Assembly (NCBI GenBank): GCA_027366525.1
Contig: DAHXKG010000005.1
Span: 62,001-126,000, forward strand
DNA from: a candidate division FCPU426 bacterium
GTDB taxonomy: Bacteria > Oederibacteriota > Muellerivitia > Muellerivitales > DAHXKG01
DNA: 64,000 bases
Direction of reading: 5' to 3'
The stretch's first letter is position 1. Every line of letters begins with the position of its first letter. The translations under genes and the position numbers were made by a program. Positions 1-64,000 of this stretch are shown in pieces. The notes under the pieces were generated by a model. It was not told the origin of the DNA. It searched no databases and was given only the letters and a program-made list of their open reading frames with translations.

Positions 1-254
1 TTGTGAGCGCGAAGTTTAAGCAAAAGGCAAGTGGAAGATAAACAAACATTGCGGTTCGTGAAATCGTAAGCCGTGGAGAGGGATGCGCATAAACATATCT
101 CCAAATTAAAATAGTAAAACAATAACTGATAATGGAGGTGAGAAGTGCTAAAAATGCAGAAGAACGATAGGTGAAATTAGCCTGTAAAGCCCGATAAAGG
201 AAGGAACAGTATCCCTTGAATCGATCCATCGGGGTCAGTGTTTGAAACACAGAA
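1..254. other. Non-coding left edge of the window
   Basis: I see no convincing coding region, tRNA or hairpin terminator here. The minus-strand ATPase gene ends at 255, so this stretch lies downstream of it. Only very short open frames occur, such as a 12-codon one starting near 133 inside a purine-rich GGAGGTGAG run. The gene to the left, if any, is cut off by the window. Confidence 0.5.
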
Positions 255-1274
255 TCACGCATGGGGAATTTCTTTTTTCTTGTAAATTTGTGTGACAAGA
301 TTTTCAATATCCGGTTTTTCGAGGCTGAGGTCAACAACCGGTAATTTTTTTAAAAGCAGCTTAGTCAGTTCCGGAGTGCATTTAGCACTGAGATATTCAA
401 AAACAAGCCGTTTCCCTTCGATTTCTAATAATTGGGCATTTAATTTTGCCAAGGCGGGTTTTAATTGTTGAATTTTGGCTGGAGCAGTCGGAGCTTTGGT
501 TTCAATAATAATTCTTTTCTTTTGAGCAAATTGATTTTCAAACTGTTTCAGGGATCCATCAAAGAGCAGTGTTCCATGATCGAGTACAATTAAACGTTTA
601 CAAATTTGAGTAATATCTTTGAGATCATGGGTCGTAATAATTAAGGTCGAATTGAATTTTTTATTAATCTCTTGAATAAATTCCCGAACTTGTTCTTTGA
701 TGGAAACATCAAGACCAATGGTGGGTTCATCTAAAAATGCAATAGAGGGAGCATGCAGCAGTGCCGCAGCTAAATCACACCGCATACGCTGTCCTAACGA
801 AAGAAGACGAACGGGAGTACTGAGCAAAGGTTCCAGATGTAACCGATGAAGCGCTTCATGAAGGACATAGTTAAAAGTCGAATCGGGAATACGATACATT
901 GTTTTTAAAAGTTGAAAGGTTTCTCGAACGGGAATGTCCCATAACAATTGAGGACGTTGTCCAAAAACAACCCCAATGTTCAAAGCTAACTGTTGTCGCT
1001 CTTTCCAGGGAATCCTTCCAAGAACATTAATTTTTCCACTTTGAGGGACTAAAATGCCAGTCAGCATTTTCAATGTGGTTGATTTACCTGCTCCATTTTC
1101 GCCAATTAACCCTACGCGTTCTCCAGAGTTTATTTTAAAAGAGATATCTTTCACAGCGAAAACTTCGTTGGATTGACTAGAAACGAATGCAAGCAGCGAT
1201 CCCCACAGCCCTGGTTTTTTGATACGAATTTTGTAAGTTTTACATAAATGGTCAACATCAATTGCGGGGTTCAT
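255..1274 (-). CDS. ABC-2 type transporter ATP-binding protein (COG4586-like), orphan
   Basis: This 339-residue ABC ATPase would energise an ABC-2 type exporter at the inner membrane. The Walker A motif GENGAGKST is near residues 57-65, the signature is LSLGQRMR, and Walker B is IAFLDEPTIGLD followed by the H-loop in TTHD. It closely resembles the ATPase at 36838-37854, sharing the PGLWGSL / PGVIGAL N-terminal insert, the INVLG / ARVLG segment and the KLLP/LNQF-type C-terminal tail. That tail extends about 80 residues beyond the nucleotide-binding domain. No permease gene lies next to it inside the window, and its downstream side is non-coding for 254 bases. Permeases could lie beyond the left edge, or the two ATPases could share one membrane pair. 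The substrate is unknown. Confidence 0.88.
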   Translation of the reverse strand: MNPAIDVDHLCKTYKIRIKKPGLWGSLLAFVSSQSNEVFAVKDISFKINSGERVGLIGENGAGKSTTLKMLTGILVPQSGKINVLGRIPWKERQQLALNIGVVFGQRPQLLWDIPVRETFQLLKTMYRIPDSTFNYVLHEALHRLHLEPLLSTPVRLLSLGQRMRCDLAAALLHAPSIAFLDEPTIGLDVSIKEQVREFIQEINKKFNSTLIITTHDLKDITQICKRLIVLDHGTLLFDGSLKQFENQFAQKKRIIIETKAPTAPAKIQQLKPALAKLNAQLLEIEGKRLVFEYLSAKCTPELTKLLLKKLPVVDLSLEKPDIENLVTQIYKKKEIPHA

Positions 1275-1753
1275 GAGGACTTATAATAAATCTAATTTAA
1301 TGTACTGTCAAACTTTTTGGAAAAAGCTTTGTTATATTTATGAAAACGATCTCATGATTATGCGATAAAACTGCAAATAAAGTTTGTTTTCAAGATCAGA
1401 AGCGAAGGCCAAAGAACGACGAAACTTGGAGTCGATGGAGTCGGTTAAAAAAATAGACGCACGATTTCCAGAAATTAGTTTCTTCATTTTTAAGATGCGA
1501 ATAATGGAGTTAATCCATCAGTTTAAATGGTTTTGAAAATGCGGGTTGAATCGCATTGTAAATCCAGTCGATTTTTCAATGCGGGATTTACCGCGTGAAA
1601 TCGTGAAACTTCAAATAACTGTTTTTTTTATCGAAGTTTGAGGCTATTTCTTGGATAATAGCCCCATCCCTAAAGTGTTTGAATAGTTATCGTGAATGGA
1701 TGTTTTTAAAACTGGGCACTGTTGAAAATGTATCAAACAAATGGAGGACGAGG
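1275..1753. other. Intergenic region between divergent ABC ATPase and FKBP genes
   Basis: These 479 bases separate divergent genes and must hold both promoters, but I cannot point to a confident -35/-10 pair. An inverted repeat GTAAATCC (1558-1565) / GGATTTAC (1584-1591) sits in a stretch that also repeats the word AATGCGGG. A 33-codon open frame beginning at 1435 has no ribosome binding site and I do not call it a gene. Confidence 0.4.
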
Positions 1754-2188
1754 ATGAAACATATGTTCTTTTGGATTATGGTGGGCGTGATAGGTTTAGT
1801 GGGGTTGGGCTGTTCAACTAAATTAAAATCAACGGGAAAATGGATCAAGATATCGACCGGGCTCCATTATCAGATTCTTCAACATGGATCCGGAGCGATA
1901 GCGGCAAATGGTGATTTAGTAACCGTGAATTATACCGGCTGGCTCCCGAATGGGACTCAATTTGACAGTTCAGCCGATCATGGCAAACCTTTTCAATTTG
2001 TATTAGGGGCAGGCGAAGTTATTCCCGGATGGGATAGGGGCGTAGTTGGAATGCATGTCGGTGAGATTCGCAAATTGATGATTGCACCCGCATTAGCCTA
2101 TGGATCGGCGGGAGTTCCCGGAACCATCCCTCCCAATTCCACGTTAACATTTCGGATTCATCTTTTGAACATTTCCAATTCAAATTGA
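1754..2188 (+). CDS. FKBP-type peptidyl-prolyl isomerase, predicted lipoprotein
   Basis: This 144-residue protein isomerises X-Pro bonds and should act in the periplasm as a folding helper. A hydrophobic N-terminal segment ends in the lipobox-like GLGC, so the mature protein is probably lipid-anchored. The FKBP domain follows directly: VNYTGWLPNGTQFDSS, then FVLGAGEVIPGWDRGVVGM, the REI/KLMIAPALAYG motif and the C-terminal PPNSTLTFRIHLL strand are all typical of active FKBPs. The ATG at 1754 is chosen because GGAGG lies 6 bases upstream (1743-1747). An upstream in-frame TTG at 1679 would add 25 polar residues before the signal peptide and has no ribosome binding site. The next gene starts one base after its stop, so the two are probably co-transcribed. 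Confidence 0.93.
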   Translation: MKHMFFWIMVGVIGLVGLGCSTKLKSTGKWIKISTGLHYQILQHGSGAIAANGDLVTVNYTGWLPNGTQFDSSADHGKPFQFVLGAGEVIPGWDRGVVGMHVGEIRKLMIAPALAYGSAGVPGTIPPNSTLTFRIHLLNISNSN

Positions 2189-2189
2189 G

Positions 2190-2660
2190 ATGACCTCAGA
2201 TCAAATCATCAGGATTTTAGATTTAAAACCCTACTTAAATGGAGGATTCTTTCGCGAAACCCATCGGAGTGAACTGCATTCACTGGGAACCATGAATTTA
2301 ATTGCGACCTCAGTGTATTATCTGCTCACGCCAGCCGCGGTTTCAAAATTTTATAAGTTTTCTGTCGATATGAGTTTTCATTTTTATTGTGGCGATCCAA
2401 TAACTTGGATTTTTTTAAAAGAATCTGGCGAGGTTGAAAAATTTGTTATGGGCTCACTGTTGGAGCATCATCAGGTTCCTCAATTGCATGTTGCAGCATC
2501 GACTTGGGTGGGCGGGTTTGTCAATCCAGGTGGTTCTTTTTCTCTTTTAGGAATCATACTATCGCCGGGAATGGATTTTCAAAATATAACAGTGGCCGAT
2601 CGCGAACAGCTGATGACCCAGTATGCCATTGCGGAAAAATATATTAATCAATTATCTTGA
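2190..2660 (+). CDS. DUF985 / cupin_5 family protein
   Basis: This 156-residue protein has the order of conserved segments seen in the cupin_5 (DUF985, COG3542) family: an N-terminal GGFFRETHRS motif, a SVYYLL strand, the metal-site-like SFHFYCGDPITW segment, an ASTWVGGFV strand and the late LSPGMDFQNI motif. The family is a small double-stranded beta-helix fold, and members have been linked to sugar-epimerase-like structures without a settled reaction. The usual HPEGG before the first motif reads YLNGG here, so one normally conserved His and Glu are absent. It starts one base after the FKBP stop, which suggests translational coupling. No function should be inferred from that neighbour. Confidence 0.8.
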   Translation: MTSDQIIRILDLKPYLNGGFFRETHRSELHSLGTMNLIATSVYYLLTPAAVSKFYKFSVDMSFHFYCGDPITWIFLKESGEVEKFVMGSLLEHHQVPQLHVAASTWVGGFVNPGGSFSLLGIILSPGMDFQNITVADREQLMTQYAIAEKYINQLS

Positions 2661-3084
2661 AATTAAATCATGGACTTCACCATTTTTAAAGTTTGAAAGT
2701 CCGATGTGCATAGTCGAGGTCAATCAGACTACCGATCTTAATATCAAATAATCGATCGTCGGGTGGATGAATTTTAAAGTTCAGGGGGTCAATCAAAAAT
2801 AGACCAAAAATTCGTTTAACCCTAAAACGTTTGAAGTGTTTTAAACGAGTTAATTTCACAAATGGGTATTGCCCGTGTACTAGTTAATAGGGATATTTTA
2901 AAATGATTTTATACAGTCCAAAATTGTTTAAAAAATATTTCAATTAAAATAGCTGGTGGAGTTGTTTTTTTCTCTCGAGGTAGTTTAAATTAATTCTTTC
3001 AATCAGTTATTTAGTTATTTTAAGATTCTCAAAACTTCGAATTTTAGAATTGACGATAACGATAATATAATTAAGGAAACGAAA
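2661..3084. other. Intergenic region with a possible small minus-strand gene or remnant
   Basis: These 424 bases lie between two plus-strand genes. The right half is very AT-rich and probably holds the promoter for the gene at 3085. The left half contains an open minus-strand frame (2686-2859), listed separately. No terminator hairpin with a T-run was found. Confidence 0.45.
2686..2859 (-). CDS. Possible 57-codon ORF or gene remnant, GTG start
   Basis: The minus strand is open from a GTG at 2857-2859 to a TAA at 2686-2688. The translation begins VKLTRLKHFKRFRVKRIF and continues into FKIHPPDDRLFDIKIGSL, ending DYAHRTFKL. Its composition is protein-like: a basic N-terminus followed by alternating hydrophobic and acidic residues. 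There is no Shine-Dalgarno sequence before the GTG, and an in-frame stop lies eight codons further upstream. It could be a real small protein, the tail of a decayed gene, or chance. I do not recognise the family. Confidence 0.25.
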   Translation of the reverse strand: MKLTRLKHFKRFRVKRIFGLFLIDPLNFKIHPPDDRLFDIKIGSLIDLDYAHRTFKL

Positions 3085-3474
3085 ATGAAAAAATATATTT
3101 GGGGATTGCTGACAGTTGTTTTTTTTATTTCGATGAGAACGTTGGTTTATGCCAAGGGGGCTCAAGTCACCGTGCGCGGCAAGCTGGTGGATGCGGCTTG
3201 TTATCTGAAGTTTGGATATACCAATAATAATCATATGGGAACAATGGCTTGTGGTACGAGGTGTTTGGTCCAGGGATCCCCGGCAGGCCTTCTCAAGGGT
3301 CACCATATATATATTCTGATTTTTCCAGCCCGTTTTTTTTCCAATGACATCGGAAAGACTTTTCAAATTAGCGGAAAGATTATTCAAGGTGATCTCTTAA
3401 TTCCACATATAGTTAAAATTCTTGAAAATGGAAAAATGCAAAAAGTGAGTATTGCGGGCGTAACCATGATGTAG
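3085..3474 (+). CDS. Secreted Cys-containing protein (VDxxCY motif), function unknown
   Basis: This 129-residue protein has a clear Sec signal peptide (MKKYIWGLL...VYAKG, cleavage likely after A23). The mature part starts with VTVRGKLVDAACYLKFGY, followed by a spaced pair in MACGTRCLVQGSPAGLL, then a beta-rich C-terminal half ending in KILENGKMQKV. This arrangement, with strand-VDxxCY, an H/C-rich turn, CxxxC and G-x-P-x-G-L, recalls small periplasmic OB-fold-like proteins found near cytochrome and redox genes. That is a resemblance, not an assignment. Three cysteines in the mature part could form a disulfide or hold metal or haem, although no CxxCH motif is present. The ATG at 3085 follows AAGGA by about seven bases. 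It appears to be monocistronic. Confidence 0.7.
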   Translation: MKKYIWGLLTVVFFISMRTLVYAKGAQVTVRGKLVDAACYLKFGYTNNNHMGTMACGTRCLVQGSPAGLLKGHHIYILIFPARFFSNDIGKTFQISGKIIQGDLLIPHIVKILENGKMQKVSIAGVTMM

Positions 3475-3520
3475 TATTAATAATATCTTACGAATAATGT
3501 ATAGTTTATAAAGGCTACCC

Positions 3521-4324
3521 ATGTCACAAAAAAAATTTAAACCCATGCTTTCTCAGTATCTTCAAGTTGGGAAGAAAGCCGCTGAAGTCGGCGGCACCCT
3601 GGCTTTAAAATATTTTTCAAAACAAGCCGTTAAGGTTTTTTATAAAAAAGATTTGTCGCCGGTGACGCAAGCCGATAAAGAGACCGAATATGCCATTCGA
3701 AAAGTTCTTAAACAACACTGCCGACAGCATCAAATTTGTGGTGAAGAATTAGAGGATTGGAGCATTCAACAGTCTGAATTTCGATGGTGGATTGATCCAA
3801 TTGATGGAACTCGTTTGTTTATCCGTGGCATTCCATTTTGGGGAACTTTACTCGGCCTTGAATATCAACAAGAAGTAGTGTTGGGAGTGATTTATCATCC
3901 CGCGCTCAATCTCATGATTTGGGCCACGAAAGACCAGGGATGTTTTGTGAACGGTAAACGGACGCGTGTTTCATCCATACGAAAAATTGAGAAGGGGACT
4001 TTGGGATATGGCAGCATCCGACTTTTTAAAACGTCCATTCAAGCCCGATTGGTAAAACTGGTATCGCATGTTTATGATGAACGAGGCTTTGGCGATTGTT
4101 TAGCGCAGTCTTTTGTAATTCAAGGAAATATGGAAGCTGTGATTGAACCAGTCGTCAAACCGTATGATGTTGCTGCGGTAAAAATTTGTGTCGAAGAATC
4201 CGGCGGAAAATTTACCGATTGGAATGGGAAGCCAACGATTTATTCGGGACATGCACTATCGTCTAACGGATGGGTCCATCAGCAAATTTTAAATGGATTA
4301 AGAGGATCAAGCCCCAACGCATGA
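3521..4324 (+). CDS. Inositol monophosphatase-family phosphatase, HisN (histidinol-phosphatase)-like
   Basis: This 267-residue Mg-dependent phosphatase shows all family motifs: DLSPVTQAD (residues 45-52), GEE (74-76), WWIDPIDGTRLFIRG with DPIDGT at 92-97, and the late PYDVAAVKICVEESGG, whose aspartate is the third metal ligand. The WxIDPIDGTRxFIxG form with an aromatic residue and Arg is what HisN-type histidinol-phosphatases use, while inositol phosphatases usually read DPLDGTxNF. Histidinol phosphate is therefore the most likely substrate. No other his genes are in the window, so this rests on motifs alone. The stop overlaps the next start as ATGA (4321-4324). Confidence 0.85.
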   Translation: MSQKKFKPMLSQYLQVGKKAAEVGGTLALKYFSKQAVKVFYKKDLSPVTQADKETEYAIRKVLKQHCRQHQICGEELEDWSIQQSEFRWWIDPIDGTRLFIRGIPFWGTLLGLEYQQEVVLGVIYHPALNLMIWATKDQGCFVNGKRTRVSSIRKIEKGTLGYGSIRLFKTSIQARLVKLVSHVYDERGFGDCLAQSFVIQGNMEAVIEPVVKPYDVAAVKICVEESGGKFTDWNGKPTIYSGHALSSNGWVHQQILNGLRGSSPNA

Positions 4325-4581
4325 AACCACATTCAATCAAATTATTTAATTATCTTTACTTAGTTATTGCGTTGCTGGCATTTATTCTTCTATTGAGAAG
4401 CAGTTGGTTTGTTTTTGATGGTTTAATTGTTGTTTTGGCATGGTTTCACATCCGGATTACGACTTCGATTTTAAGCCATCCAGATAAACCTATCGAACAA
4501 CGTTTCTATATCATGCTTTATTTGATTCGATTTTTTTTTATCAGTCTATTGATTTTAGGTGCGGAGAAATATTTCAAGTAA
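4321..4581 (+). CDS. Small inner-membrane protein, unknown
   Basis: The ATG at 4321 overlaps the stop of the HisN-like gene in an ATGA, which strongly suggests translational coupling and fixes the start. The 86-residue product has three hydrophobic stretches (about residues 9-26, 29-42 and 60-79) separated by short basic or polar loops, ending GAEKYFK. I recognise no family. The coupling implies a stoichiometric link to the phosphatase, but no function can be inferred. Confidence 0.6.
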   Translation: MKPHSIKLFNYLYLVIALLAFILLLRSSWFVFDGLIVVLAWFHIRITTSILSHPDKPIEQRFYIMLYLIRFFFISLLILGAEKYFK

Positions 4582-4691
4582 TTGTTGAATAGGATGGGGG
4601 GCCATGAAAAATTCAATGACACCTTCGTGATATTCAATTGATTTGATATCGAATGGATTTTGAATCGAAGATTAAAAGAAGGAGAAATTTT

Positions 4692-5024
4692 ATGGATCCT
4701 CGAATGGTTACAACTGCTTTTGAAATTCCCGGATTTCAGATTACCCAATCCTTAGGAATGGTGCGAGGGATTACTGTTCGATCCCGATCTGTTTTTGGGT
4801 CCCTCGGTGGTGCGTTGCAAAGTTTAGTCGGGGGCAATATTACCTTATTTACGAGTTTGTGTGATAAAAGTCGAGAAGAAGCTTATACGATGTTAGTCAA
4901 ACATGCCGAAGAGCTTGGTGCTCAAGGAGTGATTGGGGTTCGGTACGATGCCACAGAACTTATGCGTGGAATTACCGAGGTGATTTGTTATGGAACCGCC
5001 GTTCAAGGAAATTTCTTAAAATAA
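4692..5024 (+). CDS. YbjQ / UPF0145 family protein
   Basis: This 110-residue cytoplasmic protein matches the UPF0145 (YbjQ) family: an N-terminal TTAFEIPGFQI strand, the GMVRGITVRSRSVFGSLGG segment, then REEAYTMLVKHAEELGAQGVIGVRYDA and a final EVICYGTAV strand. The family is a homopentameric alpha/beta fold often described as a putative heavy-metal-binding domain, and its physiological role is unsettled. The start is placed at the ATG with AAGGAGA about seven bases upstream (4678-4684). An earlier in-frame ATG at 4653 would add a 13-residue lysine-rich extension that contains the ribosome binding site. The gene converges with trxB, leaving a gap of only three bases. Confidence 0.88.
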   Translation: MDPRMVTTAFEIPGFQITQSLGMVRGITVRSRSVFGSLGGALQSLVGGNITLFTSLCDKSREEAYTMLVKHAEELGAQGVIGVRYDATELMRGITEVICYGTAVQGNFLK

Positions 5025-5027
5025 AAT

Positions 5028-5951
5028 TTAAGCGTGCGAAGCTAGCCATCGTTCGGTTTCAATGGCGGCCATGCATCCCATACCGGATGCGCTAATGGCT
5101 TGTCGATAATAGTGGTCGGCGACATCGCCAGCTGCAAAAACTCCCTCAATATTGGTTTGGGTTCTGGGAGGATGAGGAAGAATAATATAGCCTTGGTCAT
5201 CTAAATGAATTTGATTTTTAAAAATTTGGGTATTGGGTACATGACCAATGGCAAAAAAAAGTCCCGTCCAAGGATAAACTTGTTCCGTTTGAGTTTTAAC
5301 GTTTTTAACTTTCACACCCGTCAGATCACGATCCCCTAAAAGTTCAGTGACTAAGCTATTAGTCAGCCATTGAATTTTAGGGTTTTTCTGAGCACGTTCC
5401 AACATGATACGAGAAGCTCGAAATTCATCCCGACGATGAACAAGAGTCACGGTTTTTGCAAACTTGGTCAAAAAAAGCGCTTCTTCCATGGCCGAGTCAC
5501 CGCCTCCGACCACACCGATGTCTTGGGATTTGAAAAAAAATCCGTCACATGTCGCACAAGCAGAAATACCATGTCCAATTAATTCCATCTCGCGGGGAAC
5601 TCCGCCATATTTAGCCGAAGCTCCGGTAGCAATAATGACCGATTTCGCTTCAAGTAATTCCACATCATCAATGGTTATTTTAAAAGGATGGGTTTGAAAA
5701 TCCACTTTGGTGACATAACCTGTTTTAAAACGAGTTCCAAAATTTTCTGCTTGTTTTTTCATGTTTTCCATTAAAGCAGGTCCTTGAATACCTTCGGGGA
5801 ATCCTGGAAAATTTTCGACTAACGTTGTGGTTGTCAATTGTCCCCCCGGTTGCGGTCCATCAATTAAAAGAGGCGATAAGTTCGCCCGAGCGGAATAGAG
5901 TGCGGCAGTATAGCCGGCAGGACCTGAACCAATAATAATAGTATTTTCCAT
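5028..5951 (-). CDS. trxB: Thioredoxin reductase
   Basis: This 307-residue flavoprotein transfers electrons from NADPH through FAD to thioredoxin. It has the FAD-binding GSGPAGYTAALYSARA near residues 8-23, the redox-active CATC at residues 132-135, the NADP-binding GVVGGGDSAMEEA near 146-158, and the C-terminal GVFAAGDVAD FAD motif. Length and order match low-molecular-weight bacterial TrxB. No thioredoxin gene is in the window. The gene is read in the same direction as glpD, which lies about 100 bases upstream of it. Confidence 0.96.
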   Translation of the reverse strand: MENTIIIGSGPAGYTAALYSARANLSPLLIDGPQPGGQLTTTTLVENFPGFPEGIQGPALMENMKKQAENFGTRFKTGYVTKVDFQTHPFKITIDDVELLEAKSVIIATGASAKYGGVPREMELIGHGISACATCDGFFFKSQDIGVVGGGDSAMEEALFLTKFAKTVTLVHRRDEFRASRIMLERAQKNPKIQWLTNSLVTELLGDRDLTGVKVKNVKTQTEQVYPWTGLFFAIGHVPNTQIFKNQIHLDDQGYIILPHPPRTQTNIEGVFAAGDVADHYYRQAISASGMGCMAAIETERWLASHA

Positions 5952-6057
5952 AAGGATACCTTGCTTTCATGGTTGAACAAACACTGGGTTACATAAATTA
6001 ATTAAGTGATTAATAATAATTTTTTTACCATAAAAGTCAAGGGGGTGTTTTGAGCAC

Positions 6058-7638
6058 TTAAGATGGAAACGGGAAGAGCTTGAGCCGATAGGTCTTGAGC
6101 TCCTCTTGAAGTTGCTGAGGTGTCCAAGATAATAGTTCAGCCATATAGGAAGCAATCGAGGTACACATGGGTCCCCATTGATAGGGGGTATATCCAAGTT
6201 CTAAGCGCCGCAGTAATACATCATCAAGATGTTTCGCTTTTTCAAATTGAACCGCATAAAGAATTTGAGCGAATATTTCCGGACGGTCGGGATGAATGGG
6301 TTGAGCCGTTCGGGGATTCTCCACCGTTAAATTCAAAATTTTTTCAGCTTGTTGACCATAGAGGTTAATTAAAAACCTAATTTGATCCTGTGCTAGGGCA
6401 TACCGAGCAGACCATTGGGGCGGGATTTCTTTTAAAAATTCGCTCCAGGGCATTAAAGGTGTTCCGGGCAAGTGCGTATCTAACCACGGACGATGTTTAA
6501 GATTTAAAATATCAAAAATTTTAAATAATAATTTTCGGGCCATGGATTGGTAAGTAGTTAATTTTCCACCAACAATACTTAGAATATTTTCATTTTGAAT
6601 GATGCGATCCTCTCTGGAAATAGAGGAGGTTGATTTATAAAGATCTGAACTTGCCAAGGGTCTAAGACCTGAAAAAGCAGCTAAAATAGGTGGCGTAGTG
6701 CGTCGCAGTGAAGGAAAAATTCTTCCTGCCTCGTGCAGAAGATAATTAACTTCTTCTTGGGAAGGACATACCTGATCCGGGGAGCGGGAATCATCTAAAT
6801 CGGTTGTTCCAATTAAACTGTAGTTCCTCCACGGGATGACAAAAATAATCCGATGATCTTGTTGGTTGGTAATTAAAACGGCGAAGTGATCAAGGAGCTT
6901 AGGGATAATCAAGTGACTTCCACGTGTGGGGCGAACCAGGGTTTGCTTCTTTTTGAAAATCATTTGATAAAGGTCGTTGCTCCAGGGGCCGCTTGCATTA
7001 ACAAGGCATGACGCTGTTAGAGATTGAGTCTGGGAAGGCTGAGACTGATAAAAAACTTCAATAAAGGTTTTGTGAGTTTCGACATTAAGTACTTGACAGT
7101 AATTCATGCAAATTGCCCCGGCTTGCTCGGCTGCAAATATATTTTCCAGGACGAGACGGGCATCGTTAGTTTGAGCATCGTAATAAAGACCGCAACCCTG
7201 AAGTTGTTCGGCATTAATTTGTGGAAATTGTTGAATGACTTGTTGGGAGGTTAGCCACTGATGTCGGTGAATATTTTGAAGTCCAGCGAGACTGTCATAC
7301 ATCCAAAGCCCGGTGCGTAATATCCACGGCTTGCGATGATCAGTTTGATAACACGGGAGGAGAAAAGGAAGCGGATAAACTAAATGTGGTGCTTTTTTTA
7401 AAAGATTATGCCGCTCGTGGAGTGCTTCGAAGACTAACGGAAAATGACCATGTTCTAAATATCGAATACCGCCATGAATGAGTTTGGTTGACTTACTCGA
7501 GGTTCCCGATGCAAAATCGCCTTTTTCAAAAAGCACAACGGATAAGCCATTTTTAGCGGCTAAAGCGGCTAATCCGGCACCATTGATTCCGCCGCCAATA
7601 ATGGCTAGATCTACTTGAGAGGGTTTCCGAGCAATCAT
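6058..7638 (-). CDS. glpD: FAD-dependent glycerol-3-phosphate dehydrogenase
   Basis: This 526-residue membrane-associated flavoenzyme oxidises sn-glycerol 3-phosphate to dihydroxyacetone phosphate and passes electrons to quinone. The N-terminus has the dinucleotide-binding IIGGGINGAGLAALAAKNG, then FEKGDFASGTSSKSTKLIHGG (about residues 38-58), which is diagnostic of GlpD. Later come the RPTRGSHLI, VIPWRNYSLIGTTD and VGGKLTTYQSMA motifs, followed by the C-terminal cap domain. No glpK or glpF is nearby, so the gene may serve lipid turnover as well as glycerol use. Confidence 0.95.
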   Translation of the reverse strand: MIARKPSQVDLAIIGGGINGAGLAALAAKNGLSVVLFEKGDFASGTSSKSTKLIHGGIRYLEHGHFPLVFEALHERHNLLKKAPHLVYPLPFLLPCYQTDHRKPWILRTGLWMYDSLAGLQNIHRHQWLTSQQVIQQFPQINAEQLQGCGLYYDAQTNDARLVLENIFAAEQAGAICMNYCQVLNVETHKTFIEVFYQSQPSQTQSLTASCLVNASGPWSNDLYQMIFKKKQTLVRPTRGSHLIIPKLLDHFAVLITNQQDHRIIFVIPWRNYSLIGTTDLDDSRSPDQVCPSQEEVNYLLHEAGRIFPSLRRTTPPILAAFSGLRPLASSDLYKSTSSISREDRIIQNENILSIVGGKLTTYQSMARKLLFKIFDILNLKHRPWLDTHLPGTPLMPWSEFLKEIPPQWSARYALAQDQIRFLINLYGQQAEKILNLTVENPRTAQPIHPDRPEIFAQILYAVQFEKAKHLDDVLLRRLELGYTPYQWGPMCTSIASYMAELLSWTPQQLQEELKTYRLKLFPFPS

Positions 7639-7690
7639 AAAGATTAGATTATACTAGTCTTCTATTTAAAAACAATCTAGCTTGTTTTTG

Positions 7691-7720
7691 TTGAACATTT
7701 TGCAGACAATAGGGTATAGT
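7691..7720 (+). promoter_or_regulatory. Putative sigma-70-type promoter for tRNA-Leu / tig
   Basis: TTGAAC (7691-7696) and TATAGT (7715-7720) are separated by 18 bases. The match to TTGACA/TATAAT is 4/6 and 5/6. It lies 86 bases upstream of the tRNA and is the best promoter-like pair in the gap between glpD and the tRNA. Confidence 0.5.
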
Positions 7721-7806
7721 CTATAGTTTTAAGTTTAGAAAATTTTAAGTTCTAGTAGATTGATGAGCAAGGTGATGAATAATGTCATCCGATGTGTCTG
7801 ACTTTA

Positions 7807-7890
7807 GCGAGGGTGGCGAAATGGCAGACGCACCAGATTTAGGTTCTGGCGGGGCAACCCATGAGGGTTCAACTCCCTCCCCTCGCACCA
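7807..7890 (+). tRNA. tRNA-Leu (anticodon UAG), CCA encoded
   Basis: The acceptor stem GCGAGGG (7807-7813) pairs with CCCTCGC (7880-7886), followed by discriminator A and an encoded CCA. The anticodon stem CCAGA/TCTGG encloses the loop TTTAGGT, giving anticodon TAG at 7840-7842, which reads CUA and other CUN leucine codons. A long variable arm and a T-loop GGTTCAACTCC are present, as expected for a class II tRNA of 84 bases. The tig start codon is only 21 bases downstream. Confidence 0.97.
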
Positions 7891-7911
7891 ATTTACAATT
7901 AAGGAGCTATT

Positions 7912-9213
7912 GTGAATTCTGAAGTTTCAATACAAGTCATGGATCAGGCAGGATGTGTGAAAGAACTCCAAGTCGAAGTTGTAGCGGAAACCGTTCAAAA
8001 TCGCGTCGATGAAATTTATAATCGAATTTTAAAAACAGCGAAAGTTCCTGGATTTCGGAAAGGGAAAATGCCGATTCATTTAGTGCGTCAAAAATTCAAG
8101 AACCAAGTTCGCGAAGAAATCCTTCAAGGCACCATCCCGGAATTTTTTCGGCAGGCATTGACGGAAAAGGGCATTGAACCCATTTCACGTCCTGAAGTGA
8201 CCAGCTTTTTTTTTGAAGAAGGAGCTCCTTTAAAATTTATTGCGCGCATTGAAGTTCGTCCATCGTTTGAACTCAAGGAATACAAGGGTTTGAAACTTAA
8301 AAAAGACAAGATCCAAGTGACTCCCGAAGATCTGGAGAAGGAACTTTCAAATATTCGTGAATCGGCTGCGGTTTTAGTTCCCATAGCAGATCGCGAAGCT
8401 CGTTTGAATGATGAAGTCATTATTGATTTTGAAGGGAAAATCAACGGCGAAGCGTTTAAGGGCAATCAGGGCAAGGGCATCTCCGTTCGAATTGGCAAGG
8501 GGCGCTTGCTCAAGGAATTTGAAGATGCATTAATTGGCGTAACCGTGGGACTCCACAAGAGTTTTTCGGTTGTTTTTCCGGATACTGCGGGGTATCAGGA
8601 GGTGGCTGGAACCAAAGCCGAATTTAATGTTGTGGTTCATGAAATTAAAGAAGTACGATTACCGGAATTAACGGATGAATTTGTGAAGGAAAATTTTCAA
8701 ATTGAATCGGTGGACAAACTCAAGGAAGCCATTGAAAAGGAAATTCAGCATGCCCGATCCGTCGATCAGCGTGCTAAACTGATCCACCAGATTACGCATC
8801 ATTTTTTGAGTGAATATCAATTTGAAATTCCGGAATCCTTGACTTCGGCCGAATATCGCCGGTTGTGGAATGAGCAATTGCAGCATTTCAAGTCCAATCA
8901 AATTGATTTTGTGAAACTGCCGCAGGACAAACAGGATGAGTTAGTGCGACACTTGAAGGACCAGTCAGTCGAAAATGTTAAAATGGCTTTTATTATTGAA
9001 AAAATTTCAGAAGCCGAAAAAATTATCTGTGAGGAAAAGGATTTTCATAACTATGTGGAAACCCTGGCCCACAATGCGCATCAATCCCCTCAGGCAATGG
9101 AAGCGTATATTCAGAAAAATTCGGCTCAAGCCAAAATACAAGAGTGGATTCAGTATGAAAAAACACTTGATTTTTTAATCTCAGTTGCTGATATTGAGAT
9201 AATTGAAAAGTAG
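7912..9213 (+). CDS. tig: Trigger factor, ribosome-associated chaperone
   Basis: This 433-residue protein binds the ribosome exit tunnel and folds nascent chains. The ribosome-docking signature is seen as KVPGFRKGKMP near residues 45-55 (family GFRxGKxP). The central FKBP-like PPIase domain runs from about residue 160 to 245, with DEVIIDFEGKINGEAFKG. The C-terminal helical arms follow. The start is GTG at 7912, preceded by AAGGAG at 7901-7906. It heads the tig-clpP-clpX cluster, with 27 bases to clpP. Confidence 0.95.
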   Translation: MNSEVSIQVMDQAGCVKELQVEVVAETVQNRVDEIYNRILKTAKVPGFRKGKMPIHLVRQKFKNQVREEILQGTIPEFFRQALTEKGIEPISRPEVTSFFFEEGAPLKFIARIEVRPSFELKEYKGLKLKKDKIQVTPEDLEKELSNIRESAAVLVPIADREARLNDEVIIDFEGKINGEAFKGNQGKGISVRIGKGRLLKEFEDALIGVTVGLHKSFSVVFPDTAGYQEVAGTKAEFNVVVHEIKEVRLPELTDEFVKENFQIESVDKLKEAIEKEIQHARSVDQRAKLIHQITHHFLSEYQFEIPESLTSAEYRRLWNEQLQHFKSNQIDFVKLPQDKQDELVRHLKDQSVENVKMAFIIEKISEAEKIICEEKDFHNYVETLAHNAHQSPQAMEAYIQKNSAQAKIQEWIQYEKTLDFLISVADIEIIEK

Positions 9214-9240
9214 GAAATTCACGTTGAGGAGGAACTAGCT

Positions 9241-9840
9241 GTGGCGCTTATTCCAATGGTAATCGAACAAACGAATCGGGGCGAAAGAGCCTATGACATT
9301 TATTCCCGGCTTTTAAAGGATCGCATTGTTTTTTTGGGAACACCGGTAACAGACGAGATTGCAAATATCGTGATTGCCCAACTGCTTTTTTTAAGTTCAG
9401 AAGATCAAGAAAAGGATATTAATTTATATATTAATAGTCCCGGCGGAATTGTCACAGCAGGGATGGCTATTTATGATACCATCCAATTTATGAAGACGCC
9501 GGTTTCAACTATTTGTGTCGGTCAAGCGGCAAGTATGGCAGCGGTTCTTTTGGCTGCTGGGAAAAAGGGGAAACGGTTCGCTCTGCCGAATTCCCGAATC
9601 ATGATTCATCAACCTTCAGGCGGAGCTCAAGGCCAAGCGACCGATATTCAAATTCAAGCTCAGGAAATCATGCAAACCAAAAAACGCCTGAATCAAATTT
9701 TAGCCTATCACACGGGCAAGTCTGTTGAACAAATTGAAAAGGATGTTGAACGCGATTATTTTATGTCTTCGGACGAATCCAAAAATTATGGAATCATTGA
9801 TGAAGTGATTATCAAGCAGCCGGAAGTGAAAAAAGAGTAA
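9241..9840 (+). CDS. clpP: ATP-dependent Clp protease proteolytic subunit
   Basis: This 199-residue serine protease subunit forms the tetradecameric barrel that degrades substrates unfolded by ClpX. The catalytic Ser98 lies in GQAASMAA, His123 in MIHQPSGG, and Asp172 just after the EKDVER segment. The oligomerisation and handle region [21 protein letters not shown] is intact. The start is GTG, preceded by GAGGAGGA. The stop is 16 bases before clpX, consistent with co-transcription. Confidence 0.97.
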
Positions 9841-9856
9841 GGATTGTATATCAGCT

Positions 9857-11134
9857 ATGACTACGGACAAACCGACATACCTCCGATGCTCGTTTTGCGG
9901 GAAAAACCAAGATGAAGTCAAAAAGCTTATTGCTGGGCCTACCGTCTATATTTGCAACGAGTGCATCAATCTCTGTAATAATATTTTAAAATCAGAAGAG
10001 AAAGAAGGGCAAGCCTCGCATCATCTTAAGAATAGTGCGAAGCTGGTTGTTTTAAAGCCTAAAGAAATTAAAGCCATTCTCGATCAGTATGTCATCGGGC
10101 AAGACCGCGCTAAAAAAATATTATCCGTGGCAGTCCATAATCATTATAAGCGGTTGACGTTGAAACCCTCGGCCCAAGAAGTTGAACTCCAGAAAAGCAA
10201 TGTACTGCTCATTGGGCCTACGGGTGTCGGGAAAACACTGTTGGCTCAAACCCTAGCACGCCTTTTGGATGTTCCCTTTGCGGTGGCGGATGCGACCACA
10301 TTAACGGAAGCAGGGTATGTTGGCGAAGATGTGGAAAATATTATTTTAAAGCTGCTTCAAAATGCCGATTTTGATGTTGCCCGTGCGGAACGTGGCATTA
10401 TTTATATTGATGAAATTGATAAAATCAGTCGTAAATCTGAAAATCCCAGCATAACGCGGGATGTTTCAGGCGAAGGGGTTCAACAAGCATTGTTGAAAAT
10501 TATTGAGGGAACAGAAGTGAATGTGCCACCCCAGGGTGGCCGAAAACATCCGCATCAGGAATATATTAAGGTGGATTCAAAGAATATTCTTTTTATTTGT
10601 GGTGGCGCTTTTGTTGGATTGGAAAAAATCATTGAAAATCGTGTTGGCCAGAAAACGATTGGCTTTAAAAGTGAGTATCAGTTTCGACATGGAAAAAAGA
10701 TTGACGAATTATTTAATTTAGTTCAACCAGAAGATCTAATGAAATTTGGTTTGATTCCGGAGTTTGTGGGTCGGTTACCAGTTCTTGCCACGCTTCATGA
10801 ATTAAGTCAAGAAGCTTTGATTCAAGTACTTTTAGAACCTAAAAATGCTTTGATCAAACAATATCAAAAATATTTTGAAATGGAATCAGTCAAATTGAAA
10901 TTTACACCGGAAGCCATTGCCTTGGTTGCTTCGGAAGCCATGCGCCGAAAAACAGGTGCTCGAGGTTTACGAGCGATTTTGGAAGATGTCATGATGGATC
11001 TGATGTTTGAAATTCCATCTCGTAAGGATATTAAAGAAGTAGTTTTAACAGAGGGATTTATTCGTAAAAATGAAGAACCCATCATTGTTTATCAGAAAGA
11101 TCGCGAAAAGCCTCGTAGTGAAAATACCGCTTAA
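9857..11134 (+). CDS. clpX: Clp protease ATP-binding subunit ClpX
   Basis: This 425-residue AAA+ unfoldase feeds substrates to ClpP. An N-terminal zinc-binding domain has Cys11, Cys14, Cys33 and Cys36. Walker A is GPTGVGKT at 120-127 and Walker B is [10 protein letters not shown]. The ClpP-contacting loop reads [11 protein letters not shown] (family IGF), and the sensor-2 [13 protein letters not shown] motif is near the C-terminus. No lon gene follows, unlike many tig-clpP-clpX clusters. After a 180-base gap come the serine genes with their own promoter. Confidence 0.97.
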
Positions 11135-11183
11135 TCAATAGCAAAATACCTTCCTAATAGATTTAAAAGCTTACCTGGATCAT

Positions 11184-11207
11184 ACTTTGTGAAATTTTTC
11201 ACAAAGT
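11184..11207. promoter_or_regulatory. Rex/CRP-type operator 1, upstream of the -35
   Basis: ACTTTGTGAAA (11184-11194) and its exact inverted copy TTTCACAAAGT (11197-11207) flank two central bases, so the arms are perfect over 11 bp. The 18-bp core matches the Rex consensus TTGTGAAATATTTCACAA at 17 positions. It also fits the CRP half-sites TGTGA-N6-TCACA. It lies immediately upstream of the -35 element at 11211. Confidence 0.75.
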
Positions 11208-11210
11208 TGC

Positions 11211-11240
11211 TTGACATCCGCCGGATAATCCGTGTATGGT
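11211..11240 (+). promoter_or_regulatory. Sigma-70-type promoter of the serine operon
   Basis: A perfect -35 TTGACA (11211-11216) and a -10-like TATGGT (11235-11240) are separated by 18 bases. Transcription would start near 11247, inside operator 2. The element lies 84 bases upstream of the aminotransferase start. Confidence 0.7.
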
Positions 11241-11246
11241 AATCCT

Positions 11247-11270
11247 ACTTTGTGAAAGATTTCACAAAGT
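11247..11270. promoter_or_regulatory. Rex/CRP-type operator 2, over the transcription start
   Basis: ACTTTGTGAAA (11247-11257) and TTTCACAAAGT (11260-11270) are perfect inverted arms around GA, and the symmetry extends to 14 bp per arm (11244-11273). The 18-bp core differs from the Rex consensus TTGTGAAATATTTCACAA at one central position. Its centre is 63 bp from that of operator 1, close to six helical turns, so both sites face the same side of the DNA. Its position on the start site suggests repression. Confidence 0.75.
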
Positions 11271-11323
11271 AGGTGAGTCGGGAACAAAAATAAAACTATC
11301 ATGGTTTAAAAAGGATGATTGAA

Positions 11324-12484
11324 ATGAAAAAGAAATATGTTATGGCGCCAGGGCCTACTCCCATTCCATCCGAGGTTTTGGCAGAAGCGGGACAACCGAT
11401 TATTCACCATCGAACGCCACAATTCCAGGAAATTTTAAAAGCTTCTGAAATTGCTTTGCAAAAAATCTTTAGAACCAATCATCCCGTGATTATTTTTCCA
11501 TCGGTTGGAACAGGAGCGATGGAATCCGCTGTGGCGAATTTAACCTCGCCTGGAGAGACGGTCTTGGTCGCGTCAAGCGGCCATTTTGGAAATCGATGGA
11601 AGGAAATTTGTCAAGCGTTCCAAGTGCAAGTCGATCATTATGAAACCGAATGGGGAAAACCCATTGATAGTATGGAAGTTCAAAAACGACTCAAGGCTAA
11701 TTCCAACATCCATTTGGTTTTTTCAACCTTTAGTGAAACGTCAACTGGAGTTCGGAATGATATTCAAGCGTTAGCCAAAGTGACGCAAGCCCAAAACGCC
11801 CTTCTGGTCGTGGATGCGATTTCAGGGTTGGGAGCCATGCCCTTGGAAACTGATTTATGGGGTGTGGATGTTGTAGTCGCCGGTTCTCAAAAAGGATTTA
11901 TGATTCCTCCAGGGCTTTCGTTTGTGAGCGTTTCTCCAAAAGCATTAGAAAAATCCAAAAATTCTAAAAGTCCAAAATACTATTTTAGTTATGAAAAATC
12001 AGTCAAAAAATTAGTTGAGGGGAAATCACCGGACACACCATTTACTCCTGCAATTACCTTGGTGATCCAACTAAGAAAAGCTTTGGAATTGATTGAAAAA
12101 GAAGGCATTGAAAATGTTTGGAAACGACATGAGATTTTGGCCCGCATGACTCGAACCGCGGTCAAGGCACTCGGATTACCTTTGCTGGCGCCCGATAGTC
12201 CGTCGGATGCTTTAACGGCAGTGTCGTGTCCCGAGGGGTTGGATGGAGGAGCAGTAAGCAAAATGTTTCGAGATGATTATGGGATTTCAATTGCCGGTGG
12301 ACAAGGCAAATTAACAGGGAAAATTTTCAGGATGGGTCATTTGGGATATATTGATAGCTCGGATGTGATATTAGGTATAGCAACACTTGAAATGGTCTTA
12401 AATCGTTTAGGAAAATCAGTGCCTTTAGGCGCTGGTGTGAAAACAGTTCAAGAGATTATTTTAAAAGAAAATATTAAATTCTAA
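11324..12484 (+). CDS. Class V aminotransferase, probable phosphoserine (or serine/alanine-glyoxylate) aminotransferase
   Basis: This 386-residue PLP enzyme belongs to the serine-pyruvate/alanine-glyoxylate aminotransferase group of fold-type I. The N-terminal MAPGPTPIPSEVL, the SVGTGAMESAVANL cofactor-phosphate region, VVDAISGLGAMPLETD with the PLP-ring aspartate, and the Schiff-base lysine in GSQKGFM (Lys190) are visible. Enzymes of this group paired with serA act as phosphoserine aminotransferases in several bacteria that lack classical SerC. The adjacent serA, 15 bases downstream, supports that role. The start is placed at the ATG at 11324 because AAGGA (11311-11315) is correctly spaced from it, while the in-frame ATG at 11315 overlaps that AAGGA. 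It lies behind the twin-operator promoter. Confidence 0.85.
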   Translation: MKKKYVMAPGPTPIPSEVLAEAGQPIIHHRTPQFQEILKASEIALQKIFRTNHPVIIFPSVGTGAMESAVANLTSPGETVLVASSGHFGNRWKEICQAFQVQVDHYETEWGKPIDSMEVQKRLKANSNIHLVFSTFSETSTGVRNDIQALAKVTQAQNALLVVDAISGLGAMPLETDLWGVDVVVAGSQKGFMIPPGLSFVSVSPKALEKSKNSKSPKYYFSYEKSVKKLVEGKSPDTPFTPAITLVIQLRKALELIEKEGIENVWKRHEILARMTRTAVKALGLPLLAPDSPSDALTAVSCPEGLDGGAVSKMFRDDYGISIAGGQGKLTGKIFRMGHLGYIDSSDVILGIATLEMVLNRLGKSVPLGAGVKTVQEIILKENIKF

Positions 12485-12499
12485 ATTTAGGATACAGTT

Positions 12500-14083
12500 A
12501 TGATCAAAATATTAGTCACGGATAAATTATCCGATCAGGGTATGCAGATTTTGAAAAATGAACCCACTTTTCAAGTTGATGAAAAATTAAAATTACCACC
12601 AGAAGAATTAAAAAAAATAGTCGGTGAATATGAAGCATGGATTATTCGAAGTGGAACCACGGTGACGACGGAATTAATTCAAGCGGCGACCAAGCTTCGT
12701 ATTATTGGAAGAGCTGGCGTAGGGGTCGATAACGTTGATTTGGCGACCGCTACCAAACAGGGGATTATCGTCATGAATACCCCGGATGCCAATACCATTT
12801 CTACCGCCGAACATACGATTGCGATGTTAATGGCCATGGCGCGCCAGATTCCCCAGGCGAGCTTTTCATTGCGTGAAAAAAAATGGGAACGTAGTAAGTT
12901 CGTCGGCTGTGAGTTGCATGAAAAGATATTAGGCGTAATTGGATTAGGACGTATTGGAACCAATGTGGCCCGTCGGGCAATTGCTTTAGGTATGCGTGTG
13001 TTGGCTTTTGATCCCTATTTAGATCCAAGTAAACTGGAAGGTCATGAATTTCAATTATCCAATTTAGAAGAGATCTTTCGAAAGTCCGATTTTATTACAG
13101 TACACACGCCACTGACTCCAGAAACCAAAGGACTGATTGGGAAAAAGCAAATTGAAATGATGAAAGATGGTGTCTTTCTGATCAACTGTGCCAGAGGCGG
13201 CATTATTGTTGAAAGTGACTTGTATGAGGCATTAAAGTCTAAAAAAGTTCAAGGGGTGGCGCTGGATGTTTTTGAAAAAGAACCTCCATTTGATAATCCC
13301 TTGTTGGGTCTAGATTCGGTGGTCGCGGTGCCCCATATTGGTGCAGCAACTCAAGAAGCGCAGTCGAATGTCGCACTAGTGATTGCCGAACAAGTCAAAG
13401 AAGCCCTTAAAGGCGGTCGAGTGCGCAATGCGGTCAATATGCCTTCCTTGGATCCGAAAATGTTGGAAATGTTAATGCCCTATTTAGTCTTGAGTGAAAA
13501 AATTGGTGCATTTCATTCTCAAGTTTCAGAATCCTATATGAAAAAAATTCATATTGAATATTTAGGTGAAATTACGAATTACGATATCAAACCATTAACG
13601 TTATCATTAATTAAAGGCATTTTAGAAAGAGGTATGGGAGCTTCCGTGAATTATGTGAATGCTCTGGTTTTAGCCAAAGAACGTGGTTTTGAAATCTCGG
13701 AAACGATTAATAATCGAACCGGAGATTATTCATCATTAATTACGGTAACCATCACGAGTGAAAAAGAAAAACATATTATTGCCGGAACGGTTTTTGGAAA
13801 AAAAGAATACCGAATTATTAACCTCGATGGCAACAATACCGATTTTTCCCCCGAAGGCAACATGATCTGGATGGTGCATCAAGATCGACCGGGAATTGTT
13901 GGAAAACTGGGAACGATCCTTGGTTCGAACAACATTAATATTGCAGGGCTCTATGTTGGAAGACGAGAAGTTGGGGGCACGGCGGTTGCTATGATTAACG
14001 TAGATAATGAAGTCGAGGTCCAAGTTTTAAATGAGTTGAAAACTATTGCCGGTATTCAAAAATTAAAATTTGTAAAATTTTAA
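12500..14083 (+). CDS. serA: D-3-phosphoglycerate dehydrogenase
   Basis: This 527-residue NAD-dependent enzyme oxidises 3-phosphoglycerate in the first committed step of serine synthesis. The NAD-binding GLGRIG is at 148-153. The catalytic Arg is in NCARGGII, the Glu in DVFEKEPP and the His in VPHIGAAT. It is the long type, with an allosteric substrate-binding domain (about 320-445) and a C-terminal ACT domain starting at MIWMVHQDRPGIVGKLGTIL, which usually gives serine feedback control. It forms a two-gene operon with the preceding aminotransferase. The phosphoserine phosphatase is not in the window. Confidence 0.96.
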   Translation: MIKILVTDKLSDQGMQILKNEPTFQVDEKLKLPPEELKKIVGEYEAWIIRSGTTVTTELIQAATKLRIIGRAGVGVDNVDLATATKQGIIVMNTPDANTISTAEHTIAMLMAMARQIPQASFSLREKKWERSKFVGCELHEKILGVIGLGRIGTNVARRAIALGMRVLAFDPYLDPSKLEGHEFQLSNLEEIFRKSDFITVHTPLTPETKGLIGKKQIEMMKDGVFLINCARGGIIVESDLYEALKSKKVQGVALDVFEKEPPFDNPLLGLDSVVAVPHIGAATQEAQSNVALVIAEQVKEALKGGRVRNAVNMPSLDPKMLEMLMPYLVLSEKIGAFHSQVSESYMKKIHIEYLGEITNYDIKPLTLSLIKGILERGMGASVNYVNALVLAKERGFEISETINNRTGDYSSLITVTITSEKEKHIIAGTVFGKKEYRIINLDGNNTDFSPEGNMIWMVHQDRPGIVGKLGTILGSNNINIAGLYVGRREVGGTAVAMINVDNEVEVQVLNELKTIAGIQKLKFVKF

Positions 14084-14272
14084 TTTTATAGAATTAAGCC
14101 ATGCAAAATTAATATGTGGAATTCGATTTCTCGATAAGCAAGAGGCGAATGGTTCTTGTGGAGATTTCCAGTGATTCCATATGGTTGAGCGGGGTCATGG
14201 TTTTTAAAAAATGAAGACAACGCTCTAAAAACTCCTCTTGACAGGACCTAGCAAGCAAGGTACCTTAACTTC

Positions 14273-15124
14273 ATGCAACGCTTATATTTTATCTTCCTCA
14301 TAATGATTTTCGTGGGTTTAGGAGTTCAAAGAGTTCAAGCTCGACCTATCTTTTGGGCGACGACGCCTACCCCTGAACCTCCGCAGGTTACGCAACCTTT
14401 AGAATCAACAGCGGCACATCCATTATCACCCACCCCCACTCCGGCACGCATCCCTGAAAAATTACTTTTAAAGATTTCACGCCCCAAACACGTATCAAAA
14501 CCTTATCCGAATTCAACGCTTAAAAGTACTACGGCGGCAGCTATTTTGTCGGCTATTATTCCAGGTAGTGGGCAAATTTATACCAATCAGCCCTTTAAGG
14601 CTCTTGGTTTTGCAGCTGTTTTCGGCGTTACATTTTGGCAGATGCTTGAAAATTTTCGACTGGTTGCGGATCCTCATGAACAGGGTGGCGTCATTGCAAT
14701 TAACCAAGATGCTGGGTCGTTATTTGGGTTGGCAGCGGTAGCCGCCTACGGTTTTGGAATTGAAGATGCGATGGGCGATGCTGCCAATTACAACCGTCAC
14801 ATTAGTGAATTTCAACCTGATAACCCTCAAGGGGCACAATGTTTGTCAGCAGTGTGTCCAGGGTTGGGTCAAATTTATACCAATCACCCCTTCAAAGGCG
14901 TGGTTGTTGCAGGTATCTTTGGAACGACACTCTGGCAAACAATTCTTAACCGCCACCAAACAATGGGATATATAACCGGGGCCGTATGTCTGCTGGATTA
15001 TGTTTTTGGAATTGAAGATGCATATTTTGATGCAATTTCTTATAATCGGCAAAGTCAAGTTCATGTTTCATGGAAATCGAATTCATCTTCATCGACGCTG
15101 GCAAGTCTAAGTTATTCATTTTAA
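14273..15124 (+). CDS. Membrane protein with duplicated PGxGQIYTN (DUF5683-like) domains
   Basis: This 283-residue protein starts with a signal peptide ending near VQA, followed by a Pro/Thr-rich linker (about residues 30-65). Two tandem copies of one domain follow, at about 88-165 and 190-262. Each begins SAIIPGSGQIYTNQPFKAL or SAVCPGLGQIYTNHPFKGV, has two hydrophobic segments, and ends FGIEDAxxDAxxYNR. The PGxGQxY start and paired hydrophobic segments recall DUF5683 and TM2-type small membrane domains of unknown function. The high identity of the copies points to a recent internal duplication. It is followed 42 bases later by a predicted outer-membrane barrel. Confidence 0.7.
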   Translation: MQRLYFIFLIMIFVGLGVQRVQARPIFWATTPTPEPPQVTQPLESTAAHPLSPTPTPARIPEKLLLKISRPKHVSKPYPNSTLKSTTAAAILSAIIPGSGQIYTNQPFKALGFAAVFGVTFWQMLENFRLVADPHEQGGVIAINQDAGSLFGLAAVAAYGFGIEDAMGDAANYNRHISEFQPDNPQGAQCLSAVCPGLGQIYTNHPFKGVVVAGIFGTTLWQTILNRHQTMGYITGAVCLLDYVFGIEDAYFDAISYNRQSQVHVSWKSNSSSSTLASLSYSF

Positions 15125-15166
15125 TTTCCCTTTAAAAATAAATAGTTCTCAATTTGATGGTGGATT

Positions 15167-16150
15167 ATGAAAATAGATGATCGGTGGAACAAGTGGATAT
15201 TAATGGGATGTGGCTTTTTTATTTTTTTCCTATTTCCTCAAATTGGGTGGTCGTTTCAATTGGATCCGTCCCCGATTTCATGGTGGATGACACCTCGCCC
15301 ATTTTCAGTCATTCTCTACCGACAAGATTTAACCAACTTTTACTGGTATAACGCAGGAATTCCACCTGAGTTTTTTTCAGGAAGCTATAGCGCCAATGAT
15401 CGTAGTCCAAGTTATTTAACGACCAATTCCGATAGCTTTCAATATGGAATTAGCTTAGAAAGTTGGATTATCCCTCAAGTACAACTCCATGTTGATTTCC
15501 CTATTGAAATCAATTCGATTACCAATTCCGAGGGGGTCACCGATAATTTGGCCCGAATTGGAGATATGAGTTTATCGGGAAATTTTCTTTTGGAAGGGAA
15601 TCAAAAGTCCTCAGACTGGATGGCGCTTGAATTTCATATTAGTTTACCCACGGGAACGAATCCGTTTAAAGTTGCTTATCCATTTTTATCGACAGGAACC
15701 GGTGTTTTGGAAACCGGTATTGGAGGGTTGGCAGTTCAGCATTGGGGATTATTCTCTTTTTTTCAAAAAGTACAATATCAGCAAAGTCAACCATTGATGA
15801 TACCCTCTTATTTTTCGATTGAAAACCCGGGCATGCTTTTGAAATTCCAATGGCCATCGGTTTGGAGTTTTACGGGACGTGTGCAATATCTGATTTTAAA
15901 TCGCTCTATTCGTCCAGTGTATGTTTTCTATCAAATTTATTTCCGAAGAGATAGTGCCTTTCTATTAAACGGAAATTCAATTTATGGGCCTACCGATGTG
16001 GTTTTTTCAACGATAGGCTCAATCATCGGAATTGACCCTTGGTTGTCAATTGAATTGCGCTTGTCTTATTTTTTAGGTAAATATTATTATGCATCGATTC
16101 CAGGATTTGGACCTCAAGCTTCAGTAGGCCTTATTTTTAAACCATTTTAG
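15167..16150 (+). CDS. Predicted outer-membrane beta-barrel protein
   Basis: This 327-residue protein has a signal peptide (basic start, hydrophobic run FIFFLFPQIGWS). The rest is dominated by alternating amphipathic strands rich in Tyr, Trp and Phe, such as FQYGISLESWIIPQVQLHVDFP and LSIELRLSYFLGKYYYA. It ends in GLIFKPF, a terminal-Phe strand typical of barrels inserted by BamA. I cannot name a family; it might be a transporter-type barrel or an adhesion barrel. It sits between the duplicated membrane protein and the PilZ gene. Confidence 0.7.
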   Translation: MKIDDRWNKWILMGCGFFIFFLFPQIGWSFQLDPSPISWWMTPRPFSVILYRQDLTNFYWYNAGIPPEFFSGSYSANDRSPSYLTTNSDSFQYGISLESWIIPQVQLHVDFPIEINSITNSEGVTDNLARIGDMSLSGNFLLEGNQKSSDWMALEFHISLPTGTNPFKVAYPFLSTGTGVLETGIGGLAVQHWGLFSFFQKVQYQQSQPLMIPSYFSIENPGMLLKFQWPSVWSFTGRVQYLILNRSIRPVYVFYQIYFRRDSAFLLNGNSIYGPTDVVFSTIGSIIGIDPWLSIELRLSYFLGKYYYASIPGFGPQASVGLIFKPF

Positions 16151-16194
16151 AAATGGATTTTCTTTTGTATAATTGAGGTTAAGGGGAGTTAAAT

Positions 16195-16560
16195 ATGCAA
16201 ACCGCAACAATGTTTATAGAACGAAGAAACTATCCACGGATTCAAGTTAAAGTTCCGATCAAATACCGTGTACTGGATGATCAGAAAGAAATTCAGTCCT
16301 TATTAGAGCGAAAAGAAAAAGAGATATCGACACAAACAATTGATTTAAGTATTGGAGGTCTTTATATTGCCTCTGAGGAAAAACTGTTGATTGGTTCAAT
16401 TTTAAGACTGGAAATGGCATTTTCAGAAAACCAAAAGTCACTTTCGGCGTTTGCAGAAGTTGTTTGGACTAATTCAAGTGGTGGCGGAGTTCATTTTTTA
16501 GCCGTGCAAGAAGAAAATGTCGAATTTTTGAGAACTTATATTTCAAAGTTTTTGGAGTAG
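16195..16560 (+). CDS. PilZ domain protein, predicted c-di-GMP receptor
   Basis: This 121-residue single-domain protein carries both PilZ ligand motifs: RxxxR in RRNYPRI (Arg11-Arg15) and DxSxxG in DLSIGG (50-55). The later ILRLEMAF and AEVVWTNSSGGGVHFL strands complete the barrel. Such proteins bind cyclic di-GMP and alter motility or exopolysaccharide output through a partner. The chemoreceptor-like gene starts one base after its stop, so the partner is probably that protein. No GGDEF synthase with an active site is seen nearby. Confidence 0.9.
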   Translation: MQTATMFIERRNYPRIQVKVPIKYRVLDDQKEIQSLLERKEKEISTQTIDLSIGGLYIASEEKLLIGSILRLEMAFSENQKSLSAFAEVVWTNSSGGGVHFLAVQEENVEFLRTYISKFLE

Positions 16561-16561
16561 A

Positions 16562-17728
16562 ATGAAAACCTTAATCATTGGTAGTGGAATAATCGGAATG
16601 GCGATGGGCATGAGTTTGGGATATTTAAAAACTCATGGACATAATTGGAATGAAATATGGCTATTGGGTTTATTGGCAGGATTAGTCTTGATTGTCTTGA
16701 TTTTATTTGCGTTTCGAGTTATGGAAATGCGATATCTTCGTGAACTTCACCATGAACTGAAAGACGTAAAACAGGATCATTATTTTATGGATAGTTTGTT
16801 GAATCCATCCAAAAATGTGCAGGCTTGGATAAAAGCTTTTTCAAACACCAAAACAAATGCTCAAACAGGACAAGGCAGAAATATTCTGACGACACGAATC
16901 CGCGATGTGCTGGAAGCAATTGATAAAATTTCCAATGTCACCCTGGAGTTGCAGGATAAGCTGAAAACACGTGTTCAAACTGGATTTCAAAATGTTGAAA
17001 AAGCGCATCGCATTAATAAAAATATTTCAAGATTAACTCAACTCATTTCGGGAGATAGTCGAAAAGTCACTGCGGATACGCAACAAGCTTCTCAAGTCGC
17101 CATTGGTGGTATTAAATCGATTGGGAGTGAAATTCAAACGATGAGCGATTTAAAATCCACATTGGGTTCATCCGCTCAAGTCATCCAGCAATTAAATGCC
17201 ACCTCGGATCAAATCGGTGAATTTGTTTCAACGATTTCCACAATTACTCGAAAAACCAATTTGTTAGCTTTAAATGCTGGGATTGAGGCGACTCGGGCTG
17301 GCGTGGATGGGCAGGGATTTGCAGTGGTGGCTAACGAAATTAAAATTTTGGCGGAAGCATCAGCTCAGGCATCCTCCGATGTGCGACAACTAGTTGAAGA
17401 TATTCAGCAAAAAACGAAGAGTGCGGTCTCCTTAATTTTGAGCACAGAGAAATTAGAAGAAAATATTAAAGTGGTTTTTAATGTAGGGGATATCTATCTT
17501 TCGATTGCAAAGTCGATCAAAAAGGCAGTCGAGGTGCTGGGCGAAATTTCAGACGCGTTGGATGAACAAAAGAGTAATCAAGAGCTTTTGAGCCAGCTGA
17601 TGGAGACTTCAGTAAATCAAGGATTAGAGATTCAAAATGATATGCATGAGATACAAGAGAAATATCAAAATTTTTCATCTCAACTTGAAACGTTAAAATC
17701 AATATTAACAGAGTTGGAAGTGAACTGA
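16562..17728 (+). CDS. Methyl-accepting chemotaxis-like protein without periplasmic sensor
   Basis: This 388-residue protein has two transmembrane segments (about 5-20 and 33-52) separated by only a dozen residues, so it has essentially no periplasmic domain. A long cytoplasmic coiled coil follows, with the MCP hairpin tip at about 228-262, reading TRKTNLLALNAGIEATRAG and then GFAVVANEIKILAE. Canonical tips read ETNLLALNAAIEAARAG, so the tip here carries conservative changes. It could signal to CheA/CheW or, given its coupling to the PilZ gene one base upstream, take its input from c-di-GMP. No che genes are in the window. Confidence 0.87.
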   Translation: MKTLIIGSGIIGMAMGMSLGYLKTHGHNWNEIWLLGLLAGLVLIVLILFAFRVMEMRYLRELHHELKDVKQDHYFMDSLLNPSKNVQAWIKAFSNTKTNAQTGQGRNILTTRIRDVLEAIDKISNVTLELQDKLKTRVQTGFQNVEKAHRINKNISRLTQLISGDSRKVTADTQQASQVAIGGIKSIGSEIQTMSDLKSTLGSSAQVIQQLNATSDQIGEFVSTISTITRKTNLLALNAGIEATRAGVDGQGFAVVANEIKILAEASAQASSDVRQLVEDIQQKTKSAVSLILSTEKLEENIKVVFNVGDIYLSIAKSIKKAVEVLGEISDALDEQKSNQELLSQLMETSVNQGLEIQNDMHEIQEKYQNFSSQLETLKSILTELEVN

Positions 17729-17800
17729 TAAAGTTGACAGAATTATCAGTTCAGGTTAAAGTACCATCATGTTTTTATTCTTCTTAAAAGGTTTTTCGAT

Positions 17801-18793
17801 ATGATTCTATGCCCATTGTGTGGTGCTGAAAATCCTGATGGCTCAAAGATTTGTGCGAAGTGTTCAACAGAATTACCTAAACCTGAAAATACGGCTCCCG
17901 CAAAAGAAAAAGCCCAAGGCAAGGCTGCTGCAAAGCCTCATGTCCGAATCACATTAAAAGATCTGAGCCGTGATTTTGTAGATTTATTGTGGTTGTTGTT
18001 AATCCTTTTGTTAATTCTGATTGGTTTTTTAGGTGAATCTACGAATTGGACATTTCAGTTTGCTCAAGTTGAAAAGCCCATTCAAATTGGTGCGCTTGTC
18101 GCTCTACCTCCAAAAAGAGTCCAGCATCCTCAAAAGATTTATGCTTCACGACCCCAACAGTATAAAAGGAGTTTTCCGCGGATGCTGGGGATTCATCATG
18201 AAATTCCGATTACGGCACATTATTTAAGTCCGGAAGAATTGTATCGAGAAAGTCGGACACAGTTCAATCGGGAGCACTATGATCGGTCATTGTCATTGTT
18301 AAAACATGCTTTACAAATTGATCCAACCTTTTCAAAGGCATATTTTGGATTGGGATACATCTATAGTTTCTTTAGTATGAAAAATACGGCAGTACGCATG
18401 TATCAAATGGCACTTCGGTTTGATCCTCAAAATACGCAAGCAATTAATAATCTTGGAATTATTTATATGCAATCGGGGAATTTCCATTATGCCTCTCAAT
18501 TTTTAAAACAAGCGGTAAGCTTGGAACCGCACAATGCAGCGTATCAATATAATTTAGGGAGTTTATTAATTCGAACAGGACATTTCCATGGTGCGATGCA
18601 AGCTTTGAGAGCATCGGCTCAACTACATCCTTCAGACATCACATACAATGATTTAGCGATCACATATGAGCATCTGGGAAAAGTTCATGAAGCCGAATCC
18701 AGTTGGAGGCAGGTTCTACATTTATCCAAAAATCCAATCTTGATTAAACAAGCTACATCGCATTTACAATATCTTCAAACTTATTCAGGCTAA
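17801..18793 (+). CDS. Zinc-ribbon, membrane-anchored TPR protein
   Basis: This 330-residue protein begins with a zinc ribbon (Cys4, Cys7, Cys18, Cys21) and a Pro/Ala/Lys linker. A single transmembrane helix follows near residues 65-84 (LLWLLLILLLILIGFL). The C-terminal half has about four tetratricopeptide repeats, with segments such as FSKAYFGLGYIYSFF, NTQAINNLGIIYMQSG and NAAYQYNLGSLLIRTG. The N-terminal ribbon would be cytoplasmic and the TPRs external, which suggests a scaffold for an envelope complex. Its stop abuts the stop of the convergent glycosyltransferase gene. Confidence 0.78.
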   Translation: MILCPLCGAENPDGSKICAKCSTELPKPENTAPAKEKAQGKAAAKPHVRITLKDLSRDFVDLLWLLLILLLILIGFLGESTNWTFQFAQVEKPIQIGALVALPPKRVQHPQKIYASRPQQYKRSFPRMLGIHHEIPITAHYLSPEELYRESRTQFNREHYDRSLSLLKHALQIDPTFSKAYFGLGYIYSFFSMKNTAVRMYQMALRFDPQNTQAINNLGIIYMQSGNFHYASQFLKQAVSLEPHNAAYQYNLGSLLIRTGHFHGAMQALRASAQLHPSDITYNDLAITYEHLGKVHEAESSWRQVLHLSKNPILIKQATSHLQYLQTYSG

Positions 18794-19489
18794 CTATTTT
18801 AATTGTTTATATAATCGAAACAACTCTTGAAACGCTTTGAAAATAACGGATAATTTAGCGCCCGTGGGCGAGCCGGCTTGTCTTGGATAGTGTGTTACTG
18901 GCACTTCTACAAATCGGAAGTGTTCTTTGTACGCACACGCCAATAATTCAGTGGAGATCATGGCGCCTCGAGCATGCAGTTGAATTTTTTTAAAGACATT
19001 TTTTTTGATCAATTTAAAAGCACAATCAACATCCCGAACTTGAAATCCAAATAAAAATTTGACGAGACTTCCCCAGAGTTTGGCATTTAATTTTCGATTC
19101 CACGGATCTTGGCGGTTTCGACGGTATCCTAGAATCAGGTCCCCTTCATCACATCGTTCAATAAGCGAAGAAATTTCTCGCAGATCAAATTGGAGATCTC
19201 CGTCGGTAAAAAAAATCCATTCATATTGTGCTGCTTGAAATCCTGAAATCAGTGCTGCTCCATAACCTGAATTTTTTTCATGGTGGACGGGATGGAGATG
19301 GGGATCACTTTGGGCTAGTTGATCAATAATTTCCTTGGTTTTGTCGCGACTCCCATCGTTGACAGGAATAATTTCCCATGTTACTGCAATTTCAGGAAGA
19401 ATTTGTTGCGCCTTTTGAATGGTTTTAGCCACATTCGCTTCCTCGTTATATGCTGGAAAGAAAAAAGAAAGTTGTGAAATTTTTGACAT
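18794..19489 (-). CDS. Glycosyltransferase family 2 (dolichol-phosphate-mannose-synthase-like)
   Basis: This 231-residue GT-A enzyme has the N-terminal FFPAYNEEANV, the nucleotide-binding PVNDGSRDKT, the DxD-type metal site in FFTDGDLQFD, and a late RDVDCAFKLIKK segment typical of DPM1/UPP-sugar transferases. It probably moves a sugar from a nucleotide donor to polyprenyl phosphate on the cytoplasmic face. It ends the minus-strand series after the flippase-like protein and FAD oxidoreductase, which suggests one lipid-linked sugar pathway. It lacks C-terminal membrane helices, so a partner may be needed for translocation. Confidence 0.87.
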   Translation of the reverse strand: MSKISQLSFFFPAYNEEANVAKTIQKAQQILPEIAVTWEIIPVNDGSRDKTKEIIDQLAQSDPHLHPVHHEKNSGYGAALISGFQAAQYEWIFFTDGDLQFDLREISSLIERCDEGDLILGYRRNRQDPWNRKLNAKLWGSLVKFLFGFQVRDVDCAFKLIKKNVFKKIQLHARGAMISTELLACAYKEHFRFVEVPVTHYPRQAGSPTGAKLSVIFKAFQELFRLYKQLK

Positions 19490-19547
19490 ATAGCCTCCTC
19501 GATTTTATTCCCAATGAATCCACATGCTCAACAGGCAGGATTTATTA

Positions 19548-20870
19548 TTATTCATAAAATGTTTTTAATTGTATAGAAGAATCCACTAATTGAGCAGCTT
19601 GATTACCCACATCGACCGCAAAGTTGGTTCCACGATCTTCGGGGTACACCAGTGAAGTGTTGGCCAAAATCACATCTTGAATCGGCGTTTGATACTGGGG
19701 CTTAATTTGGCTATAGTTGAGTGGAATTAAGGGCTGGGCATATCCATCTCGAAAGAGGTAGGAATTTTCAATCCAAGAAAGATCAAAATTGGGGTTTATT
19801 TTTTTTAAGTAAGGTAAATATTCCTGTATCAAGGTTTCTTTGGGTATCTGAAATAACCGATGATTTTTGGGAAGGTAATTCGCAATATATAAAATATGCT
19901 TTTGGTTATACCATTCCTTTGGAACTAAATTGGTATGTTCAATCAAGGCCATGATGGGGATTTCAGGATCGGAAATATTTAGCCAATAGATATCGGTAAA
20001 AGGCTGATTCATAACTAGAATTAAACATTGAGCAGCCAAAAACTCGAGTTGCGTCGTATTGGTTATATAATCCTGGGGTAGCGACGGGCATAGGTTTAAA
20101 AAGGCCGGCGTAGCTGCAGTAAAAATAAGCTTATCATATTTTTTTTCTTGATCGGCTACGAGTAAGCCTGAGAGATGATGGTTTGTAGTTAATATTTTTT
20201 GAACTGGGGTATTGAAGTGAATTTTTCCGCCTTGGGTGAGGATGGTCGCAGCGAGTCGATCATGCAAACTGGCAAACCCACCTCGAAAGTATCCAAGTTT
20301 TTCAATGGATCCCTGTCTTGACGATGCGCGGGTATGTACGCGTGCCCAAAACCAGGCCATCGCGACTTGATTATAAAAGGTTCCAAATTTCCCGCGTAAT
20401 AAAGGTTCCCAAATAATTTTAAGGATATTCGGCCCAAAATACTTCGAAATCCATTCGTATGCGGTAATCTTTTCATATTTTTTCCATTGATGAACTTTCC
20501 CTAAATAGAGAACAACCAAACCAAATCGAATACGGTCTAAAAAAGGTAGAGGGCTAAAGTGGAGAAGTTGACTGGGACTTCCGAATGGATATAACTGATC
20601 TTGGGTATAAAATCCCATGCTGCTTTCTAACCAGAGTAGATCTTGTTCCATGTTTAATTCTTTAACTAAATTCCGTATGAAAAGATCACTGATAAAAATA
20701 TGATGGTAGTATTTTTCCAATTTGGCATTTTCATGTTCAAGCATAAAACAGGAGGCAAGTCCCCCGAGATGGTCGGAAGCTTCAAAAATATCAACCTGAT
20801 GGGCGTGTTGGGTCAGTCGATAAGCAGCCGTCAGCCCGGCCACACCAGCTCCAATAATTGCAATTTTCAT
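19548..20870 (-). CDS. FAD-dependent amine-oxidase-like oxidoreductase (protoporphyrinogen oxidase / UDP-galactopyranose mutase-like)
   Basis: This 440-residue flavoprotein begins with the FAD-binding IAIIGAGVAGLTAAYRL and the EASDHLGGLASC motif, and ends with YPEDRGTNFAVDVGNQAA, the usual C-terminal FAD contact. The middle resembles the NAD(P)/FAD-dependent proteins that accompany glycosyltransferases in cell-envelope clusters. These were once annotated as amine oxidase or protoporphyrinogen oxidase. Its start overlaps the stop of the upstream flippase-like gene by four bases (20867-20870), and the GT2 gene is 58 bases downstream. I infer a role in modifying a lipid-linked sugar or polyprenol; the real substrate is unknown. 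Confidence 0.8.
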   Translation of the reverse strand: MKIAIIGAGVAGLTAAYRLTQHAHQVDIFEASDHLGGLASCFMLEHENAKLEKYYHHIFISDLFIRNLVKELNMEQDLLWLESSMGFYTQDQLYPFGSPSQLLHFSPLPFLDRIRFGLVVLYLGKVHQWKKYEKITAYEWISKYFGPNILKIIWEPLLRGKFGTFYNQVAMAWFWARVHTRASSRQGSIEKLGYFRGGFASLHDRLAATILTQGGKIHFNTPVQKILTTNHHLSGLLVADQEKKYDKLIFTAATPAFLNLCPSLPQDYITNTTQLEFLAAQCLILVMNQPFTDIYWLNISDPEIPIMALIEHTNLVPKEWYNQKHILYIANYLPKNHRLFQIPKETLIQEYLPYLKKINPNFDLSWIENSYLFRDGYAQPLIPLNYSQIKPQYQTPIQDVILANTSLVYPEDRGTNFAVDVGNQAAQLVDSSIQLKTFYE

Positions 20871-21913
20871 TTCAGCTTTTCCTCAAGTTGGATTGCCTTA
20901 TTCGACTGAAAATTCATTCCTTCATGGAAAATAAAGAAAAGCCCAATAACGGTTACGGGGACTAGGACAGCAAGATGCGTTATGAAAACATAAGCAATCG
21001 CCATTTCCTTGGAAATGGGATAAAGTCGCAAGAAATTAATGCCGATTAATTCAAAGATGCCAACGCCCCCAGGGGTTCCAGGAATCAACATACTTAAGAT
21101 CGTGACTGCCATTAAAAGGGCAACCGAATTATAGTGCAGGGGCCAAGGTGCTAAATGAAATCCTAAAGCAATAATATAATAGGTGGTAAATTCGAGTGTC
21201 CATGCAATGAGCGAGGTGAAGAAAACAATTAAAATTTCTTTGAAGTTCTTCAAAATATTTAATCCATCTAAAAATTTATGGGTGATTTTTTCGAGCAGTA
21301 AATGATATTTTTTTGGCGTGTGCCGAATGAGCGATCGAATAATGGAAACGCTCGTGTTTCTAAATGATAAAATTAAAAACATAATGAGTAATCCACATCC
21401 AAAAAAAATGGCGGCTCCTTGTGCAATACTCGAGATGTTAATAATACTGGAGTGAGGATGGGGATTGGGATGACGAAATAGAATGGCGGTCAACATGATG
21501 AACAGCAAGGCGGTGCCATCAAAGAGTCTTTCGATAATGATCGTTGCAATAACCGAACTTCGGCTTATTTTTTCGTGCTTACCGACTAAATGTGCTCGAT
21601 AAATTTCACCAATGCGCGCGGGCAAAAGATTGTTAATGGTAAATCCAATGAGTAGAAAACGAAATAGATTTGATAATTTGCATTTTTTAATGGGCGATAA
21701 CAAAACTTGCCATCGAAAGGTTCGAACCCAATATCCAATAAAATAGACAACTAAAGCTGGAATTAAATACCATGGATTGAAATGGAATATTGCGTTTTTG
21801 AGTTTTTCGAGGTTTATATTTCTAAAAATAAAATAAAAAAATAATAAGATTAAGGCGATACCAATAAAAAAACGCTTTAGGTCAAGTGGGATTTTTTCTT
21901 TATACTGGGTCAC
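20867..21913 (-). CDS. UPF0104 / flippase-like (lysylphosphatidylglycerol synthase TM-type) membrane protein
   Basis: This 348-residue protein has about eight transmembrane helices and the family segments WYLIPALVVYFIGYWVRTFRW, INNLLPARIGEIYRAH, IIIERLFDGTALL and IPGTPGGVGIFELIGI. These are hallmarks of the flippase-like domain shared with the integral part of MprF. With the four-base overlap to the FAD oxidoreductase and the nearby GT2, a role in moving a lipid or lipid-linked sugar across the inner membrane is likely. The soluble MprF synthase domain is absent. Confidence 0.85.
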   Translation of the reverse strand: MTQYKEKIPLDLKRFFIGIALILLFFYFIFRNINLEKLKNAIFHFNPWYLIPALVVYFIGYWVRTFRWQVLLSPIKKCKLSNLFRFLLIGFTINNLLPARIGEIYRAHLVGKHEKISRSSVIATIIIERLFDGTALLFIMLTAILFRHPNPHPHSSIINISSIAQGAAIFFGCGLLIMFLILSFRNTSVSIIRSLIRHTPKKYHLLLEKITHKFLDGLNILKNFKEILIVFFTSLIAWTLEFTTYYIIALGFHLAPWPLHYNSVALLMAVTILSMLIPGTPGGVGIFELIGINFLRLYPISKEMAIAYVFITHLAVLVPVTVIGLFFIFHEGMNFQSNKAIQLEEKLK

Positions 21914-22716
21914 ACTACATCCATTCTGGAAAGCATTGTAAGTATGTCGACATGGTTGAAAGTTTATCGAACGATTCTTATCATGTCAAGATAAGGCTAA
22001 AATATCTACTGATACATTACCTCCGGCTAAAAATGGACTTGAAATGGTAAACGATTATTCAAATTATATGGTTAAGCCAAGGCCAGAATCGAAAAAAAGT
22101 CTATTGTAGGATATGGATTTCAGTCTGCCAAATTTTCTTTTATCAAAATTCAGGATTGTTCCGATTCAAGGTGTGCATTTAGAAAAATTGGATTTAAAAA
22201 AATTTTTTTATAGTGGTAGGGATAAATCCGTTTGATTAGGTAGGGAATTTTAAAAATTTATGTAGTGGTGAAAACCGCATTCGGATTTTGATATGGTATT
22301 AAATTGAATTACTTGGCGGTAGCAAGAATCGGCGATACACGATCGCGAAGTGTGAAAATTTTCGAAATGAAGGAACCAGTAATTTAATAGTGAACGTTCC
22401 GCAGATCAAATGCGAAGGCTTTTCAGGTTATTGTCAAGGTGGAAGTGCGATAAATTACTGAATTGTATCGTTTCAATTAATTAATTGTTAATAATTATAG
22501 CAGTGTAAAAAAAATGAAATTTATTGAACGCGATAAGGTATCATATATATCAGGCAATAATCGTTTTAATAAATAATTTTGTTACTTTGTAATTCTATGT
22601 TGATACATGCGGGCCGAAGAGTTCAAGATCCTTTGAGGGTAGATATGAAAATTGAAGATTTAAAGCGAGCATGATATATTTGGTGATACAAGTGTCCAAT
22701 CAATTTTATTAATGGG
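21914..22716. other. Long AT-rich intergenic region between divergent transcripts
   Basis: This 803-base gap must contain the promoter for the minus-strand sugar-lipid cluster and that of the TPR gene. A plus-strand open frame at 22113-22235 (40 codons, starting MDFSLPNFLLSKF) looks faintly protein-like but has a badly spaced AGGA. A 33-codon frame at 21952 is weaker. TTAATTAATTG-type AT runs near 22475-22500 may be promoter material. I found no tRNA and no strong hairpin. Confidence 0.4.
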
Positions 22717-23823
22717 ATGTATACGAGTGCTATGGAAATGATTGAGAAAAGATTGAAATATTTCAGATCCGAATTTTTTGTTTGGATTATTTTTGTACTT
22801 CTGTATTTGAAACCAGTAATGGGATGGAGTCAATTAACACTTCAGCCATCTGGTTCGTCGTCGGAGGTATTTACTTCTTTTCAGACCGCCTATCAAGCGG
22901 GCGATCAATTAATGCATCAGAATGGCTGGAAGGGAGCCATTCAGGCTTATCAACAGGCCGTTTCTTTAACAACCAACCATTATTTGAAAAGCGTAGCTGA
23001 AAACTCCGAGGGATGGGCATGGATAACGTTACATAATTATTCTCGAGCTAAACGCAGTTTAAAAAGAGCGATTCATTATGATTCTTCAAACAAAGTGGCA
23101 TTATCCAATTTAGGGGTGGTTTATTATCGAATGTATGAATTCGGTTTAGAAGGCATCCGTTCCTTAAAACAAGCGATTAAGTACTTTAAAAAATGTAATG
23201 CTATTGATGCCAATTATCATCCAGAACTTTTAATCCGTGCCCAAGAAGATTTGGATGATGTCGATTCTTGGGCGCAAGCCACTCCGATTCCTTCTCGTGA
23301 ATTAAGAAAAAGTCTAAGTTATCAAGATAGTATAGCGTTAGGAGATCAAGCTCAATCGCAAGGCCAATTGCCGCTTGCACTCAAAGCCTTTCAATTGGCA
23401 GCCCGCGAAGCTCATTCCATGCGATCGAAGGCTTCGGCTATTAATCGCCAGGGGAAGGCTTGGCTGGATTATCATTTTCCCAGCAAAGCGCTTTCTTATT
23501 TTAAACAAGCGGTAAAACTCGAGCCGAATCAACGGATTTATTTAAATAATCTTGGCTTTACTTATTGGGAGATATACGATTCGGGTTTAGGCAATATTTC
23601 GGATCTGATTCATGCCGTTAATTTATTCTATCGAGTGAATGCGCTCGGCGACTCATATCGCATTGAAAACTTCAAAATGGCTTTGGCCGAATTACAAAGA
23701 GTTGATCCCAAAGATGCCCAAAAATATGAAGTTTTATTAGGCCAAAACGGTAATCCCAATGCCATGCCAAGCACGGGATCTCTGAACACCAATTCAACAT
23801 TGAATTCCGATTTATCAAATTAA
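22717..23823 (+). CDS. Secreted or anchored TPR protein
   Basis: This 368-residue protein has an N-terminal hydrophobic segment (FFVWIIFVLLYLKPVMGWS) that reads as a signal peptide or anchor. Two related halves of TPR-like repeats follow, around 45-155 and 205-315. Matching phrases recur, such as AQSQGQLPLALKAFQLAARE, NKVALSNLGVVYYRMYEFG and NQRIYLNNLGFTYWEIYDSG, which points to an internal duplication. The tail is Asn/Ser-rich. The start could also be ATG at 22732 or 22738, since none has a clear ribosome binding site. It lies three bases before the uracil-DNA glycosylase gene. Confidence 0.7.
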   Translation: MYTSAMEMIEKRLKYFRSEFFVWIIFVLLYLKPVMGWSQLTLQPSGSSSEVFTSFQTAYQAGDQLMHQNGWKGAIQAYQQAVSLTTNHYLKSVAENSEGWAWITLHNYSRAKRSLKRAIHYDSSNKVALSNLGVVYYRMYEFGLEGIRSLKQAIKYFKKCNAIDANYHPELLIRAQEDLDDVDSWAQATPIPSRELRKSLSYQDSIALGDQAQSQGQLPLALKAFQLAAREAHSMRSKASAINRQGKAWLDYHFPSKALSYFKQAVKLEPNQRIYLNNLGFTYWEIYDSGLGNISDLIHAVNLFYRVNALGDSYRIENFKMALAELQRVDPKDAQKYEVLLGQNGNPNAMPSTGSLNTNSTLNSDLSN

Positions 23824-23825
23824 TA

Positions 23826-24473
23826 ATGTCCAAAGCACTCGAGGGGCGACTTTCTGATTTGCACCAAGCAATTCGCGCGTGTCATCGTTGTTTTCCTCAG
23901 AATGACAATTGTCCAGTACCGGGGGGCGGGGGCATTCAAGATAAAGGGTTATTTTTCATTGGGCAGGCTCCGGGTATTCGAGAACCACAAGCTCAAAAAA
24001 TGTTTGCTTGGACTGCGGGCAAGCGATTGTTTCAATGGCTGGCTCGCGTAGATATTCATGAAGATCAAATTCGAAAGTATGCGTATATGACTGCCGTGAC
24101 TAAATGCTTTCCGGGAAAGGCATCGCATGGTAAAGGGGATCGTAAGCCATCCATCCAAGAAATCGAAAATTGCTCCGAATATTTAAAAAACGCACTATTA
24201 ATGTTAAAGCCGAAGGTGATTGTTACGATTGGAAGTCTGGCCTTAAATCAAATGATGCCCAATGCAAAATTTTCGGATGTGATTGGATTGGAACTCCATC
24301 AAGAAATAATAAGTGGAAAGACATGGATTATCCCATTGCCACATCCATCAGGAGCCAGTCCATGGGTTTATTTACATGAAAATCAAAAGAAGTTAACAAA
24401 AGCGCTTGAATTATTAAAATATCGATTGCAGCAAGAACATCTCTATTCTTTTTTTGTGAAGTCGAACCCATAA
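23826..24473 (+). CDS. Uracil-DNA glycosylase, family 4/5 type with [4Fe-4S] cluster
   Basis: This 215-residue enzyme removes uracil from DNA. Motif 1 is FIGQAPGIREP (residues 43-53), and the C-terminal PHPSGASPW is motif 2. Four cysteines, 19, 22, 93 and 115, occupy the positions that bind the iron-sulfur cluster in these families. Motif 1 reads GQAPG, where family 4 usually has GEAPG and family 5 GLAPA, so the exact family is uncertain. It follows the TPR gene by two bases and probably shares its transcript, though no functional link is apparent. Confidence 0.88.
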   Translation: MSKALEGRLSDLHQAIRACHRCFPQNDNCPVPGGGGIQDKGLFFIGQAPGIREPQAQKMFAWTAGKRLFQWLARVDIHEDQIRKYAYMTAVTKCFPGKASHGKGDRKPSIQEIENCSEYLKNALLMLKPKVIVTIGSLALNQMMPNAKFSDVIGLELHQEIISGKTWIIPLPHPSGASPWVYLHENQKKLTKALELLKYRLQQEHLYSFFVKSNP

Positions 24474-24578
24474 AAAAACAATCAATAAAAAGTGGCATTG
24501 TAGATTTTAAACAATTCGATTAAACTATCTAGAATTATTATCTACGTCATAAATCCGATTAATTTAAAGGGGACGATA

Positions 24579-26066
24579 ATGCTTAAAATGACAGTCACGC
24601 CGATCAATAAATTGCCGAAATATTCTGTAAAAACATATGTGCTTTTTTCTTATGAAAACAAACCGGCATTCATTAATCGATATCCAAATCTTGATCTTGA
24701 AAAAATTCGCTTGAAGGCTCAACAAGAAGGGTTTGAGAGTAAATTAAATCAAGCCGCCGTGATTCATCCTGAAAATGCCGTGGGGATTGACCGTCTTATT
24801 TTAATTGGATTAGGTCTACATGAAGATTCCAATGCTGAAGTATTTAGACGGGCGGGGGGGCGGCTGGCAAAAAAACTGCTTGAGTTAAAATTGAAACATG
24901 CCATCATTGATTGGACGGGAGACGCGCTATCAGAAATTAAACGAGACGATATTTTCGCATTAATGAGCGGCATTTTATTGGGCTCGTATCAATATACGGT
25001 ATTTAAAACGGTCGAAAAAAATATTGCGTTAGATGAAATTATTTTTAGAGGGAAAGACTCCAATATCAGTAGTTTAAAACGGGAAGCGGATCATGCATTG
25101 AGCTACGCACGTGCTGTTTTTCTGACACGTGATTTGGTAAATGGTCCTCCCAGCTTGATCACTCCAAAGCACTTGGTGAATATCGCCAAGCAAATTGCAA
25201 GCTCCAATAAAGTTCATTTGAAAATATTTGAAAAAAAAGATCTTATTAAAATGAAAGCTGGCGGCATTTTAGGCGTAAATCGAGGCAGTGCTCAAGATCC
25301 TTTTTTAATTCATTTACATTACAAACCTGCAAAATTTCGGAAATCGATTGCGTTGGTCGGCAAAGGTATTACATTTGATTCTGGAGGACTCTCGCTTAAA
25401 CCGGCTAATGCGATGGAAACGATGAAGATGGATATGGCGGGAGCAGCTACCGTGTTGTCTGTTTTTAGTGAACTGGTTCATCATGCTCCAGCGGTCGAAG
25501 TCCATGGGATTATTCCCACAACTGAAAATATGCCCGGGGACAATGCCTATAAACCAGGCGATGTTTTAACGGCTTTAAATGGGAAAACTATGGAGGTTTT
25601 AAATACCGATGCTGAAGGACGTTTGATATTGGCGGATGCCTTATCCTATGCAGTGCTTCAAAAAATTGATGGCATCATTGATTTGGCCACCCTGACCGGG
25701 GCTTGTGTTATTGCTTTAGGCTCACTAGTTGCTGGCGCCATGTCTAATAATCCAGAATTATTGGATAAACTCAAGCAAGCCACGATCAAAGAAGGCGAAT
25801 CCATCTGGGAACTGCCTTTAGTGAAGGAATATCGCAATGATATCAAAAGCAAAGTGGCAGATATTAAAAATATTGGGGGTAGTCGAGAAGCTGGCACGAT
25901 TATTGGCGCTCTTTTCCTACAAGAGTTTGTGGGCAGCACCCCATGGATACATCTGGATATAGCCGGGCCGGCTTATTTGGAAAAAACAGTCTCTTCAGTT
26001 CCGTATTTACCCCATGGAGGAACTGGATTTATGGTAAGAAGTCTTTTGCGGTTTTTAACAGAATAA
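24579..26066 (+). CDS. pepA: Leucyl aminopeptidase (M17)
   Basis: This 495-residue zinc or manganese exopeptidase removes N-terminal residues from peptides. The M17 catalytic core is intact: VGKGITFDSGGLSLKP with the metal-binding Lys and Asp, METMKMDMAGAATV, and the signature NTDAEGRLILADALSYA with catalytic Asp/Glu ligands and Arg. The N-terminal domain is the usual macro-like fold (about 1-165). AAGGGGA lies upstream of the ATG. The sigma factor gene begins 16 bases after its stop. Confidence 0.95.
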   Translation: MLKMTVTPINKLPKYSVKTYVLFSYENKPAFINRYPNLDLEKIRLKAQQEGFESKLNQAAVIHPENAVGIDRLILIGLGLHEDSNAEVFRRAGGRLAKKLLELKLKHAIIDWTGDALSEIKRDDIFALMSGILLGSYQYTVFKTVEKNIALDEIIFRGKDSNISSLKREADHALSYARAVFLTRDLVNGPPSLITPKHLVNIAKQIASSNKVHLKIFEKKDLIKMKAGGILGVNRGSAQDPFLIHLHYKPAKFRKSIALVGKGITFDSGGLSLKPANAMETMKMDMAGAATVLSVFSELVHHAPAVEVHGIIPTTENMPGDNAYKPGDVLTALNGKTMEVLNTDAEGRLILADALSYAVLQKIDGIIDLATLTGACVIALGSLVAGAMSNNPELLDKLKQATIKEGESIWELPLVKEYRNDIKSKVADIKNIGGSREAGTIIGALFLQEFVGSTPWIHLDIAGPAYLEKTVSSVPYLPHGGTGFMVRSLLRFLTE

Positions 26067-26082
26067 ACAGATTTTCAATCCA

Positions 26083-26721
26083 ATGAACTGGCTATACTAT
26101 AGTATGAGTGATTCACAATTTGTAACTAATTGGGCCATTTCCTCGTCTAATCCAATACGAGATAAGATGATTGAAAATCAAGCTATTGCTCAATGTAAAG
26201 ACGGCGATGTGGCGGGATTGAAAATTCTTTATGAGCTTCATGCCAAGAAAATTTTTTACTTGGCATTGCGTATATTATCATCGCCTCAAGAAGCGGAGGA
26301 TGTGGTTCAAGATATATTTATAAAAGTTTTTAAGAATATTAAAAATTATAGAGGTGAAGCAGCTTTTGGTACGTGGTTGTATCGTGTGACGAGCAACCAT
26401 TGTTTAGATATCTTGCGCAAAAGGAAAAAGCATACGTGGGTAGAAATCGATGAAACGTTAGAGAACTCGAATAGGATTAACTTTAAAAATGATCCGGAAC
26501 ATGCAGAGAAGATGTTGAGTCCCACGATTGTTCGGGCGTTGGATCAATTATCACCACGACAAAGGATTTGTTTGGTAATGAGGGAAATGGAAAATTTGTC
26601 GTATGAGGAAATTAGTATATGTTTAGGAATTTCATTGGGCTCGGTCAAATCAAATATTTATAGAGCGAAAGAATATTTGAGAAACTATTTTAAAAAAATG
26701 GGCTTTGTGGGAGAATATTAA
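26083..26721 (+). CDS. ECF-type RNA polymerase sigma factor
   Basis: This protein of up to 212 residues has sigma region 2 (LKILYELHAKKIFYLALRIL through AEDVVQDIFIKVFKNI and FGTWLYRVTSNHCLDILRKR). It also has region 4 (LDQLSPRQRICLVMREMENL, SYEEISICLGISLGSVKSN). It should direct polymerase to a small stress regulon. The exact start is uncertain: in-frame ATGs at 26083, 26104 and 26167 all lack a good ribosome binding site, and homology begins near the last. The putative anti-sigma and a CpxP-like periplasmic protein follow closely, making a three-gene envelope-stress or metal-stress unit. Confidence 0.9.
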   Translation: MNWLYYSMSDSQFVTNWAISSSNPIRDKMIENQAIAQCKDGDVAGLKILYELHAKKIFYLALRILSSPQEAEDVVQDIFIKVFKNIKNYRGEAAFGTWLYRVTSNHCLDILRKRKKHTWVEIDETLENSNRINFKNDPEHAEKMLSPTIVRALDQLSPRQRICLVMREMENLSYEEISICLGISLGSVKSNIYRAKEYLRNYFKKMGFVGEY

Positions 26722-26737
26722 GTATTATGGAGGAAAG

Positions 26738-27148
26738 ATGAATCAGGATAAACAACTGGATGATCAAATTGATCATATGGTAAGTGCATATTCAAAGCAA
26801 TCGTCCATGGAAACGTTTCATCAGGAAAAGGTTTGGAAATCCATTGAAAATCGGTTAAATAAGAAAATGGAAGTTATCCATTCCAAATCGAAAATCAATA
26901 AATATGTTTTAAAAACGGGGCTGATTGCGGCTGGATTTTCGATTGCGCTTTCGGGCCTCTTATATTATCGAACGGTCGTCATTCATCGCAACGGAATAAC
27001 GGCGGCCAGTATTTATCTTACCCCCCAAATCCATAAAAAATCAGGTCAATCGCAGTTTTTATTTCAAGAAAACAACCTCAAACTTCGAGTCGATACACGA
27101 GATTTTAAAGGATTAAATTCAGACCCCATTTTATTTTCGAAAATTTAA
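26738..27148 (+). CDS. Putative membrane-anchored anti-sigma factor
   Basis: This 136-residue protein has a short acidic, helical cytoplasmic part (residues 1-60), one transmembrane helix (YVLKTGLIAAGFSIALSGLLYY) and a small periplasmic tail. Topology and position directly after an ECF sigma gene are the main reasons for calling it an anti-sigma. I see no ZAS zinc motif. The start at 26738 is chosen because GGAGG (26729-26733) precedes it; an earlier ATG at 26705 overlaps the sigma gene. Confidence 0.65.
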   Translation: MNQDKQLDDQIDHMVSAYSKQSSMETFHQEKVWKSIENRLNKKMEVIHSKSKINKYVLKTGLIAAGFSIALSGLLYYRTVVIHRNGITAASIYLTPQIHKKSGQSQFLFQENNLKLRVDTRDFKGLNSDPILFSKI

Positions 27149-27168
27149 AAATTATTTTATAGTGTAGG

Positions 27169-27642
27169 ATGAAAATGAATCAAACTAATTTTTTTAGTAA
27201 AATATTCTTCTTGTTGTATGCACTTTTTTTTATTCCAGTTCCCAAAGGATATGCGTGGTCTCGTTCAACCAGTTCTTCATGTACGCAAAGGGAACTTCAA
27301 AGTCAAAAAAATCGCGAAGAACAACGGGCAATTATTCAGAGTCTTTACTTGACGCCGGCACAACATAAGGCTATTCGAAAATTACACCGTTTTTTTCTTA
27401 AAAAATTAGAAGTCATTCAAAAGCAACAAAAAATTGAACGTATGAAATTGCGGCAAGAACTTCAAAAATCATCCCCCAACAAGGTTCAAATATACAAGTT
27501 AACCGTGATCTTGGGACAATTGCACTGCAAACGCTTAGACTTAATGATTCAGGCTCGCCTGGATTTAAATGAAAAAATTTTAACTCCCGCTCAGCTTGAA
27601 AAATTAAATCAAGAAGAGAATAAACTTATTTCTGGCAAATGA
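27169..27642 (+). CDS. CpxP/Spy/ZraP-like periplasmic LTxxQ protein
   Basis: This 157-residue protein has a signal peptide (about 1-30) and an all-helical mature part. Two LTPAQ motifs bracket a long basic helix, in SLYLTPAQHKAIRKLHRFF and KILTPAQLEKLNQEE. Paired LTxxQ motifs define the CpxP/Spy/ZraP/CnrX-type group, whose members sense misfolded proteins or metals in the periplasm and often control a sigma or two-component system. Following an ECF sigma and anti-sigma pair, it is a good candidate for their sensor, as in CnrYXH. Confidence 0.78.
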   Translation: MKMNQTNFFSKIFFLLYALFFIPVPKGYAWSRSTSSSCTQRELQSQKNREEQRAIIQSLYLTPAQHKAIRKLHRFFLKKLEVIQKQQKIERMKLRQELQKSSPNKVQIYKLTVILGQLHCKRLDLMIQARLDLNEKILTPAQLEKLNQEENKLISGK

Positions 27643-27718
27643 GTTGCGAATATGACCAACCTCATATAATTTTTACAGTAAAGCTGGTAAAGTATGATAG
27701 AGAACTAGGAGCGAGTTT

Positions 27719-28279
27719 ATGGACATGTTTTTAAATATGTTATCGCCAATGCTAAAATGGTCTAAAAAAATTTCAGATCGAGCGGAATTAAAATCCTTTA
27801 AGGAATCTATTCGTAAAAATCCCAATGACATTGAGTTGCGAATGAAGTTTATCAAATATTGTTTGAGAAAGCATTTTAAACATCAGCAGTTATCATATCA
27901 TGCCACCGAAGCGGTTAATCAATTTGAAAGTATTGCCTACTCTAAAATTACGGATGTAGAAGTTTTTTATCTCATGGGTAAGTTTTATGAAGGCAACGAT
28001 GATAAGAAGACGCAGGCAGTGTATCGGCAAGGGATTGAGTTGTTTAACAAGTTTGCAAAAGAAAAAATGATTTTGACCTCTGATTTTGTAGAACTGGCGT
28101 TTGCCATGGCATTGAATTTATTAAAGTTGGAACAATATCATCCGGGCGAAGAACTCAAGCAATTTTTCAAGATTGTAAAAAAACGATATTTGAAACCTTT
28201 GTTCGATGAAAAAAAAGATTTTTCGTTCGATTTACCTCCCTTTGAATCAGATTTCCCCACCTTGACGACCGCTAATTAA
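27719..28279 (+). CDS. Helical repeat (TPR-like) cytoplasmic protein, unknown
   Basis: This 186-residue protein is helical throughout, with phrases such as NPNDIELRMKFIKYCLRKHF, TDVEVFYLMGKFYEG and AVYRQGIELFNKFAKE that look like degenerate tetratricopeptide repeats. It ends in an acidic Phe-rich tail (FDLPPFESDFPTL). There is no signal peptide. AGGAGCGAG precedes the ATG at good spacing. I do not recognise a specific family, and it stands alone between the stress unit and a membrane protein gene. Confidence 0.6.
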   Translation: MDMFLNMLSPMLKWSKKISDRAELKSFKESIRKNPNDIELRMKFIKYCLRKHFKHQQLSYHATEAVNQFESIAYSKITDVEVFYLMGKFYEGNDDKKTQAVYRQGIELFNKFAKEKMILTSDFVELAFAMALNLLKLEQYHPGEELKQFFKIVKKRYLKPLFDEKKDFSFDLPPFESDFPTLTTAN

Positions 28280-28472
28280 TCTGAAAAAACACCCGTTTTG
28301 AGCCCGCCTCCTGTTTGGGGAAAGAGTCGCTTGTCCAATCACTTTGTTTTTAAAATAATATTTTGAAATTTAAAAATGATTGAATTAAAGTAGGGGGTAT
28401 TTTAAGCACGAAGGGCGTGAAGTAACATCGTGCAGGTCAGTCAAATCAATAAAATTTAAACGGGAGACGGTG

Positions 28473-29078
28473 ATGACGACAGGCGCTACCATCACAGAAG
28501 TATTAAATATTTTTTTTCGATGGCTGCATGTTTTATTCGGCATAATTTGGGTTGGTCTTTTGTATTTTTTTAATTTTATCAATGCATATTTTTCAAAGAC
28601 ACTGGATGCTCCAACCAAAGAAAAAGTTTTTCCAGAATTAATGACGCGGGCTCTTTTCTTTTTCCGCTGGGCCGCCATGGCAACATTTTTATTTGGTTTA
28701 ATCTTGTTATATATCAATTACCTAGGCCCGGATCATGTGGCCTCCCTAAATAGTATTCGTGGGGAATGGATCATTCTGGGTGGAGGCTTGGGGACGATTA
28801 TGTGGTTTAATGTTTGGTTTATTATATGGCCGTCACAAAAAAGAATTATTGAAGGGATAAAAACTAGAACCCCCGTTCATTCAGCATTTTTAGCTCGATC
28901 AACAATGGCTTCGAAAATCAATGTGTATTTATCGATTCCGCTTATTTTTGCAATGTTGGCTGCGAGTGGCCATTTTATTCATGGGAGCTGGTATTGGGTA
29001 GTGGGTGTTATTTTAATAGGTTTTTTTATAGCTTCCCAACTTTATGTTTTAGCGGAAAAAATTGGTTTAAAAAACTAA
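28473..29078 (+). CDS. Membrane protein related to the urate oxidase N-terminal (PuuD-type) domain
   Basis: This 201-residue protein has about five transmembrane helices. It shows the PuuD/Urate_ox_N pattern: FFRWLHVLFGIIWVGLLYFFN at the N-terminus with a conserved histidine, FFRWAAMATFLFGLIL in the second helix, and TIMWFNVWFIIWPSQKRI in the middle. In PuuD this membrane domain is fused to a C-terminal cytochrome c, which is absent here. The histidines could bind haem. The true substrate is unknown, and no purine genes are nearby. The start is ATG 28473 after GGGAG, not the in-frame GTG at 28470. Confidence 0.75.
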   Translation: MTTGATITEVLNIFFRWLHVLFGIIWVGLLYFFNFINAYFSKTLDAPTKEKVFPELMTRALFFFRWAAMATFLFGLILLYINYLGPDHVASLNSIRGEWIILGGGLGTIMWFNVWFIIWPSQKRIIEGIKTRTPVHSAFLARSTMASKINVYLSIPLIFAMLAASGHFIHGSWYWVVGVILIGFFIASQLYVLAEKIGLKN

Positions 29079-29244
29079 AAGGTATGGTGCGCCAGACAAT
29101 TAATTCAAATAGAAGTATTTTTAAAAAAAGATGAAGAATCGTAGGCGAATTCCAGTTGGGTGCTTAAGATTTATTGCCGATCATTAGCAGCAGTCCTGAC
29201 CGAAAGCCAGGCGAGTTTAAAATGGGTTCAAATTGAGGGGTTTT

Positions 29245-29835
29245 ATGATTGATTCAAGTCATCATGAATATGAGCACCGGAAGATGATCAACTTTCCAAA
29301 AGTTCAACGCAAGGATACATCGGGCGAGCGGAATCTGTTAACGCAAGACGTTTTTAAGCAAATCGTCCAACAGTATATTGATTCCGTTTATACAGCAGCG
29401 TTCTGGTTGGTGGGCGAACCGACCGTATCTCAAGCGGTTACGTGTGAAGTTTTTTCAAAAATATATCGATTTGGCAGTAATTTAAAATCCGAAGCGGAAA
29501 TCCCATATTGGATTTATTCTTTTTTGATTAATATTTGCAAATCCAATGAAAGAAAAAATCCACATATGTCGATTCCCAAGACGAAAACAATGCCCAAACA
29601 GTTGATTTTTAAATGGAGAAAAAATCCCAGATGGATACGGGTTTTTTTTAAGGAGTTTTTTCAATTTTCTTTGAATCAGCGGGTAGTGTTTTTTTTGAAG
29701 GAAATACAGGAATTATCCTTCCCTGAAATTTCAAATCTTTTAGGGCGCGATTTGGAGGAGCTGCAGGTGGATCTTTTAGACGTTCAAAAAAAAATCATGC
29801 GTGCTTTATCGGGGGAAACATTTGAACCAGTGTGA
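29245..29835 (+). CDS. Divergent ECF-type sigma factor
   Basis: This 196-residue protein has a weak region 2 (FKQIVQQYIDSVYTAAFWLV, then VTCEVFSKIYRF and IPYWIYSFLINICKSNE). Its region 4-like segment is FSLNQRVVFFLKEIQELSFPEISNLLGRDLEELQ. The DxxQ core that normally contacts polymerase is replaced by AVTCEVF, so binding may be altered. The start is ATG 29245, preceded by GAGGGG; the TTG at 29233 contains part of that site. Its stop overlaps the next gene, a candidate anti-sigma factor. Confidence 0.7.
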   Translation: MIDSSHHEYEHRKMINFPKVQRKDTSGERNLLTQDVFKQIVQQYIDSVYTAAFWLVGEPTVSQAVTCEVFSKIYRFGSNLKSEAEIPYWIYSFLINICKSNERKNPHMSIPKTKTMPKQLIFKWRKNPRWIRVFFKEFFQFSLNQRVVFFLKEIQELSFPEISNLLGRDLEELQVDLLDVQKKIMRALSGETFEPV

Positions 29836-30628
29836 TCGGATCCATCCTTTGCTTTTCCGATTTTCTAAAGAAGAACTTTCTGCAGCCGATAAACGAAAAG
29901 TGCTGTTGCATCTAGGTCAATGTGCCATTGCAAGACGGGAGTTAGCCCAATGGGATAATTTCAAGACCAATATCAAGCAATTCAAACCTCCGCAACCTTT
30001 TCATATCGAACATAGAGTATTGGAAAGCGTCGGAATAAAACACACTCTAGGCGGAATTAGGTTTCGATGGGTTCAAATCCGATGGGCATTGCTTGGAATG
30101 GCGATTTTAATTTTGATTGGAAATAGCGGACGGCTGGTTGATTTTTTAAGGATGGGGAAGCACACTCGTCAAAACAATTCTTTTGTCCAAGAAGCGAACC
30201 TTGAAAATCAAACCGCACGGACGATCTCCAGGAATCATGCAATTCAGCAGATCAACCATTTTTTTACGGTAGTACAGGGCTGGAGCGGAACTCAAGCCTT
30301 AACGGTCTATCCGTTTATAAAAGTTTTTAAGAGTCAAAAACAATTTCTTGCAATTTGGCAAATACTTATGCCCACACAGACCTTGCCACCGATTGATTTT
30401 CACACGCATCAAGTTTTATTGATCGTGAATGTCATTCATGCGAATTTCGAGGATTTTATTCACATACACCATCGAACGATAAAAAAACACCAAGTTTATT
30501 TTTACTATCAAATAGGTCAATCGGATCATGCTGCATCGCCAAAGTGGGAATCATCGTGGCACTTGGAGGTGATTACTAAGTTTTCTTATCCAGTGATTTT
30601 TAAACTGAATTCGTCAAGGAGGTTATGA
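29822..30628 (+). CDS. Candidate anti-sigma factor with partial zinc motif and PrcB_C-like domain
   Basis: This protein of about 268 residues follows the divergent sigma gene with a 14-base overlap. The start I favour is TTG 29822 after GGGGGA; GTG 29801 is an alternative. The N-terminus, CDRIHPLLFRF then HLGQCAIARREL, is laid out like a ZAS domain, but HxxxCxxC has lost its last cysteine. A transmembrane helix (WALLGMAILILIGNSG) follows. The C-terminal 120 residues, with FLAIWQILMPTQTLPPIDF and HQVLLIVNVIHANF, resemble the PrcB C-terminal domain. Its stop is directly followed by ychF. Confidence 0.6.
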   Translation: MNQCDRIHPLLFRFSKEELSAADKRKVLLHLGQCAIARRELAQWDNFKTNIKQFKPPQPFHIEHRVLESVGIKHTLGGIRFRWVQIRWALLGMAILILIGNSGRLVDFLRMGKHTRQNNSFVQEANLENQTARTISRNHAIQQINHFFTVVQGWSGTQALTVYPFIKVFKSQKQFLAIWQILMPTQTLPPIDFHTHQVLLIVNVIHANFEDFIHIHHRTIKKHQVYFYYQIGQSDHAASPKWESSWHLEVITKFSYPVIFKLNSSRRL

Positions 30629-31723
30629 ATGAAAATGGGCATTGTGGGCCTTCCCAATGTTGGGAAATCCACTTTTTTTAATGCATTAACCCGAGCACAA
30701 ATCCCGGCCGAAAATTATCCTTTTTGTACCATCGATCCGAATGTTGGCATTGTTCTCGTACCGGATCCTCGCATTGATCAATTAGCGCAAATTGAACATT
30801 CGGAAAAAAAAATTCCGGCCATTATTGAGTTCGTCGATATTGCCGGATTGGTGCGCGGGGCAAGCCGCGGAGAAGGACTTGGTAATAAATTCCTTTCGCA
30901 TATTCGTGAAGTCGATGCCATCGCCATGATTGTTCGATGTTTTGACAGTACCGAGATTGTGCACGTGGAGGGGAGTGTGAATCCAATTCGCGATTGTGAA
31001 ACCATTGTAACGGAACTTTGCCTTTCAGATTTGGAGACGCTTGAGCGGAGACTGCAACGGGTTGAAAAAAGTAAAAAATCCGGCGAGGCAGAAGCGATGG
31101 GAGAGTGGGCACTCCTGCAAAAATTAAAACAAGAACTATCACAGGCTCATTTAATAGATCCGTTGCAATGGTCGGAGCTCGAATGGGAAAAAATAAAATC
31201 CTATCAGCTTCTGACCTCAAAGCCGTTTCTTTATATTGCCAATATTGCTGAACAGGATTTATCGTCACCGCAGGAAAATAAATATTTTATTGAATTACAA
31301 AACTATGCCCAACAGCAAAAAAATCCTTCGCTAGCTATTTCTGCTCAAATCGAATCTGAAATTGCTCTTCTTTCGTCGGAGGATGCTGCGCTTTTTTTAA
31401 AGGACTTGGGATTAAAACAACGGGGTTTGGATCAGGTGATTCAGCAATCATACCAACGGTTAAATTTGATATCATTTTTTACAGCGGGGCCTCAAGAATC
31501 TAAGGCTTGGACAATTCCTAAAAATACCTTAGCACCTGTGGCGGCCGGAAAAATCCACTCCGATATTGAACGAGGCTTTATTCGCGCGGAAATAATTTCA
31601 TATGAGGATTATGTGACCGCCGGATCAATGGTGAAAGCTAAAGAAATGGGTAAACTTCGGATTGAGGGGAAGGACTATGTTATGCAAGATGGCGATGTAG
31701 TACATTTCCGATTTAGTGTGTAA
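30629..31723 (+). CDS. ychF: Redox-regulated ATPase/GTPase YchF (Obg family)
   Basis: This 364-residue P-loop protein has G1 GLPNVGKST (7-15), the switch region EFVDIAGLVRGASRGEGLG (family DIAGL.G), a helical insertion around 125-205, and the C-terminal TGS domain ending MQDGDVVHFRFSV. YchF hydrolyses ATP, associates with ribosomes and is nearly universal. The G4 motif reads YIANI rather than NKxD, as expected for this ATP-preferring family. AAGGAGG precedes the start and the gene begins at the base after the preceding stop. Confidence 0.95.
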   Translation: MKMGIVGLPNVGKSTFFNALTRAQIPAENYPFCTIDPNVGIVLVPDPRIDQLAQIEHSEKKIPAIIEFVDIAGLVRGASRGEGLGNKFLSHIREVDAIAMIVRCFDSTEIVHVEGSVNPIRDCETIVTELCLSDLETLERRLQRVEKSKKSGEAEAMGEWALLQKLKQELSQAHLIDPLQWSELEWEKIKSYQLLTSKPFLYIANIAEQDLSSPQENKYFIELQNYAQQQKNPSLAISAQIESEIALLSSEDAALFLKDLGLKQRGLDQVIQQSYQRLNLISFFTAGPQESKAWTIPKNTLAPVAAGKIHSDIERGFIRAEIISYEDYVTAGSMVKAKEMGKLRIEGKDYVMQDGDVVHFRFSV

Positions 31724-31865
31724 TAGCTAACTAAAGGTTACCGTTTTCCTCTAAATTCGGAGTTCACTGGGTTTCGATTACCATAAAATTACAAGCTATG
31801 ATATACTTAAAAATACGTTAAAAATCGTTTTGAGATAAATTTTTAAGAGGGCTGGGATTTTATTT

Positions 31866-34800
31866 ATGCCATTTAGCCTTTTGAATTACATAAAAATAAA
31901 AAGGGCCAAAACAGTTCGACTTGTTTTGGGAATGATGTTTGTTCTGTTTTTAAAAGCTTCTTTGGTTTTAGCTCAAAATGCTCCATTAACATTATTGGTT
32001 TCACCGACCAATCCAGTCCCGGGCGAAACGGTTACCTTAACGGTGAGTTATACTACTGAGGATTTTTATGTTCCAACAGCATTCCTTTTAACCGTTAATA
32101 ATTCAGGTATAGGGGGATTAGAAAGCTGTTACACAGGAACGTTAGGGCAATATTTTTTAACGGATGTTAATGGGTTAAATCGAATGGATACATTCCCTGC
32201 TAAAAATGGAAGCCAAGCAGGGTATCTTTATCCTAACGTTCCCACTCCAACGTCTGGTATTACAAGTAATCCCATTACGGTTACCCAACAGTTTTATTAC
32301 CAATTACCAGCCAATAGTTATGGAGTAACCTATTGTTTTACAGCAATTGAAGCTCAAGATGGATTTTATTGCACATCTGCAAGTGGCGCAGCAACCGAAA
32401 CAGGATGTGTGGCAGTTCCAAATTCAACGACGCCTGTTGGAACGGCAAGTAAAGAAGTGAATGGAGCTATTGCCAATGGAGCTAGTGCAGCTCCGGGTGA
32501 TTATATTTTATTTACGATTAATTATGATTTTGATGCAACCACCGGTACAAATACGATTACGGATCCAATTCCGGCCAATACGACTTTAGTTACTGAGGGA
32601 CCTCCAGGATACGTGACATCAACTACAGGATCTGTAGTTTGGTCCATTCCTGGAACTGGAAAAAATCAAGTTGGTCAAGTATGGATGCTGGTTCAAGTTA
32701 ACGGTGGAACTCCTAGTGGAACGGTGATTCCGAATCAAGCAACCATTAGCCCTGCAGGTGGACCAGTTACAACGACCAATACAGCTCAAGCAACAGTTAA
32801 TGGAGGTGGATTTCAGTTAGTTAAAACAGAATCCTCATCTGTGTTGGCTGCAGGTGCTCCAGAAACTTATGTGCTTTCATATAATATCAATGGTCAAAGT
32901 TTACAATGGTATGACTCGTATGACAATAATCCGCCTGGAACAGCTGGGGGGGCTATTGTTGGATTAAATGGTACGACTTATACATTAATTCCCAGTAATG
33001 GTGATAGTGGATCGATTTCGGTTGTTCAAGGTCCTGATGGCAACAATTATATTGGGATGACGGTAGCATATGATTCTTCTGGAGGCAATTATCCAGTTTT
33101 GCTGAGAAGTGGTGGTGTGAGCTTGTGTAATGGTAGTATATATACAGTTGAAGGTGACTTGCAAATTCCTACAACAGCACCTGGAGCTCAGGGAGCAAGT
33201 GCCGGTGCCGATGCAACCATGGTTATTGGCTACCAAGTCAGTGGTGGAGTGACATATGCGTTAATGGGCTTGATTTCAATTGATACAGCACCAGCCAACG
33301 GATATATGGGCATACAGTTAAACGATGGAAGTACCGTGTCTTGGAGTTGTGGTAATGAAACTATGCCACCGATTATTGCAGGTCAGTGGTATACCATGGA
33401 AGTCACCGTTCAATATATTGGTGGCAATTGGGTAGTCACACAACAATTATGGGATAAAGGGGATATTGCTGCAGGCGTATGGACATCAACTTGTACGGTT
33501 CCTGCAGGAACCTTACCGTGTAATGGAGGCCTATGGCAGCAAGGATGGCAAGATGATGCGACGGCGGGACAAGATAATTACGGAAACTTAATGCTTTTTA
33601 CTAATGATCCTGTGGTGGACACAACGCTTACCGATGCGGTGCCTACGGGTATGACCTATGTTGGCTGTGATACTACAAATGCAGGTGTAACGGGTATTCC
33701 ATGTCCATCGGGTGGACCAACGTTAACTTGGGATTTTCCTGCGACAGTTTATAATTTAAGTGGAGCCATTACGTGGTGGGGAAATGCTCCTTCCTGTAGT
33801 GTTGCGGATGCAGTGACCAATCAAGCTGTTATTTCAGCTTTAGGACAAAGTCCCGTCACTTCTAATACGGTTGTAGCAAATATTTTATGTAATACACCTA
33901 CACCAACTAATACACCTACGGTTACCAATACACCTACGGTTACTAACACACCAACGGTTACCAACACACCCACACCAACTTTTACACCGACGGAAACCCC
34001 AACGTTTACACCGACGAATACGCCGACGAATACGCCGACGGTTACGCCAACCTTTACACCAACCAATACACCGACGGTCACGCCAACCTTTACACCAACC
34101 AATACACCGACGAATACGCCAACCTTTACGCCAACTTTTACGCCAACCAATACACCGACTCACACTCCAACGTTTACGCCAACTAATACGCCAACGGTTA
34201 CGCCAACGTTTACACCGACGAATACGCCAACCAATACACCCACGCGCACCCCAACGTTTACACCGACGAATACGCCAACGGAAACACCGACCTTTACGCC
34301 AACCAATACGCCGACGAATACTCTAACGTTTACACCGACGTTTACACCGACGAATACGCCGACGGAAACACCAACCGATACTCCGGTTCCATCAGCGACT
34401 TCAACTCCCACCTTTACGCCAACGAATACACCAACCAATACACCCACATTTACACCCACATTTACACCCACGAATACCCCAACTCAAACCCCAACGTTTA
34501 CACCGACAAATACGCCGACGGAAACACCGACCTTTACGCCTACATTGACGCCAACAAATACTTTTACATTTACTCCGACCAATACTCCAGTGCCCTCGGC
34601 AACGCCAACACCGACATTTACGATTACGTTTACGCCCACAGATACGTTGACCTTTACACCGACGGCGACTCCCACCAATACGTTTACTCCAACAGAAACT
34701 CAAACTGTCACATCTACGTTTACGCCTACGCGGACTCCAACGTCGACCAATACATTTACCGCAACTCCAACATCGACAAATACGGTTACTCCTACGGCAA

Positions 34801-36128
34801 CTCCAACTGCAACGTTTACACCGACTCCTATCGTAACGGTGCAATTAACCAAAATTGCGTCTAATTTGTCACCAGCAGGTGGCGCTCCTGAAACGTATAC
34901 CATTCAGGCTTATGTTTCCAACAATGAAGCGCAAGATGCAATGCTTTGGGATACCGTGCCGGCCGGCCTGACGTATGCAGGCGGAGTAACACCCCAGGCA
35001 ACAGTAACCACGACCTTAATTAATGGAGCACCCGCAACATTTTTAATTTGGAATTTGGGAACGGTTGTGCCAGGGTTATATACCTTTAGTTATGATGCAA
35101 CTGTGAATAAAGTTTTAGTTGGAGGCGGTGTGATTGTGAATCAAGCTGCTTGGGGGGATTTGGAACATCCACCAGTCCTTGCAAGTGCACCTATTACAAC
35201 TACAGGTGTATATACAGTTAAGATTGATGTTTACAATGAGGCTGGCGAAGTCGTCAAACAAATTTTAATTGCGAAATATACAGTTCCTATAAATAATGTT
35301 CAACTTTTATCTTCCAATGAGATTACTAATCTTGAAACTAAAATTGGTATATATTATGAAGGTGTTTTAATTGGAACGTGGGACGGTACCAATAATAATG
35401 GACAAGAAGTATCCAACGGGCAATATTATATCAAAATTGATAATGAGGATCCCTATGGTGTTGTAACGACGGAAACCAAGACAGTTACGGTTGATCGAAA
35501 TCTGCAAACGATTCAGGTCGAAATTTATAACGAGTCAGGAGAAGTAGTTCGCCATTTGTATTCCCAAGTAACCGATTACTCGAATCAAAATAAAGTTGTG
35601 AGTACCACGGTTTCTACAAATGCTTTTGCTCCTAATTACACCGCTAATTCTCCAACTGTGAAAATTCAATGGGCAAACGAGTCAGGAACGGTTATTGGAA
35701 ACATAATATGGAATGGACGGAATGATAATGGAACGATTGTATCCAATGGACAATATTTTATTGAAGTTATTTCAAGTGATGGAACAGGAACACAGATGGT
35801 GGTTACCCAAGATGAAACGGTGATTAGTGGGACACTGAATACGGGTGTAGTTTATGCAGAACCCAATGTATTGACTCATGGTGCAAGCACATTAACACTA
35901 AGGGTTCAGCCACCGATCGGTGGTGGAAATTTGACGATTAATCGCGTTCGGGTGTATGACACCGCCGGAGAACTTGTAACTGAATTTGCGGGATCTTCTG
36001 GTTCAAATTTTGCTACGACGAATATCCAACAGTTGGCCAGTGGGCTCTATTTTGCGGTAGTTAATTTAGAAAATAACCAAGGAAACCAATTGGGTCGTCA
36101 GATTGTCAAATTTGTAATCATTCAATAA
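31866..36128 (+). CDS. Giant surface protein: DUF11-type domains, Thr-Pro linker, FlgD-like C-terminal repeats
   Basis: This 1420-residue protein has an N-terminal signal sequence (cleavage near LAQNAP, residue 37). DUF11-type repeats, with phrases such as [21 protein letters not shown] and [17 protein letters not shown], lie around residues 195-310 and 570-665. Between them is a possible carbohydrate-binding, lectin-like segment (about 320-560). A low-complexity TNTPTFTP linker spans 676-988. One more DUF11 copy follows (990-1110), then two FlgD-Ig-like modules with [20 protein letters not shown] and [28 protein letters not shown]. The last domain reads [13 protein letters not shown] and [11 protein letters not shown], resembling type 9-like sorting or FlgD tails. 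It is probably an exported adhesin or surface-layer component. Confidence 0.8.
33891..34829 (+). repeat. Tandem-repeat DNA encoding a Thr/Pro/Asn linker
   Basis: About 940 bases are built from degenerate 12- and 18-base words such as ACACCGACGAAT and ACGCCAACCTTT, encoding [12 protein letters not shown] and TETP units (residues 676-988). Some blocks are nearly identical over several units, as expected from slippage or unequal crossing-over. The reverse strand is open for long stretches over this block, but the Val/Gly and Arg/Cys repeats it would encode are artefacts of the repeat. Confidence 0.93.
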
Positions 36129-36136
36129 TCAATTTT

Positions 36137-36781
36137 TTAATTGCTTTTATTTTTTTCCAAAAAAGCAGATGGACACTGGGATTGAAGAAAGCAAATATTA
36201 CAACGAGGTTTTCGGGCGATACAAAGATTTCTTCCATGCTGGATAAGCCGATGAGAAAAAGCAATCCATTCCGATTGAGGAAGGATTCCCATCAAATCTT
36301 GTTCTATTTTTTCTGCGGTGGAAGATTGTGTCAACTGAAGTCGTTGCGATAGACGCGCAACATGAGTATCAACAACAATGCCTTCGGATTTCTTATAAAT
36401 CTCTCCTAGAATTACATTAGCTGTTTTTCGACCTACACCCGGAAGACGAACTAGCTCTTCTAAAGTGCTGGGAATTTGTCCATGGTAGGTGTGATGTATA
36501 ATTTTTGAACATTCCAATATGTTTTTAGCCTTATGACGATAGAATCCCGTTGAATGGATAAGGGTTTCAATGGCTTTGATGGGCGCACGCGCCATTTTTT
36601 CTGGTGTGGGAAAATTTTTAAACAATAATGGAGTGGTTCGATTGACACGCTCGTCAGTGCACTGGGCGGAAAGAATGACGGCACAGACAAGTTGAAACGG
36701 TGTTTGGTACTTTAAAAAACACTGGGTCTGAGGATAATGCACTTGAAGTTTTTTCAAAATTTTTGAAATTGAAGAATTCAA
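36137..36781 (-). CDS. nth: Endonuclease III
   Basis: This 214-residue DNA glycosylase/AP lyase removes oxidised pyrimidines. The helix-hairpin-helix is LVRLPGVGRKTANVILGE, with catalytic Lys in GRKTAN and Asp in VVDTHVARLS. The C-terminal [4Fe-4S] loop has the exact C-x6-C-x2-C-x5-C spacing (CIARKPRCNICFLQSQC). It converges with the giant surface gene with an eight-base gap, and diverges from the ABC ATPase gene with 56 bases between them. Confidence 0.96.
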   Translation of the reverse strand: MNSSISKILKKLQVHYPQTQCFLKYQTPFQLVCAVILSAQCTDERVNRTTPLLFKNFPTPEKMARAPIKAIETLIHSTGFYRHKAKNILECSKIIHHTYHGQIPSTLEELVRLPGVGRKTANVILGEIYKKSEGIVVDTHVARLSQRLQLTQSSTAEKIEQDLMGILPQSEWIAFSHRLIQHGRNLCIARKPRCNICFLQSQCPSAFLEKNKSN

Positions 36782-36837
36782 GCCGCCCTCGCATTGAGAT
36801 TGAAAACAAACAAACTTTAAACTATAATAATAACCCC

Positions 36838-37854
36838 ATGTCGATAATTGAAGTCAAAAATCTTACTAAAACTTATTTAATTCAGAAACGAAAGCCCGGA
36901 GTCATCGGTGCGCTGAAAGGGCTCTTTTCCAAAGAATACACTAAAATCAATGCAGTCAATCAAGTTTCGTTTCAGGTTGAAGAGGGAGAACTTGTTGGGT
37001 TTTTAGGGCCCAATGGAGCCGGGAAGACAACAACGTTAAAAATGCTTTCGGGCATACTTTATCCAACCTTGGGAACGGCTCGCGTTTTGGGTTTTTTGCC
37101 TTGGGAACGGAAAAATGAATTCCGAAAGCAATTTGCTTTAGTAATGGGACAAAAAAATCAACTTTGGTGGGACTTGCCGGCTCAAGAGTCTTTGTTTTTA
37201 AATAAAGAAATTTATGGTATTCCATCCAGTGCCTATTATCGTATTTTGGATGAAATGGTTGAATTATTAAATGTTAAACAGTTATTGTCCGTTATGGTAC
37301 GAGAACTTTCATTGGGTGAGCGAATGAAGATGGAGTTAATTGCGTGTCTCCTCCATTCTCCGCGTGTTTTGTTTATGGATGAGCCAACAATTGGGCTGGA
37401 TGTGGTTGCGCAAAAAAACATTCGCGATTTTGTTCAAAAATACAACAAAAAAAACAAAATTACCATTCTGTTAACTAGTCATTATATGAATGATATTCAA
37501 GCGCTTTGCAAGCGAGTCATTGTTATCAATTATGGGCAGAAAATTTTTGATGGCCCTTTGGCGGAAATCATTGAAAAATTTTCAGCGCATAAATTAATAA
37601 AAATTGTAATGAATAATCCTAAGTTTTCTAAAGAACAGTTATCAGAGTTTGGAGAGATTGTAGAGTGGGAATCCAATAAAATTGTGTTAAAAGTGGATCG
37701 GAATCAGATCGCAAGTGCCTCCAGCGGGTTGTTAAATCAATTTGAAGTATCGGATATTACGATTGAAGAAATTCCCATCGAGGATGTCATTGGCGAAGTT
37801 TTTTCAAATTCGGAAAGACATATGAAAAATATGGTATTGGGCGAGGCAAAATAA
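36838..37854 (+). CDS. ABC-2 type transporter ATP-binding protein (COG4586-like)
   Basis: This 338-residue ABC ATPase has Walker A GPNGAGKTTT, Q-loop VMGQKNQLWWDLPA, signature LSLGERMK, Walker B VLFMDEPTIGLD and an H-loop histidine in LTSHYM. It is followed within four bases by a membrane subunit, and then by a second one. This arrangement matches the three-gene COG4586-COG4587-COG3694 exporter of unknown substrate. An in-frame upstream extension to 36700 lies over the nth coding sequence on the other strand, and the ATG at 36838 begins exactly where family homology starts (MSIIEVKNLTKTY). It is a paralogue of the ATPase at 255-1274. Confidence 0.93.
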   Translation: MSIIEVKNLTKTYLIQKRKPGVIGALKGLFSKEYTKINAVNQVSFQVEEGELVGFLGPNGAGKTTTLKMLSGILYPTLGTARVLGFLPWERKNEFRKQFALVMGQKNQLWWDLPAQESLFLNKEIYGIPSSAYYRILDEMVELLNVKQLLSVMVRELSLGERMKMELIACLLHSPRVLFMDEPTIGLDVVAQKNIRDFVQKYNKKNKITILLTSHYMNDIQALCKRVIVINYGQKIFDGPLAEIIEKFSAHKLIKIVMNNPKFSKEQLSEFGEIVEWESNKIVLKVDRNQIASASSGLLNQFEVSDITIEEIPIEDVIGEVFSNSERHMKNMVLGEAK

Positions 37855-37858
37855 TTTC

Positions 37859-38668
37859 ATGAAAAAGTATTGGGCTATTTTAACAACTCGAACGCAAGAG
37901 GATATGGCTTATCGTGCTAATTATTTTATCGGAGCGCTTTTCCGCTTTTTGCCTCTGGTGACCTCGATTGTATTGTGGTATGCGGTTTTTAAATCCATGG
38001 GGGGGACGCATCCGAAAATCGAAGGTATGAGTTATCAAAACTTAATTGCATATACCGCTTTGGTTTATATTTCACGGGGTGTTTCAAGCATGCCCGGGAT
38101 GACTCGAGACATTTGTAATGATATTAAGGATGGAAATTTAAATCGCTATATTGTGCGTCCGATAAATTACTCCGGATATCAAATTGTTTATCGGCTGGCG
38201 CATAAGCTGGTCTTTTGGCTGATTGCCGCAGTTACCTTTCCGGTTATTTTTTTTCTTCTTAGACATGATTTTACACACCAAATTCAGCCTGAAGAATGGG
38301 TTGCTTTTATCATCGCTTTAATTATTGGATTTTGGATTGGAATGCTTTTTTCACTGACCATTGGGTTATTGGCGTTTTGGTTTTTGGAAATATCAACATT
38401 TCTTTATGTCATTTCCACGATTGAATACTTTTTATCAGGCAATTTAATTCCGCTAAATTTGTTTGGTCCCAAAATGTTTGAGATTGTTGGGAAATTACCG
38501 TTTTCATATGAAGCATTTTGGCCAGTACTTATCCTCTTAGGGAAAGTAGCCCAGCATCAGTTAGTCAGCATATTACTCTGGGGAATCGGATGGGTTTTTT
38601 TCTTTTTAATCGTAATAAACATTTTATGGTTTTTAGGAATTAGACGATATAGCGCGGTTGGCGGATGA
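37859..38668 (+). CDS. ABC-2 type transporter permease 1 (COG4587-like)
   Basis: This 269-residue inner-membrane protein has six predicted transmembrane helices. The N-terminal YRANYFIGALFRFLPLVTS and the cytoplasmic SSMPGMTRDICNDIKDGNLNRYIVRPI segment, where the D-I-x-x-G-x-L-x-x-x-x-x-x-P motif meets the ATPase, are typical of ABC-2 family 6 (DUF990). It starts four bases after the ATPase stop and is followed eight bases later by permease 2, so one heteromeric exporter is likely. Confidence 0.9.
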   Translation: MKKYWAILTTRTQEDMAYRANYFIGALFRFLPLVTSIVLWYAVFKSMGGTHPKIEGMSYQNLIAYTALVYISRGVSSMPGMTRDICNDIKDGNLNRYIVRPINYSGYQIVYRLAHKLVFWLIAAVTFPVIFFLLRHDFTHQIQPEEWVAFIIALIIGFWIGMLFSLTIGLLAFWFLEISTFLYVISTIEYFLSGNLIPLNLFGPKMFEIVGKLPFSYEAFWPVLILLGKVAQHQLVSILLWGIGWVFFFLIVINILWFLGIRRYSAVGG

Positions 38669-38676
38669 GGCGATGA

Positions 38677-39483
38677 ATGGTACAAATTAAACAATTGTTT
38701 CGATATATTCGAGTTTTTGGGTATATGTTTTTGAATTGTTTAGTTCGTGAAATGCAATTTAAAATTAATTTTATGATCCGTCTCTTGGCGGAATCATTAT
38801 GGCTGTTTTTAATGGTGGCCTATTTTTTGATAATTTACAAACATGTCCATGATATTGATGGATGGACCAAGTGGGATATGATTCTATTATTGGGAACGAA
38901 TCATTTTATTAACCAAATATTTGAAGGGATTTTTTTTGAAAATTGTATCAAATTAACGGATAACATCCGGCAAGGAGATTTGGATTTCGCACTCACGAAG
39001 CCAATGAATAGTCAGTTCCTTGTTTCAGTTCGATATACCGATTTTGCTTCAATCATGAATGCCGTAGTGGGGTTAATTATGGTCGTGGTCGCACTTCATA
39101 AAATGCATTATGTTCCTACATGGAGTCAAGATGTAATGTATGCAATTTTAATACTGAATGGCATTTTGATTTATTATACGTTTATGTTTTCATTTTCGAT
39201 TCTTACCTTTTGGATGGGCAGAGCTAATAATTTATTTGATCTTTATTATCAATTTTCTACTTTTTCAAGATATCCGGCGAATATTTATAAAGGGGCATTA
39301 AGATTCATATTGTGGTATTTAATTCCGATGTTAGTCGTGGCCAATTGTCCTGTTGATGTTTTTAAAAGAACACTTTCGGGAGTAGGAATGATTTATGGGT
39401 TTATTGTAGGTTTTTTGTTTTTTATCATGTCTACTTTTTTTTGGAAAAAGGGACTTGCACACTATCGAAGCGCCTCCAGTTAA
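38677..39483 (+). CDS. ABC-2 type transporter permease 2 (COG3694-like)
   Basis: This 268-residue protein has six predicted helices, with the segment NHFINQIFEGIFFENCIKL followed by NIRQGDLDFALTKPMNSQFL, the coupling region that parallels IRxGxLDxxLxKP in COG3694 permeases. Later come YYQFSTFSRYPANIYKGALRFI and LIPMLVVANCPVDVF, also characteristic of the family. It closes the ATPase-permease-permease operon and is followed by a hairpin (39490-39524) shared with the convergent TonB receptor gene. Confidence 0.9.
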   Translation: MVQIKQLFRYIRVFGYMFLNCLVREMQFKINFMIRLLAESLWLFLMVAYFLIIYKHVHDIDGWTKWDMILLLGTNHFINQIFEGIFFENCIKLTDNIRQGDLDFALTKPMNSQFLVSVRYTDFASIMNAVVGLIMVVVALHKMHYVPTWSQDVMYAILILNGILIYYTFMFSFSILTFWMGRANNLFDLYYQFSTFSRYPANIYKGALRFILWYLIPMLVVANCPVDVFKRTLSGVGMIYGFIVGFLFFIMSTFFWKKGLAHYRSASS

Positions 39484-39489
39484 TCGTCA

Positions 39490-39524
39490 ATGGGTCTATC
39501 AAAAATTAATTCGGATAGACCCAT
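39490..39524. terminator. Bidirectional hairpin between convergent genes
   Basis: ATGGGTCTATC (39490-39500) and its exact inverted copy GATAGACCCAT (39514-39524) form an 11-bp stem with a 13-base loop. It lies seven bases after the permease 2 stop and ten before the end of the TonB receptor gene. There is no T-run on either side, so it may protect transcript ends or terminate with factor help. Confidence 0.7.
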
Positions 39525-39534
39525 CTAAGGAAAT

Positions 39535-41964
39535 TTAAATGTTTTTAACCCATCGGAGCATAAATTCACGTCCCGCAGCATACTGGTTTCCATCAAAACC
39601 ATTTTCAATAAATATTGGATAAATCGTATTGAACAGATTCATCAAATCCAAGCTGATTTGATTACCATTTAGACCGCTTCCTTTTTTAAAGGCATATCCC
39701 AGACTGATGTTCAGTGTGAAATGCTGCGGTAAGGTTGAAGCATTGGTCGGCCCGGTATGCAGTCCAGATCCATAAATACCTTGCGTGGTAATCCACAAGC
39801 CTTTCGACTGATAAGTAAAACCTGCATTCGCATAATTGATTTCACCATGATCCAAAAATTCATAACTCGTACTTGAATATGTGGTGCCCACCGGCAACGC
39901 AAAAATTCCACCGGCAATACCTTCTCCTTTAGCAATTTCATAGGAATAGTTAAAAAAATCTGACCAGTGTTGACTTAAAAATCCATGGATTGAAAATTCA
40001 GTCCCGTAAACAAAACCTTTTTGCCAGTTAAACGATTCAGCAATGGCGGTGTTTAAGAGTTGGGTATCATCGAGCATATCGACCGCATTTTTGTAGTATT
40101 CGGTCACTGAAAATACTTGGGAACCGGCTCGTTGGGTAAGTCCAATTTCAGAATAATCGTCTTTTTCAGGTTTAATATCATAGGGAGTCAGTTGGCCAAT
40201 TTTTAAATTATTGAACGTGGCCTCTAAATTCTCTGGAGGCGGAGGCATATAAAGTTTTCCATAGAAGAGGTGTAATTTAGTCAACGGCGTGAATAATACG
40301 GATATCCCAATCCTGGGTTGAACCATACTGCTAGTGGAATCAACGGCGGGAACATATCCAGAAGAGGTATTGGCACTGGGGGATAAAAATTGTGACGCAT
40401 CAAATCGAATCCCTAGATTAAAAAACAACCAATTCAAACAAGTGATATTGTCTTGCATAAAAATACCTTCTTGATAGTAGTTGTTAGTTTGATTTAGGGC
40501 GGAGGTAAGTGTGGTTGGCGCATTGCCAGGAGCATTTCTTGAAGCATAAATCACGCTGATGGGTCCTCCCGATTGTGTCCAAAGCGTTTGAAGACCTGCT
40601 TTAAACAAATTGGATGAGTTAATATGCCAAGTGTAATGGAGTTGAATTCCATAGTTGTTAACCAGTTGATTCATCGCAAAAGAATCAGCACTGAGTGTTG
40701 AAGCAATTGTTATGGGAGCAAGATCATTGGAAAGATCATTGGTGAAAATTAAATTGCTTTGGCTCCAATATGGAGAAATTTTTAAAAAAGAACGAGTATT
40801 AAATAAATGCTCCCAGGAGACTTCTGTAAATCGATTCGATTCGGATTGTGTATCATTGGTATTGGTGGGTACATAATTAAAGGGACCATTGCCATAGCTA
40901 TCCGTGGAGCCATCAAAAAATGGACTGGACGCTACAAAATCAGAGGGATAAGTTGGAATTTGATAGAATTTGTTTTGTGAAAGTCCAATCAAGGTCCATT
41001 GATTGGAATTGTTCATTAGCCAATTCAAAGTTAAAAATTGGTTTGAGCCATAGCTTTGGTTGTGGATCGATTGAGATCCACCAACTAAATCTTCCGTTGG
41101 ATTTGCAGGTGTGGACGGTTCAGGTGTATCTAAACCTCGTTCAGTATATTTACTGTTGGTTGAAAAAAAGTAGTGAAAATTTCCTTCTCGATTCGATCCA
41201 CCATAATTAGCAAAAGGCTCTATCTGATTATATGAACCATAATTCAATCCAATTTGTCCGTTAGGAACTAGTTGTCCGGATTTAGTAACAATTTTAACAA
41301 CGCCAGCCAAACGAGTTCCATATTGAGCGTCTAATCCCCCAGTCAGAACAGTCATACTTGAAATATCCGACGTTGGAAATATTTGTCCAAAGCTTCCCCC
41401 GGGCAAATCGGGTAATTGAATTCCATCAATGTCATATTGTAAATTGGCCATATTGCCACGAGTAAAGATTTGTCCAAAAGGGCCTTGAATGACTCCGGCC
41501 GTTGTGGACGTAATAAGATGGGATAAGCTCGCACTAGTTCCTTCGGGGAGATGTTGAATTTGAGTTTCGGTGATTAATCGATGGCTTGATGAACTGTTGG
41601 TGAGTAAAACGCGTTTAGCACGAATGATGAGCTGAATAACCGGTTGATTTTTGGATACCAGTTGAATGTTTTGGATGGTATGACCGTGGACAAATAGACT
41701 AATTTTTTTTGAACGGAACCCGGTAGCCCTAATTTTCATATTATATTCTCTATGGTTGAGATTCAAAAAATGATAAGAGCCTATTGAATTCGAACTGCAT
41801 TTTTGGATAATTTTTCCATTTTGAATAACAAGATGTGCATCGGAAATGGCAATACCAGTTGAATCAGTAATTGATCCAGAAAGGGTAGCGAGTGTTGAAG
41901 TCCATCCTTGGGTATTAAAAAATAGCATGAACAGATAACTCAAAATCAAACATTTAAATTTCAT
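39535..41964 (-). CDS. TonB-dependent outer-membrane receptor with carboxypeptidase-regulatory-like N-terminus
   Basis: This 809-residue protein has a signal peptide (cleavage near residue 22) and a carboxypeptidase-like regulatory domain (about 27-105, LATLSGSITDSTGIAISDAH). Next comes a plug domain (about 125-230) with QIQHLPEGTSASLSHLI, FTRGNMANLQYDIDGIQLPD and GGLDAQYGTRLAGVVKIVT. A long beta-barrel ends with FMLRWVKNI. Such receptors import metals, siderophores, vitamins or glycans using TonB energy. The 129-residue Cys-rich protein 32 bases upstream suggests a metal-related substrate. No TonB-ExbBD genes are in the window. Confidence 0.92.
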   Translation of the reverse strand: MKFKCLILSYLFMLFFNTQGWTSTLATLSGSITDSTGIAISDAHLVIQNGKIIQKCSSNSIGSYHFLNLNHREYNMKIRATGFRSKKISLFVHGHTIQNIQLVSKNQPVIQLIIRAKRVLLTNSSSSHRLITETQIQHLPEGTSASLSHLITSTTAGVIQGPFGQIFTRGNMANLQYDIDGIQLPDLPGGSFGQIFPTSDISSMTVLTGGLDAQYGTRLAGVVKIVTKSGQLVPNGQIGLNYGSYNQIEPFANYGGSNREGNFHYFFSTNSKYTERGLDTPEPSTPANPTEDLVGGSQSIHNQSYGSNQFLTLNWLMNNSNQWTLIGLSQNKFYQIPTYPSDFVASSPFFDGSTDSYGNGPFNYVPTNTNDTQSESNRFTEVSWEHLFNTRSFLKISPYWSQSNLIFTNDLSNDLAPITIASTLSADSFAMNQLVNNYGIQLHYTWHINSSNLFKAGLQTLWTQSGGPISVIYASRNAPGNAPTTLTSALNQTNNYYQEGIFMQDNITCLNWLFFNLGIRFDASQFLSPSANTSSGYVPAVDSTSSMVQPRIGISVLFTPLTKLHLFYGKLYMPPPPENLEATFNNLKIGQLTPYDIKPEKDDYSEIGLTQRAGSQVFSVTEYYKNAVDMLDDTQLLNTAIAESFNWQKGFVYGTEFSIHGFLSQHWSDFFNYSYEIAKGEGIAGGIFALPVGTTYSSTSYEFLDHGEINYANAGFTYQSKGLWITTQGIYGSGLHTGPTNASTLPQHFTLNISLGYAFKKGSGLNGNQISLDLMNLFNTIYPIFIENGFDGNQYAAGREFMLRWVKNI

Positions 41965-41996
41965 AACGTCCCTCCATTTTTAAAAAAATTTAATAA

Positions 41997-42386
41997 TTAG
42001 GAATGATTATTAAAAAATTTTGGAGGTGGGTTAGTTGTATCGAGTTTGGGTTGGCGGATAAAAAAATTACGGGAGGAGTAAAGATGGGTTTTCAAAATCC
42101 TCCAAGAGGGTTTAGATAACCATAAAAAATATTGATGAGGTGATAACGCTGTCTTTTGAACTGAACAAGTGTGCATAAAAATACATACAGCGCTATGACA
42201 TGACAAAATTGATTTTCGACAGCAATCACAGGGATGCACGCAACAAGCCATAGTCTTTCCTGAAATACAGCATGACTTTGAAGTTGGACAAGAACAGGTA
42301 TGTGTCGAAAAACTAGGGTGATAAAGGGTCCAACAGATCATACCGCTCAATAAAAACTGTAGTGCTTTTGAATGATATTTTAGCAT
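41997..42386 (-). CDS. Small secreted Cys-rich protein, likely metal-related
   Basis: This 129-residue protein begins with a signal-like segment (MLKYHSKALQFLLSG...), then packs about 16 cysteines and several histidines into roughly 45 residues (THTCSC, CCIS, ACCVHPCDCC, CHSAVC, HTCSV). It ends with a Pro-rich tail (TTNPPPKFF). It resembles small Cys-rich secreted proteins with a PPP tail that precede TonB receptors in other Gram-negative bacteria, but I cannot name the family with certainty. It lies 32 bases before the receptor gene and is probably co-transcribed with it. A role in copper, zinc or nickel handling is an inference. Confidence 0.65.
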   Translation of the reverse strand: MLKYHSKALQFLLSGMICWTLYHPSFSTHTCSCPTSKSCCISGKTMACCVHPCDCCRKSILSCHSAVCIFMHTCSVQKTALSPHQYFLWLSKPSWRILKTHLYSSRNFFIRQPKLDTTNPPPKFFNNHS

Positions 42387-42436
42387 GTTTTTTGATCATA
42401 ATAAGCGTCATAATTAAAATCAACATAATTACAATG

Positions 42437-42459
42437 AATTAATCAAGCCCAGATTAATT
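42437..42459. promoter_or_regulatory. Inverted repeat between divergent Cys-rich/TonB and marC genes
   Basis: AATTAATC (42437-42444) and GATTAATT (42452-42459) are perfect 8-bp arms around a 7-base centre, about 50 bases upstream of the Cys-rich gene. A perfect TTTGATCAAA palindrome lies about 20 bases further toward marC. Either could be an operator, but AT-rich palindromes arise easily by chance. Confidence 0.35.
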
Positions 42460-42610
42460 GTATTTAAAATAGTATTAGTTTGATCAAATTATGAGTATGA
42501 TGCTGGAAATTATTAAAGCAGAAGCATTTTTTACCAATTGGGGATGGATGTTTTATAATAAAGCTGAAGTGGAACCGATAAAACACCAAAAGTTTTGAAA
42601 GTATCGAGTG

Positions 42611-43201
42611 ATGATCAAGAATATGCATGTATTTTTTAGTTCGTTTTTCCCGATTTTTATTTCCATGGACTCGATTGGGTTGTTACCTTTCTTTATTTTT
42701 TTTACTTCAAAAATGTCACCCGCCAAACGCATTCATATGACGTATCAAATTATTCTAGTGGCAGGCGCCATTGGCCTTCTTTTTATTCCCTTTGGATCAT
42801 TAGTGCTTCAATTGCTTGGATTGAAAAATGGTGATTTCCAAATAGCGGGGGGAATATTACTTTTAGTCATTTCACTTAAGACAATTATTGGCGAAGAGAA
42901 ACATCTCGTATCCAAAACCTCTCTGGGTATTGTTCCAATCGGAATTCCTATGTTGGTAGGCCCCGCAGTTTTTGCAACCTTAATTTTACTAAAAAATAAT
43001 TTCTCGCTACTGGATATTACAGTGAGCTTATCTTTAAATTTAATCATCGCGCTAGTAATTTTCATGCAATCAAATACCATTATTCAGTATTTAGGGATCA
43101 CGGGAACTCAGGTATTGTCTAAATTATCAGCATTGTTGCTTTCGGCATATGCCATTATGATGATACGAGTAGGCCTGAGTTCTTTAAAGATGTTATTTTA
43201 G
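42611..43201 (+). CDS. MarC family (UPF0056) integral membrane protein
   Basis: This 196-residue protein has six transmembrane helices and the MarC features FFPIFISMDSIGLLPFFIFF at the N-terminus, GLKNGDFQIAGGILLLVISL in the middle and VPIGIPMLVGPAVFATLILL later. Despite the name, no multiple-antibiotic-resistance role is established for the family, and its transport activity is unknown. ATG 42611 is preferred over the overlapping GTG at 42608. It is alone on its strand before nadK. Confidence 0.9.
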   Translation: MIKNMHVFFSSFFPIFISMDSIGLLPFFIFFTSKMSPAKRIHMTYQIILVAGAIGLLFIPFGSLVLQLLGLKNGDFQIAGGILLLVISLKTIIGEEKHLVSKTSLGIVPIGIPMLVGPAVFATLILLKNNFSLLDITVSLSLNLIIALVIFMQSNTIIQYLGITGTQVLSKLSALLLSAYAIMMIRVGLSSLKMLF

Positions 43202-43268
43202 TTTTGAATTGGTAGGATAACTTTCTAAAATAGATTTTCAAATATAAGTTGAAATTTCTCGGTGCCAT

Positions 43269-44144
43269 ATGCAATTATCAAAAGTTTTAATTGTTTGTAA
43301 ACGAAGTACTTATTCTGTAAATAAAGCACGATTGAACCGTGATCGCCAGTCGCTGGGATTAATATTTGAAAAAATGAAGCTAAGCCATCATCAACAAATT
43401 CAAAGTTTAAGGGAAGTTACTAGGGAGCTGAAAAAATTCAAGATTAAATTTCAATTGATTTATAGGGATGATTTAGAACGGTTTAACGAAATTGAAAAAA
43501 AAACGGATTTGGTTATTTCGATCGGGGGCGATGGAACTTTTTTAGAAACGACCCATCGATTAAATCGTGTCCCCATTTTGGGAATCAATGCCGATCCACA
43601 ACGCAGTATTGGTCGATTTATGGCGGGTACGTCAAAAGAATTCTCGATGATTTTACACCAGTTAATACAAAACAAAATTTCAATTTTAAAATTATCAAGA
43701 TTGCAATTAATAGTTAATGGCCAAAAGATACATCCACTGGTCCTCAATGATGTTTTGATTGCTCCATCTAGTCCGGCGGTAACTGCACGGTATCTTATCC
43801 AATTGAATCAATATGGGGAGGAGCAAATGTCGAGTGGGATTTGGATTAGTACTGCGGTTGGATCGACCGCAGCCATCTTTTCTGCAGGTGGAGAAAAAAT
43901 GAATTCGTTGAATACAAAATTCCAATTTGTTGTTCGCGAAATTTTCAAAAAAAAATTCGGGAAACGACATCTTCTCAGCGGCATTGTCGATTCTTCAAGC
44001 CGATTAAAAATCACTTCTTTTATGAAAAATGGATGTTTATTTATTGATGGCCCACATAATCCCATCCCCTTTGAATGGGGAGATAAATTAATGGTCAAAA
44101 TTTCATCCCATCCAATAAAGGTGGCAGGTTTTAAGTCAATCTAA
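43269..44144 (+). CDS. nadK: NAD kinase
   Basis: This 291-residue enzyme phosphorylates NAD to NADP. The GGDGT motif is at 86-90 within DLVISIGGDGTFLETTH. The NAD-site segment is VLNDVLIAPSSPAVTARY, followed by the SSGIWISTAVGSTAAIFSAGG region where bacterial enzymes usually read GDGLIVSTPTGSTAY. That variation resembles a divergent subgroup that also occurs in plant NADK3-like proteins. The last nine bases overlap the 3' end of the convergent gpmA gene (44136-44144). Confidence 0.88.
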   Translation: MQLSKVLIVCKRSTYSVNKARLNRDRQSLGLIFEKMKLSHHQQIQSLREVTRELKKFKIKFQLIYRDDLERFNEIEKKTDLVISIGGDGTFLETTHRLNRVPILGINADPQRSIGRFMAGTSKEFSMILHQLIQNKISILKLSRLQLIVNGQKIHPLVLNDVLIAPSSPAVTARYLIQLNQYGEEQMSSGIWISTAVGSTAAIFSAGGEKMNSLNTKFQFVVREIFKKKFGKRHLLSGIVDSSSRLKITSFMKNGCLFIDGPHNPIPFEWGDKLMVKISSHPIKVAGFKSI

Positions 44145-44744
44145 ATTTGAAAAACTCAGCACATTTAAATTTACATCCATCTGATAGACCCGGGGAACCC
44201 CAGTTTCTAAATTGAGTTCGAGAACTTGTTCTTTCGAAAGATGATCGAGTTCCATTACAATTGATCGCAAGGAATTGCCATGAGCGACGATCAAAATATC
44301 TTTCCCGGATTTTAATTGGGGGATAATTTCTTTTTGAAAATAAGGAATGGTTCTTGCAGCTGTATCTTTTAAGGATTCTCCATTGGGGGGCGGAACATCA
44401 TAGCTTCTGCGCCAAATTTTAACTTGGTGATCGCCAAATTTTTGAGCGGTTTCTGCCTTGTTCAAACCCTGCAGATCCCCATAGTGTCGTTCATTTAGAG
44501 CAGCATTCTTAATGACAGGAATTTCAAGTTGATGAATTTCAGTCAAAATAAGGGTTAGCGTCTCTTGCGCTCGTTGGAGTGCGGAGGTGAAGGCCATATG
44601 AAATTTATAACCTGATAATTTGCGACCGGCCGATCTTGCTTCTGCTTTTCCTTGGTCCGTCAGCGGGACATCAAGCCACCCGGTAAAACGATTTTCAAGA
44701 TTAAATTGAGATTGACCATGACGTACTAAGATTAAAGTTGGCAT
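44136..44744 (-). CDS. gpmA: 2,3-bisphosphoglycerate-dependent phosphoglycerate mutase
   Basis: This 202-residue histidine phosphatase superfamily enzyme interconverts 3- and 2-phosphoglycerate. It has the phosphohistidine LVRHGQSQFN (His9), the FTGWLDVPLTDQG motif, the NERHYGDLQGLNK substrate segment, the R-R-S-Y-D-V-P-P-P acidic loop and the second histidine in VAHGNSLRS. It is shorter than the 230-250 residue enteric form, as in many compact GpmA proteins. GGAG precedes the start at good spacing. Confidence 0.94.
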   Translation of the reverse strand: MPTLILVRHGQSQFNLENRFTGWLDVPLTDQGKAEARSAGRKLSGYKFHMAFTSALQRAQETLTLILTEIHQLEIPVIKNAALNERHYGDLQGLNKAETAQKFGDHQVKIWRRSYDVPPPNGESLKDTAARTIPYFQKEIIPQLKSGKDILIVAHGNSLRSIVMELDHLSKEQVLELNLETGVPRVYQMDVNLNVLSFSNLD

Positions 44745-44874
44745 ATAGTCTCCTTTTTATTATAAAATACTTTGATCAGGTAAATGTAGATTTTACCCGT
44801 GAATGAATGCTTTTTAGAAGAAGTATATTACTAATTTTACGAATTTAAAATGAATTTGGATAGTATCTATAATC

Positions 44875-45981
44875 ATGGTGATTAACAAATTTGATCAACA
44901 CTGGATGACGCATGCGCTGCAGGTAGCTCGAAAGGGGAGGTATGCGTTTCCCAATCCACAGGTTGGTGCTGTAATCGTTAGAAAGAATAGAATTTTAGCG
45001 GATGGATTTCATAAACAGTACGGGAAGAATCATGCTGAAATTGAAGCACTACAAAAACTTAATTTTAAAGCTCCGGAGACCACATTATATGTTACGCTGG
45101 AACCGTGTAGTCATTACGGGAAAACCGCACCATGTGTAGATGCAATTATTAAAGCGGGGATTTCGCGAGTAGTTGCTTCTATGGAAGATCCATTTCCTAA
45201 AGTTCGTGGACAAGGCTTCAAAAAATTAATGAAAGCAGGCATTAAAGTAACAACCGGTGTCTTGGAAAAAGAAGCTCGGGAATTAAATGCGGGTTTTATT
45301 TTTAGTCAGTTAAATCAGCAGCCGTATGTGGTGATGAAAATTGCAATGACTTTAGATGGAAAAATTGCGAGTCATCAATATCCAAAATCATGGATTACGA
45401 ATGAACGATCCAGAAAGCTTGTACATGAGTGGAGAAGTCGAAGTGATGCAATTTTGATCGGGTATAAAACCGTGATCAACGATAACCCGGCGTTGACAGT
45501 CCGGTTACGTGGATTTAAAAGAACGGATGGATGGCCATGGAAAGTTATTTTAGATCCTCAATTACAGATTTCAACGAGTGGAAAAATTTGGGAAGGGTTT
45601 CAAAATGTATTGATTTTTACTTCAAAAGAATCTTCAATAGATAGACAAAAACATATGGAAAAAAATGGTGCAAAGATTTTTAGGGTTTCTAAAAACTCAG
45701 AAGGATTGAATTTAAAGGAAATATTGAAATATCTTTATCAATGTGGAGTTTATAGATTGTTGGTTGAAGGCGGGAGTGGGATTTTTACCTCTTTTTTAAA
45801 TCAACAATATGTCAATGAACTGAAGCTGTTTATTGCACCACGCATTTTTGGATCTACCGGACTACCTTGGTTTCAAGGTAAAATGATGCATGCCGGAAGA
45901 CGGATATTTCAAGACATGCACTGGATCGAAAGACGAATTCAAAACGATATTTTAATCGAAGGAACTTTTAAAAAACACTAA
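44875..45981 (+). CDS. ribD: Bifunctional riboflavin biosynthesis protein RibD (deaminase/reductase)
   Basis: This 368-residue enzyme deaminates and then reduces the pyrimidine intermediate after GTP opening. The N-terminal deaminase has the zinc site HAE (53-55) and PCSHYGKTAPC with Cys78 and Cys87. The C-terminal reductase domain includes VVMKIAMTLDGKIA, WITNERSRKLVHEWRSRSDA and LLVEGGSGIFTSFL. It opens the rib operon, with one base to ribE. No FMN riboswitch is visible in the 130-base leader. Confidence 0.95.
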   Translation: MVINKFDQHWMTHALQVARKGRYAFPNPQVGAVIVRKNRILADGFHKQYGKNHAEIEALQKLNFKAPETTLYVTLEPCSHYGKTAPCVDAIIKAGISRVVASMEDPFPKVRGQGFKKLMKAGIKVTTGVLEKEARELNAGFIFSQLNQQPYVVMKIAMTLDGKIASHQYPKSWITNERSRKLVHEWRSRSDAILIGYKTVINDNPALTVRLRGFKRTDGWPWKVILDPQLQISTSGKIWEGFQNVLIFTSKESSIDRQKHMEKNGAKIFRVSKNSEGLNLKEILKYLYQCGVYRLLVEGGSGIFTSFLNQQYVNELKLFIAPRIFGSTGLPWFQGKMMHAGRRIFQDMHWIERRIQNDILIEGTFKKH

Positions 45982-45982
45982 T

Positions 45983-46597
45983 ATGTTTACTGGACTTATT
46001 CAAGAAACGGGGAGTGTTGTTCAGTCTCGGTTTAATCATGGGATGAGGACACTCGTGGTTAAAGCCGCAACTGCTTTTAAAAAAATCAAAGTGGGCGATA
46101 GTGTTGCGATTAATGGTTGCTGTTTGACCATAATCAAAAATCGCCAAAACTGTGGAACTTTTGAGTTGGTTCCCGAAACATTGAAAAAAACGACTTTAGG
46201 AACGATCCAAAATGGAATGCGTGTTAATTTAGAACTCCCATTACGAATGGGTGAATTTCTAGGTGGACATTGGGTTCAAGGACACATTGATGGCATTGGC
46301 GTCATTCATGCAAGAATTCCGGAAGCGTTAGGGCTGCGATTAATTATCCGTGTTCCCAAAGAATTAAAAACTTATATCGTTACCAAAGGTAGCATTGCAA
46401 TTGATGGGGTGAGTTTAACTGTTGCGAAAATTTCAAAAAATGGAGTAGAGGTCGCCTTGATTCCTGAGACAATTAAAAAAACCATTTTGGGAGACAAAGG
46501 CGTTGGGGATTCAATCAATATTGAAGTGGATAGTATGGCTAAGTATTTTGAAAACTTTTTTAAAGTATATAAAGTAAGGTTAAGAGGGCAAGAATGA
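45983..46597 (+). CDS. ribE: Riboflavin synthase alpha chain
   Basis: This 204-residue trimeric enzyme dismutates two lumazines to riboflavin. It begins MFTGLIQETGSV, the strict family start, and has two homologous lumazine-binding barrels. The first has GCCLTII and TLKKTTLG, the second has GGHWVQGHIDGIG and DGVSLTVAKI, and a C-terminal trimerisation helix follows. Its stop overlaps the yaaR-like start in ATGA (46594-46597). Confidence 0.95.
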   Translation: MFTGLIQETGSVVQSRFNHGMRTLVVKAATAFKKIKVGDSVAINGCCLTIIKNRQNCGTFELVPETLKKTTLGTIQNGMRVNLELPLRMGEFLGGHWVQGHIDGIGVIHARIPEALGLRLIIRVPKELKTYIVTKGSIAIDGVSLTVAKISKNGVEVALIPETIKKTILGDKGVGDSINIEVDSMAKYFENFFKVYKVRLRGQE

Positions 46598-47037
46598 AAA
46601 TTGAACCAATTGATTCTTCAAATGAAAATACCAATCCCACCAGAATTGACTTTATTTCAGCGCATTTTTCCCCCATCATTAATCAACGCGTTGAAAGGGT
46701 CATGGACGAAAATTTGCGAAGGAAAATTAATGATCTGATTGTCGATATCGATCAAAAAGGGAAAAAGCTTTTAACGGCTAAAAAAGGCCAGGAATTTGAT
46801 GAATATAAATCTGCGATCAAGGCTTTTTTACAAACAGTTTTGGATCGTTCAATTAAAATGGAAGGACATCCAAGTCAACGAAAAGATGGAAAATTTGTAG
46901 TTCACTTTATGTTAAAAAAAGTTGATGAGGCGTTGGATGATATTGCCCGTATTTTATTAGTGGGTCAGCAGGATTCGATTAAACTACTTGCACGGTTAGA
47001 TGAAATTCGAGGGTTGCTTTTAGATTTTTATCTTTAA
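46594..47037 (+). CDS. YaaR / DUF327 family protein
   Basis: This 147-residue helical cytoplasmic protein matches DUF327 (B. subtilis YaaR): a central EYKSAIKAFLQTVLDRSIKM helix and the C-terminal VDEALDDIARILLVGQQDSI then RLDEIRGLLLDFYL. Function is unknown. It is translationally coupled to ribE through an ATGA overlap and lies 20 bases before ribBA, so it is embedded in the riboflavin operon. A link to flavin metabolism is possible but unproven. Confidence 0.82.
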   Translation: MKIEPIDSSNENTNPTRIDFISAHFSPIINQRVERVMDENLRRKINDLIVDIDQKGKKLLTAKKGQEFDEYKSAIKAFLQTVLDRSIKMEGHPSQRKDGKFVVHFMLKKVDEALDDIARILLVGQQDSIKLLARLDEIRGLLLDFYL

Positions 47038-47057
47038 GAACATTGAAGGTGATTCCG

Positions 47058-48257
47058 ATGGAAATGGAAAACATAACGAAGGCTATATCCGATCTCCAGC
47101 AGGGGAAAATGGTTATTATTGTGGATGATCGCAATCGTGAAAATGAAGGGGATTTGGTAATGGCAGCGGAAAAAGTGGATTCGCAGGCCATTAATTTTAT
47201 GTCAAAAGAAGGACGAGGATTAATTTGTGTCCCCATGATGACCAGTGATTTGGATCGATTGGGAATTGATCAAATGGTTCACTGTCAACAGGATGATTAT
47301 CGCACGGCGTTTACGGTTTCCGTGGATGCTAAAGAAGGGATAACAACTGGGATATCCGCAGGCGATCGCGCTCGAACAATACAGGTTATGGTTAATTCAA
47401 CTAGCACGGCGGCGAATTTAGTGCGACCAGGCCATATTTTTCCATTGAAATATCGTGAAGGAGGCGTTTTGCGACGTGCAGGGCATACCGAAGCAGCAAT
47501 TGATTTAATGCGATTAGCACAGCTTAAACCCGTTGCGGTTATTTGCGAGATTATGAAGGATGATGGATCAATGGCTCGTTGGGACGATTTAAAGCTTTTT
47601 TCGAAAAAGTATAATTTGCAATTGTTAACGATTGCTGAAATAATTGCTTACCAACGAATACATCAAAAATTGGTCAATCGGATTTTAGAAGTAGATCTGC
47701 AAACTACGACGGGTAAATGGAAGTTGATAGTTTATCGTGCATTGACAGAAGATGATGATAGTTTAGCTTTAATAAAAGGGACCATTAAAAATCCAGTTTT
47801 AGTTCGAGCGCATTCAGAATGCTTAACTGGGGATGTGTTCGGATCTCTACGCTGTGATTGTGGTGACCAGTTACAAGCTTCAATGCATCAAATTGAAAAA
47901 GAAGGAGCTGGAATTATATTGTATATGCGGCAAGAAGGGCGCGGGATAGGACTTTTGAATAAATTAAAGTCATATTTATTACAAGATCAAGGTTTTGATA
48001 CGGTAGAAGCCAACGAAAAGTTGGGTTTTCCAGCTGATTTGCGTGATTATGGTATCGGAGCTCAGATTTTAATTGATTTAGGAGTTGAAGAAATTCGACT
48101 TTTAACTAATAATCCTAAAAAAATTATCGGTTTAGAAGGCTATGGATTAAAAGTGGTTGAACGCGTTCCTATAGTTATTGCGGCAAATGAAATTAATCAA
48201 AAATATATGGAAACTAAGCGTCTAAAAATGGGGCATTTTTTAACGCCGCCGAATTAA
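47058..48257 (+). CDS. ribBA: Bifunctional DHBP synthase / GTP cyclohydrolase II
   Basis: This 399-residue fusion supplies both riboflavin precursors. The N-terminal RibB half has DDRNRENEGDLVMAAEKV and the RAGHTEAAIDLMRLA motif. The C-terminal RibA half has the zinc cysteines in SECLTGDVFGSLRCDCGDQL, then ILYMRQEGRGIGLLNKLKSY and LLTNNPKKIIGL. The start ATG 47058 follows AAGGTG by six bases; an upstream TTG at 47043 has no such site. Confidence 0.95.
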   Translation: MEMENITKAISDLQQGKMVIIVDDRNRENEGDLVMAAEKVDSQAINFMSKEGRGLICVPMMTSDLDRLGIDQMVHCQQDDYRTAFTVSVDAKEGITTGISAGDRARTIQVMVNSTSTAANLVRPGHIFPLKYREGGVLRRAGHTEAAIDLMRLAQLKPVAVICEIMKDDGSMARWDDLKLFSKKYNLQLLTIAEIIAYQRIHQKLVNRILEVDLQTTTGKWKLIVYRALTEDDDSLALIKGTIKNPVLVRAHSECLTGDVFGSLRCDCGDQLQASMHQIEKEGAGIILYMRQEGRGIGLLNKLKSYLLQDQGFDTVEANEKLGFPADLRDYGIGAQILIDLGVEEIRLLTNNPKKIIGLEGYGLKVVERVPIVIAANEINQKYMETKRLKMGHFLTPPN

Positions 48258-48285
48258 ATAAACTTATCCAGCTATATTAAAGAAA

Positions 48286-48777
48286 ATGAAAAATAAAATT
48301 ATTGATAATAATACATTTGAAAAACGACCATGGAAAATCGTGATTATTGTGAGTCGGTTTAATGAGATAATTTCCAAACGCCTTTTAGAAGGTGCGCTAG
48401 CCATTTTAAAAAAATATAATGTGAAGGAAGAGGATATTGGTATTATATGGATCGCTGGAGCTTGGGAAATCAGTCTGATTGCACAAGAAGTGGCTGCTAC
48501 GAAAAAATGGGATGCAGTATTAACGCTCGGAACCATTATTCAAGGGGAAACTTTGCATCATGAATATCTGGCTCAGGCAATTTCGAATGGACTGATGCAG
48601 GTTTCATTGAACGAAAAAATACCCATTGGTTTTGGAATTTTAACAGTGAAAAATTTAGAACAAGCCTTGGCTCGCGCAGGAGATATTTCCCAGAATAAAG
48701 GGGCAGAAGCGGCATTTCATGTTTTGGAAACGTTATCAGTTTTAACCCAAATTTCCAGACTGCCTGACCCATCATGA
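48286..48777 (+). CDS. ribH: 6,7-dimethyl-8-ribityllumazine synthase
   Basis: This 163-residue protein condenses the RibA/RibD product with the RibB product. The VSRFNE start, the GTIIQGETLHHEYLAQAISNG active-site segment with the catalytic His, and FGILTVKNLEQALARAG with the Arg are present. Two deviations are visible. The usual PGAxE loop reads AGAWEI, and the Arg in the GxVIRGxTxH motif is Gln. The core catalytic residues remain, so activity is likely. Its stop overlaps the nusB start (ATGA at 48774-48777). Confidence 0.93.
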   Translation: MKNKIIDNNTFEKRPWKIVIIVSRFNEIISKRLLEGALAILKKYNVKEEDIGIIWIAGAWEISLIAQEVAATKKWDAVLTLGTIIQGETLHHEYLAQAISNGLMQVSLNEKIPIGFGILTVKNLEQALARAGDISQNKGAEAAFHVLETLSVLTQISRLPDPS

Positions 48778-49172
48778 GTAATCTTCGCAGAAGTCGGGAA
48801 TTAGCACTACAAATGCTTTTTCAACTCGATTGTGGAGGGGTGACCCTTTCAGATCTTGAAAATTTTTTTTTATCGTCAATTTCTGAAAAGGAAAAAGTGA
48901 AGATGCGAGCATGGAATAGTGTGAAACAGACATGGCTACATTTACAGGACATTGATCGGCAACTTCGACGGATTACAGAAAATTGGGAATTATCTAGAAT
49001 GGCGGCAATTGATCGGAATGTACTTCGATTGGCTGCGAGCGAAATTTTTTATGATCCCAGTATCCCCAAATCAGTTTCGATTAATGAAGCTATTGAAATC
49101 GCAAAAAAATTTAGTACAGATGAATCAGGTAAATTTGTAAATGGTGTTTTGGATCAATTGGAAAAACAATAA
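48774..49172 (+). CDS. nusB: Transcription antitermination protein NusB
   Basis: This 132-residue helical protein binds boxA RNA with NusE for rRNA antitermination. It begins LRRSRELALQMLFQLDCGG (family R.xARExALQxLY) and ends with DRNVLRLAASEIFYDPSIP, SVSINEAIEIAKKF and KFVNGVLDQL, all diagnostic. The ribH-nusB linkage is widespread in bacteria and here is tight, with a four-base overlap. Confidence 0.95.
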   Translation: MSNLRRSRELALQMLFQLDCGGVTLSDLENFFLSSISEKEKVKMRAWNSVKQTWLHLQDIDRQLRRITENWELSRMAAIDRNVLRLAASEIFYDPSIPKSVSINEAIEIAKKFSTDESGKFVNGVLDQLEKQ

Positions 49173-49200
49173 GTGAATAATTGAGTTGGATAGGGATACA

Positions 49201-49548
49201 ATGTCATCCGTTCTTCCGGAAAATATAGAGAACTTTATCAGACAAGTTGTTCCCTCATTTATTTCATGGGATATTTTAATTTGCTTTTATAAACATCCCA
49301 AAAACACCGGGACTATTTCTGAAATTGCGTATATGATTGGGCGGTCGGAGAAAGACATTAAAGAGCCGTTGATTTTGTTGGTTCGATTAACTATTATTTC
49401 TGCAAGAAAAATCAATGAGGAAATAGGGTTTGAACTAAATAAAAATTCAAATCTCTATCCTGCTTTTGTGGAATTTTCTGAATATAATGTTTCTCAAGAA
49501 AATCGATTAAAAATTTTAAGTTGGTTGCTTGAGCAAAATAGACACTAA
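49201..49548 (+). CDS. Winged-helix-like hypothetical protein
   Basis: This 115-residue protein has a layout consistent with a winged helix-turn-helix: WDILICFYKHPKNTGTISEI, then AYMIGRSEKDIKEPLILLVR as recognition region, and a hydrophobic strand TIISARKI. It could be an MarR/ArsR-like or degenerate regulator. The family is not recognised. The start is ATG 49201; a TTG at 49186 lacks a ribosome binding site. It follows nusB by 28 bases. Confidence 0.55.
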   Translation: MSSVLPENIENFIRQVVPSFISWDILICFYKHPKNTGTISEIAYMIGRSEKDIKEPLILLVRLTIISARKINEEIGFELNKNSNLYPAFVEFSEYNVSQENRLKILSWLLEQNRH

Positions 49549-49790
49549 AAGCGTCCTGAATCTCAAGTTGAAAATAACCGCTCAATTCCAACACCAAAAC
49601 TGAAATTGCAGAATACAGTCAACCAATTTTGAGTGGCTTTGAAAAGCGATGCATCATGAGCATTTACTAACGCATACCACACTTAAAAACACACTTTGAT
49701 AGATCGATTTACAAAATTAGGTTGATCGACTGAATAAATTAAAATTTCAAAAATAAATGGATATGATAGAATTTATCAAGAGGAGGAGTA

Positions 49791-50522
49791 ATGATTTACG
49801 GGATTTTTTCAGATATTCATGCAAATCTTGAAGCCATGGAAGTGGTTTATCAATCCATGAAACAAAAAAAAGTGGAAGAGTATTTTTGTTTGGGAGATTT
49901 GGTTGGCTATCATGCGAATCCCAATGAAGTTATTGACTTAATTAGAGAGATGAATTGTTGGAAAATTATTCTCGGAAATCATGATGCCGCGTGTATTGAG
50001 CGTATATCGATGAATCGATTTAATGAACCGGCTCAAAAAGTTTTAGAATGGACTCGCAAGCAATTAACCGAATCTAACTTTCAGTTTTTGAATCAATTGA
50101 TTTTGCGATGTGATGTTGGAGATATCACGTTAGTTCATTCATCACCATTTCAATCAGAAGAATGGCATTATCTTTCCCAACTGGAGGATTTGGAAAAAAA
50201 TTTCCGTTATTTTCAAGGTAATATTTGTTTTTTTGGGCACGTCCATAAACCCATGATTGCTGAACAAGCTTCTAATGGGGAAGTAAAATTAATTAACCAA
50301 TTGGAGTATACCTTGAAGCCCCATTGCCGTTATTTAGTGAATGTTGGGAGCGTGGGTCAGGCGCGAGATGGCAATCCGCAAACAGCGTATGTCTTATATG
50401 ATTCTCAATCACATCAATTACTCATCCAACGGTTAGATTATGATTTTAGAAAAACAGCTCAAAAAGTACGAGATGTAGGTCTCCCGGAATATTTTGCCCA
50501 ACGTTTGTTGCTTGGAAAGTAA
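49791..50522 (+). CDS. Calcineurin-like metallophosphoesterase
   Basis: This 243-residue protein has the dinuclear metal site of the superfamily: Asp8 and His10 in FSDIHANLEA, Asp36 in CLGDLVGYHANP, GNHD at 62-65, LVHSSP, and GHVHKPMI. The ending NVGSVGQARDGNPQTAY is typical of the family that includes phosphodiesterases and Ap4A-type phosphatases of COG0639/COG2129 type. The substrate is unknown. GAGGAGG precedes the start. It is three bases before ligA. Confidence 0.9.
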   Translation: MIYGIFSDIHANLEAMEVVYQSMKQKKVEEYFCLGDLVGYHANPNEVIDLIREMNCWKIILGNHDAACIERISMNRFNEPAQKVLEWTRKQLTESNFQFLNQLILRCDVGDITLVHSSPFQSEEWHYLSQLEDLEKNFRYFQGNICFFGHVHKPMIAEQASNGEVKLINQLEYTLKPHCRYLVNVGSVGQARDGNPQTAYVLYDSQSHQLLIQRLDYDFRKTAQKVRDVGLPEYFAQRLLLGK

Positions 50523-52598
<2,076 letters not shown>

Positions 52599-52601
52599 AT
52601 T

Positions 52602-53087
52602 ATGAAAAAGCAATATTTTTTTATATTAGGACTGACAGTATTACTTGGAGTGGCGAATAAGCTATTAGCACAAAACGCCAAGATAGCGATGGGTAAGATT
52701 GTAACGAAAGAAAAAGCCATGGAGCAGCAGATTCAAAGTGATCAGAGTCAATTGCGTTTATTGACGCATGACTGGATTCGGGCCCGCTTAAAAACTGTTT
52801 TATATAACGATCGATATCTTCGTGCCTATCAACACTGGATCCATGCTCCGGACGCAGATCAAACTCGCGATGAATATTATGAAAAAAAAGCACAAAACTT
52901 ATTTTTTATTTCAATTGAAAACAGGAAAATCGCTTGGTACAAAATGCAAGATGCCCAACATCGTTTATCCATCGATAAAAGAAAATTATCTATGGATAAT
53001 GCTCAAGAACAAATTCTCAAAGCCGAGGTAACGATTGATCAGTTAAATGCTAAAATTAAGTCGTATGATCAAAAAATATCCAAATAA
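52602..53087 (+). CDS. Exported helical protein, unknown
   Basis: This 161-residue protein has a signal peptide (cleavage near LLAQNA, residue 24). The mature part is almost wholly helical and charged, with RKLSMDNAQEQILKAEVTID and QLNAKIKSYDQKI suggesting a C-terminal coiled coil. I recognise no family. It starts three bases after ligA and is probably co-transcribed with it, but the periplasmic location makes a direct link to ligase unlikely. Confidence 0.6.
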   Translation: MKKQYFFILGLTVLLGVANKLLAQNAKIAMGKIVTKEKAMEQQIQSDQSQLRLLTHDWIRARLKTVLYNDRYLRAYQHWIHAPDADQTRDEYYEKKAQNLFFISIENRKIAWYKMQDAQHRLSIDKRKLSMDNAQEQILKAEVTIDQLNAKIKSYDQKISK

Positions 53088-53283
53088 GGATAGGTTTATA
53101 AAAGTTATTTTAACTAGAGCAACCAGAATTTGATTTTAGACTAAGGTGAATCGATAAAGTAACAGACATCTTGAACTTGATTGACGTGACAATCAAGAAT
53201 ACGTATAGTTAAGGTCTATTGGAAAATGTTTTTGAAATGCATTTTATGGTAAAAGATTGATTCTTGATCCAAATAAAAAAAGT

Positions 53284-53302
53284 CATAGACGAATCGTCTA
53301 TG
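53284..53302. promoter_or_regulatory. Near-perfect 19-bp palindrome before secA
   Basis: CATAGACGA and TCGTCTATG are exact inverted arms around a single A. On the left it is flanked by seven As, so on the minus strand it would resemble a terminator with a U-run, but no minus-strand gene ends here. It lies 26 bases before the secA start and could be an operator or a leader hairpin in the secA mRNA. Confidence 0.5.
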
Positions 53303-53328
53303 TATACCTTTGAGAAAGTGAATAAACG

Positions 53329-55980
53329 ATGCTTCAAAATATGTTGAAAAAATTTTTTGGCACACATTCGGAACGACAATTAAAAAAAATTGAGCCCCAC
53401 CTGCAATCGATTAATGCATTAGAACCCACAATGAAATCGCTTAGTGACACGCAACTTCAAAAAAAAACGTTGGAATTTAAAGATCGATTAAGTCATGGCG
53501 AGAACTTAAATGATCTCTTAGATGAAGCTTTTGCGGTGGTTCGAGAAGCGGCTTGGCGAACCATTGGATTGCGCCCGTTTGATGTTCAACTTTTGGGTGG
53601 AATAGTTTTACATGAGGGTAAAATTTCCGAAATGAAAACCGGAGAGGGTAAGACCTTAGTGGCAGTATTGCCAGTGTATTTAAATGCGCTTACTGGCGAC
53701 GGGGTTCATGTGGTGACTGTGAATGATTACTTGGCGGAAAGAGATAGTTTGGGACGGGGTACATTTAAAGGGATGGCGAATATCTATCAGTTTTTAGGAC
53801 TGTCCTGTGGTGTTATCAAACACGGATTGTCTTTTGAAGAACGCCAGGCCGCCTATGCTTGTGATATTGTCTATGCGACAAATAACGAGCTAGGATTTGA
53901 TTACTTGCGCGATAATATGTCTACGGATCCTCGGTATTTGGTTCAACGCAAATTAAACTATGCGATTGTTGATGAAGTTGACAGCATTTTAATTGATGAA
54001 GCTCGTACACCATTAATCATTTCAGGTCCAAGCGAAGAGTCAACGGAATTGTATTATCAAATTGATAAAATTATTCCAGATCTCAAAAGAGGTGCGGATT
54101 ATGACCTCGAAGAAAAAACCAAATCTGTTTTTTTAACAGAAACTGGGGTAGCCCATGTTGAAAAATTAATCAAAGTTGATAATTTATATGATCATAAAAA
54201 TGTTCACTTGGTACACCATGTTCAACAGGGATTAAAAGCACATGTTATTTTCAAAAAGGATGTCGACTATATTGTAAAAGATGGAGAAGTAATTATTGTG
54301 GATGAATTTACAGGTCGATTAATGCCCGGAAGACGATATAGTGATGGGTTACATCAAGCTTTAGAAGCCAAGGAACATGTGAAAATTGCAGAAGAGAATC
54401 AGACGTTAGCTACAATTACGTTTCAGAATTTTTTTAGAATGTATAAAAAATTAGCTGGGATGACAGGAACTGCGGAAACTGAAGCAGCTGAATTTGCAGA
54501 AATATATAATCTGGAAGTGATACCTGTTCCAACCAATCGTCCGATGATTCGTCGAGATGAATCTGATGCAGTCTATCAATCCGAACAAGAAAAATTTAAT
54601 GCCATTGTGAATGATATAGCTGAGTTTTACAATAAACAACAACCTGTTTTAGTTGGCACGGTGTCGATTGAAAAAAATGAAAAATTATCGACCTTACTCA
54701 AGAAAAAAGGAATAAAACACCAAATATTAAATGCAAAATTCCATGAACGTGAAGCAGAAATCATTGCACAAGCAGGTCAATTGGGAGCAATTACGATTGC
54801 GACCAATATGGCAGGCCGTGGTACTGATATTGTTTTAGCTGAGGAAGTAAAAAAATTGGGAGGTTTGGTTGTCATCGGGACAGAAAGACATGAAAGCCGC
54901 CGCATTGATAATCAGCTCCGCGGTAGATCGGGACGCCAAGGCGATCCTGGCCTATCAAGATTCTATGTTTCATTAGAAGATGATCTAATGAGAATTTTTG
55001 GGTCCGATCGCTTGAAAAATTTAATGGGGAAATTAGGAATGCAAGAAGGCGAAGTAATTTCACATCCATGGGTTTCGAAAGCCATTGAGCGAGCTCAAAA
55101 AACAGTGGAAGGGCACAACTTTGATATTCGAAAACACTTATTGGAATATGATGATGTAATGAATAAGCAACGTGAAGTTATTTATAACGAGCGGAATCGA
55201 GTATTAAAAGAGACAAATCTTCGGGATCATATGATTGAAGTTTTGGAAGATATTGGGGCCAATGTGTTGGATATTTATGCACCGGATCGAGTCCGGCCAG
55301 ATGATTGGGATGTTCCGGCGTTAAAGAAATGGTTTCTAAGTGTTTTTTTAAAAGATCTGTCATTAAATGATGAAAATATTTATTTAATGAACAGAACAGC
55401 ATTGTTTGAAGCATTAAAATTAGAAATGATAAAAAATTATGAAATAAAAGAAAAAATCTTAACAGCTGAGGTTTTGAGAAATTTAGAGAGAACCATTTTG
55501 CTTCAAGTGGTGGATAATCAATGGAAAGATCATTTATTAAATATGGATCGGCTAAAAGAGGGTATTGGATTACAGGCTTATGGTCAAAATGATCCACTCA
55601 TTGCTTATAAAAAACAAGGCTTTTTAATGTTTGATGAAATGATTGCTCGAGTGAAGGAAGAAACAGTACAGATGATTTTTATGGTACAGTCCATGAATGT
55701 GTCGGATCAAATGTTCTCGCAAAATCGATCTCGTAAAATTCGGGAAGAACACCCTGAATTTGATATGAATATAGCTGCCCAAAATCCCGTTTTAACACGG
55801 GCGGGAGGAAGTTCAAATGTAGTGCCTTCCATGGTTTATTCTGAAGGAGGAACCTCCGAGGAATCAGAGCCGGTTAAACTGCAGCCGATTCGTCGCGATT
55901 CTCCTAAAGTAGGAAGAAATGATCTTTGTCCATGTGGGTCTGGGAAAAAATATAAAAAATGTCATGGACAAAGTAATTAA
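53329..55980 (+). CDS. secA: Protein translocase ATPase SecA
   Basis: This 883-residue motor drives proteins through SecYEG. Walker A is MKTGEGKTL (GEGKT 105-109), the DEAD-like motif is [20 protein letters not shown], and there is [10 protein letters not shown] and [10 protein letters not shown] in the second motor domain. The preprotein cross-linking domain, the helical wing and the C-terminal SEC-C zinc motif ([13 protein letters not shown]) are all present, so it is full length. There is only a weak purine-rich site before the ATG. Confidence 0.97.
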
Positions 55981-56040
55981 GTATAAACAATAATTGTATG
56001 TTATTTTTAATCAAAAATTCATATAAGAAATTTTATTGGT

Positions 56041-58251
56041 ATGGATGAATTATATGCAGGACTTGTTTTCCCAACTCCATTAAAAAAGATATTTTATTAT
56101 TCAGTTCCAGTTCATTTGCAAAAGAAAATTCAAATTGGAACACGGTGTTCAGTTTCATTCAAAAATAAACAAACCATTGGCTTGGTCATCAACTTAAATT
56201 CTCAAATATCTTCGGACATCAAGAATATTAAAACCATTAATAGTTTATTAGATGAACAATCGTTGATAACTTCCGATCTTTTGAAATTGGGATTGTGGAT
56301 TTCAAAATATTATTATTGTTCGTTGGGAGAAGCTTTTTTTTCAATGTTGCCTATTAGTACTCGGAGAGTCGGAAAAATCGTTTTAACCCTTACAGAAAAA
56401 GGACTAAAAAATGAATTGGAAGTAAAAAAAATATTGGAGGATTCAAAAATCACAGGAATTACAGTCGAAGATCTCAAGGGAAAAGTAAAATATTATCCAG
56501 AACTCCATGAATTATCAGCTCAATTACTTGAAAAAGATTTGGCGCAACTTCAAGTCCATGCTCCTTTAAAGAAAAATTATACTCAAAAGGAAACAATTGG
56601 ATGGATATCTGATCCTCGACGGCCCGAATTACTCAATCAACAAAAAAGTGTAATTGAAGCATTGTCAAAAATATTGGAATTGGGTGTTTTTAAGTCGGTT
56701 TTGCTGCAAGGGGTAACTGGATCTGGGAAAACAGAAGTTTATTTACGATTGATTGAAAAAGTTATTCAATTTAAAAAACAAACCATTGTATTAATTCCGG
56801 AAATATCATTAACCCCACAAACATTATCAAGATTTATTGATCGATTTGGTAAAAATCAGGTTTCTGTTTTTCATAGTAAATTAACACCCTTAGAGCGTGA
56901 TTTTAATTGGCATCAAATTTTTTCAGGCTATTCTTCGATTGCGTTGGGAACTCGATCAGCTTTATTTGCTCCGACTAAAAATCTTGGACTTATTATTGTC
57001 GATGAAGAACATGATCCATCGTACAAACAAAATGAAAGCCCAAGATATCATGCTCGCGATACTGCAATTAAGCGTGCACAATTGAATCAAGCATTAGTGG
57101 TTTTAGGAAGTGCGACCCCGTCATTAGAAACAATATATAACACTAAAATTGGGAAATATGATTGTTTGTACCTACCGAATCGTATTCATCAACGAGTGCT
57201 CCCTAAAATGCACTTAATCGATTTGCGGGAAGAAATGACGAGCCGCCAGGCTAAAGAAATTCCCATTTTTTCATTGGCATTAGAAGAAGCGATGAAACGG
57301 ACACTTTCAAAGGGGGATCAAGTCATTTTGTTTTTAAATCGTCGTGGATTTAATCCGGTCAGCCAATGTTTAAAGTGTGGGAAAATTGTTTATTGTCCAC
57401 ATTGCTCCATTGCCGTGACCTATTATCAGTCGGACAACTGTTATATTTGTCATTATTGTAATTGGCAGGGAAAACTCAATGAGAAATGCCTTTATTGTGG
57501 AGAAACTGCTGTTTACCAGACGGGAATTGGAACAGAACGTGTAGAAAAAGAAGTTATTGAAAAATTCTCTGGGTTTAAGATCGATCGGATGGATACAGAC
57601 TCCACGAGAAAACGGAAAAGTTATGCAGAGATTCTTCAGCGGTTTTTAAAAAAAGAAACGCATATTTTAATAGGCACACAAATGATTGCGAAAGGTCATG
57701 ATTTTCCTGATGTGACACTTGTTGGAATATTGCGGGGGGAAATTGGATTGTCTCTTCCAGATTTTCGCGCAGCGGAAAAAAACTTTAATCTATTAGTTCA
57801 AGTTTCTGGACGGGCAGGAAGATTTGAAAAGGAAGGTCACGTATTTTTACAGACATTCAACGCGGATCATCTAAGTATTCAAAAGTCTATGCTACAAGAT
57901 GTGGATGGATTTTCTAAGGCTGAGCTTTCTCTTCGAAAACAATTGTTATATCCGCCTTATGTTAAATTAGGGTTAATCATTTTTGAAGGGCATTCTGAAG
58001 ACCAAGTTTTGAATGAGGCCAATCAAATTTCTTTATTTCTTAAGAAAATAGCCTTGGATTTTTCAGTTGATGTCTTAGGCCCTGCCCCGGCCCCAATTCC
58101 CAAACTAAGAAATTTCTATCGATTTCAAATTTTGTTAAAATGTCAATCGGCTGAACCGCTTCGATCTCTAGTAGAAAAACTTGATGAACAATTTCATGTA
58201 AAATCGACCATCCGCCGAATTGTTGATTTTGATCCGCAAAATATGATGTAA
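56041..58251 (+). CDS. priA: Primosomal protein N' (replication restart helicase PriA)
   Basis: This 736-residue helicase reloads the replisome at stalled forks. Walker A is GVTGSGKTEVY, Walker B DEEHDPSYKQ, and it has GSATPSLET and GTQMIAKGHDFPDVTLV in the helicase core. The paired zinc fingers are CLKCGKIVYCPHC and CHYCNWQG ... CLYCGE. The N-terminal DNA-binding domain begins YAGLVFPTPLKKIFYYSVP. It lies 60 bases after secA. Confidence 0.95.
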   Translation: MDELYAGLVFPTPLKKIFYYSVPVHLQKKIQIGTRCSVSFKNKQTIGLVINLNSQISSDIKNIKTINSLLDEQSLITSDLLKLGLWISKYYYCSLGEAFFSMLPISTRRVGKIVLTLTEKGLKNELEVKKILEDSKITGITVEDLKGKVKYYPELHELSAQLLEKDLAQLQVHAPLKKNYTQKETIGWISDPRRPELLNQQKSVIEALSKILELGVFKSVLLQGVTGSGKTEVYLRLIEKVIQFKKQTIVLIPEISLTPQTLSRFIDRFGKNQVSVFHSKLTPLERDFNWHQIFSGYSSIALGTRSALFAPTKNLGLIIVDEEHDPSYKQNESPRYHARDTAIKRAQLNQALVVLGSATPSLETIYNTKIGKYDCLYLPNRIHQRVLPKMHLIDLREEMTSRQAKEIPIFSLALEEAMKRTLSKGDQVILFLNRRGFNPVSQCLKCGKIVYCPHCSIAVTYYQSDNCYICHYCNWQGKLNEKCLYCGETAVYQTGIGTERVEKEVIEKFSGFKIDRMDTDSTRKRKSYAEILQRFLKKETHILIGTQMIAKGHDFPDVTLVGILRGEIGLSLPDFRAAEKNFNLLVQVSGRAGRFEKEGHVFLQTFNADHLSIQKSMLQDVDGFSKAELSLRKQLLYPPYVKLGLIIFEGHSEDQVLNEANQISLFLKKIALDFSVDVLGPAPAPIPKLRNFYRFQILLKCQSAEPLRSLVEKLDEQFHVKSTIRRIVDFDPQNMM

Positions 58252-58300
58252 TGGAAATGCGCGTTGGTGAGTCATAATCAATGGGTACAAGGTTGAAAAA

Positions 58301-59245
58301 ATGTCTGACGTTATTTGTTTAAAGATAAAAAATACAAAAAAAGGATCCCAACGTATCATCGATTTTTTAGATAATCGCTTTAAGTATTTTGATGTTCACA
58401 CATGGAAAGCTAAAATTGAATCAGGGCATATTTTAGTCAACGGTAAGGAGGTTTCTCAAGATCAATTGATTTGCTGGGGCGATATTGTTTCATATCGGAC
58501 AACGGCTTGGAAGGAACCCGCCGTTAATACACAGTATCATGTGATTTATGAAGATGAACATTTCCTGGCGGTATCAAAGCCGAGCGGTCTTCCCGTTCAT
58601 AGCGTAGGTCGATTTTTTCAAAATACACTGGTATCACTATTGCGGGCTCACTACCCTCGATTAAATTATTTAAATTTGGCACATCGCCTTGATTCCGAAA
58701 CAAGCGGCGTTGTCTTATTGTGTAAAACCCACGAAGCATTAAGGTTTATACAAAAAGAATGGACTCGAGGGAGTGTGCATAAGGAATATGATGCTTTTGT
58801 TTTTGGACAATTTCATCCCCAAGTGAGAACTATTTGTGCGCCCATTGGAGCTAAATTGAATGGTAAAATTAGGATAAAACAAGGCATTGATTGGATTCGT
58901 GGGAAAATGGCCACTACAATTTTCAAAGCAGTTGAAATTAAAAGCACATTTTCATGGATCAAAGCTTTTCCAATTACTGGTCGGACGCATCAAATTCGAG
59001 TTCAATTAGAGGCCATCAAATTTCCAATTATTGGGGATAAACTTTATTCAGGTAACGATGAAATATTTTTGAACTTTCGGGGAAATGGATTTACAGATGA
59101 AATTGAAAAACAAGTTCAATTTTCAAGAACCGCATTGCACGCATGTCGACTCGAATTTACACATCCTCAAACGCAAAAAAAAATTGTTTTAGAAGCACCA
59201 ATTCCATCTGAGATGCAAAAAAAATGGGAGTCATTCACTTCATAA
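58301..59245 (+). CDS. RluA-family pseudouridine synthase with S4 domain
   Basis: This 314-residue enzyme isomerises uridine in rRNA or tRNA. An N-terminal S4-like domain (about 15-65, RIIDFLDNRF ... KAKIESGHILVNG) precedes the catalytic domain, with the signature HRLDSETSGVVLL (catalytic Asp131) and PITGRTHQIRVQLE. The exact target (RluD-, RluC- or RluA-type site) cannot be told from sequence. It follows priA by 49 bases and converges with the AraC gene. Confidence 0.92.
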   Translation: MSDVICLKIKNTKKGSQRIIDFLDNRFKYFDVHTWKAKIESGHILVNGKEVSQDQLICWGDIVSYRTTAWKEPAVNTQYHVIYEDEHFLAVSKPSGLPVHSVGRFFQNTLVSLLRAHYPRLNYLNLAHRLDSETSGVVLLCKTHEALRFIQKEWTRGSVHKEYDAFVFGQFHPQVRTICAPIGAKLNGKIRIKQGIDWIRGKMATTIFKAVEIKSTFSWIKAFPITGRTHQIRVQLEAIKFPIIGDKLYSGNDEIFLNFRGNGFTDEIEKQVQFSRTALHACRLEFTHPQTQKKIVLEAPIPSEMQKKWESFTS

Positions 59246-59266
59246 ATGTGGATGAAATTTATTGAA

Positions 59267-61048
59267 TCAGATTCTGGAATGACTGGTTCGAAATTTTCCA
59301 GGTGATGTTTTGAAATTTTTTTTAAATAGTTGAATAAAATAAGAATAGGAGTGATAACCACATTGGACTCCAATTTGCCGAATGGGCAAGCTGCTGGTTT
59401 GTAACAACCGTTTAGATTCGTTTAAACGTTGATTTTGAATATATCCTTCAAAGGTAAAGCCGGTGAGCTTCTTAAAACCGAGGCTAAACGATGATGACGA
59501 TAAACCAATACTTTTGGCTACTTCTTTTAATCGGAGTGGTTTTGAAAAATTTTCATCTATCATTTTTTTTATGTCATCTATAATTAACGTTTTTTTCAGA
59601 ATAGAAGGTTTCAATAATAAACTGGTAAGTTGATCAAAAGTTTCATTGAAAGTATGAACCATGTTATTAGCGGTTAATGAATTTTCTAATTTTTTTCTAA
59701 ATTGATCTAACCAGTGCGTTAAGTCAATGGAATGCATTTCAAAATTATTTTTGACGGCTTGAACAATAAATAAAAGACTGTAATTTAAATGTAAATATAA
59801 CTCTTCCGGTTGATTGTTGGACAATCGAAGTACGGTATCTAAAAAACGGTCCTTGAGGATTTGAAGATCATATAATGTTCCCGATGCCAAAGAGGATTGG
59901 ATCAAGACTAAAAACTCCTGAAATTCCTGCACGGTGTTTTTGTAGATAACGGTTGGAGCCGGCGAATAAAATATTATTTTTTTCCCCGAATTCCTTCCAT
60001 AATGAAGTGCCTGAATTGACTGATGATAGGAATTGTTTAGTGATTCTCCAGGGGCAACAGTTTCTCCAACACCAACGACAACGGGACAACCTAGTTCCTT
60101 GGAAGCAAAATCATGAATTTTTTCGGCCAGTGTTCCAATTTGACTTCTTTTTTGTAACCGAGTGCAATGGGCGGGCGTGGAGGTCACAAATACTCCGCCA
60201 TAATTATTGAGCGCGCCTCCCACAGTTTCAGGTAATGTTTGTGCAAATTGGAAACATTCTTTTTGAAATGAGTGAATTAAGAGCATTTTTTCGATGGGAT
60301 TTGACTTTTTTTCAAGCTGATTTGGAACAACCGTTATAACCGTGGTCGGAATTCGAGTAATTCGAAGTTCTTCTTGAATCCAGGACAGATTTTCAATGCC
60401 ACGTTCCCAAATAGGCGTCGATTCATCCGCGGTGATTCCAAGGGCCCAATTAAGCCAGTATAAGTGGGGTGTTTTTTTTGAAATGACTTGAATCAATAAA
60501 TCATGGAGTCGTTGTTTGATGATATGTGGATGAGTATTATCACCAAGTACAAGTGCGAATAACTCTAGTGACTCTTTATAGGCGTCAAAAAGTGGCTCGG
60601 TTAAAATGGGTGTTGAGAGAATTGTCTGACAGAAAAACCTGAAGTTGTCGTGATGATCATCTACTTGATGGTACCCTGTGAAATTCGTCCATGCATTTTG
60701 GAGGTCTGAAAAGGAAAAATTTTTTTTTGAAAAAGTTCCACTTTGTAAATATCCTTGTAATTCGTTGTTATAAAAAATGGGGACAAATAAATCATGAAAT
60801 CCTAAAAAAGATCCACAAATCGTTTTTCTCTGATTTTTTGATTTTTGAAAACATTCTTTTACGAATTCTCGACGTTGGTGTATTTTGCCGTGTTGAAAAG
60901 TTAATTTAAATATCGGATTTGAATGTCGAATGCGATTGAGCGCCCACCAACCGGGATGGATGGATTTAGTCATTACAAAGCAACTGAGATTGATATAAAA
61001 ATTGATGATTGAATGAAACGGCTGAAAAGTCATGAAGGTTTCAAACAT
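59267..61048 (-). CDS. AraC-type regulator with PocR-like and degenerate GGDEF-like domains
   Basis: This protein of about 593 residues has a C-terminal AraC DNA-binding domain with two helix-turn-helix motifs (LRLKEVAKSIGLSSSSFSLGF and IRQIGVQCGYHSYSYFIQLF). The middle (about 215-370) resembles the degenerate GGDEF-like domain found in many AraC/CdaR regulators, with LLIHSFQKECFQFAQTL and GCPVVVGVGET, and no active-site GGDEF. The N-terminus, KTICGSFLGFHDLFVPIFYN then ELQGYLQSG, resembles a PocR sensory domain. The start is uncertain: ATG 61048 is chosen, with ATG 61033 or TTG 61090 possible. It lies downstream of the permease-PII gene in the same direction, after a 746-base gap. Confidence 0.8.
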   Translation of the reverse strand: MFETFMTFQPFHSIINFYINLSCFVMTKSIHPGWWALNRIRHSNPIFKLTFQHGKIHQRREFVKECFQKSKNQRKTICGSFLGFHDLFVPIFYNNELQGYLQSGTFSKKNFSFSDLQNAWTNFTGYHQVDDHHDNFRFFCQTILSTPILTEPLFDAYKESLELFALVLGDNTHPHIIKQRLHDLLIQVISKKTPHLYWLNWALGITADESTPIWERGIENLSWIQEELRITRIPTTVITVVPNQLEKKSNPIEKMLLIHSFQKECFQFAQTLPETVGGALNNYGGVFVTSTPAHCTRLQKRSQIGTLAEKIHDFASKELGCPVVVGVGETVAPGESLNNSYHQSIQALHYGRNSGKKIIFYSPAPTVIYKNTVQEFQEFLVLIQSSLASGTLYDLQILKDRFLDTVLRLSNNQPEELYLHLNYSLLFIVQAVKNNFEMHSIDLTHWLDQFRKKLENSLTANNMVHTFNETFDQLTSLLLKPSILKKTLIIDDIKKMIDENFSKPLRLKEVAKSIGLSSSSFSLGFKKLTGFTFEGYIQNQRLNESKRLLQTSSLPIRQIGVQCGYHSYSYFIQLFKKNFKTSPGKFRTSHSRI

Positions 61049-61794
61049 TGAATTTGAGTTGAGGCGCTGCTTTTTTTGTGATCTTGTCAACGTAGAAGAT
61101 CCTAGGTTATGGTTTCAATTTATAGAATCATGACTTGAGAATAATTTTTATGATAAAATTAAACAAATGAAATTATAGCATGGTTTATAAAATAATATAA
61201 TCAGGAAAGTGGTAACAGAGGACCACATTAGAATGGGTGGAAAATATTAGGGTAATATCAATGAATATCAGCGATTCATATCAAATGAAGTAATGTCCTA
61301 ATTCAGGAGCAAGAATGGGGCAGTGCTAAAGGAAGGATCGTAAAAATTTTGTTTTCTAGTAGAGCGTTTGTGTAATGCTAGTTTGTTTTAGTCACAGCAG
61401 CGGGTCAGAAAATGGCAAGTCCGCTAAGGTATTTTTCTTCAAATAATCTCAGCGCACTCCAGGGATTTCGTTCGGCCTAAAGGGGGAAAAAAATCAGAGG
61501 TTGACTGGTCATGAGAAATATTATACTGGGGTCCCAGTGGGCGACTAATCCATCTCAAATCAGGACTATATAATGATTTTCAGCTTGACGCGTTCTATTT
61601 CATATTTTTGAAATATCGCAGAATACCCAAGTGAATTTAAGTAATTTAAGAATTAATCAGGTTGTTATTTTGAAAATGCACATATCGATTGGTAATAGAG
61701 CAATTGAATCAAGTAGCCCTTAAATGAAATTAGAGGCCACCAAATTTAACGATGACCTCTAATTTAAAATATTAGTTAAATAAAATGTTGAATT
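61049..61794. other. Long intergenic region upstream of the AraC gene
   Basis: These 746 bases contain no convincing gene. The right end holds the permease-PII terminator hairpin, and the left part must contain the araC-type promoter. The stretch around 61320-61500 is locally more GC-rich than the flanks, with words such as GGGGCAGTGC and CAGCGGGTCAG, and could hold a leader or small RNA, though I see no clear fold. Confidence 0.4.
61727..61765 (-). terminator. Hairpin terminator of the permease-PII gene
   Basis: AAATTAGAGG (61727-61736) and CCTCTAATTT (61756-61765) form a perfect 10-bp stem with a 19-base loop, 30 bases after the stop of the minus-strand permease gene. On that strand a short T-containing stretch (CATTTAAGGG) follows, so the terminator is plausible but lacks a strong U-run. 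Confidence 0.6.
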
Positions 61795-63705
61795 CTAAAT
61801 TGCAGATACTCCGCTTTCGCCTGTTCGTACGCGAATAGTTTCTTCAGCATCAAATACAAATATCTTTCCATCACCAACGTTCCCGGTATTTAAAACATCC
61901 TGCATGACGTTCATGACATGAGGTACATCCCAATCATTTACGACGAGATCAACTCGAATTTTGGGAAGAAATTTAATTTTTTCTGGTACATCATCAGAAA
62001 CCTTCGAGCCCCGTTGACGACCAAATCCCTTAACTTCGGTAACAGTCATGCCTTGAATGAGTTTTTCTTGGTTGAGTGAAGCGACTAACTCATCCAAACT
62101 GTCTGGACGTATAATGGCCGAAATCATTTTCATTCCATAATTTCGTTTGACAGTTGTAATCAGCACATAAAGAAAGCTTATTAATGCCCATCCACCTGCA
62201 ATAAACAAACAGATTTTTAATTCTAATTTATTATCAGCAGTTCCAATGGCATTTAAGTAAATAATTCCTCCAGCCATTAACAAATTCAAAACAAGTCCGC
62301 CGAATGGAATGATAACATGTTTTACTACACTGAAATCATCTCGATTTTTAAATGCGATAAAAGTCCAGATACAAACTAAACCGTATAAAATAAATGTACC
62401 TAGATTTGATGCCAGTGTAATACCTGTTAAACCATCGACCGATTGAATTCCAATCGCTGCAATTATGCAAGAAATCACAACTAAGATCCAAATAGTTGTG
62501 TGAGGTGTCTTCTTTTCTTCATGGAGAAAACTTAAGAACGAAGGCAATTCACGGTCAGTTGCCAATCCATTGGTTACCCGTACAGCAGTATTTAAACAAC
62601 TCAAGGTAGTCCCGATAACAGCGATGGCTACGGTGAGAGCTATCGTTATCATTAATCCAAATCCCAGCCCTCCGAGTAATGAATTTCCTAAAAGTTTAGC
62701 CATATCACCAATAGGAGCACTCGAAATAGCCATGGCATTCATTCCAGTAACCACTTGAGTTGAAGCGGGAGTTTTGGATGTTGCGGCGACGGTTACCATC
62801 TCGGTAAGATGATTATTAACCATGAAATTAGCTGCAAAATATTCAAATAAATATGCAACGAGCCCCTGAACAATAAGCGCAATGATAATGGCTTTAGGTA
62901 TGTTTTTTCCTGGATCTTTAGTTTCAGCCGCTAAAGACGTGCAACTTTCAAATCCAACTAATATTAATATAGCTATAGTGGATTGAACAAGCACACCTTG
63001 AATTGAATGAAACTTAACGATATCAAAAGCGCCTGAGAAGGCCCAAGATTTTATATGCGATGGATTGAAAACACGATATAAAATGGCGAGTAAACTAAAA
63101 ACAGCAAGTGAGATCCATTGAATGATATTTATCCAGATATTAGTTAAAGTGGAACCGGTCACTCCTCGATAAGCAATATAGCCCACAATAAAGGCAAAGA
63201 GGGTTCCAATGATTGTTAAAGTGGTAGTAGAAAGAGTCGCACCAGTAAAAGACGTCCAAATGTAACCGATCATAGTTGCCATCATGGCAACCATAACGCC
63301 TGGATAGACCCAATAGAATAGATGGGCGGCCCAGCCTGTAGCTAATTTTGCAAACCGTGCAATCGATTCAGGGGCAGCTCGTTTTTTGGATTGCGAATCC
63401 AGAAAGGCCTTTTCCGCAAAATAACTACAACTCGCAAATCCAGCCTCAGGATAAATACGAGCTAATTCTGAATACGAAAGAGCGGTTAAAAAAGCTAAAA
63501 TCAACGCAACGAGAATGCCACCCCACATGTCGTTTGCGCATGAAGTGCCATTAGGCAAGGTTGCTGAAGCCTGTATTTGATAGGTAATCCATAAAAAAGC
63601 GCCTGGGGCAATGAGCGCCATGGCGTTCATGGAGGCTCCTAATAAGCCTAAAGTGGGTGTTATTTTTTTTTCGGATGGTGGTTCTTTAGAAGGTAATTTA
63701 CTCAT
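61795..63705 (-). CDS. APC-family amino acid permease fused to a C-terminal PII (GlnB-type) signalling domain
   Basis: The first 520 or so of 636 residues are an APC-superfamily permease with about 12-14 transmembrane helices, starting ITPTLGLLGASMNAMALIAPG and containing ALSYSELARIYPEAGF. After the last helix and a very short linker, residues 525-636 form a full 112-residue PII domain. It has GMTVTEVKGFGRQRG, FLPK, TGNVGDGKIFVF and IRVRTGESG. In GlnB numbering Gln39, Lys58, Lys90, Arg101 and Arg103 are conserved, with Asp for Glu62, so ATP and 2-oxoglutarate could bind. The T-loop (GSKVSDDVPEKIK) lacks both Tyr46 and Tyr51, so it cannot be uridylylated. The start ATG 63705 has GGAG upstream and fits the sigma-54 promoter; an ATG at 63735 would lie within a few bases of the transcription start. 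Confidence 0.92.
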   Translation of the reverse strand: MSKLPSKEPPSEKKITPTLGLLGASMNAMALIAPGAFLWITYQIQASATLPNGTSCANDMWGGILVALILAFLTALSYSELARIYPEAGFASCSYFAEKAFLDSQSKKRAAPESIARFAKLATGWAAHLFYWVYPGVMVAMMATMIGYIWTSFTGATLSTTTLTIIGTLFAFIVGYIAYRGVTGSTLTNIWINIIQWISLAVFSLLAILYRVFNPSHIKSWAFSGAFDIVKFHSIQGVLVQSTIAILILVGFESCTSLAAETKDPGKNIPKAIIIALIVQGLVAYLFEYFAANFMVNNHLTEMVTVAATSKTPASTQVVTGMNAMAISSAPIGDMAKLLGNSLLGGLGFGLMITIALTVAIAVIGTTLSCLNTAVRVTNGLATDRELPSFLSFLHEEKKTPHTTIWILVVISCIIAAIGIQSVDGLTGITLASNLGTFILYGLVCIWTFIAFKNRDDFSVVKHVIIPFGGLVLNLLMAGGIIYLNAIGTADNKLELKICLFIAGGWALISFLYVLITTVKRNYGMKMISAIIRPDSLDELVASLNQEKLIQGMTVTEVKGFGRQRGSKVSDDVPEKIKFLPKIRVDLVVNDWDVPHVMNVMQDVLNTGNVGDGKIFVFDAEETIRVRTGESGVSAI

Positions 63706-63750
63706 AACAGACTCCTTAAAGTTAAATTGAAGCAATTTCTACTTGATTTA

Positions 63751-63767
63751 AGCAAGGGTCATGCCAA
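63751..63767 (-). promoter_or_regulatory. Sigma-54 (RpoN) promoter of the permease-PII gene
   Basis: The minus strand reads TTGGCATGACCCTTGCT. Against the consensus YTGGCACGNNNNTTGCW only one position differs (C to T), and the invariant GG and GC are exactly 10 bases apart. The wider flanks (AACA before, TAA after) also fit the extended consensus. Transcription would begin near 63740, giving a leader of about 35 bases before ATG 63705. Confidence 0.85.
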
Positions 63768-63900
63768 TGTTTAATTACTGAAAAAATCGAGTAAAGATAT
63801 CGCTTAAAGCGCTGATATAGGAAATTCAGCTGAAAAAGATTACTTTTTTGTTTATTATTTCATTTTTGTATTTTAAGAAATTTGAGAATTTTTCACTTAG

Positions 63901-63916
63901 TACTCATTTCTGAGTA
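63901..63916. promoter_or_regulatory. Candidate enhancer-binding-protein site upstream of the sigma-54 promoter
   Basis: TACTCA-TTTC-TGAGTA is a perfect 6-bp inverted repeat centred about 150 bases upstream of the sigma-54 promoter, the usual distance for bacterial enhancer-binding proteins. It does not match the NtrC consensus, so a different activator would be needed. The AT-rich stretch between could allow bending. A second small palindrome CGCTTAAAGCG lies at 63801-63811. Confidence 0.4.
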
Positions 63917-64000
63917 GGGTTTGAAAATCAGGATAATTTTAAGAGAATTTTGGAAGTGGTATTCCAATGAGCCATTAAAATAAAAATATTAAGGGAAAAC

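Follow-up and report, generated by a model that had tools for sequence, protein, structure and literature searches.

The window, the whole 64 kb stretch of DNA analysed here, carries on its minus strand a gene in which a permease and a signalling domain share one open reading frame. The features of the locus, with the basis of each assignment, are as follows.

61795..63705, minus strand: permease-PII fusion gene, 636 aa, ATG start (list of open reading frames and Pfam)
62161..63648, minus strand: APC permease part, residues 20-515, 12 transmembrane helices (Pfam AA_permease at 64-473; hydropathy and charge counts in 24 homologues)
62137..62238, minus strand: helix 12 and cytoplasmic stalk, residues 490-523 (AlphaFold2 model of 484-636, pLDDT 78-91 over most of the segment)
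61798..62133, minus strand: PII (GlnB-type) domain, residues 525-636 (Pfam P-II; PDB sequence and fold matches)
61972..62010, minus strand: altered T-loop, residues 566-578, without Tyr46, Arg47 and Tyr51 (residue table of 24 fused and 41 free PII domains)
61927..61932, minus strand: Trp592-Asp593 (E. coli positions 68-69), at the base of the PII fold (residue comparison)
63712..63717, minus strand: ribosome binding site AAGGAG (sequence)
63751..63766, minus strand: sigma-54 promoter-like site TGGCATGACCCTTGCT, 45 bases upstream of the fusion ATG (pattern scan)
59267..61090, minus strand: AraC-family regulator, on the same strand, downstream, 704 bases from the fusion (Pfam HTH_18)

The frame runs from the ATG at 63705 to a stop at 61795 and is uninterrupted by stop or frameshift; a plus-strand reading of the region was rejected because of the 45 stops there. 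The first 500 residues of the neighbouring AraC-family regulator are without any Pfam family match at E 0.001.

An APC permease fused to a PII domain

The initial annotation had described a complete GlnB-type domain fused in frame to an APC permease, and profile searches bear out both halves of this description, each match lying above its cut-off. AA_permease matches residues 64-473 (52.4 bits, E 5e-14, cut-off 24.6), and among family members 8 of 11 match PF00324 and 7 of 11 match PF13520. A search of the C-terminal part with the P-II profile (PF00543) gives 78.6 bits (E 5e-22, cut-off 25) at residues 525-630, covering profile positions 1-102 of 102. Solved PII proteins align with the PII part over its full length (E down to 4e-26), and in an AlphaFold2 model of residues 484-636 (single chain, four sequences, overall pLDDT 74) the domain superposes on PII structures with a Foldseek E of about 1e-9, and on E. 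coli GlnB (5l9n) with a VIA Z of 13.2 and an rmsd of 3.9 over 90 residues. Hydropathy and the positive-inside charge pattern across 24 homologues give the permease 12 membrane helices with both termini cytoplasmic, in agreement with the helix order of a full-length AlphaFold2 model (three sequences) of low confidence (pLDDT 44), taken for helix order only. As both ends of the permease are cytoplasmic, the PII sensor is placed on the side that holds ATP and 2-oxoglutarate.

The same architecture is found in 24 proteins from at least 22 genomes in two phyla, the genome searches having covered the window's own phylum, Omnitrophota and Armatimonadota. Within the window's phylum, a whole-genome search with the window protein finds the fusion in 8 of 45 genomes, a ninth match (G018) being PII only; in Omnitrophota it is present in at least 14 of 384 genomes. 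Five of 43 Armatimonadota genomes carry the permease only, at 46-49% identity, the protein ending where PII would start. Aligning the 24 fused proteins of these 22 genomes shows a gap-free junction between helix 12 and PII strand 1 in every case. The frame is intact, and an assembly join is ruled out by homologues in 21 other genomes with identical architecture and the same gap-free junction. We therefore give an artefact of assembly or annotation next to no credence. In the plasmid collection no record covers the fusion, the matches being free PIIs only; the one longer match, from Paenibacillus, is the end of an amtB frame joined to the neighbouring PII gene.

A tree of the 24 fused and 41 free PII domains, with E. 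coli GlnB, separates all fused domains from the rest by a single branch (support 100/99), which is firm although the columns are few. In the permease tree, sequences from the window's phylum form one group with modest support (81/88), beside Omnitrophota sequences. The simplest account of these sequences would be a single fusion event, followed by descent or by transfer between the two phyla in either direction.

Nitrogen context of the fusion loci

Every open reading frame near the fusions was compared with reference proteins from the same loci. By this test, no more than about 8 kb separates the fusion, in 20 of 22 genomes, from at least one of the genes for free PII, AmtB, glutamate synthase or a type I or III glutamine synthetase. 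The free PII is often the very next gene, being adjacent or one gene away in most loci. This near-constant proximity to ammonium-assimilation genes suggests that amino-acid uptake is probably tuned directly by the nitrogen status of the cell, and, together with the sigma-54-like site, it supports the nitrogen role that the initial annotation had proposed. The two exceptions are G020, where the contig ends just behind the fusion gene, and the window's own genome, where the fusion gene stands alone beside the AraC-type regulator, apart from the amtB-PII pair. One of the Armatimonadota permeases lies between gltB and glnA; the other four are not so placed.

The sigma-54-like sequence TGGCATGACCCTTGCT, at 63766-63751, is the sole match to TGGCAYNNNNNTTGCW within the 64 kb, where 0.2 would be expected, and rpoN is found in the window's genome. 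Such sites, scanned at a threshold of at least 9 of 11 matches, occur upstream of the fusion gene in 10 of 21 regions, the window's among them, against 0.55 expected from shuffled sequence. Sigma-54 also serves regulons other than nitrogen. The putative site and the presence of rpoN nonetheless make nitrogen-type transcription control plausible in the window's species too, despite the absence of linked genes. In G041 a sigma-54 activator is encoded immediately upstream of the fusion, and several Omnitrophota clusters with the fusion carry a GAF-ANTAR protein of the antitermination type, which suggests control via transcription antitermination where the scan gives no sigma-54 site. The GAF-ANTAR regulators at L028:11221-12456 and L073:1834-2613 recur next to fusion-bearing nitrogen clusters.

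Some of the free PIIs in these genomes are themselves unusual. One in the window's genome (L034:7330-7680; G000:C2:40350-40667) is encoded, unusually for a PII, within a chemotaxis operon that also holds CheA and CheY/CheC/CheD/CheW-like genes. Directly behind two Omnitrophota fusions (L069:7381-7707 and L073:6315-6707) is a free PII from which most of the T-loop is deleted and which passes Pfam P-II. A PII paralogue next to amtB in G026 (L030:9514-9867), from which the GDGK loop and much of the conserved effector site are missing, is likely a degenerate PII.

Effector sites, T-loop and orientation of the PII domain

Residues are numbered here as in E. coli GlnB, the sequence of which was checked against 1pil. 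The five effector residues that the initial annotation listed as kept are all present in the window protein (Q39 = Q564, K58 = K582, K90 = K614, R101 = R625 and R103 = R627), but their retention is not a rule of the family. Nine positions (G37, G41, K58, G84, G87, D88, G89, K90 and R101) are invariant in the 24 fusions. R103 is kept in 23 and is Ser in one, and Q39 is kept in 17 and replaced by Thr in the remaining seven (G041 and the G026-G029 group), so that 2-oxoglutarate sensing may have been lost in part of the family. The dN/dS of the PII part, a rough figure since dS is high, is about 0.02-0.1 between close relatives and similar to that of the permease; judged by this, the PII domain is under purifying selection and is not decaying.

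The T-loop is altered. Arg47 is missing from all 24 fusions and present in 31 of 41 free PIIs, and no fusion has a T-loop Tyr, Tyr46 and Tyr51 included, against 35 of 41 free PIIs that have one; the loss of both tyrosines noted for the window protein thus extends to the whole fusion family. The fusion T-loops vary in length (11-14) and in sequence, and no common motif was found among the 24. Tyr51 by itself does not define the PII family, given that 23 of the 41 free PIIs also lack it; as a uridylylation site it is a feature of a proteobacterial PII subset only. The initial annotation had taken the missing tyrosines to mean regulation without covalent control, which proves uninformative. PF08335, the GlnD/GlnE domain, has no match in 20 of the 22 fusion-bearing genomes, the window's included, and the loss is for this reason no special evidence of escape from covalent control. 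In G026 PF08335 matches in two copies, the arrangement to be expected of GlnE. In an Omnitrophota genome, G093, the matches sit in two giant open frames of 7845 and 7071 residues (L081 and L083; G093:C43 and C58).

All 24 fusions have Trp68, which no aligned free PII has. With Asp69 it marks the turn between strand 3 and helix B, that is, the base of the PII fold, where a one-residue insertion before strand 2 of the fused PII also sits. In the AlphaFold2 model, helix 12 spans residues 490-523 and PII strand 1 begins at 525, a junction of about one residue. The PII fold is ferredoxin-like: strand 1 runs parallel to strand 2, from the end of which the T-loop emerges, and the N-terminus is therefore found at the other end. 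The short, stiff tether joins this N-terminus, so that the fused PII probably has its base turned to the membrane and its T-loops to the cytosol, opposite to the way GlnK sits on AmtB; this orientation is deduced from the fold topology together with the four-sequence, single-chain model of 484-636. Arg47 of GlnK is the residue that enters the AmtB pore, and its loss fits an orientation reversed relative to GlnK-AmtB.

Mechanism and relation to known systems

We favour, as an inference from these observations, an effector-driven coupling via helix 12 over plugging by the T-loop. A PII trimer would hold three permeases together from the cytoplasmic side, its base (the N-termini and Trp68-Asp69) lying against the membrane. 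ATP or ADP would bind between PII subunits, as would 2-oxoglutarate where Gln39 is kept, and the change in the domain would reach the transport core by way of its base and the uninterrupted helix 12, with uptake high at nitrogen shortage and falling at ample nitrogen. The cytosol-facing T-loops might serve as an effector lid, or be free for another partner. That the fusion transports an amino acid or other small nitrogen compound under nitrogen regulation, with its PII sensor in cis, is a proposition that we consider evenly balanced when it is counted jointly with this inverted-base, helix-12 mechanism. The mechanism itself, an inverted and covalently tethered PII trimer that sits base-down on an APC permease trimer, reads ATP, ADP and 2-oxoglutarate, gates via the continuous helix 12 and leaves its T-loops free as a second output, is put forward tentatively, as a possible rather than a probable account.

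Support for this coupling comes from the architecture and its conservation, the single PII clade, the invariant nucleotide-site residues and the low dN/dS; from the modelled continuity of helix 12 and strand 1, Trp68 at the base and the loss of Arg47 and the T-loop tyrosines; and from the nitrogen-gene linkage (20/22) and sigma-54-like sites (10/21). Against it stand the loss of Gln39 in 7 of 24 fusions, the pLDDT of 44 of the full-length model, and the position of the window's fusion away from the amtB-PII pair. An engineered direct fusion to the N-terminus of S. elongatus PII misfolded (PMC5431102), which indicates that N-terminal tethering is not trivially tolerated and likewise counts against the proposal.

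The main rival has PII working outwards: the permease would be an anchor or a transceptor, and the T-loops would bind or let go of a partner in the cytosol (the free PII of the adjacent gene, an enzyme or a regulator) according to substrate flux and nitrogen status. This suits T-loops that by topology should face the cytosol and a free PII gene next to the fusion or one gene off in most loci, and PII proteins are described in a 2023 review as binding transporters at the membrane in trans (PMC10710835). The variable T-loop length and sequence, with no conserved motif, speak against one conserved partner, and we see here a lesser, though real, possibility. If the PII domain were mainly a module for trimerisation or stability, its sensing reduced or lost, the Q39T change in seven fusions and R103S in one would be readily understood; known PIIs are trimers, which also speaks for such a module. 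The invariance of K58, K90, R101 and the GDGK loop across two phyla and the strong purifying selection make such a role unlikely. AmtB-like control, in which the tethered PII swings over and its T-loop blocks its own or a neighbouring permease, has precedents in the T-loop plug of GlnK-AmtB and the PII-like clamp of SbtB-SbtA on trimeric transporters, both treated in the same review (PMC10710835). With the N-terminal tether opposite the T-loop, a helix-strand junction that is near-continuous in the model, Arg47 lost throughout and the T-loop unconserved, we consider it very improbable; if the initial annotation meant gating by the T-loop in the manner of AmtB, that part of it is not upheld.

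In the open full-text literature we found no report of a PII-permease fusion; within that coverage the result is weak evidence of novelty, and it is quite possible that the architecture is already known at the level of domain databases. As far as its available text goes, the 2023 review gives PII transporter targets as separate partners only, with no fused case named, and PII control appears restricted to transporters able to be trimers (PMC10710835). With sensor and transporter in one chain, PII-transporter coupling becomes testable with a single purified protein. If the preferred reading is true, the fusion would represent an APC permease under PII control and a naturally occurring single-chain transporter responsive to adenylates and 2-oxoglutarate, as well as a means of regulating nitrogen uptake in two phyla that are known mostly from metagenomes. 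Few signal proteins are as widespread as PII, and here the sensor has probably been turned round.

Among solved structures, the APC amino acid transporter 5oqt/6f34 and the system xc- light chain 7ccs share the 12-helix topology and a weak profile similarity in the second half (E 7e-4 to 4e-7), but belong to a distant subfamily and are without a PII domain. LacS likewise combines a secondary transporter with a fused metabolic control domain, C-terminal and EIIA-Glc-like (PMC10710835); it is controlled through phosphorylation by HPr, and both its domain and its permease families are unrelated to those of the fusion. Control of transporters by PII in trans is well established (PMC10710835, PMC6603209), examples being the cyanobacterial SbtB-SbtA and PII-NrtABCD / UrtABCDE pairs; in these a PII-family protein also acts directly on a transporter, but in trans and on other transporter folds, SbtB being from the PII-like branch. 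The logic is shared by GlnK-AmtB and PII-Amt1, where PII controls a nitrogen transporter according to nitrogen status and where linkage to amtB and glutamine synthetase is likewise seen. In GlnK-AmtB, however, PII is not joined to the transporter and plugs the pore with its T-loop, whereas in the fusion PII is attached covalently through its N-terminus, with a T-loop expected to point to the cytosol and no Arg47, and the transporter belongs to the APC permeases.
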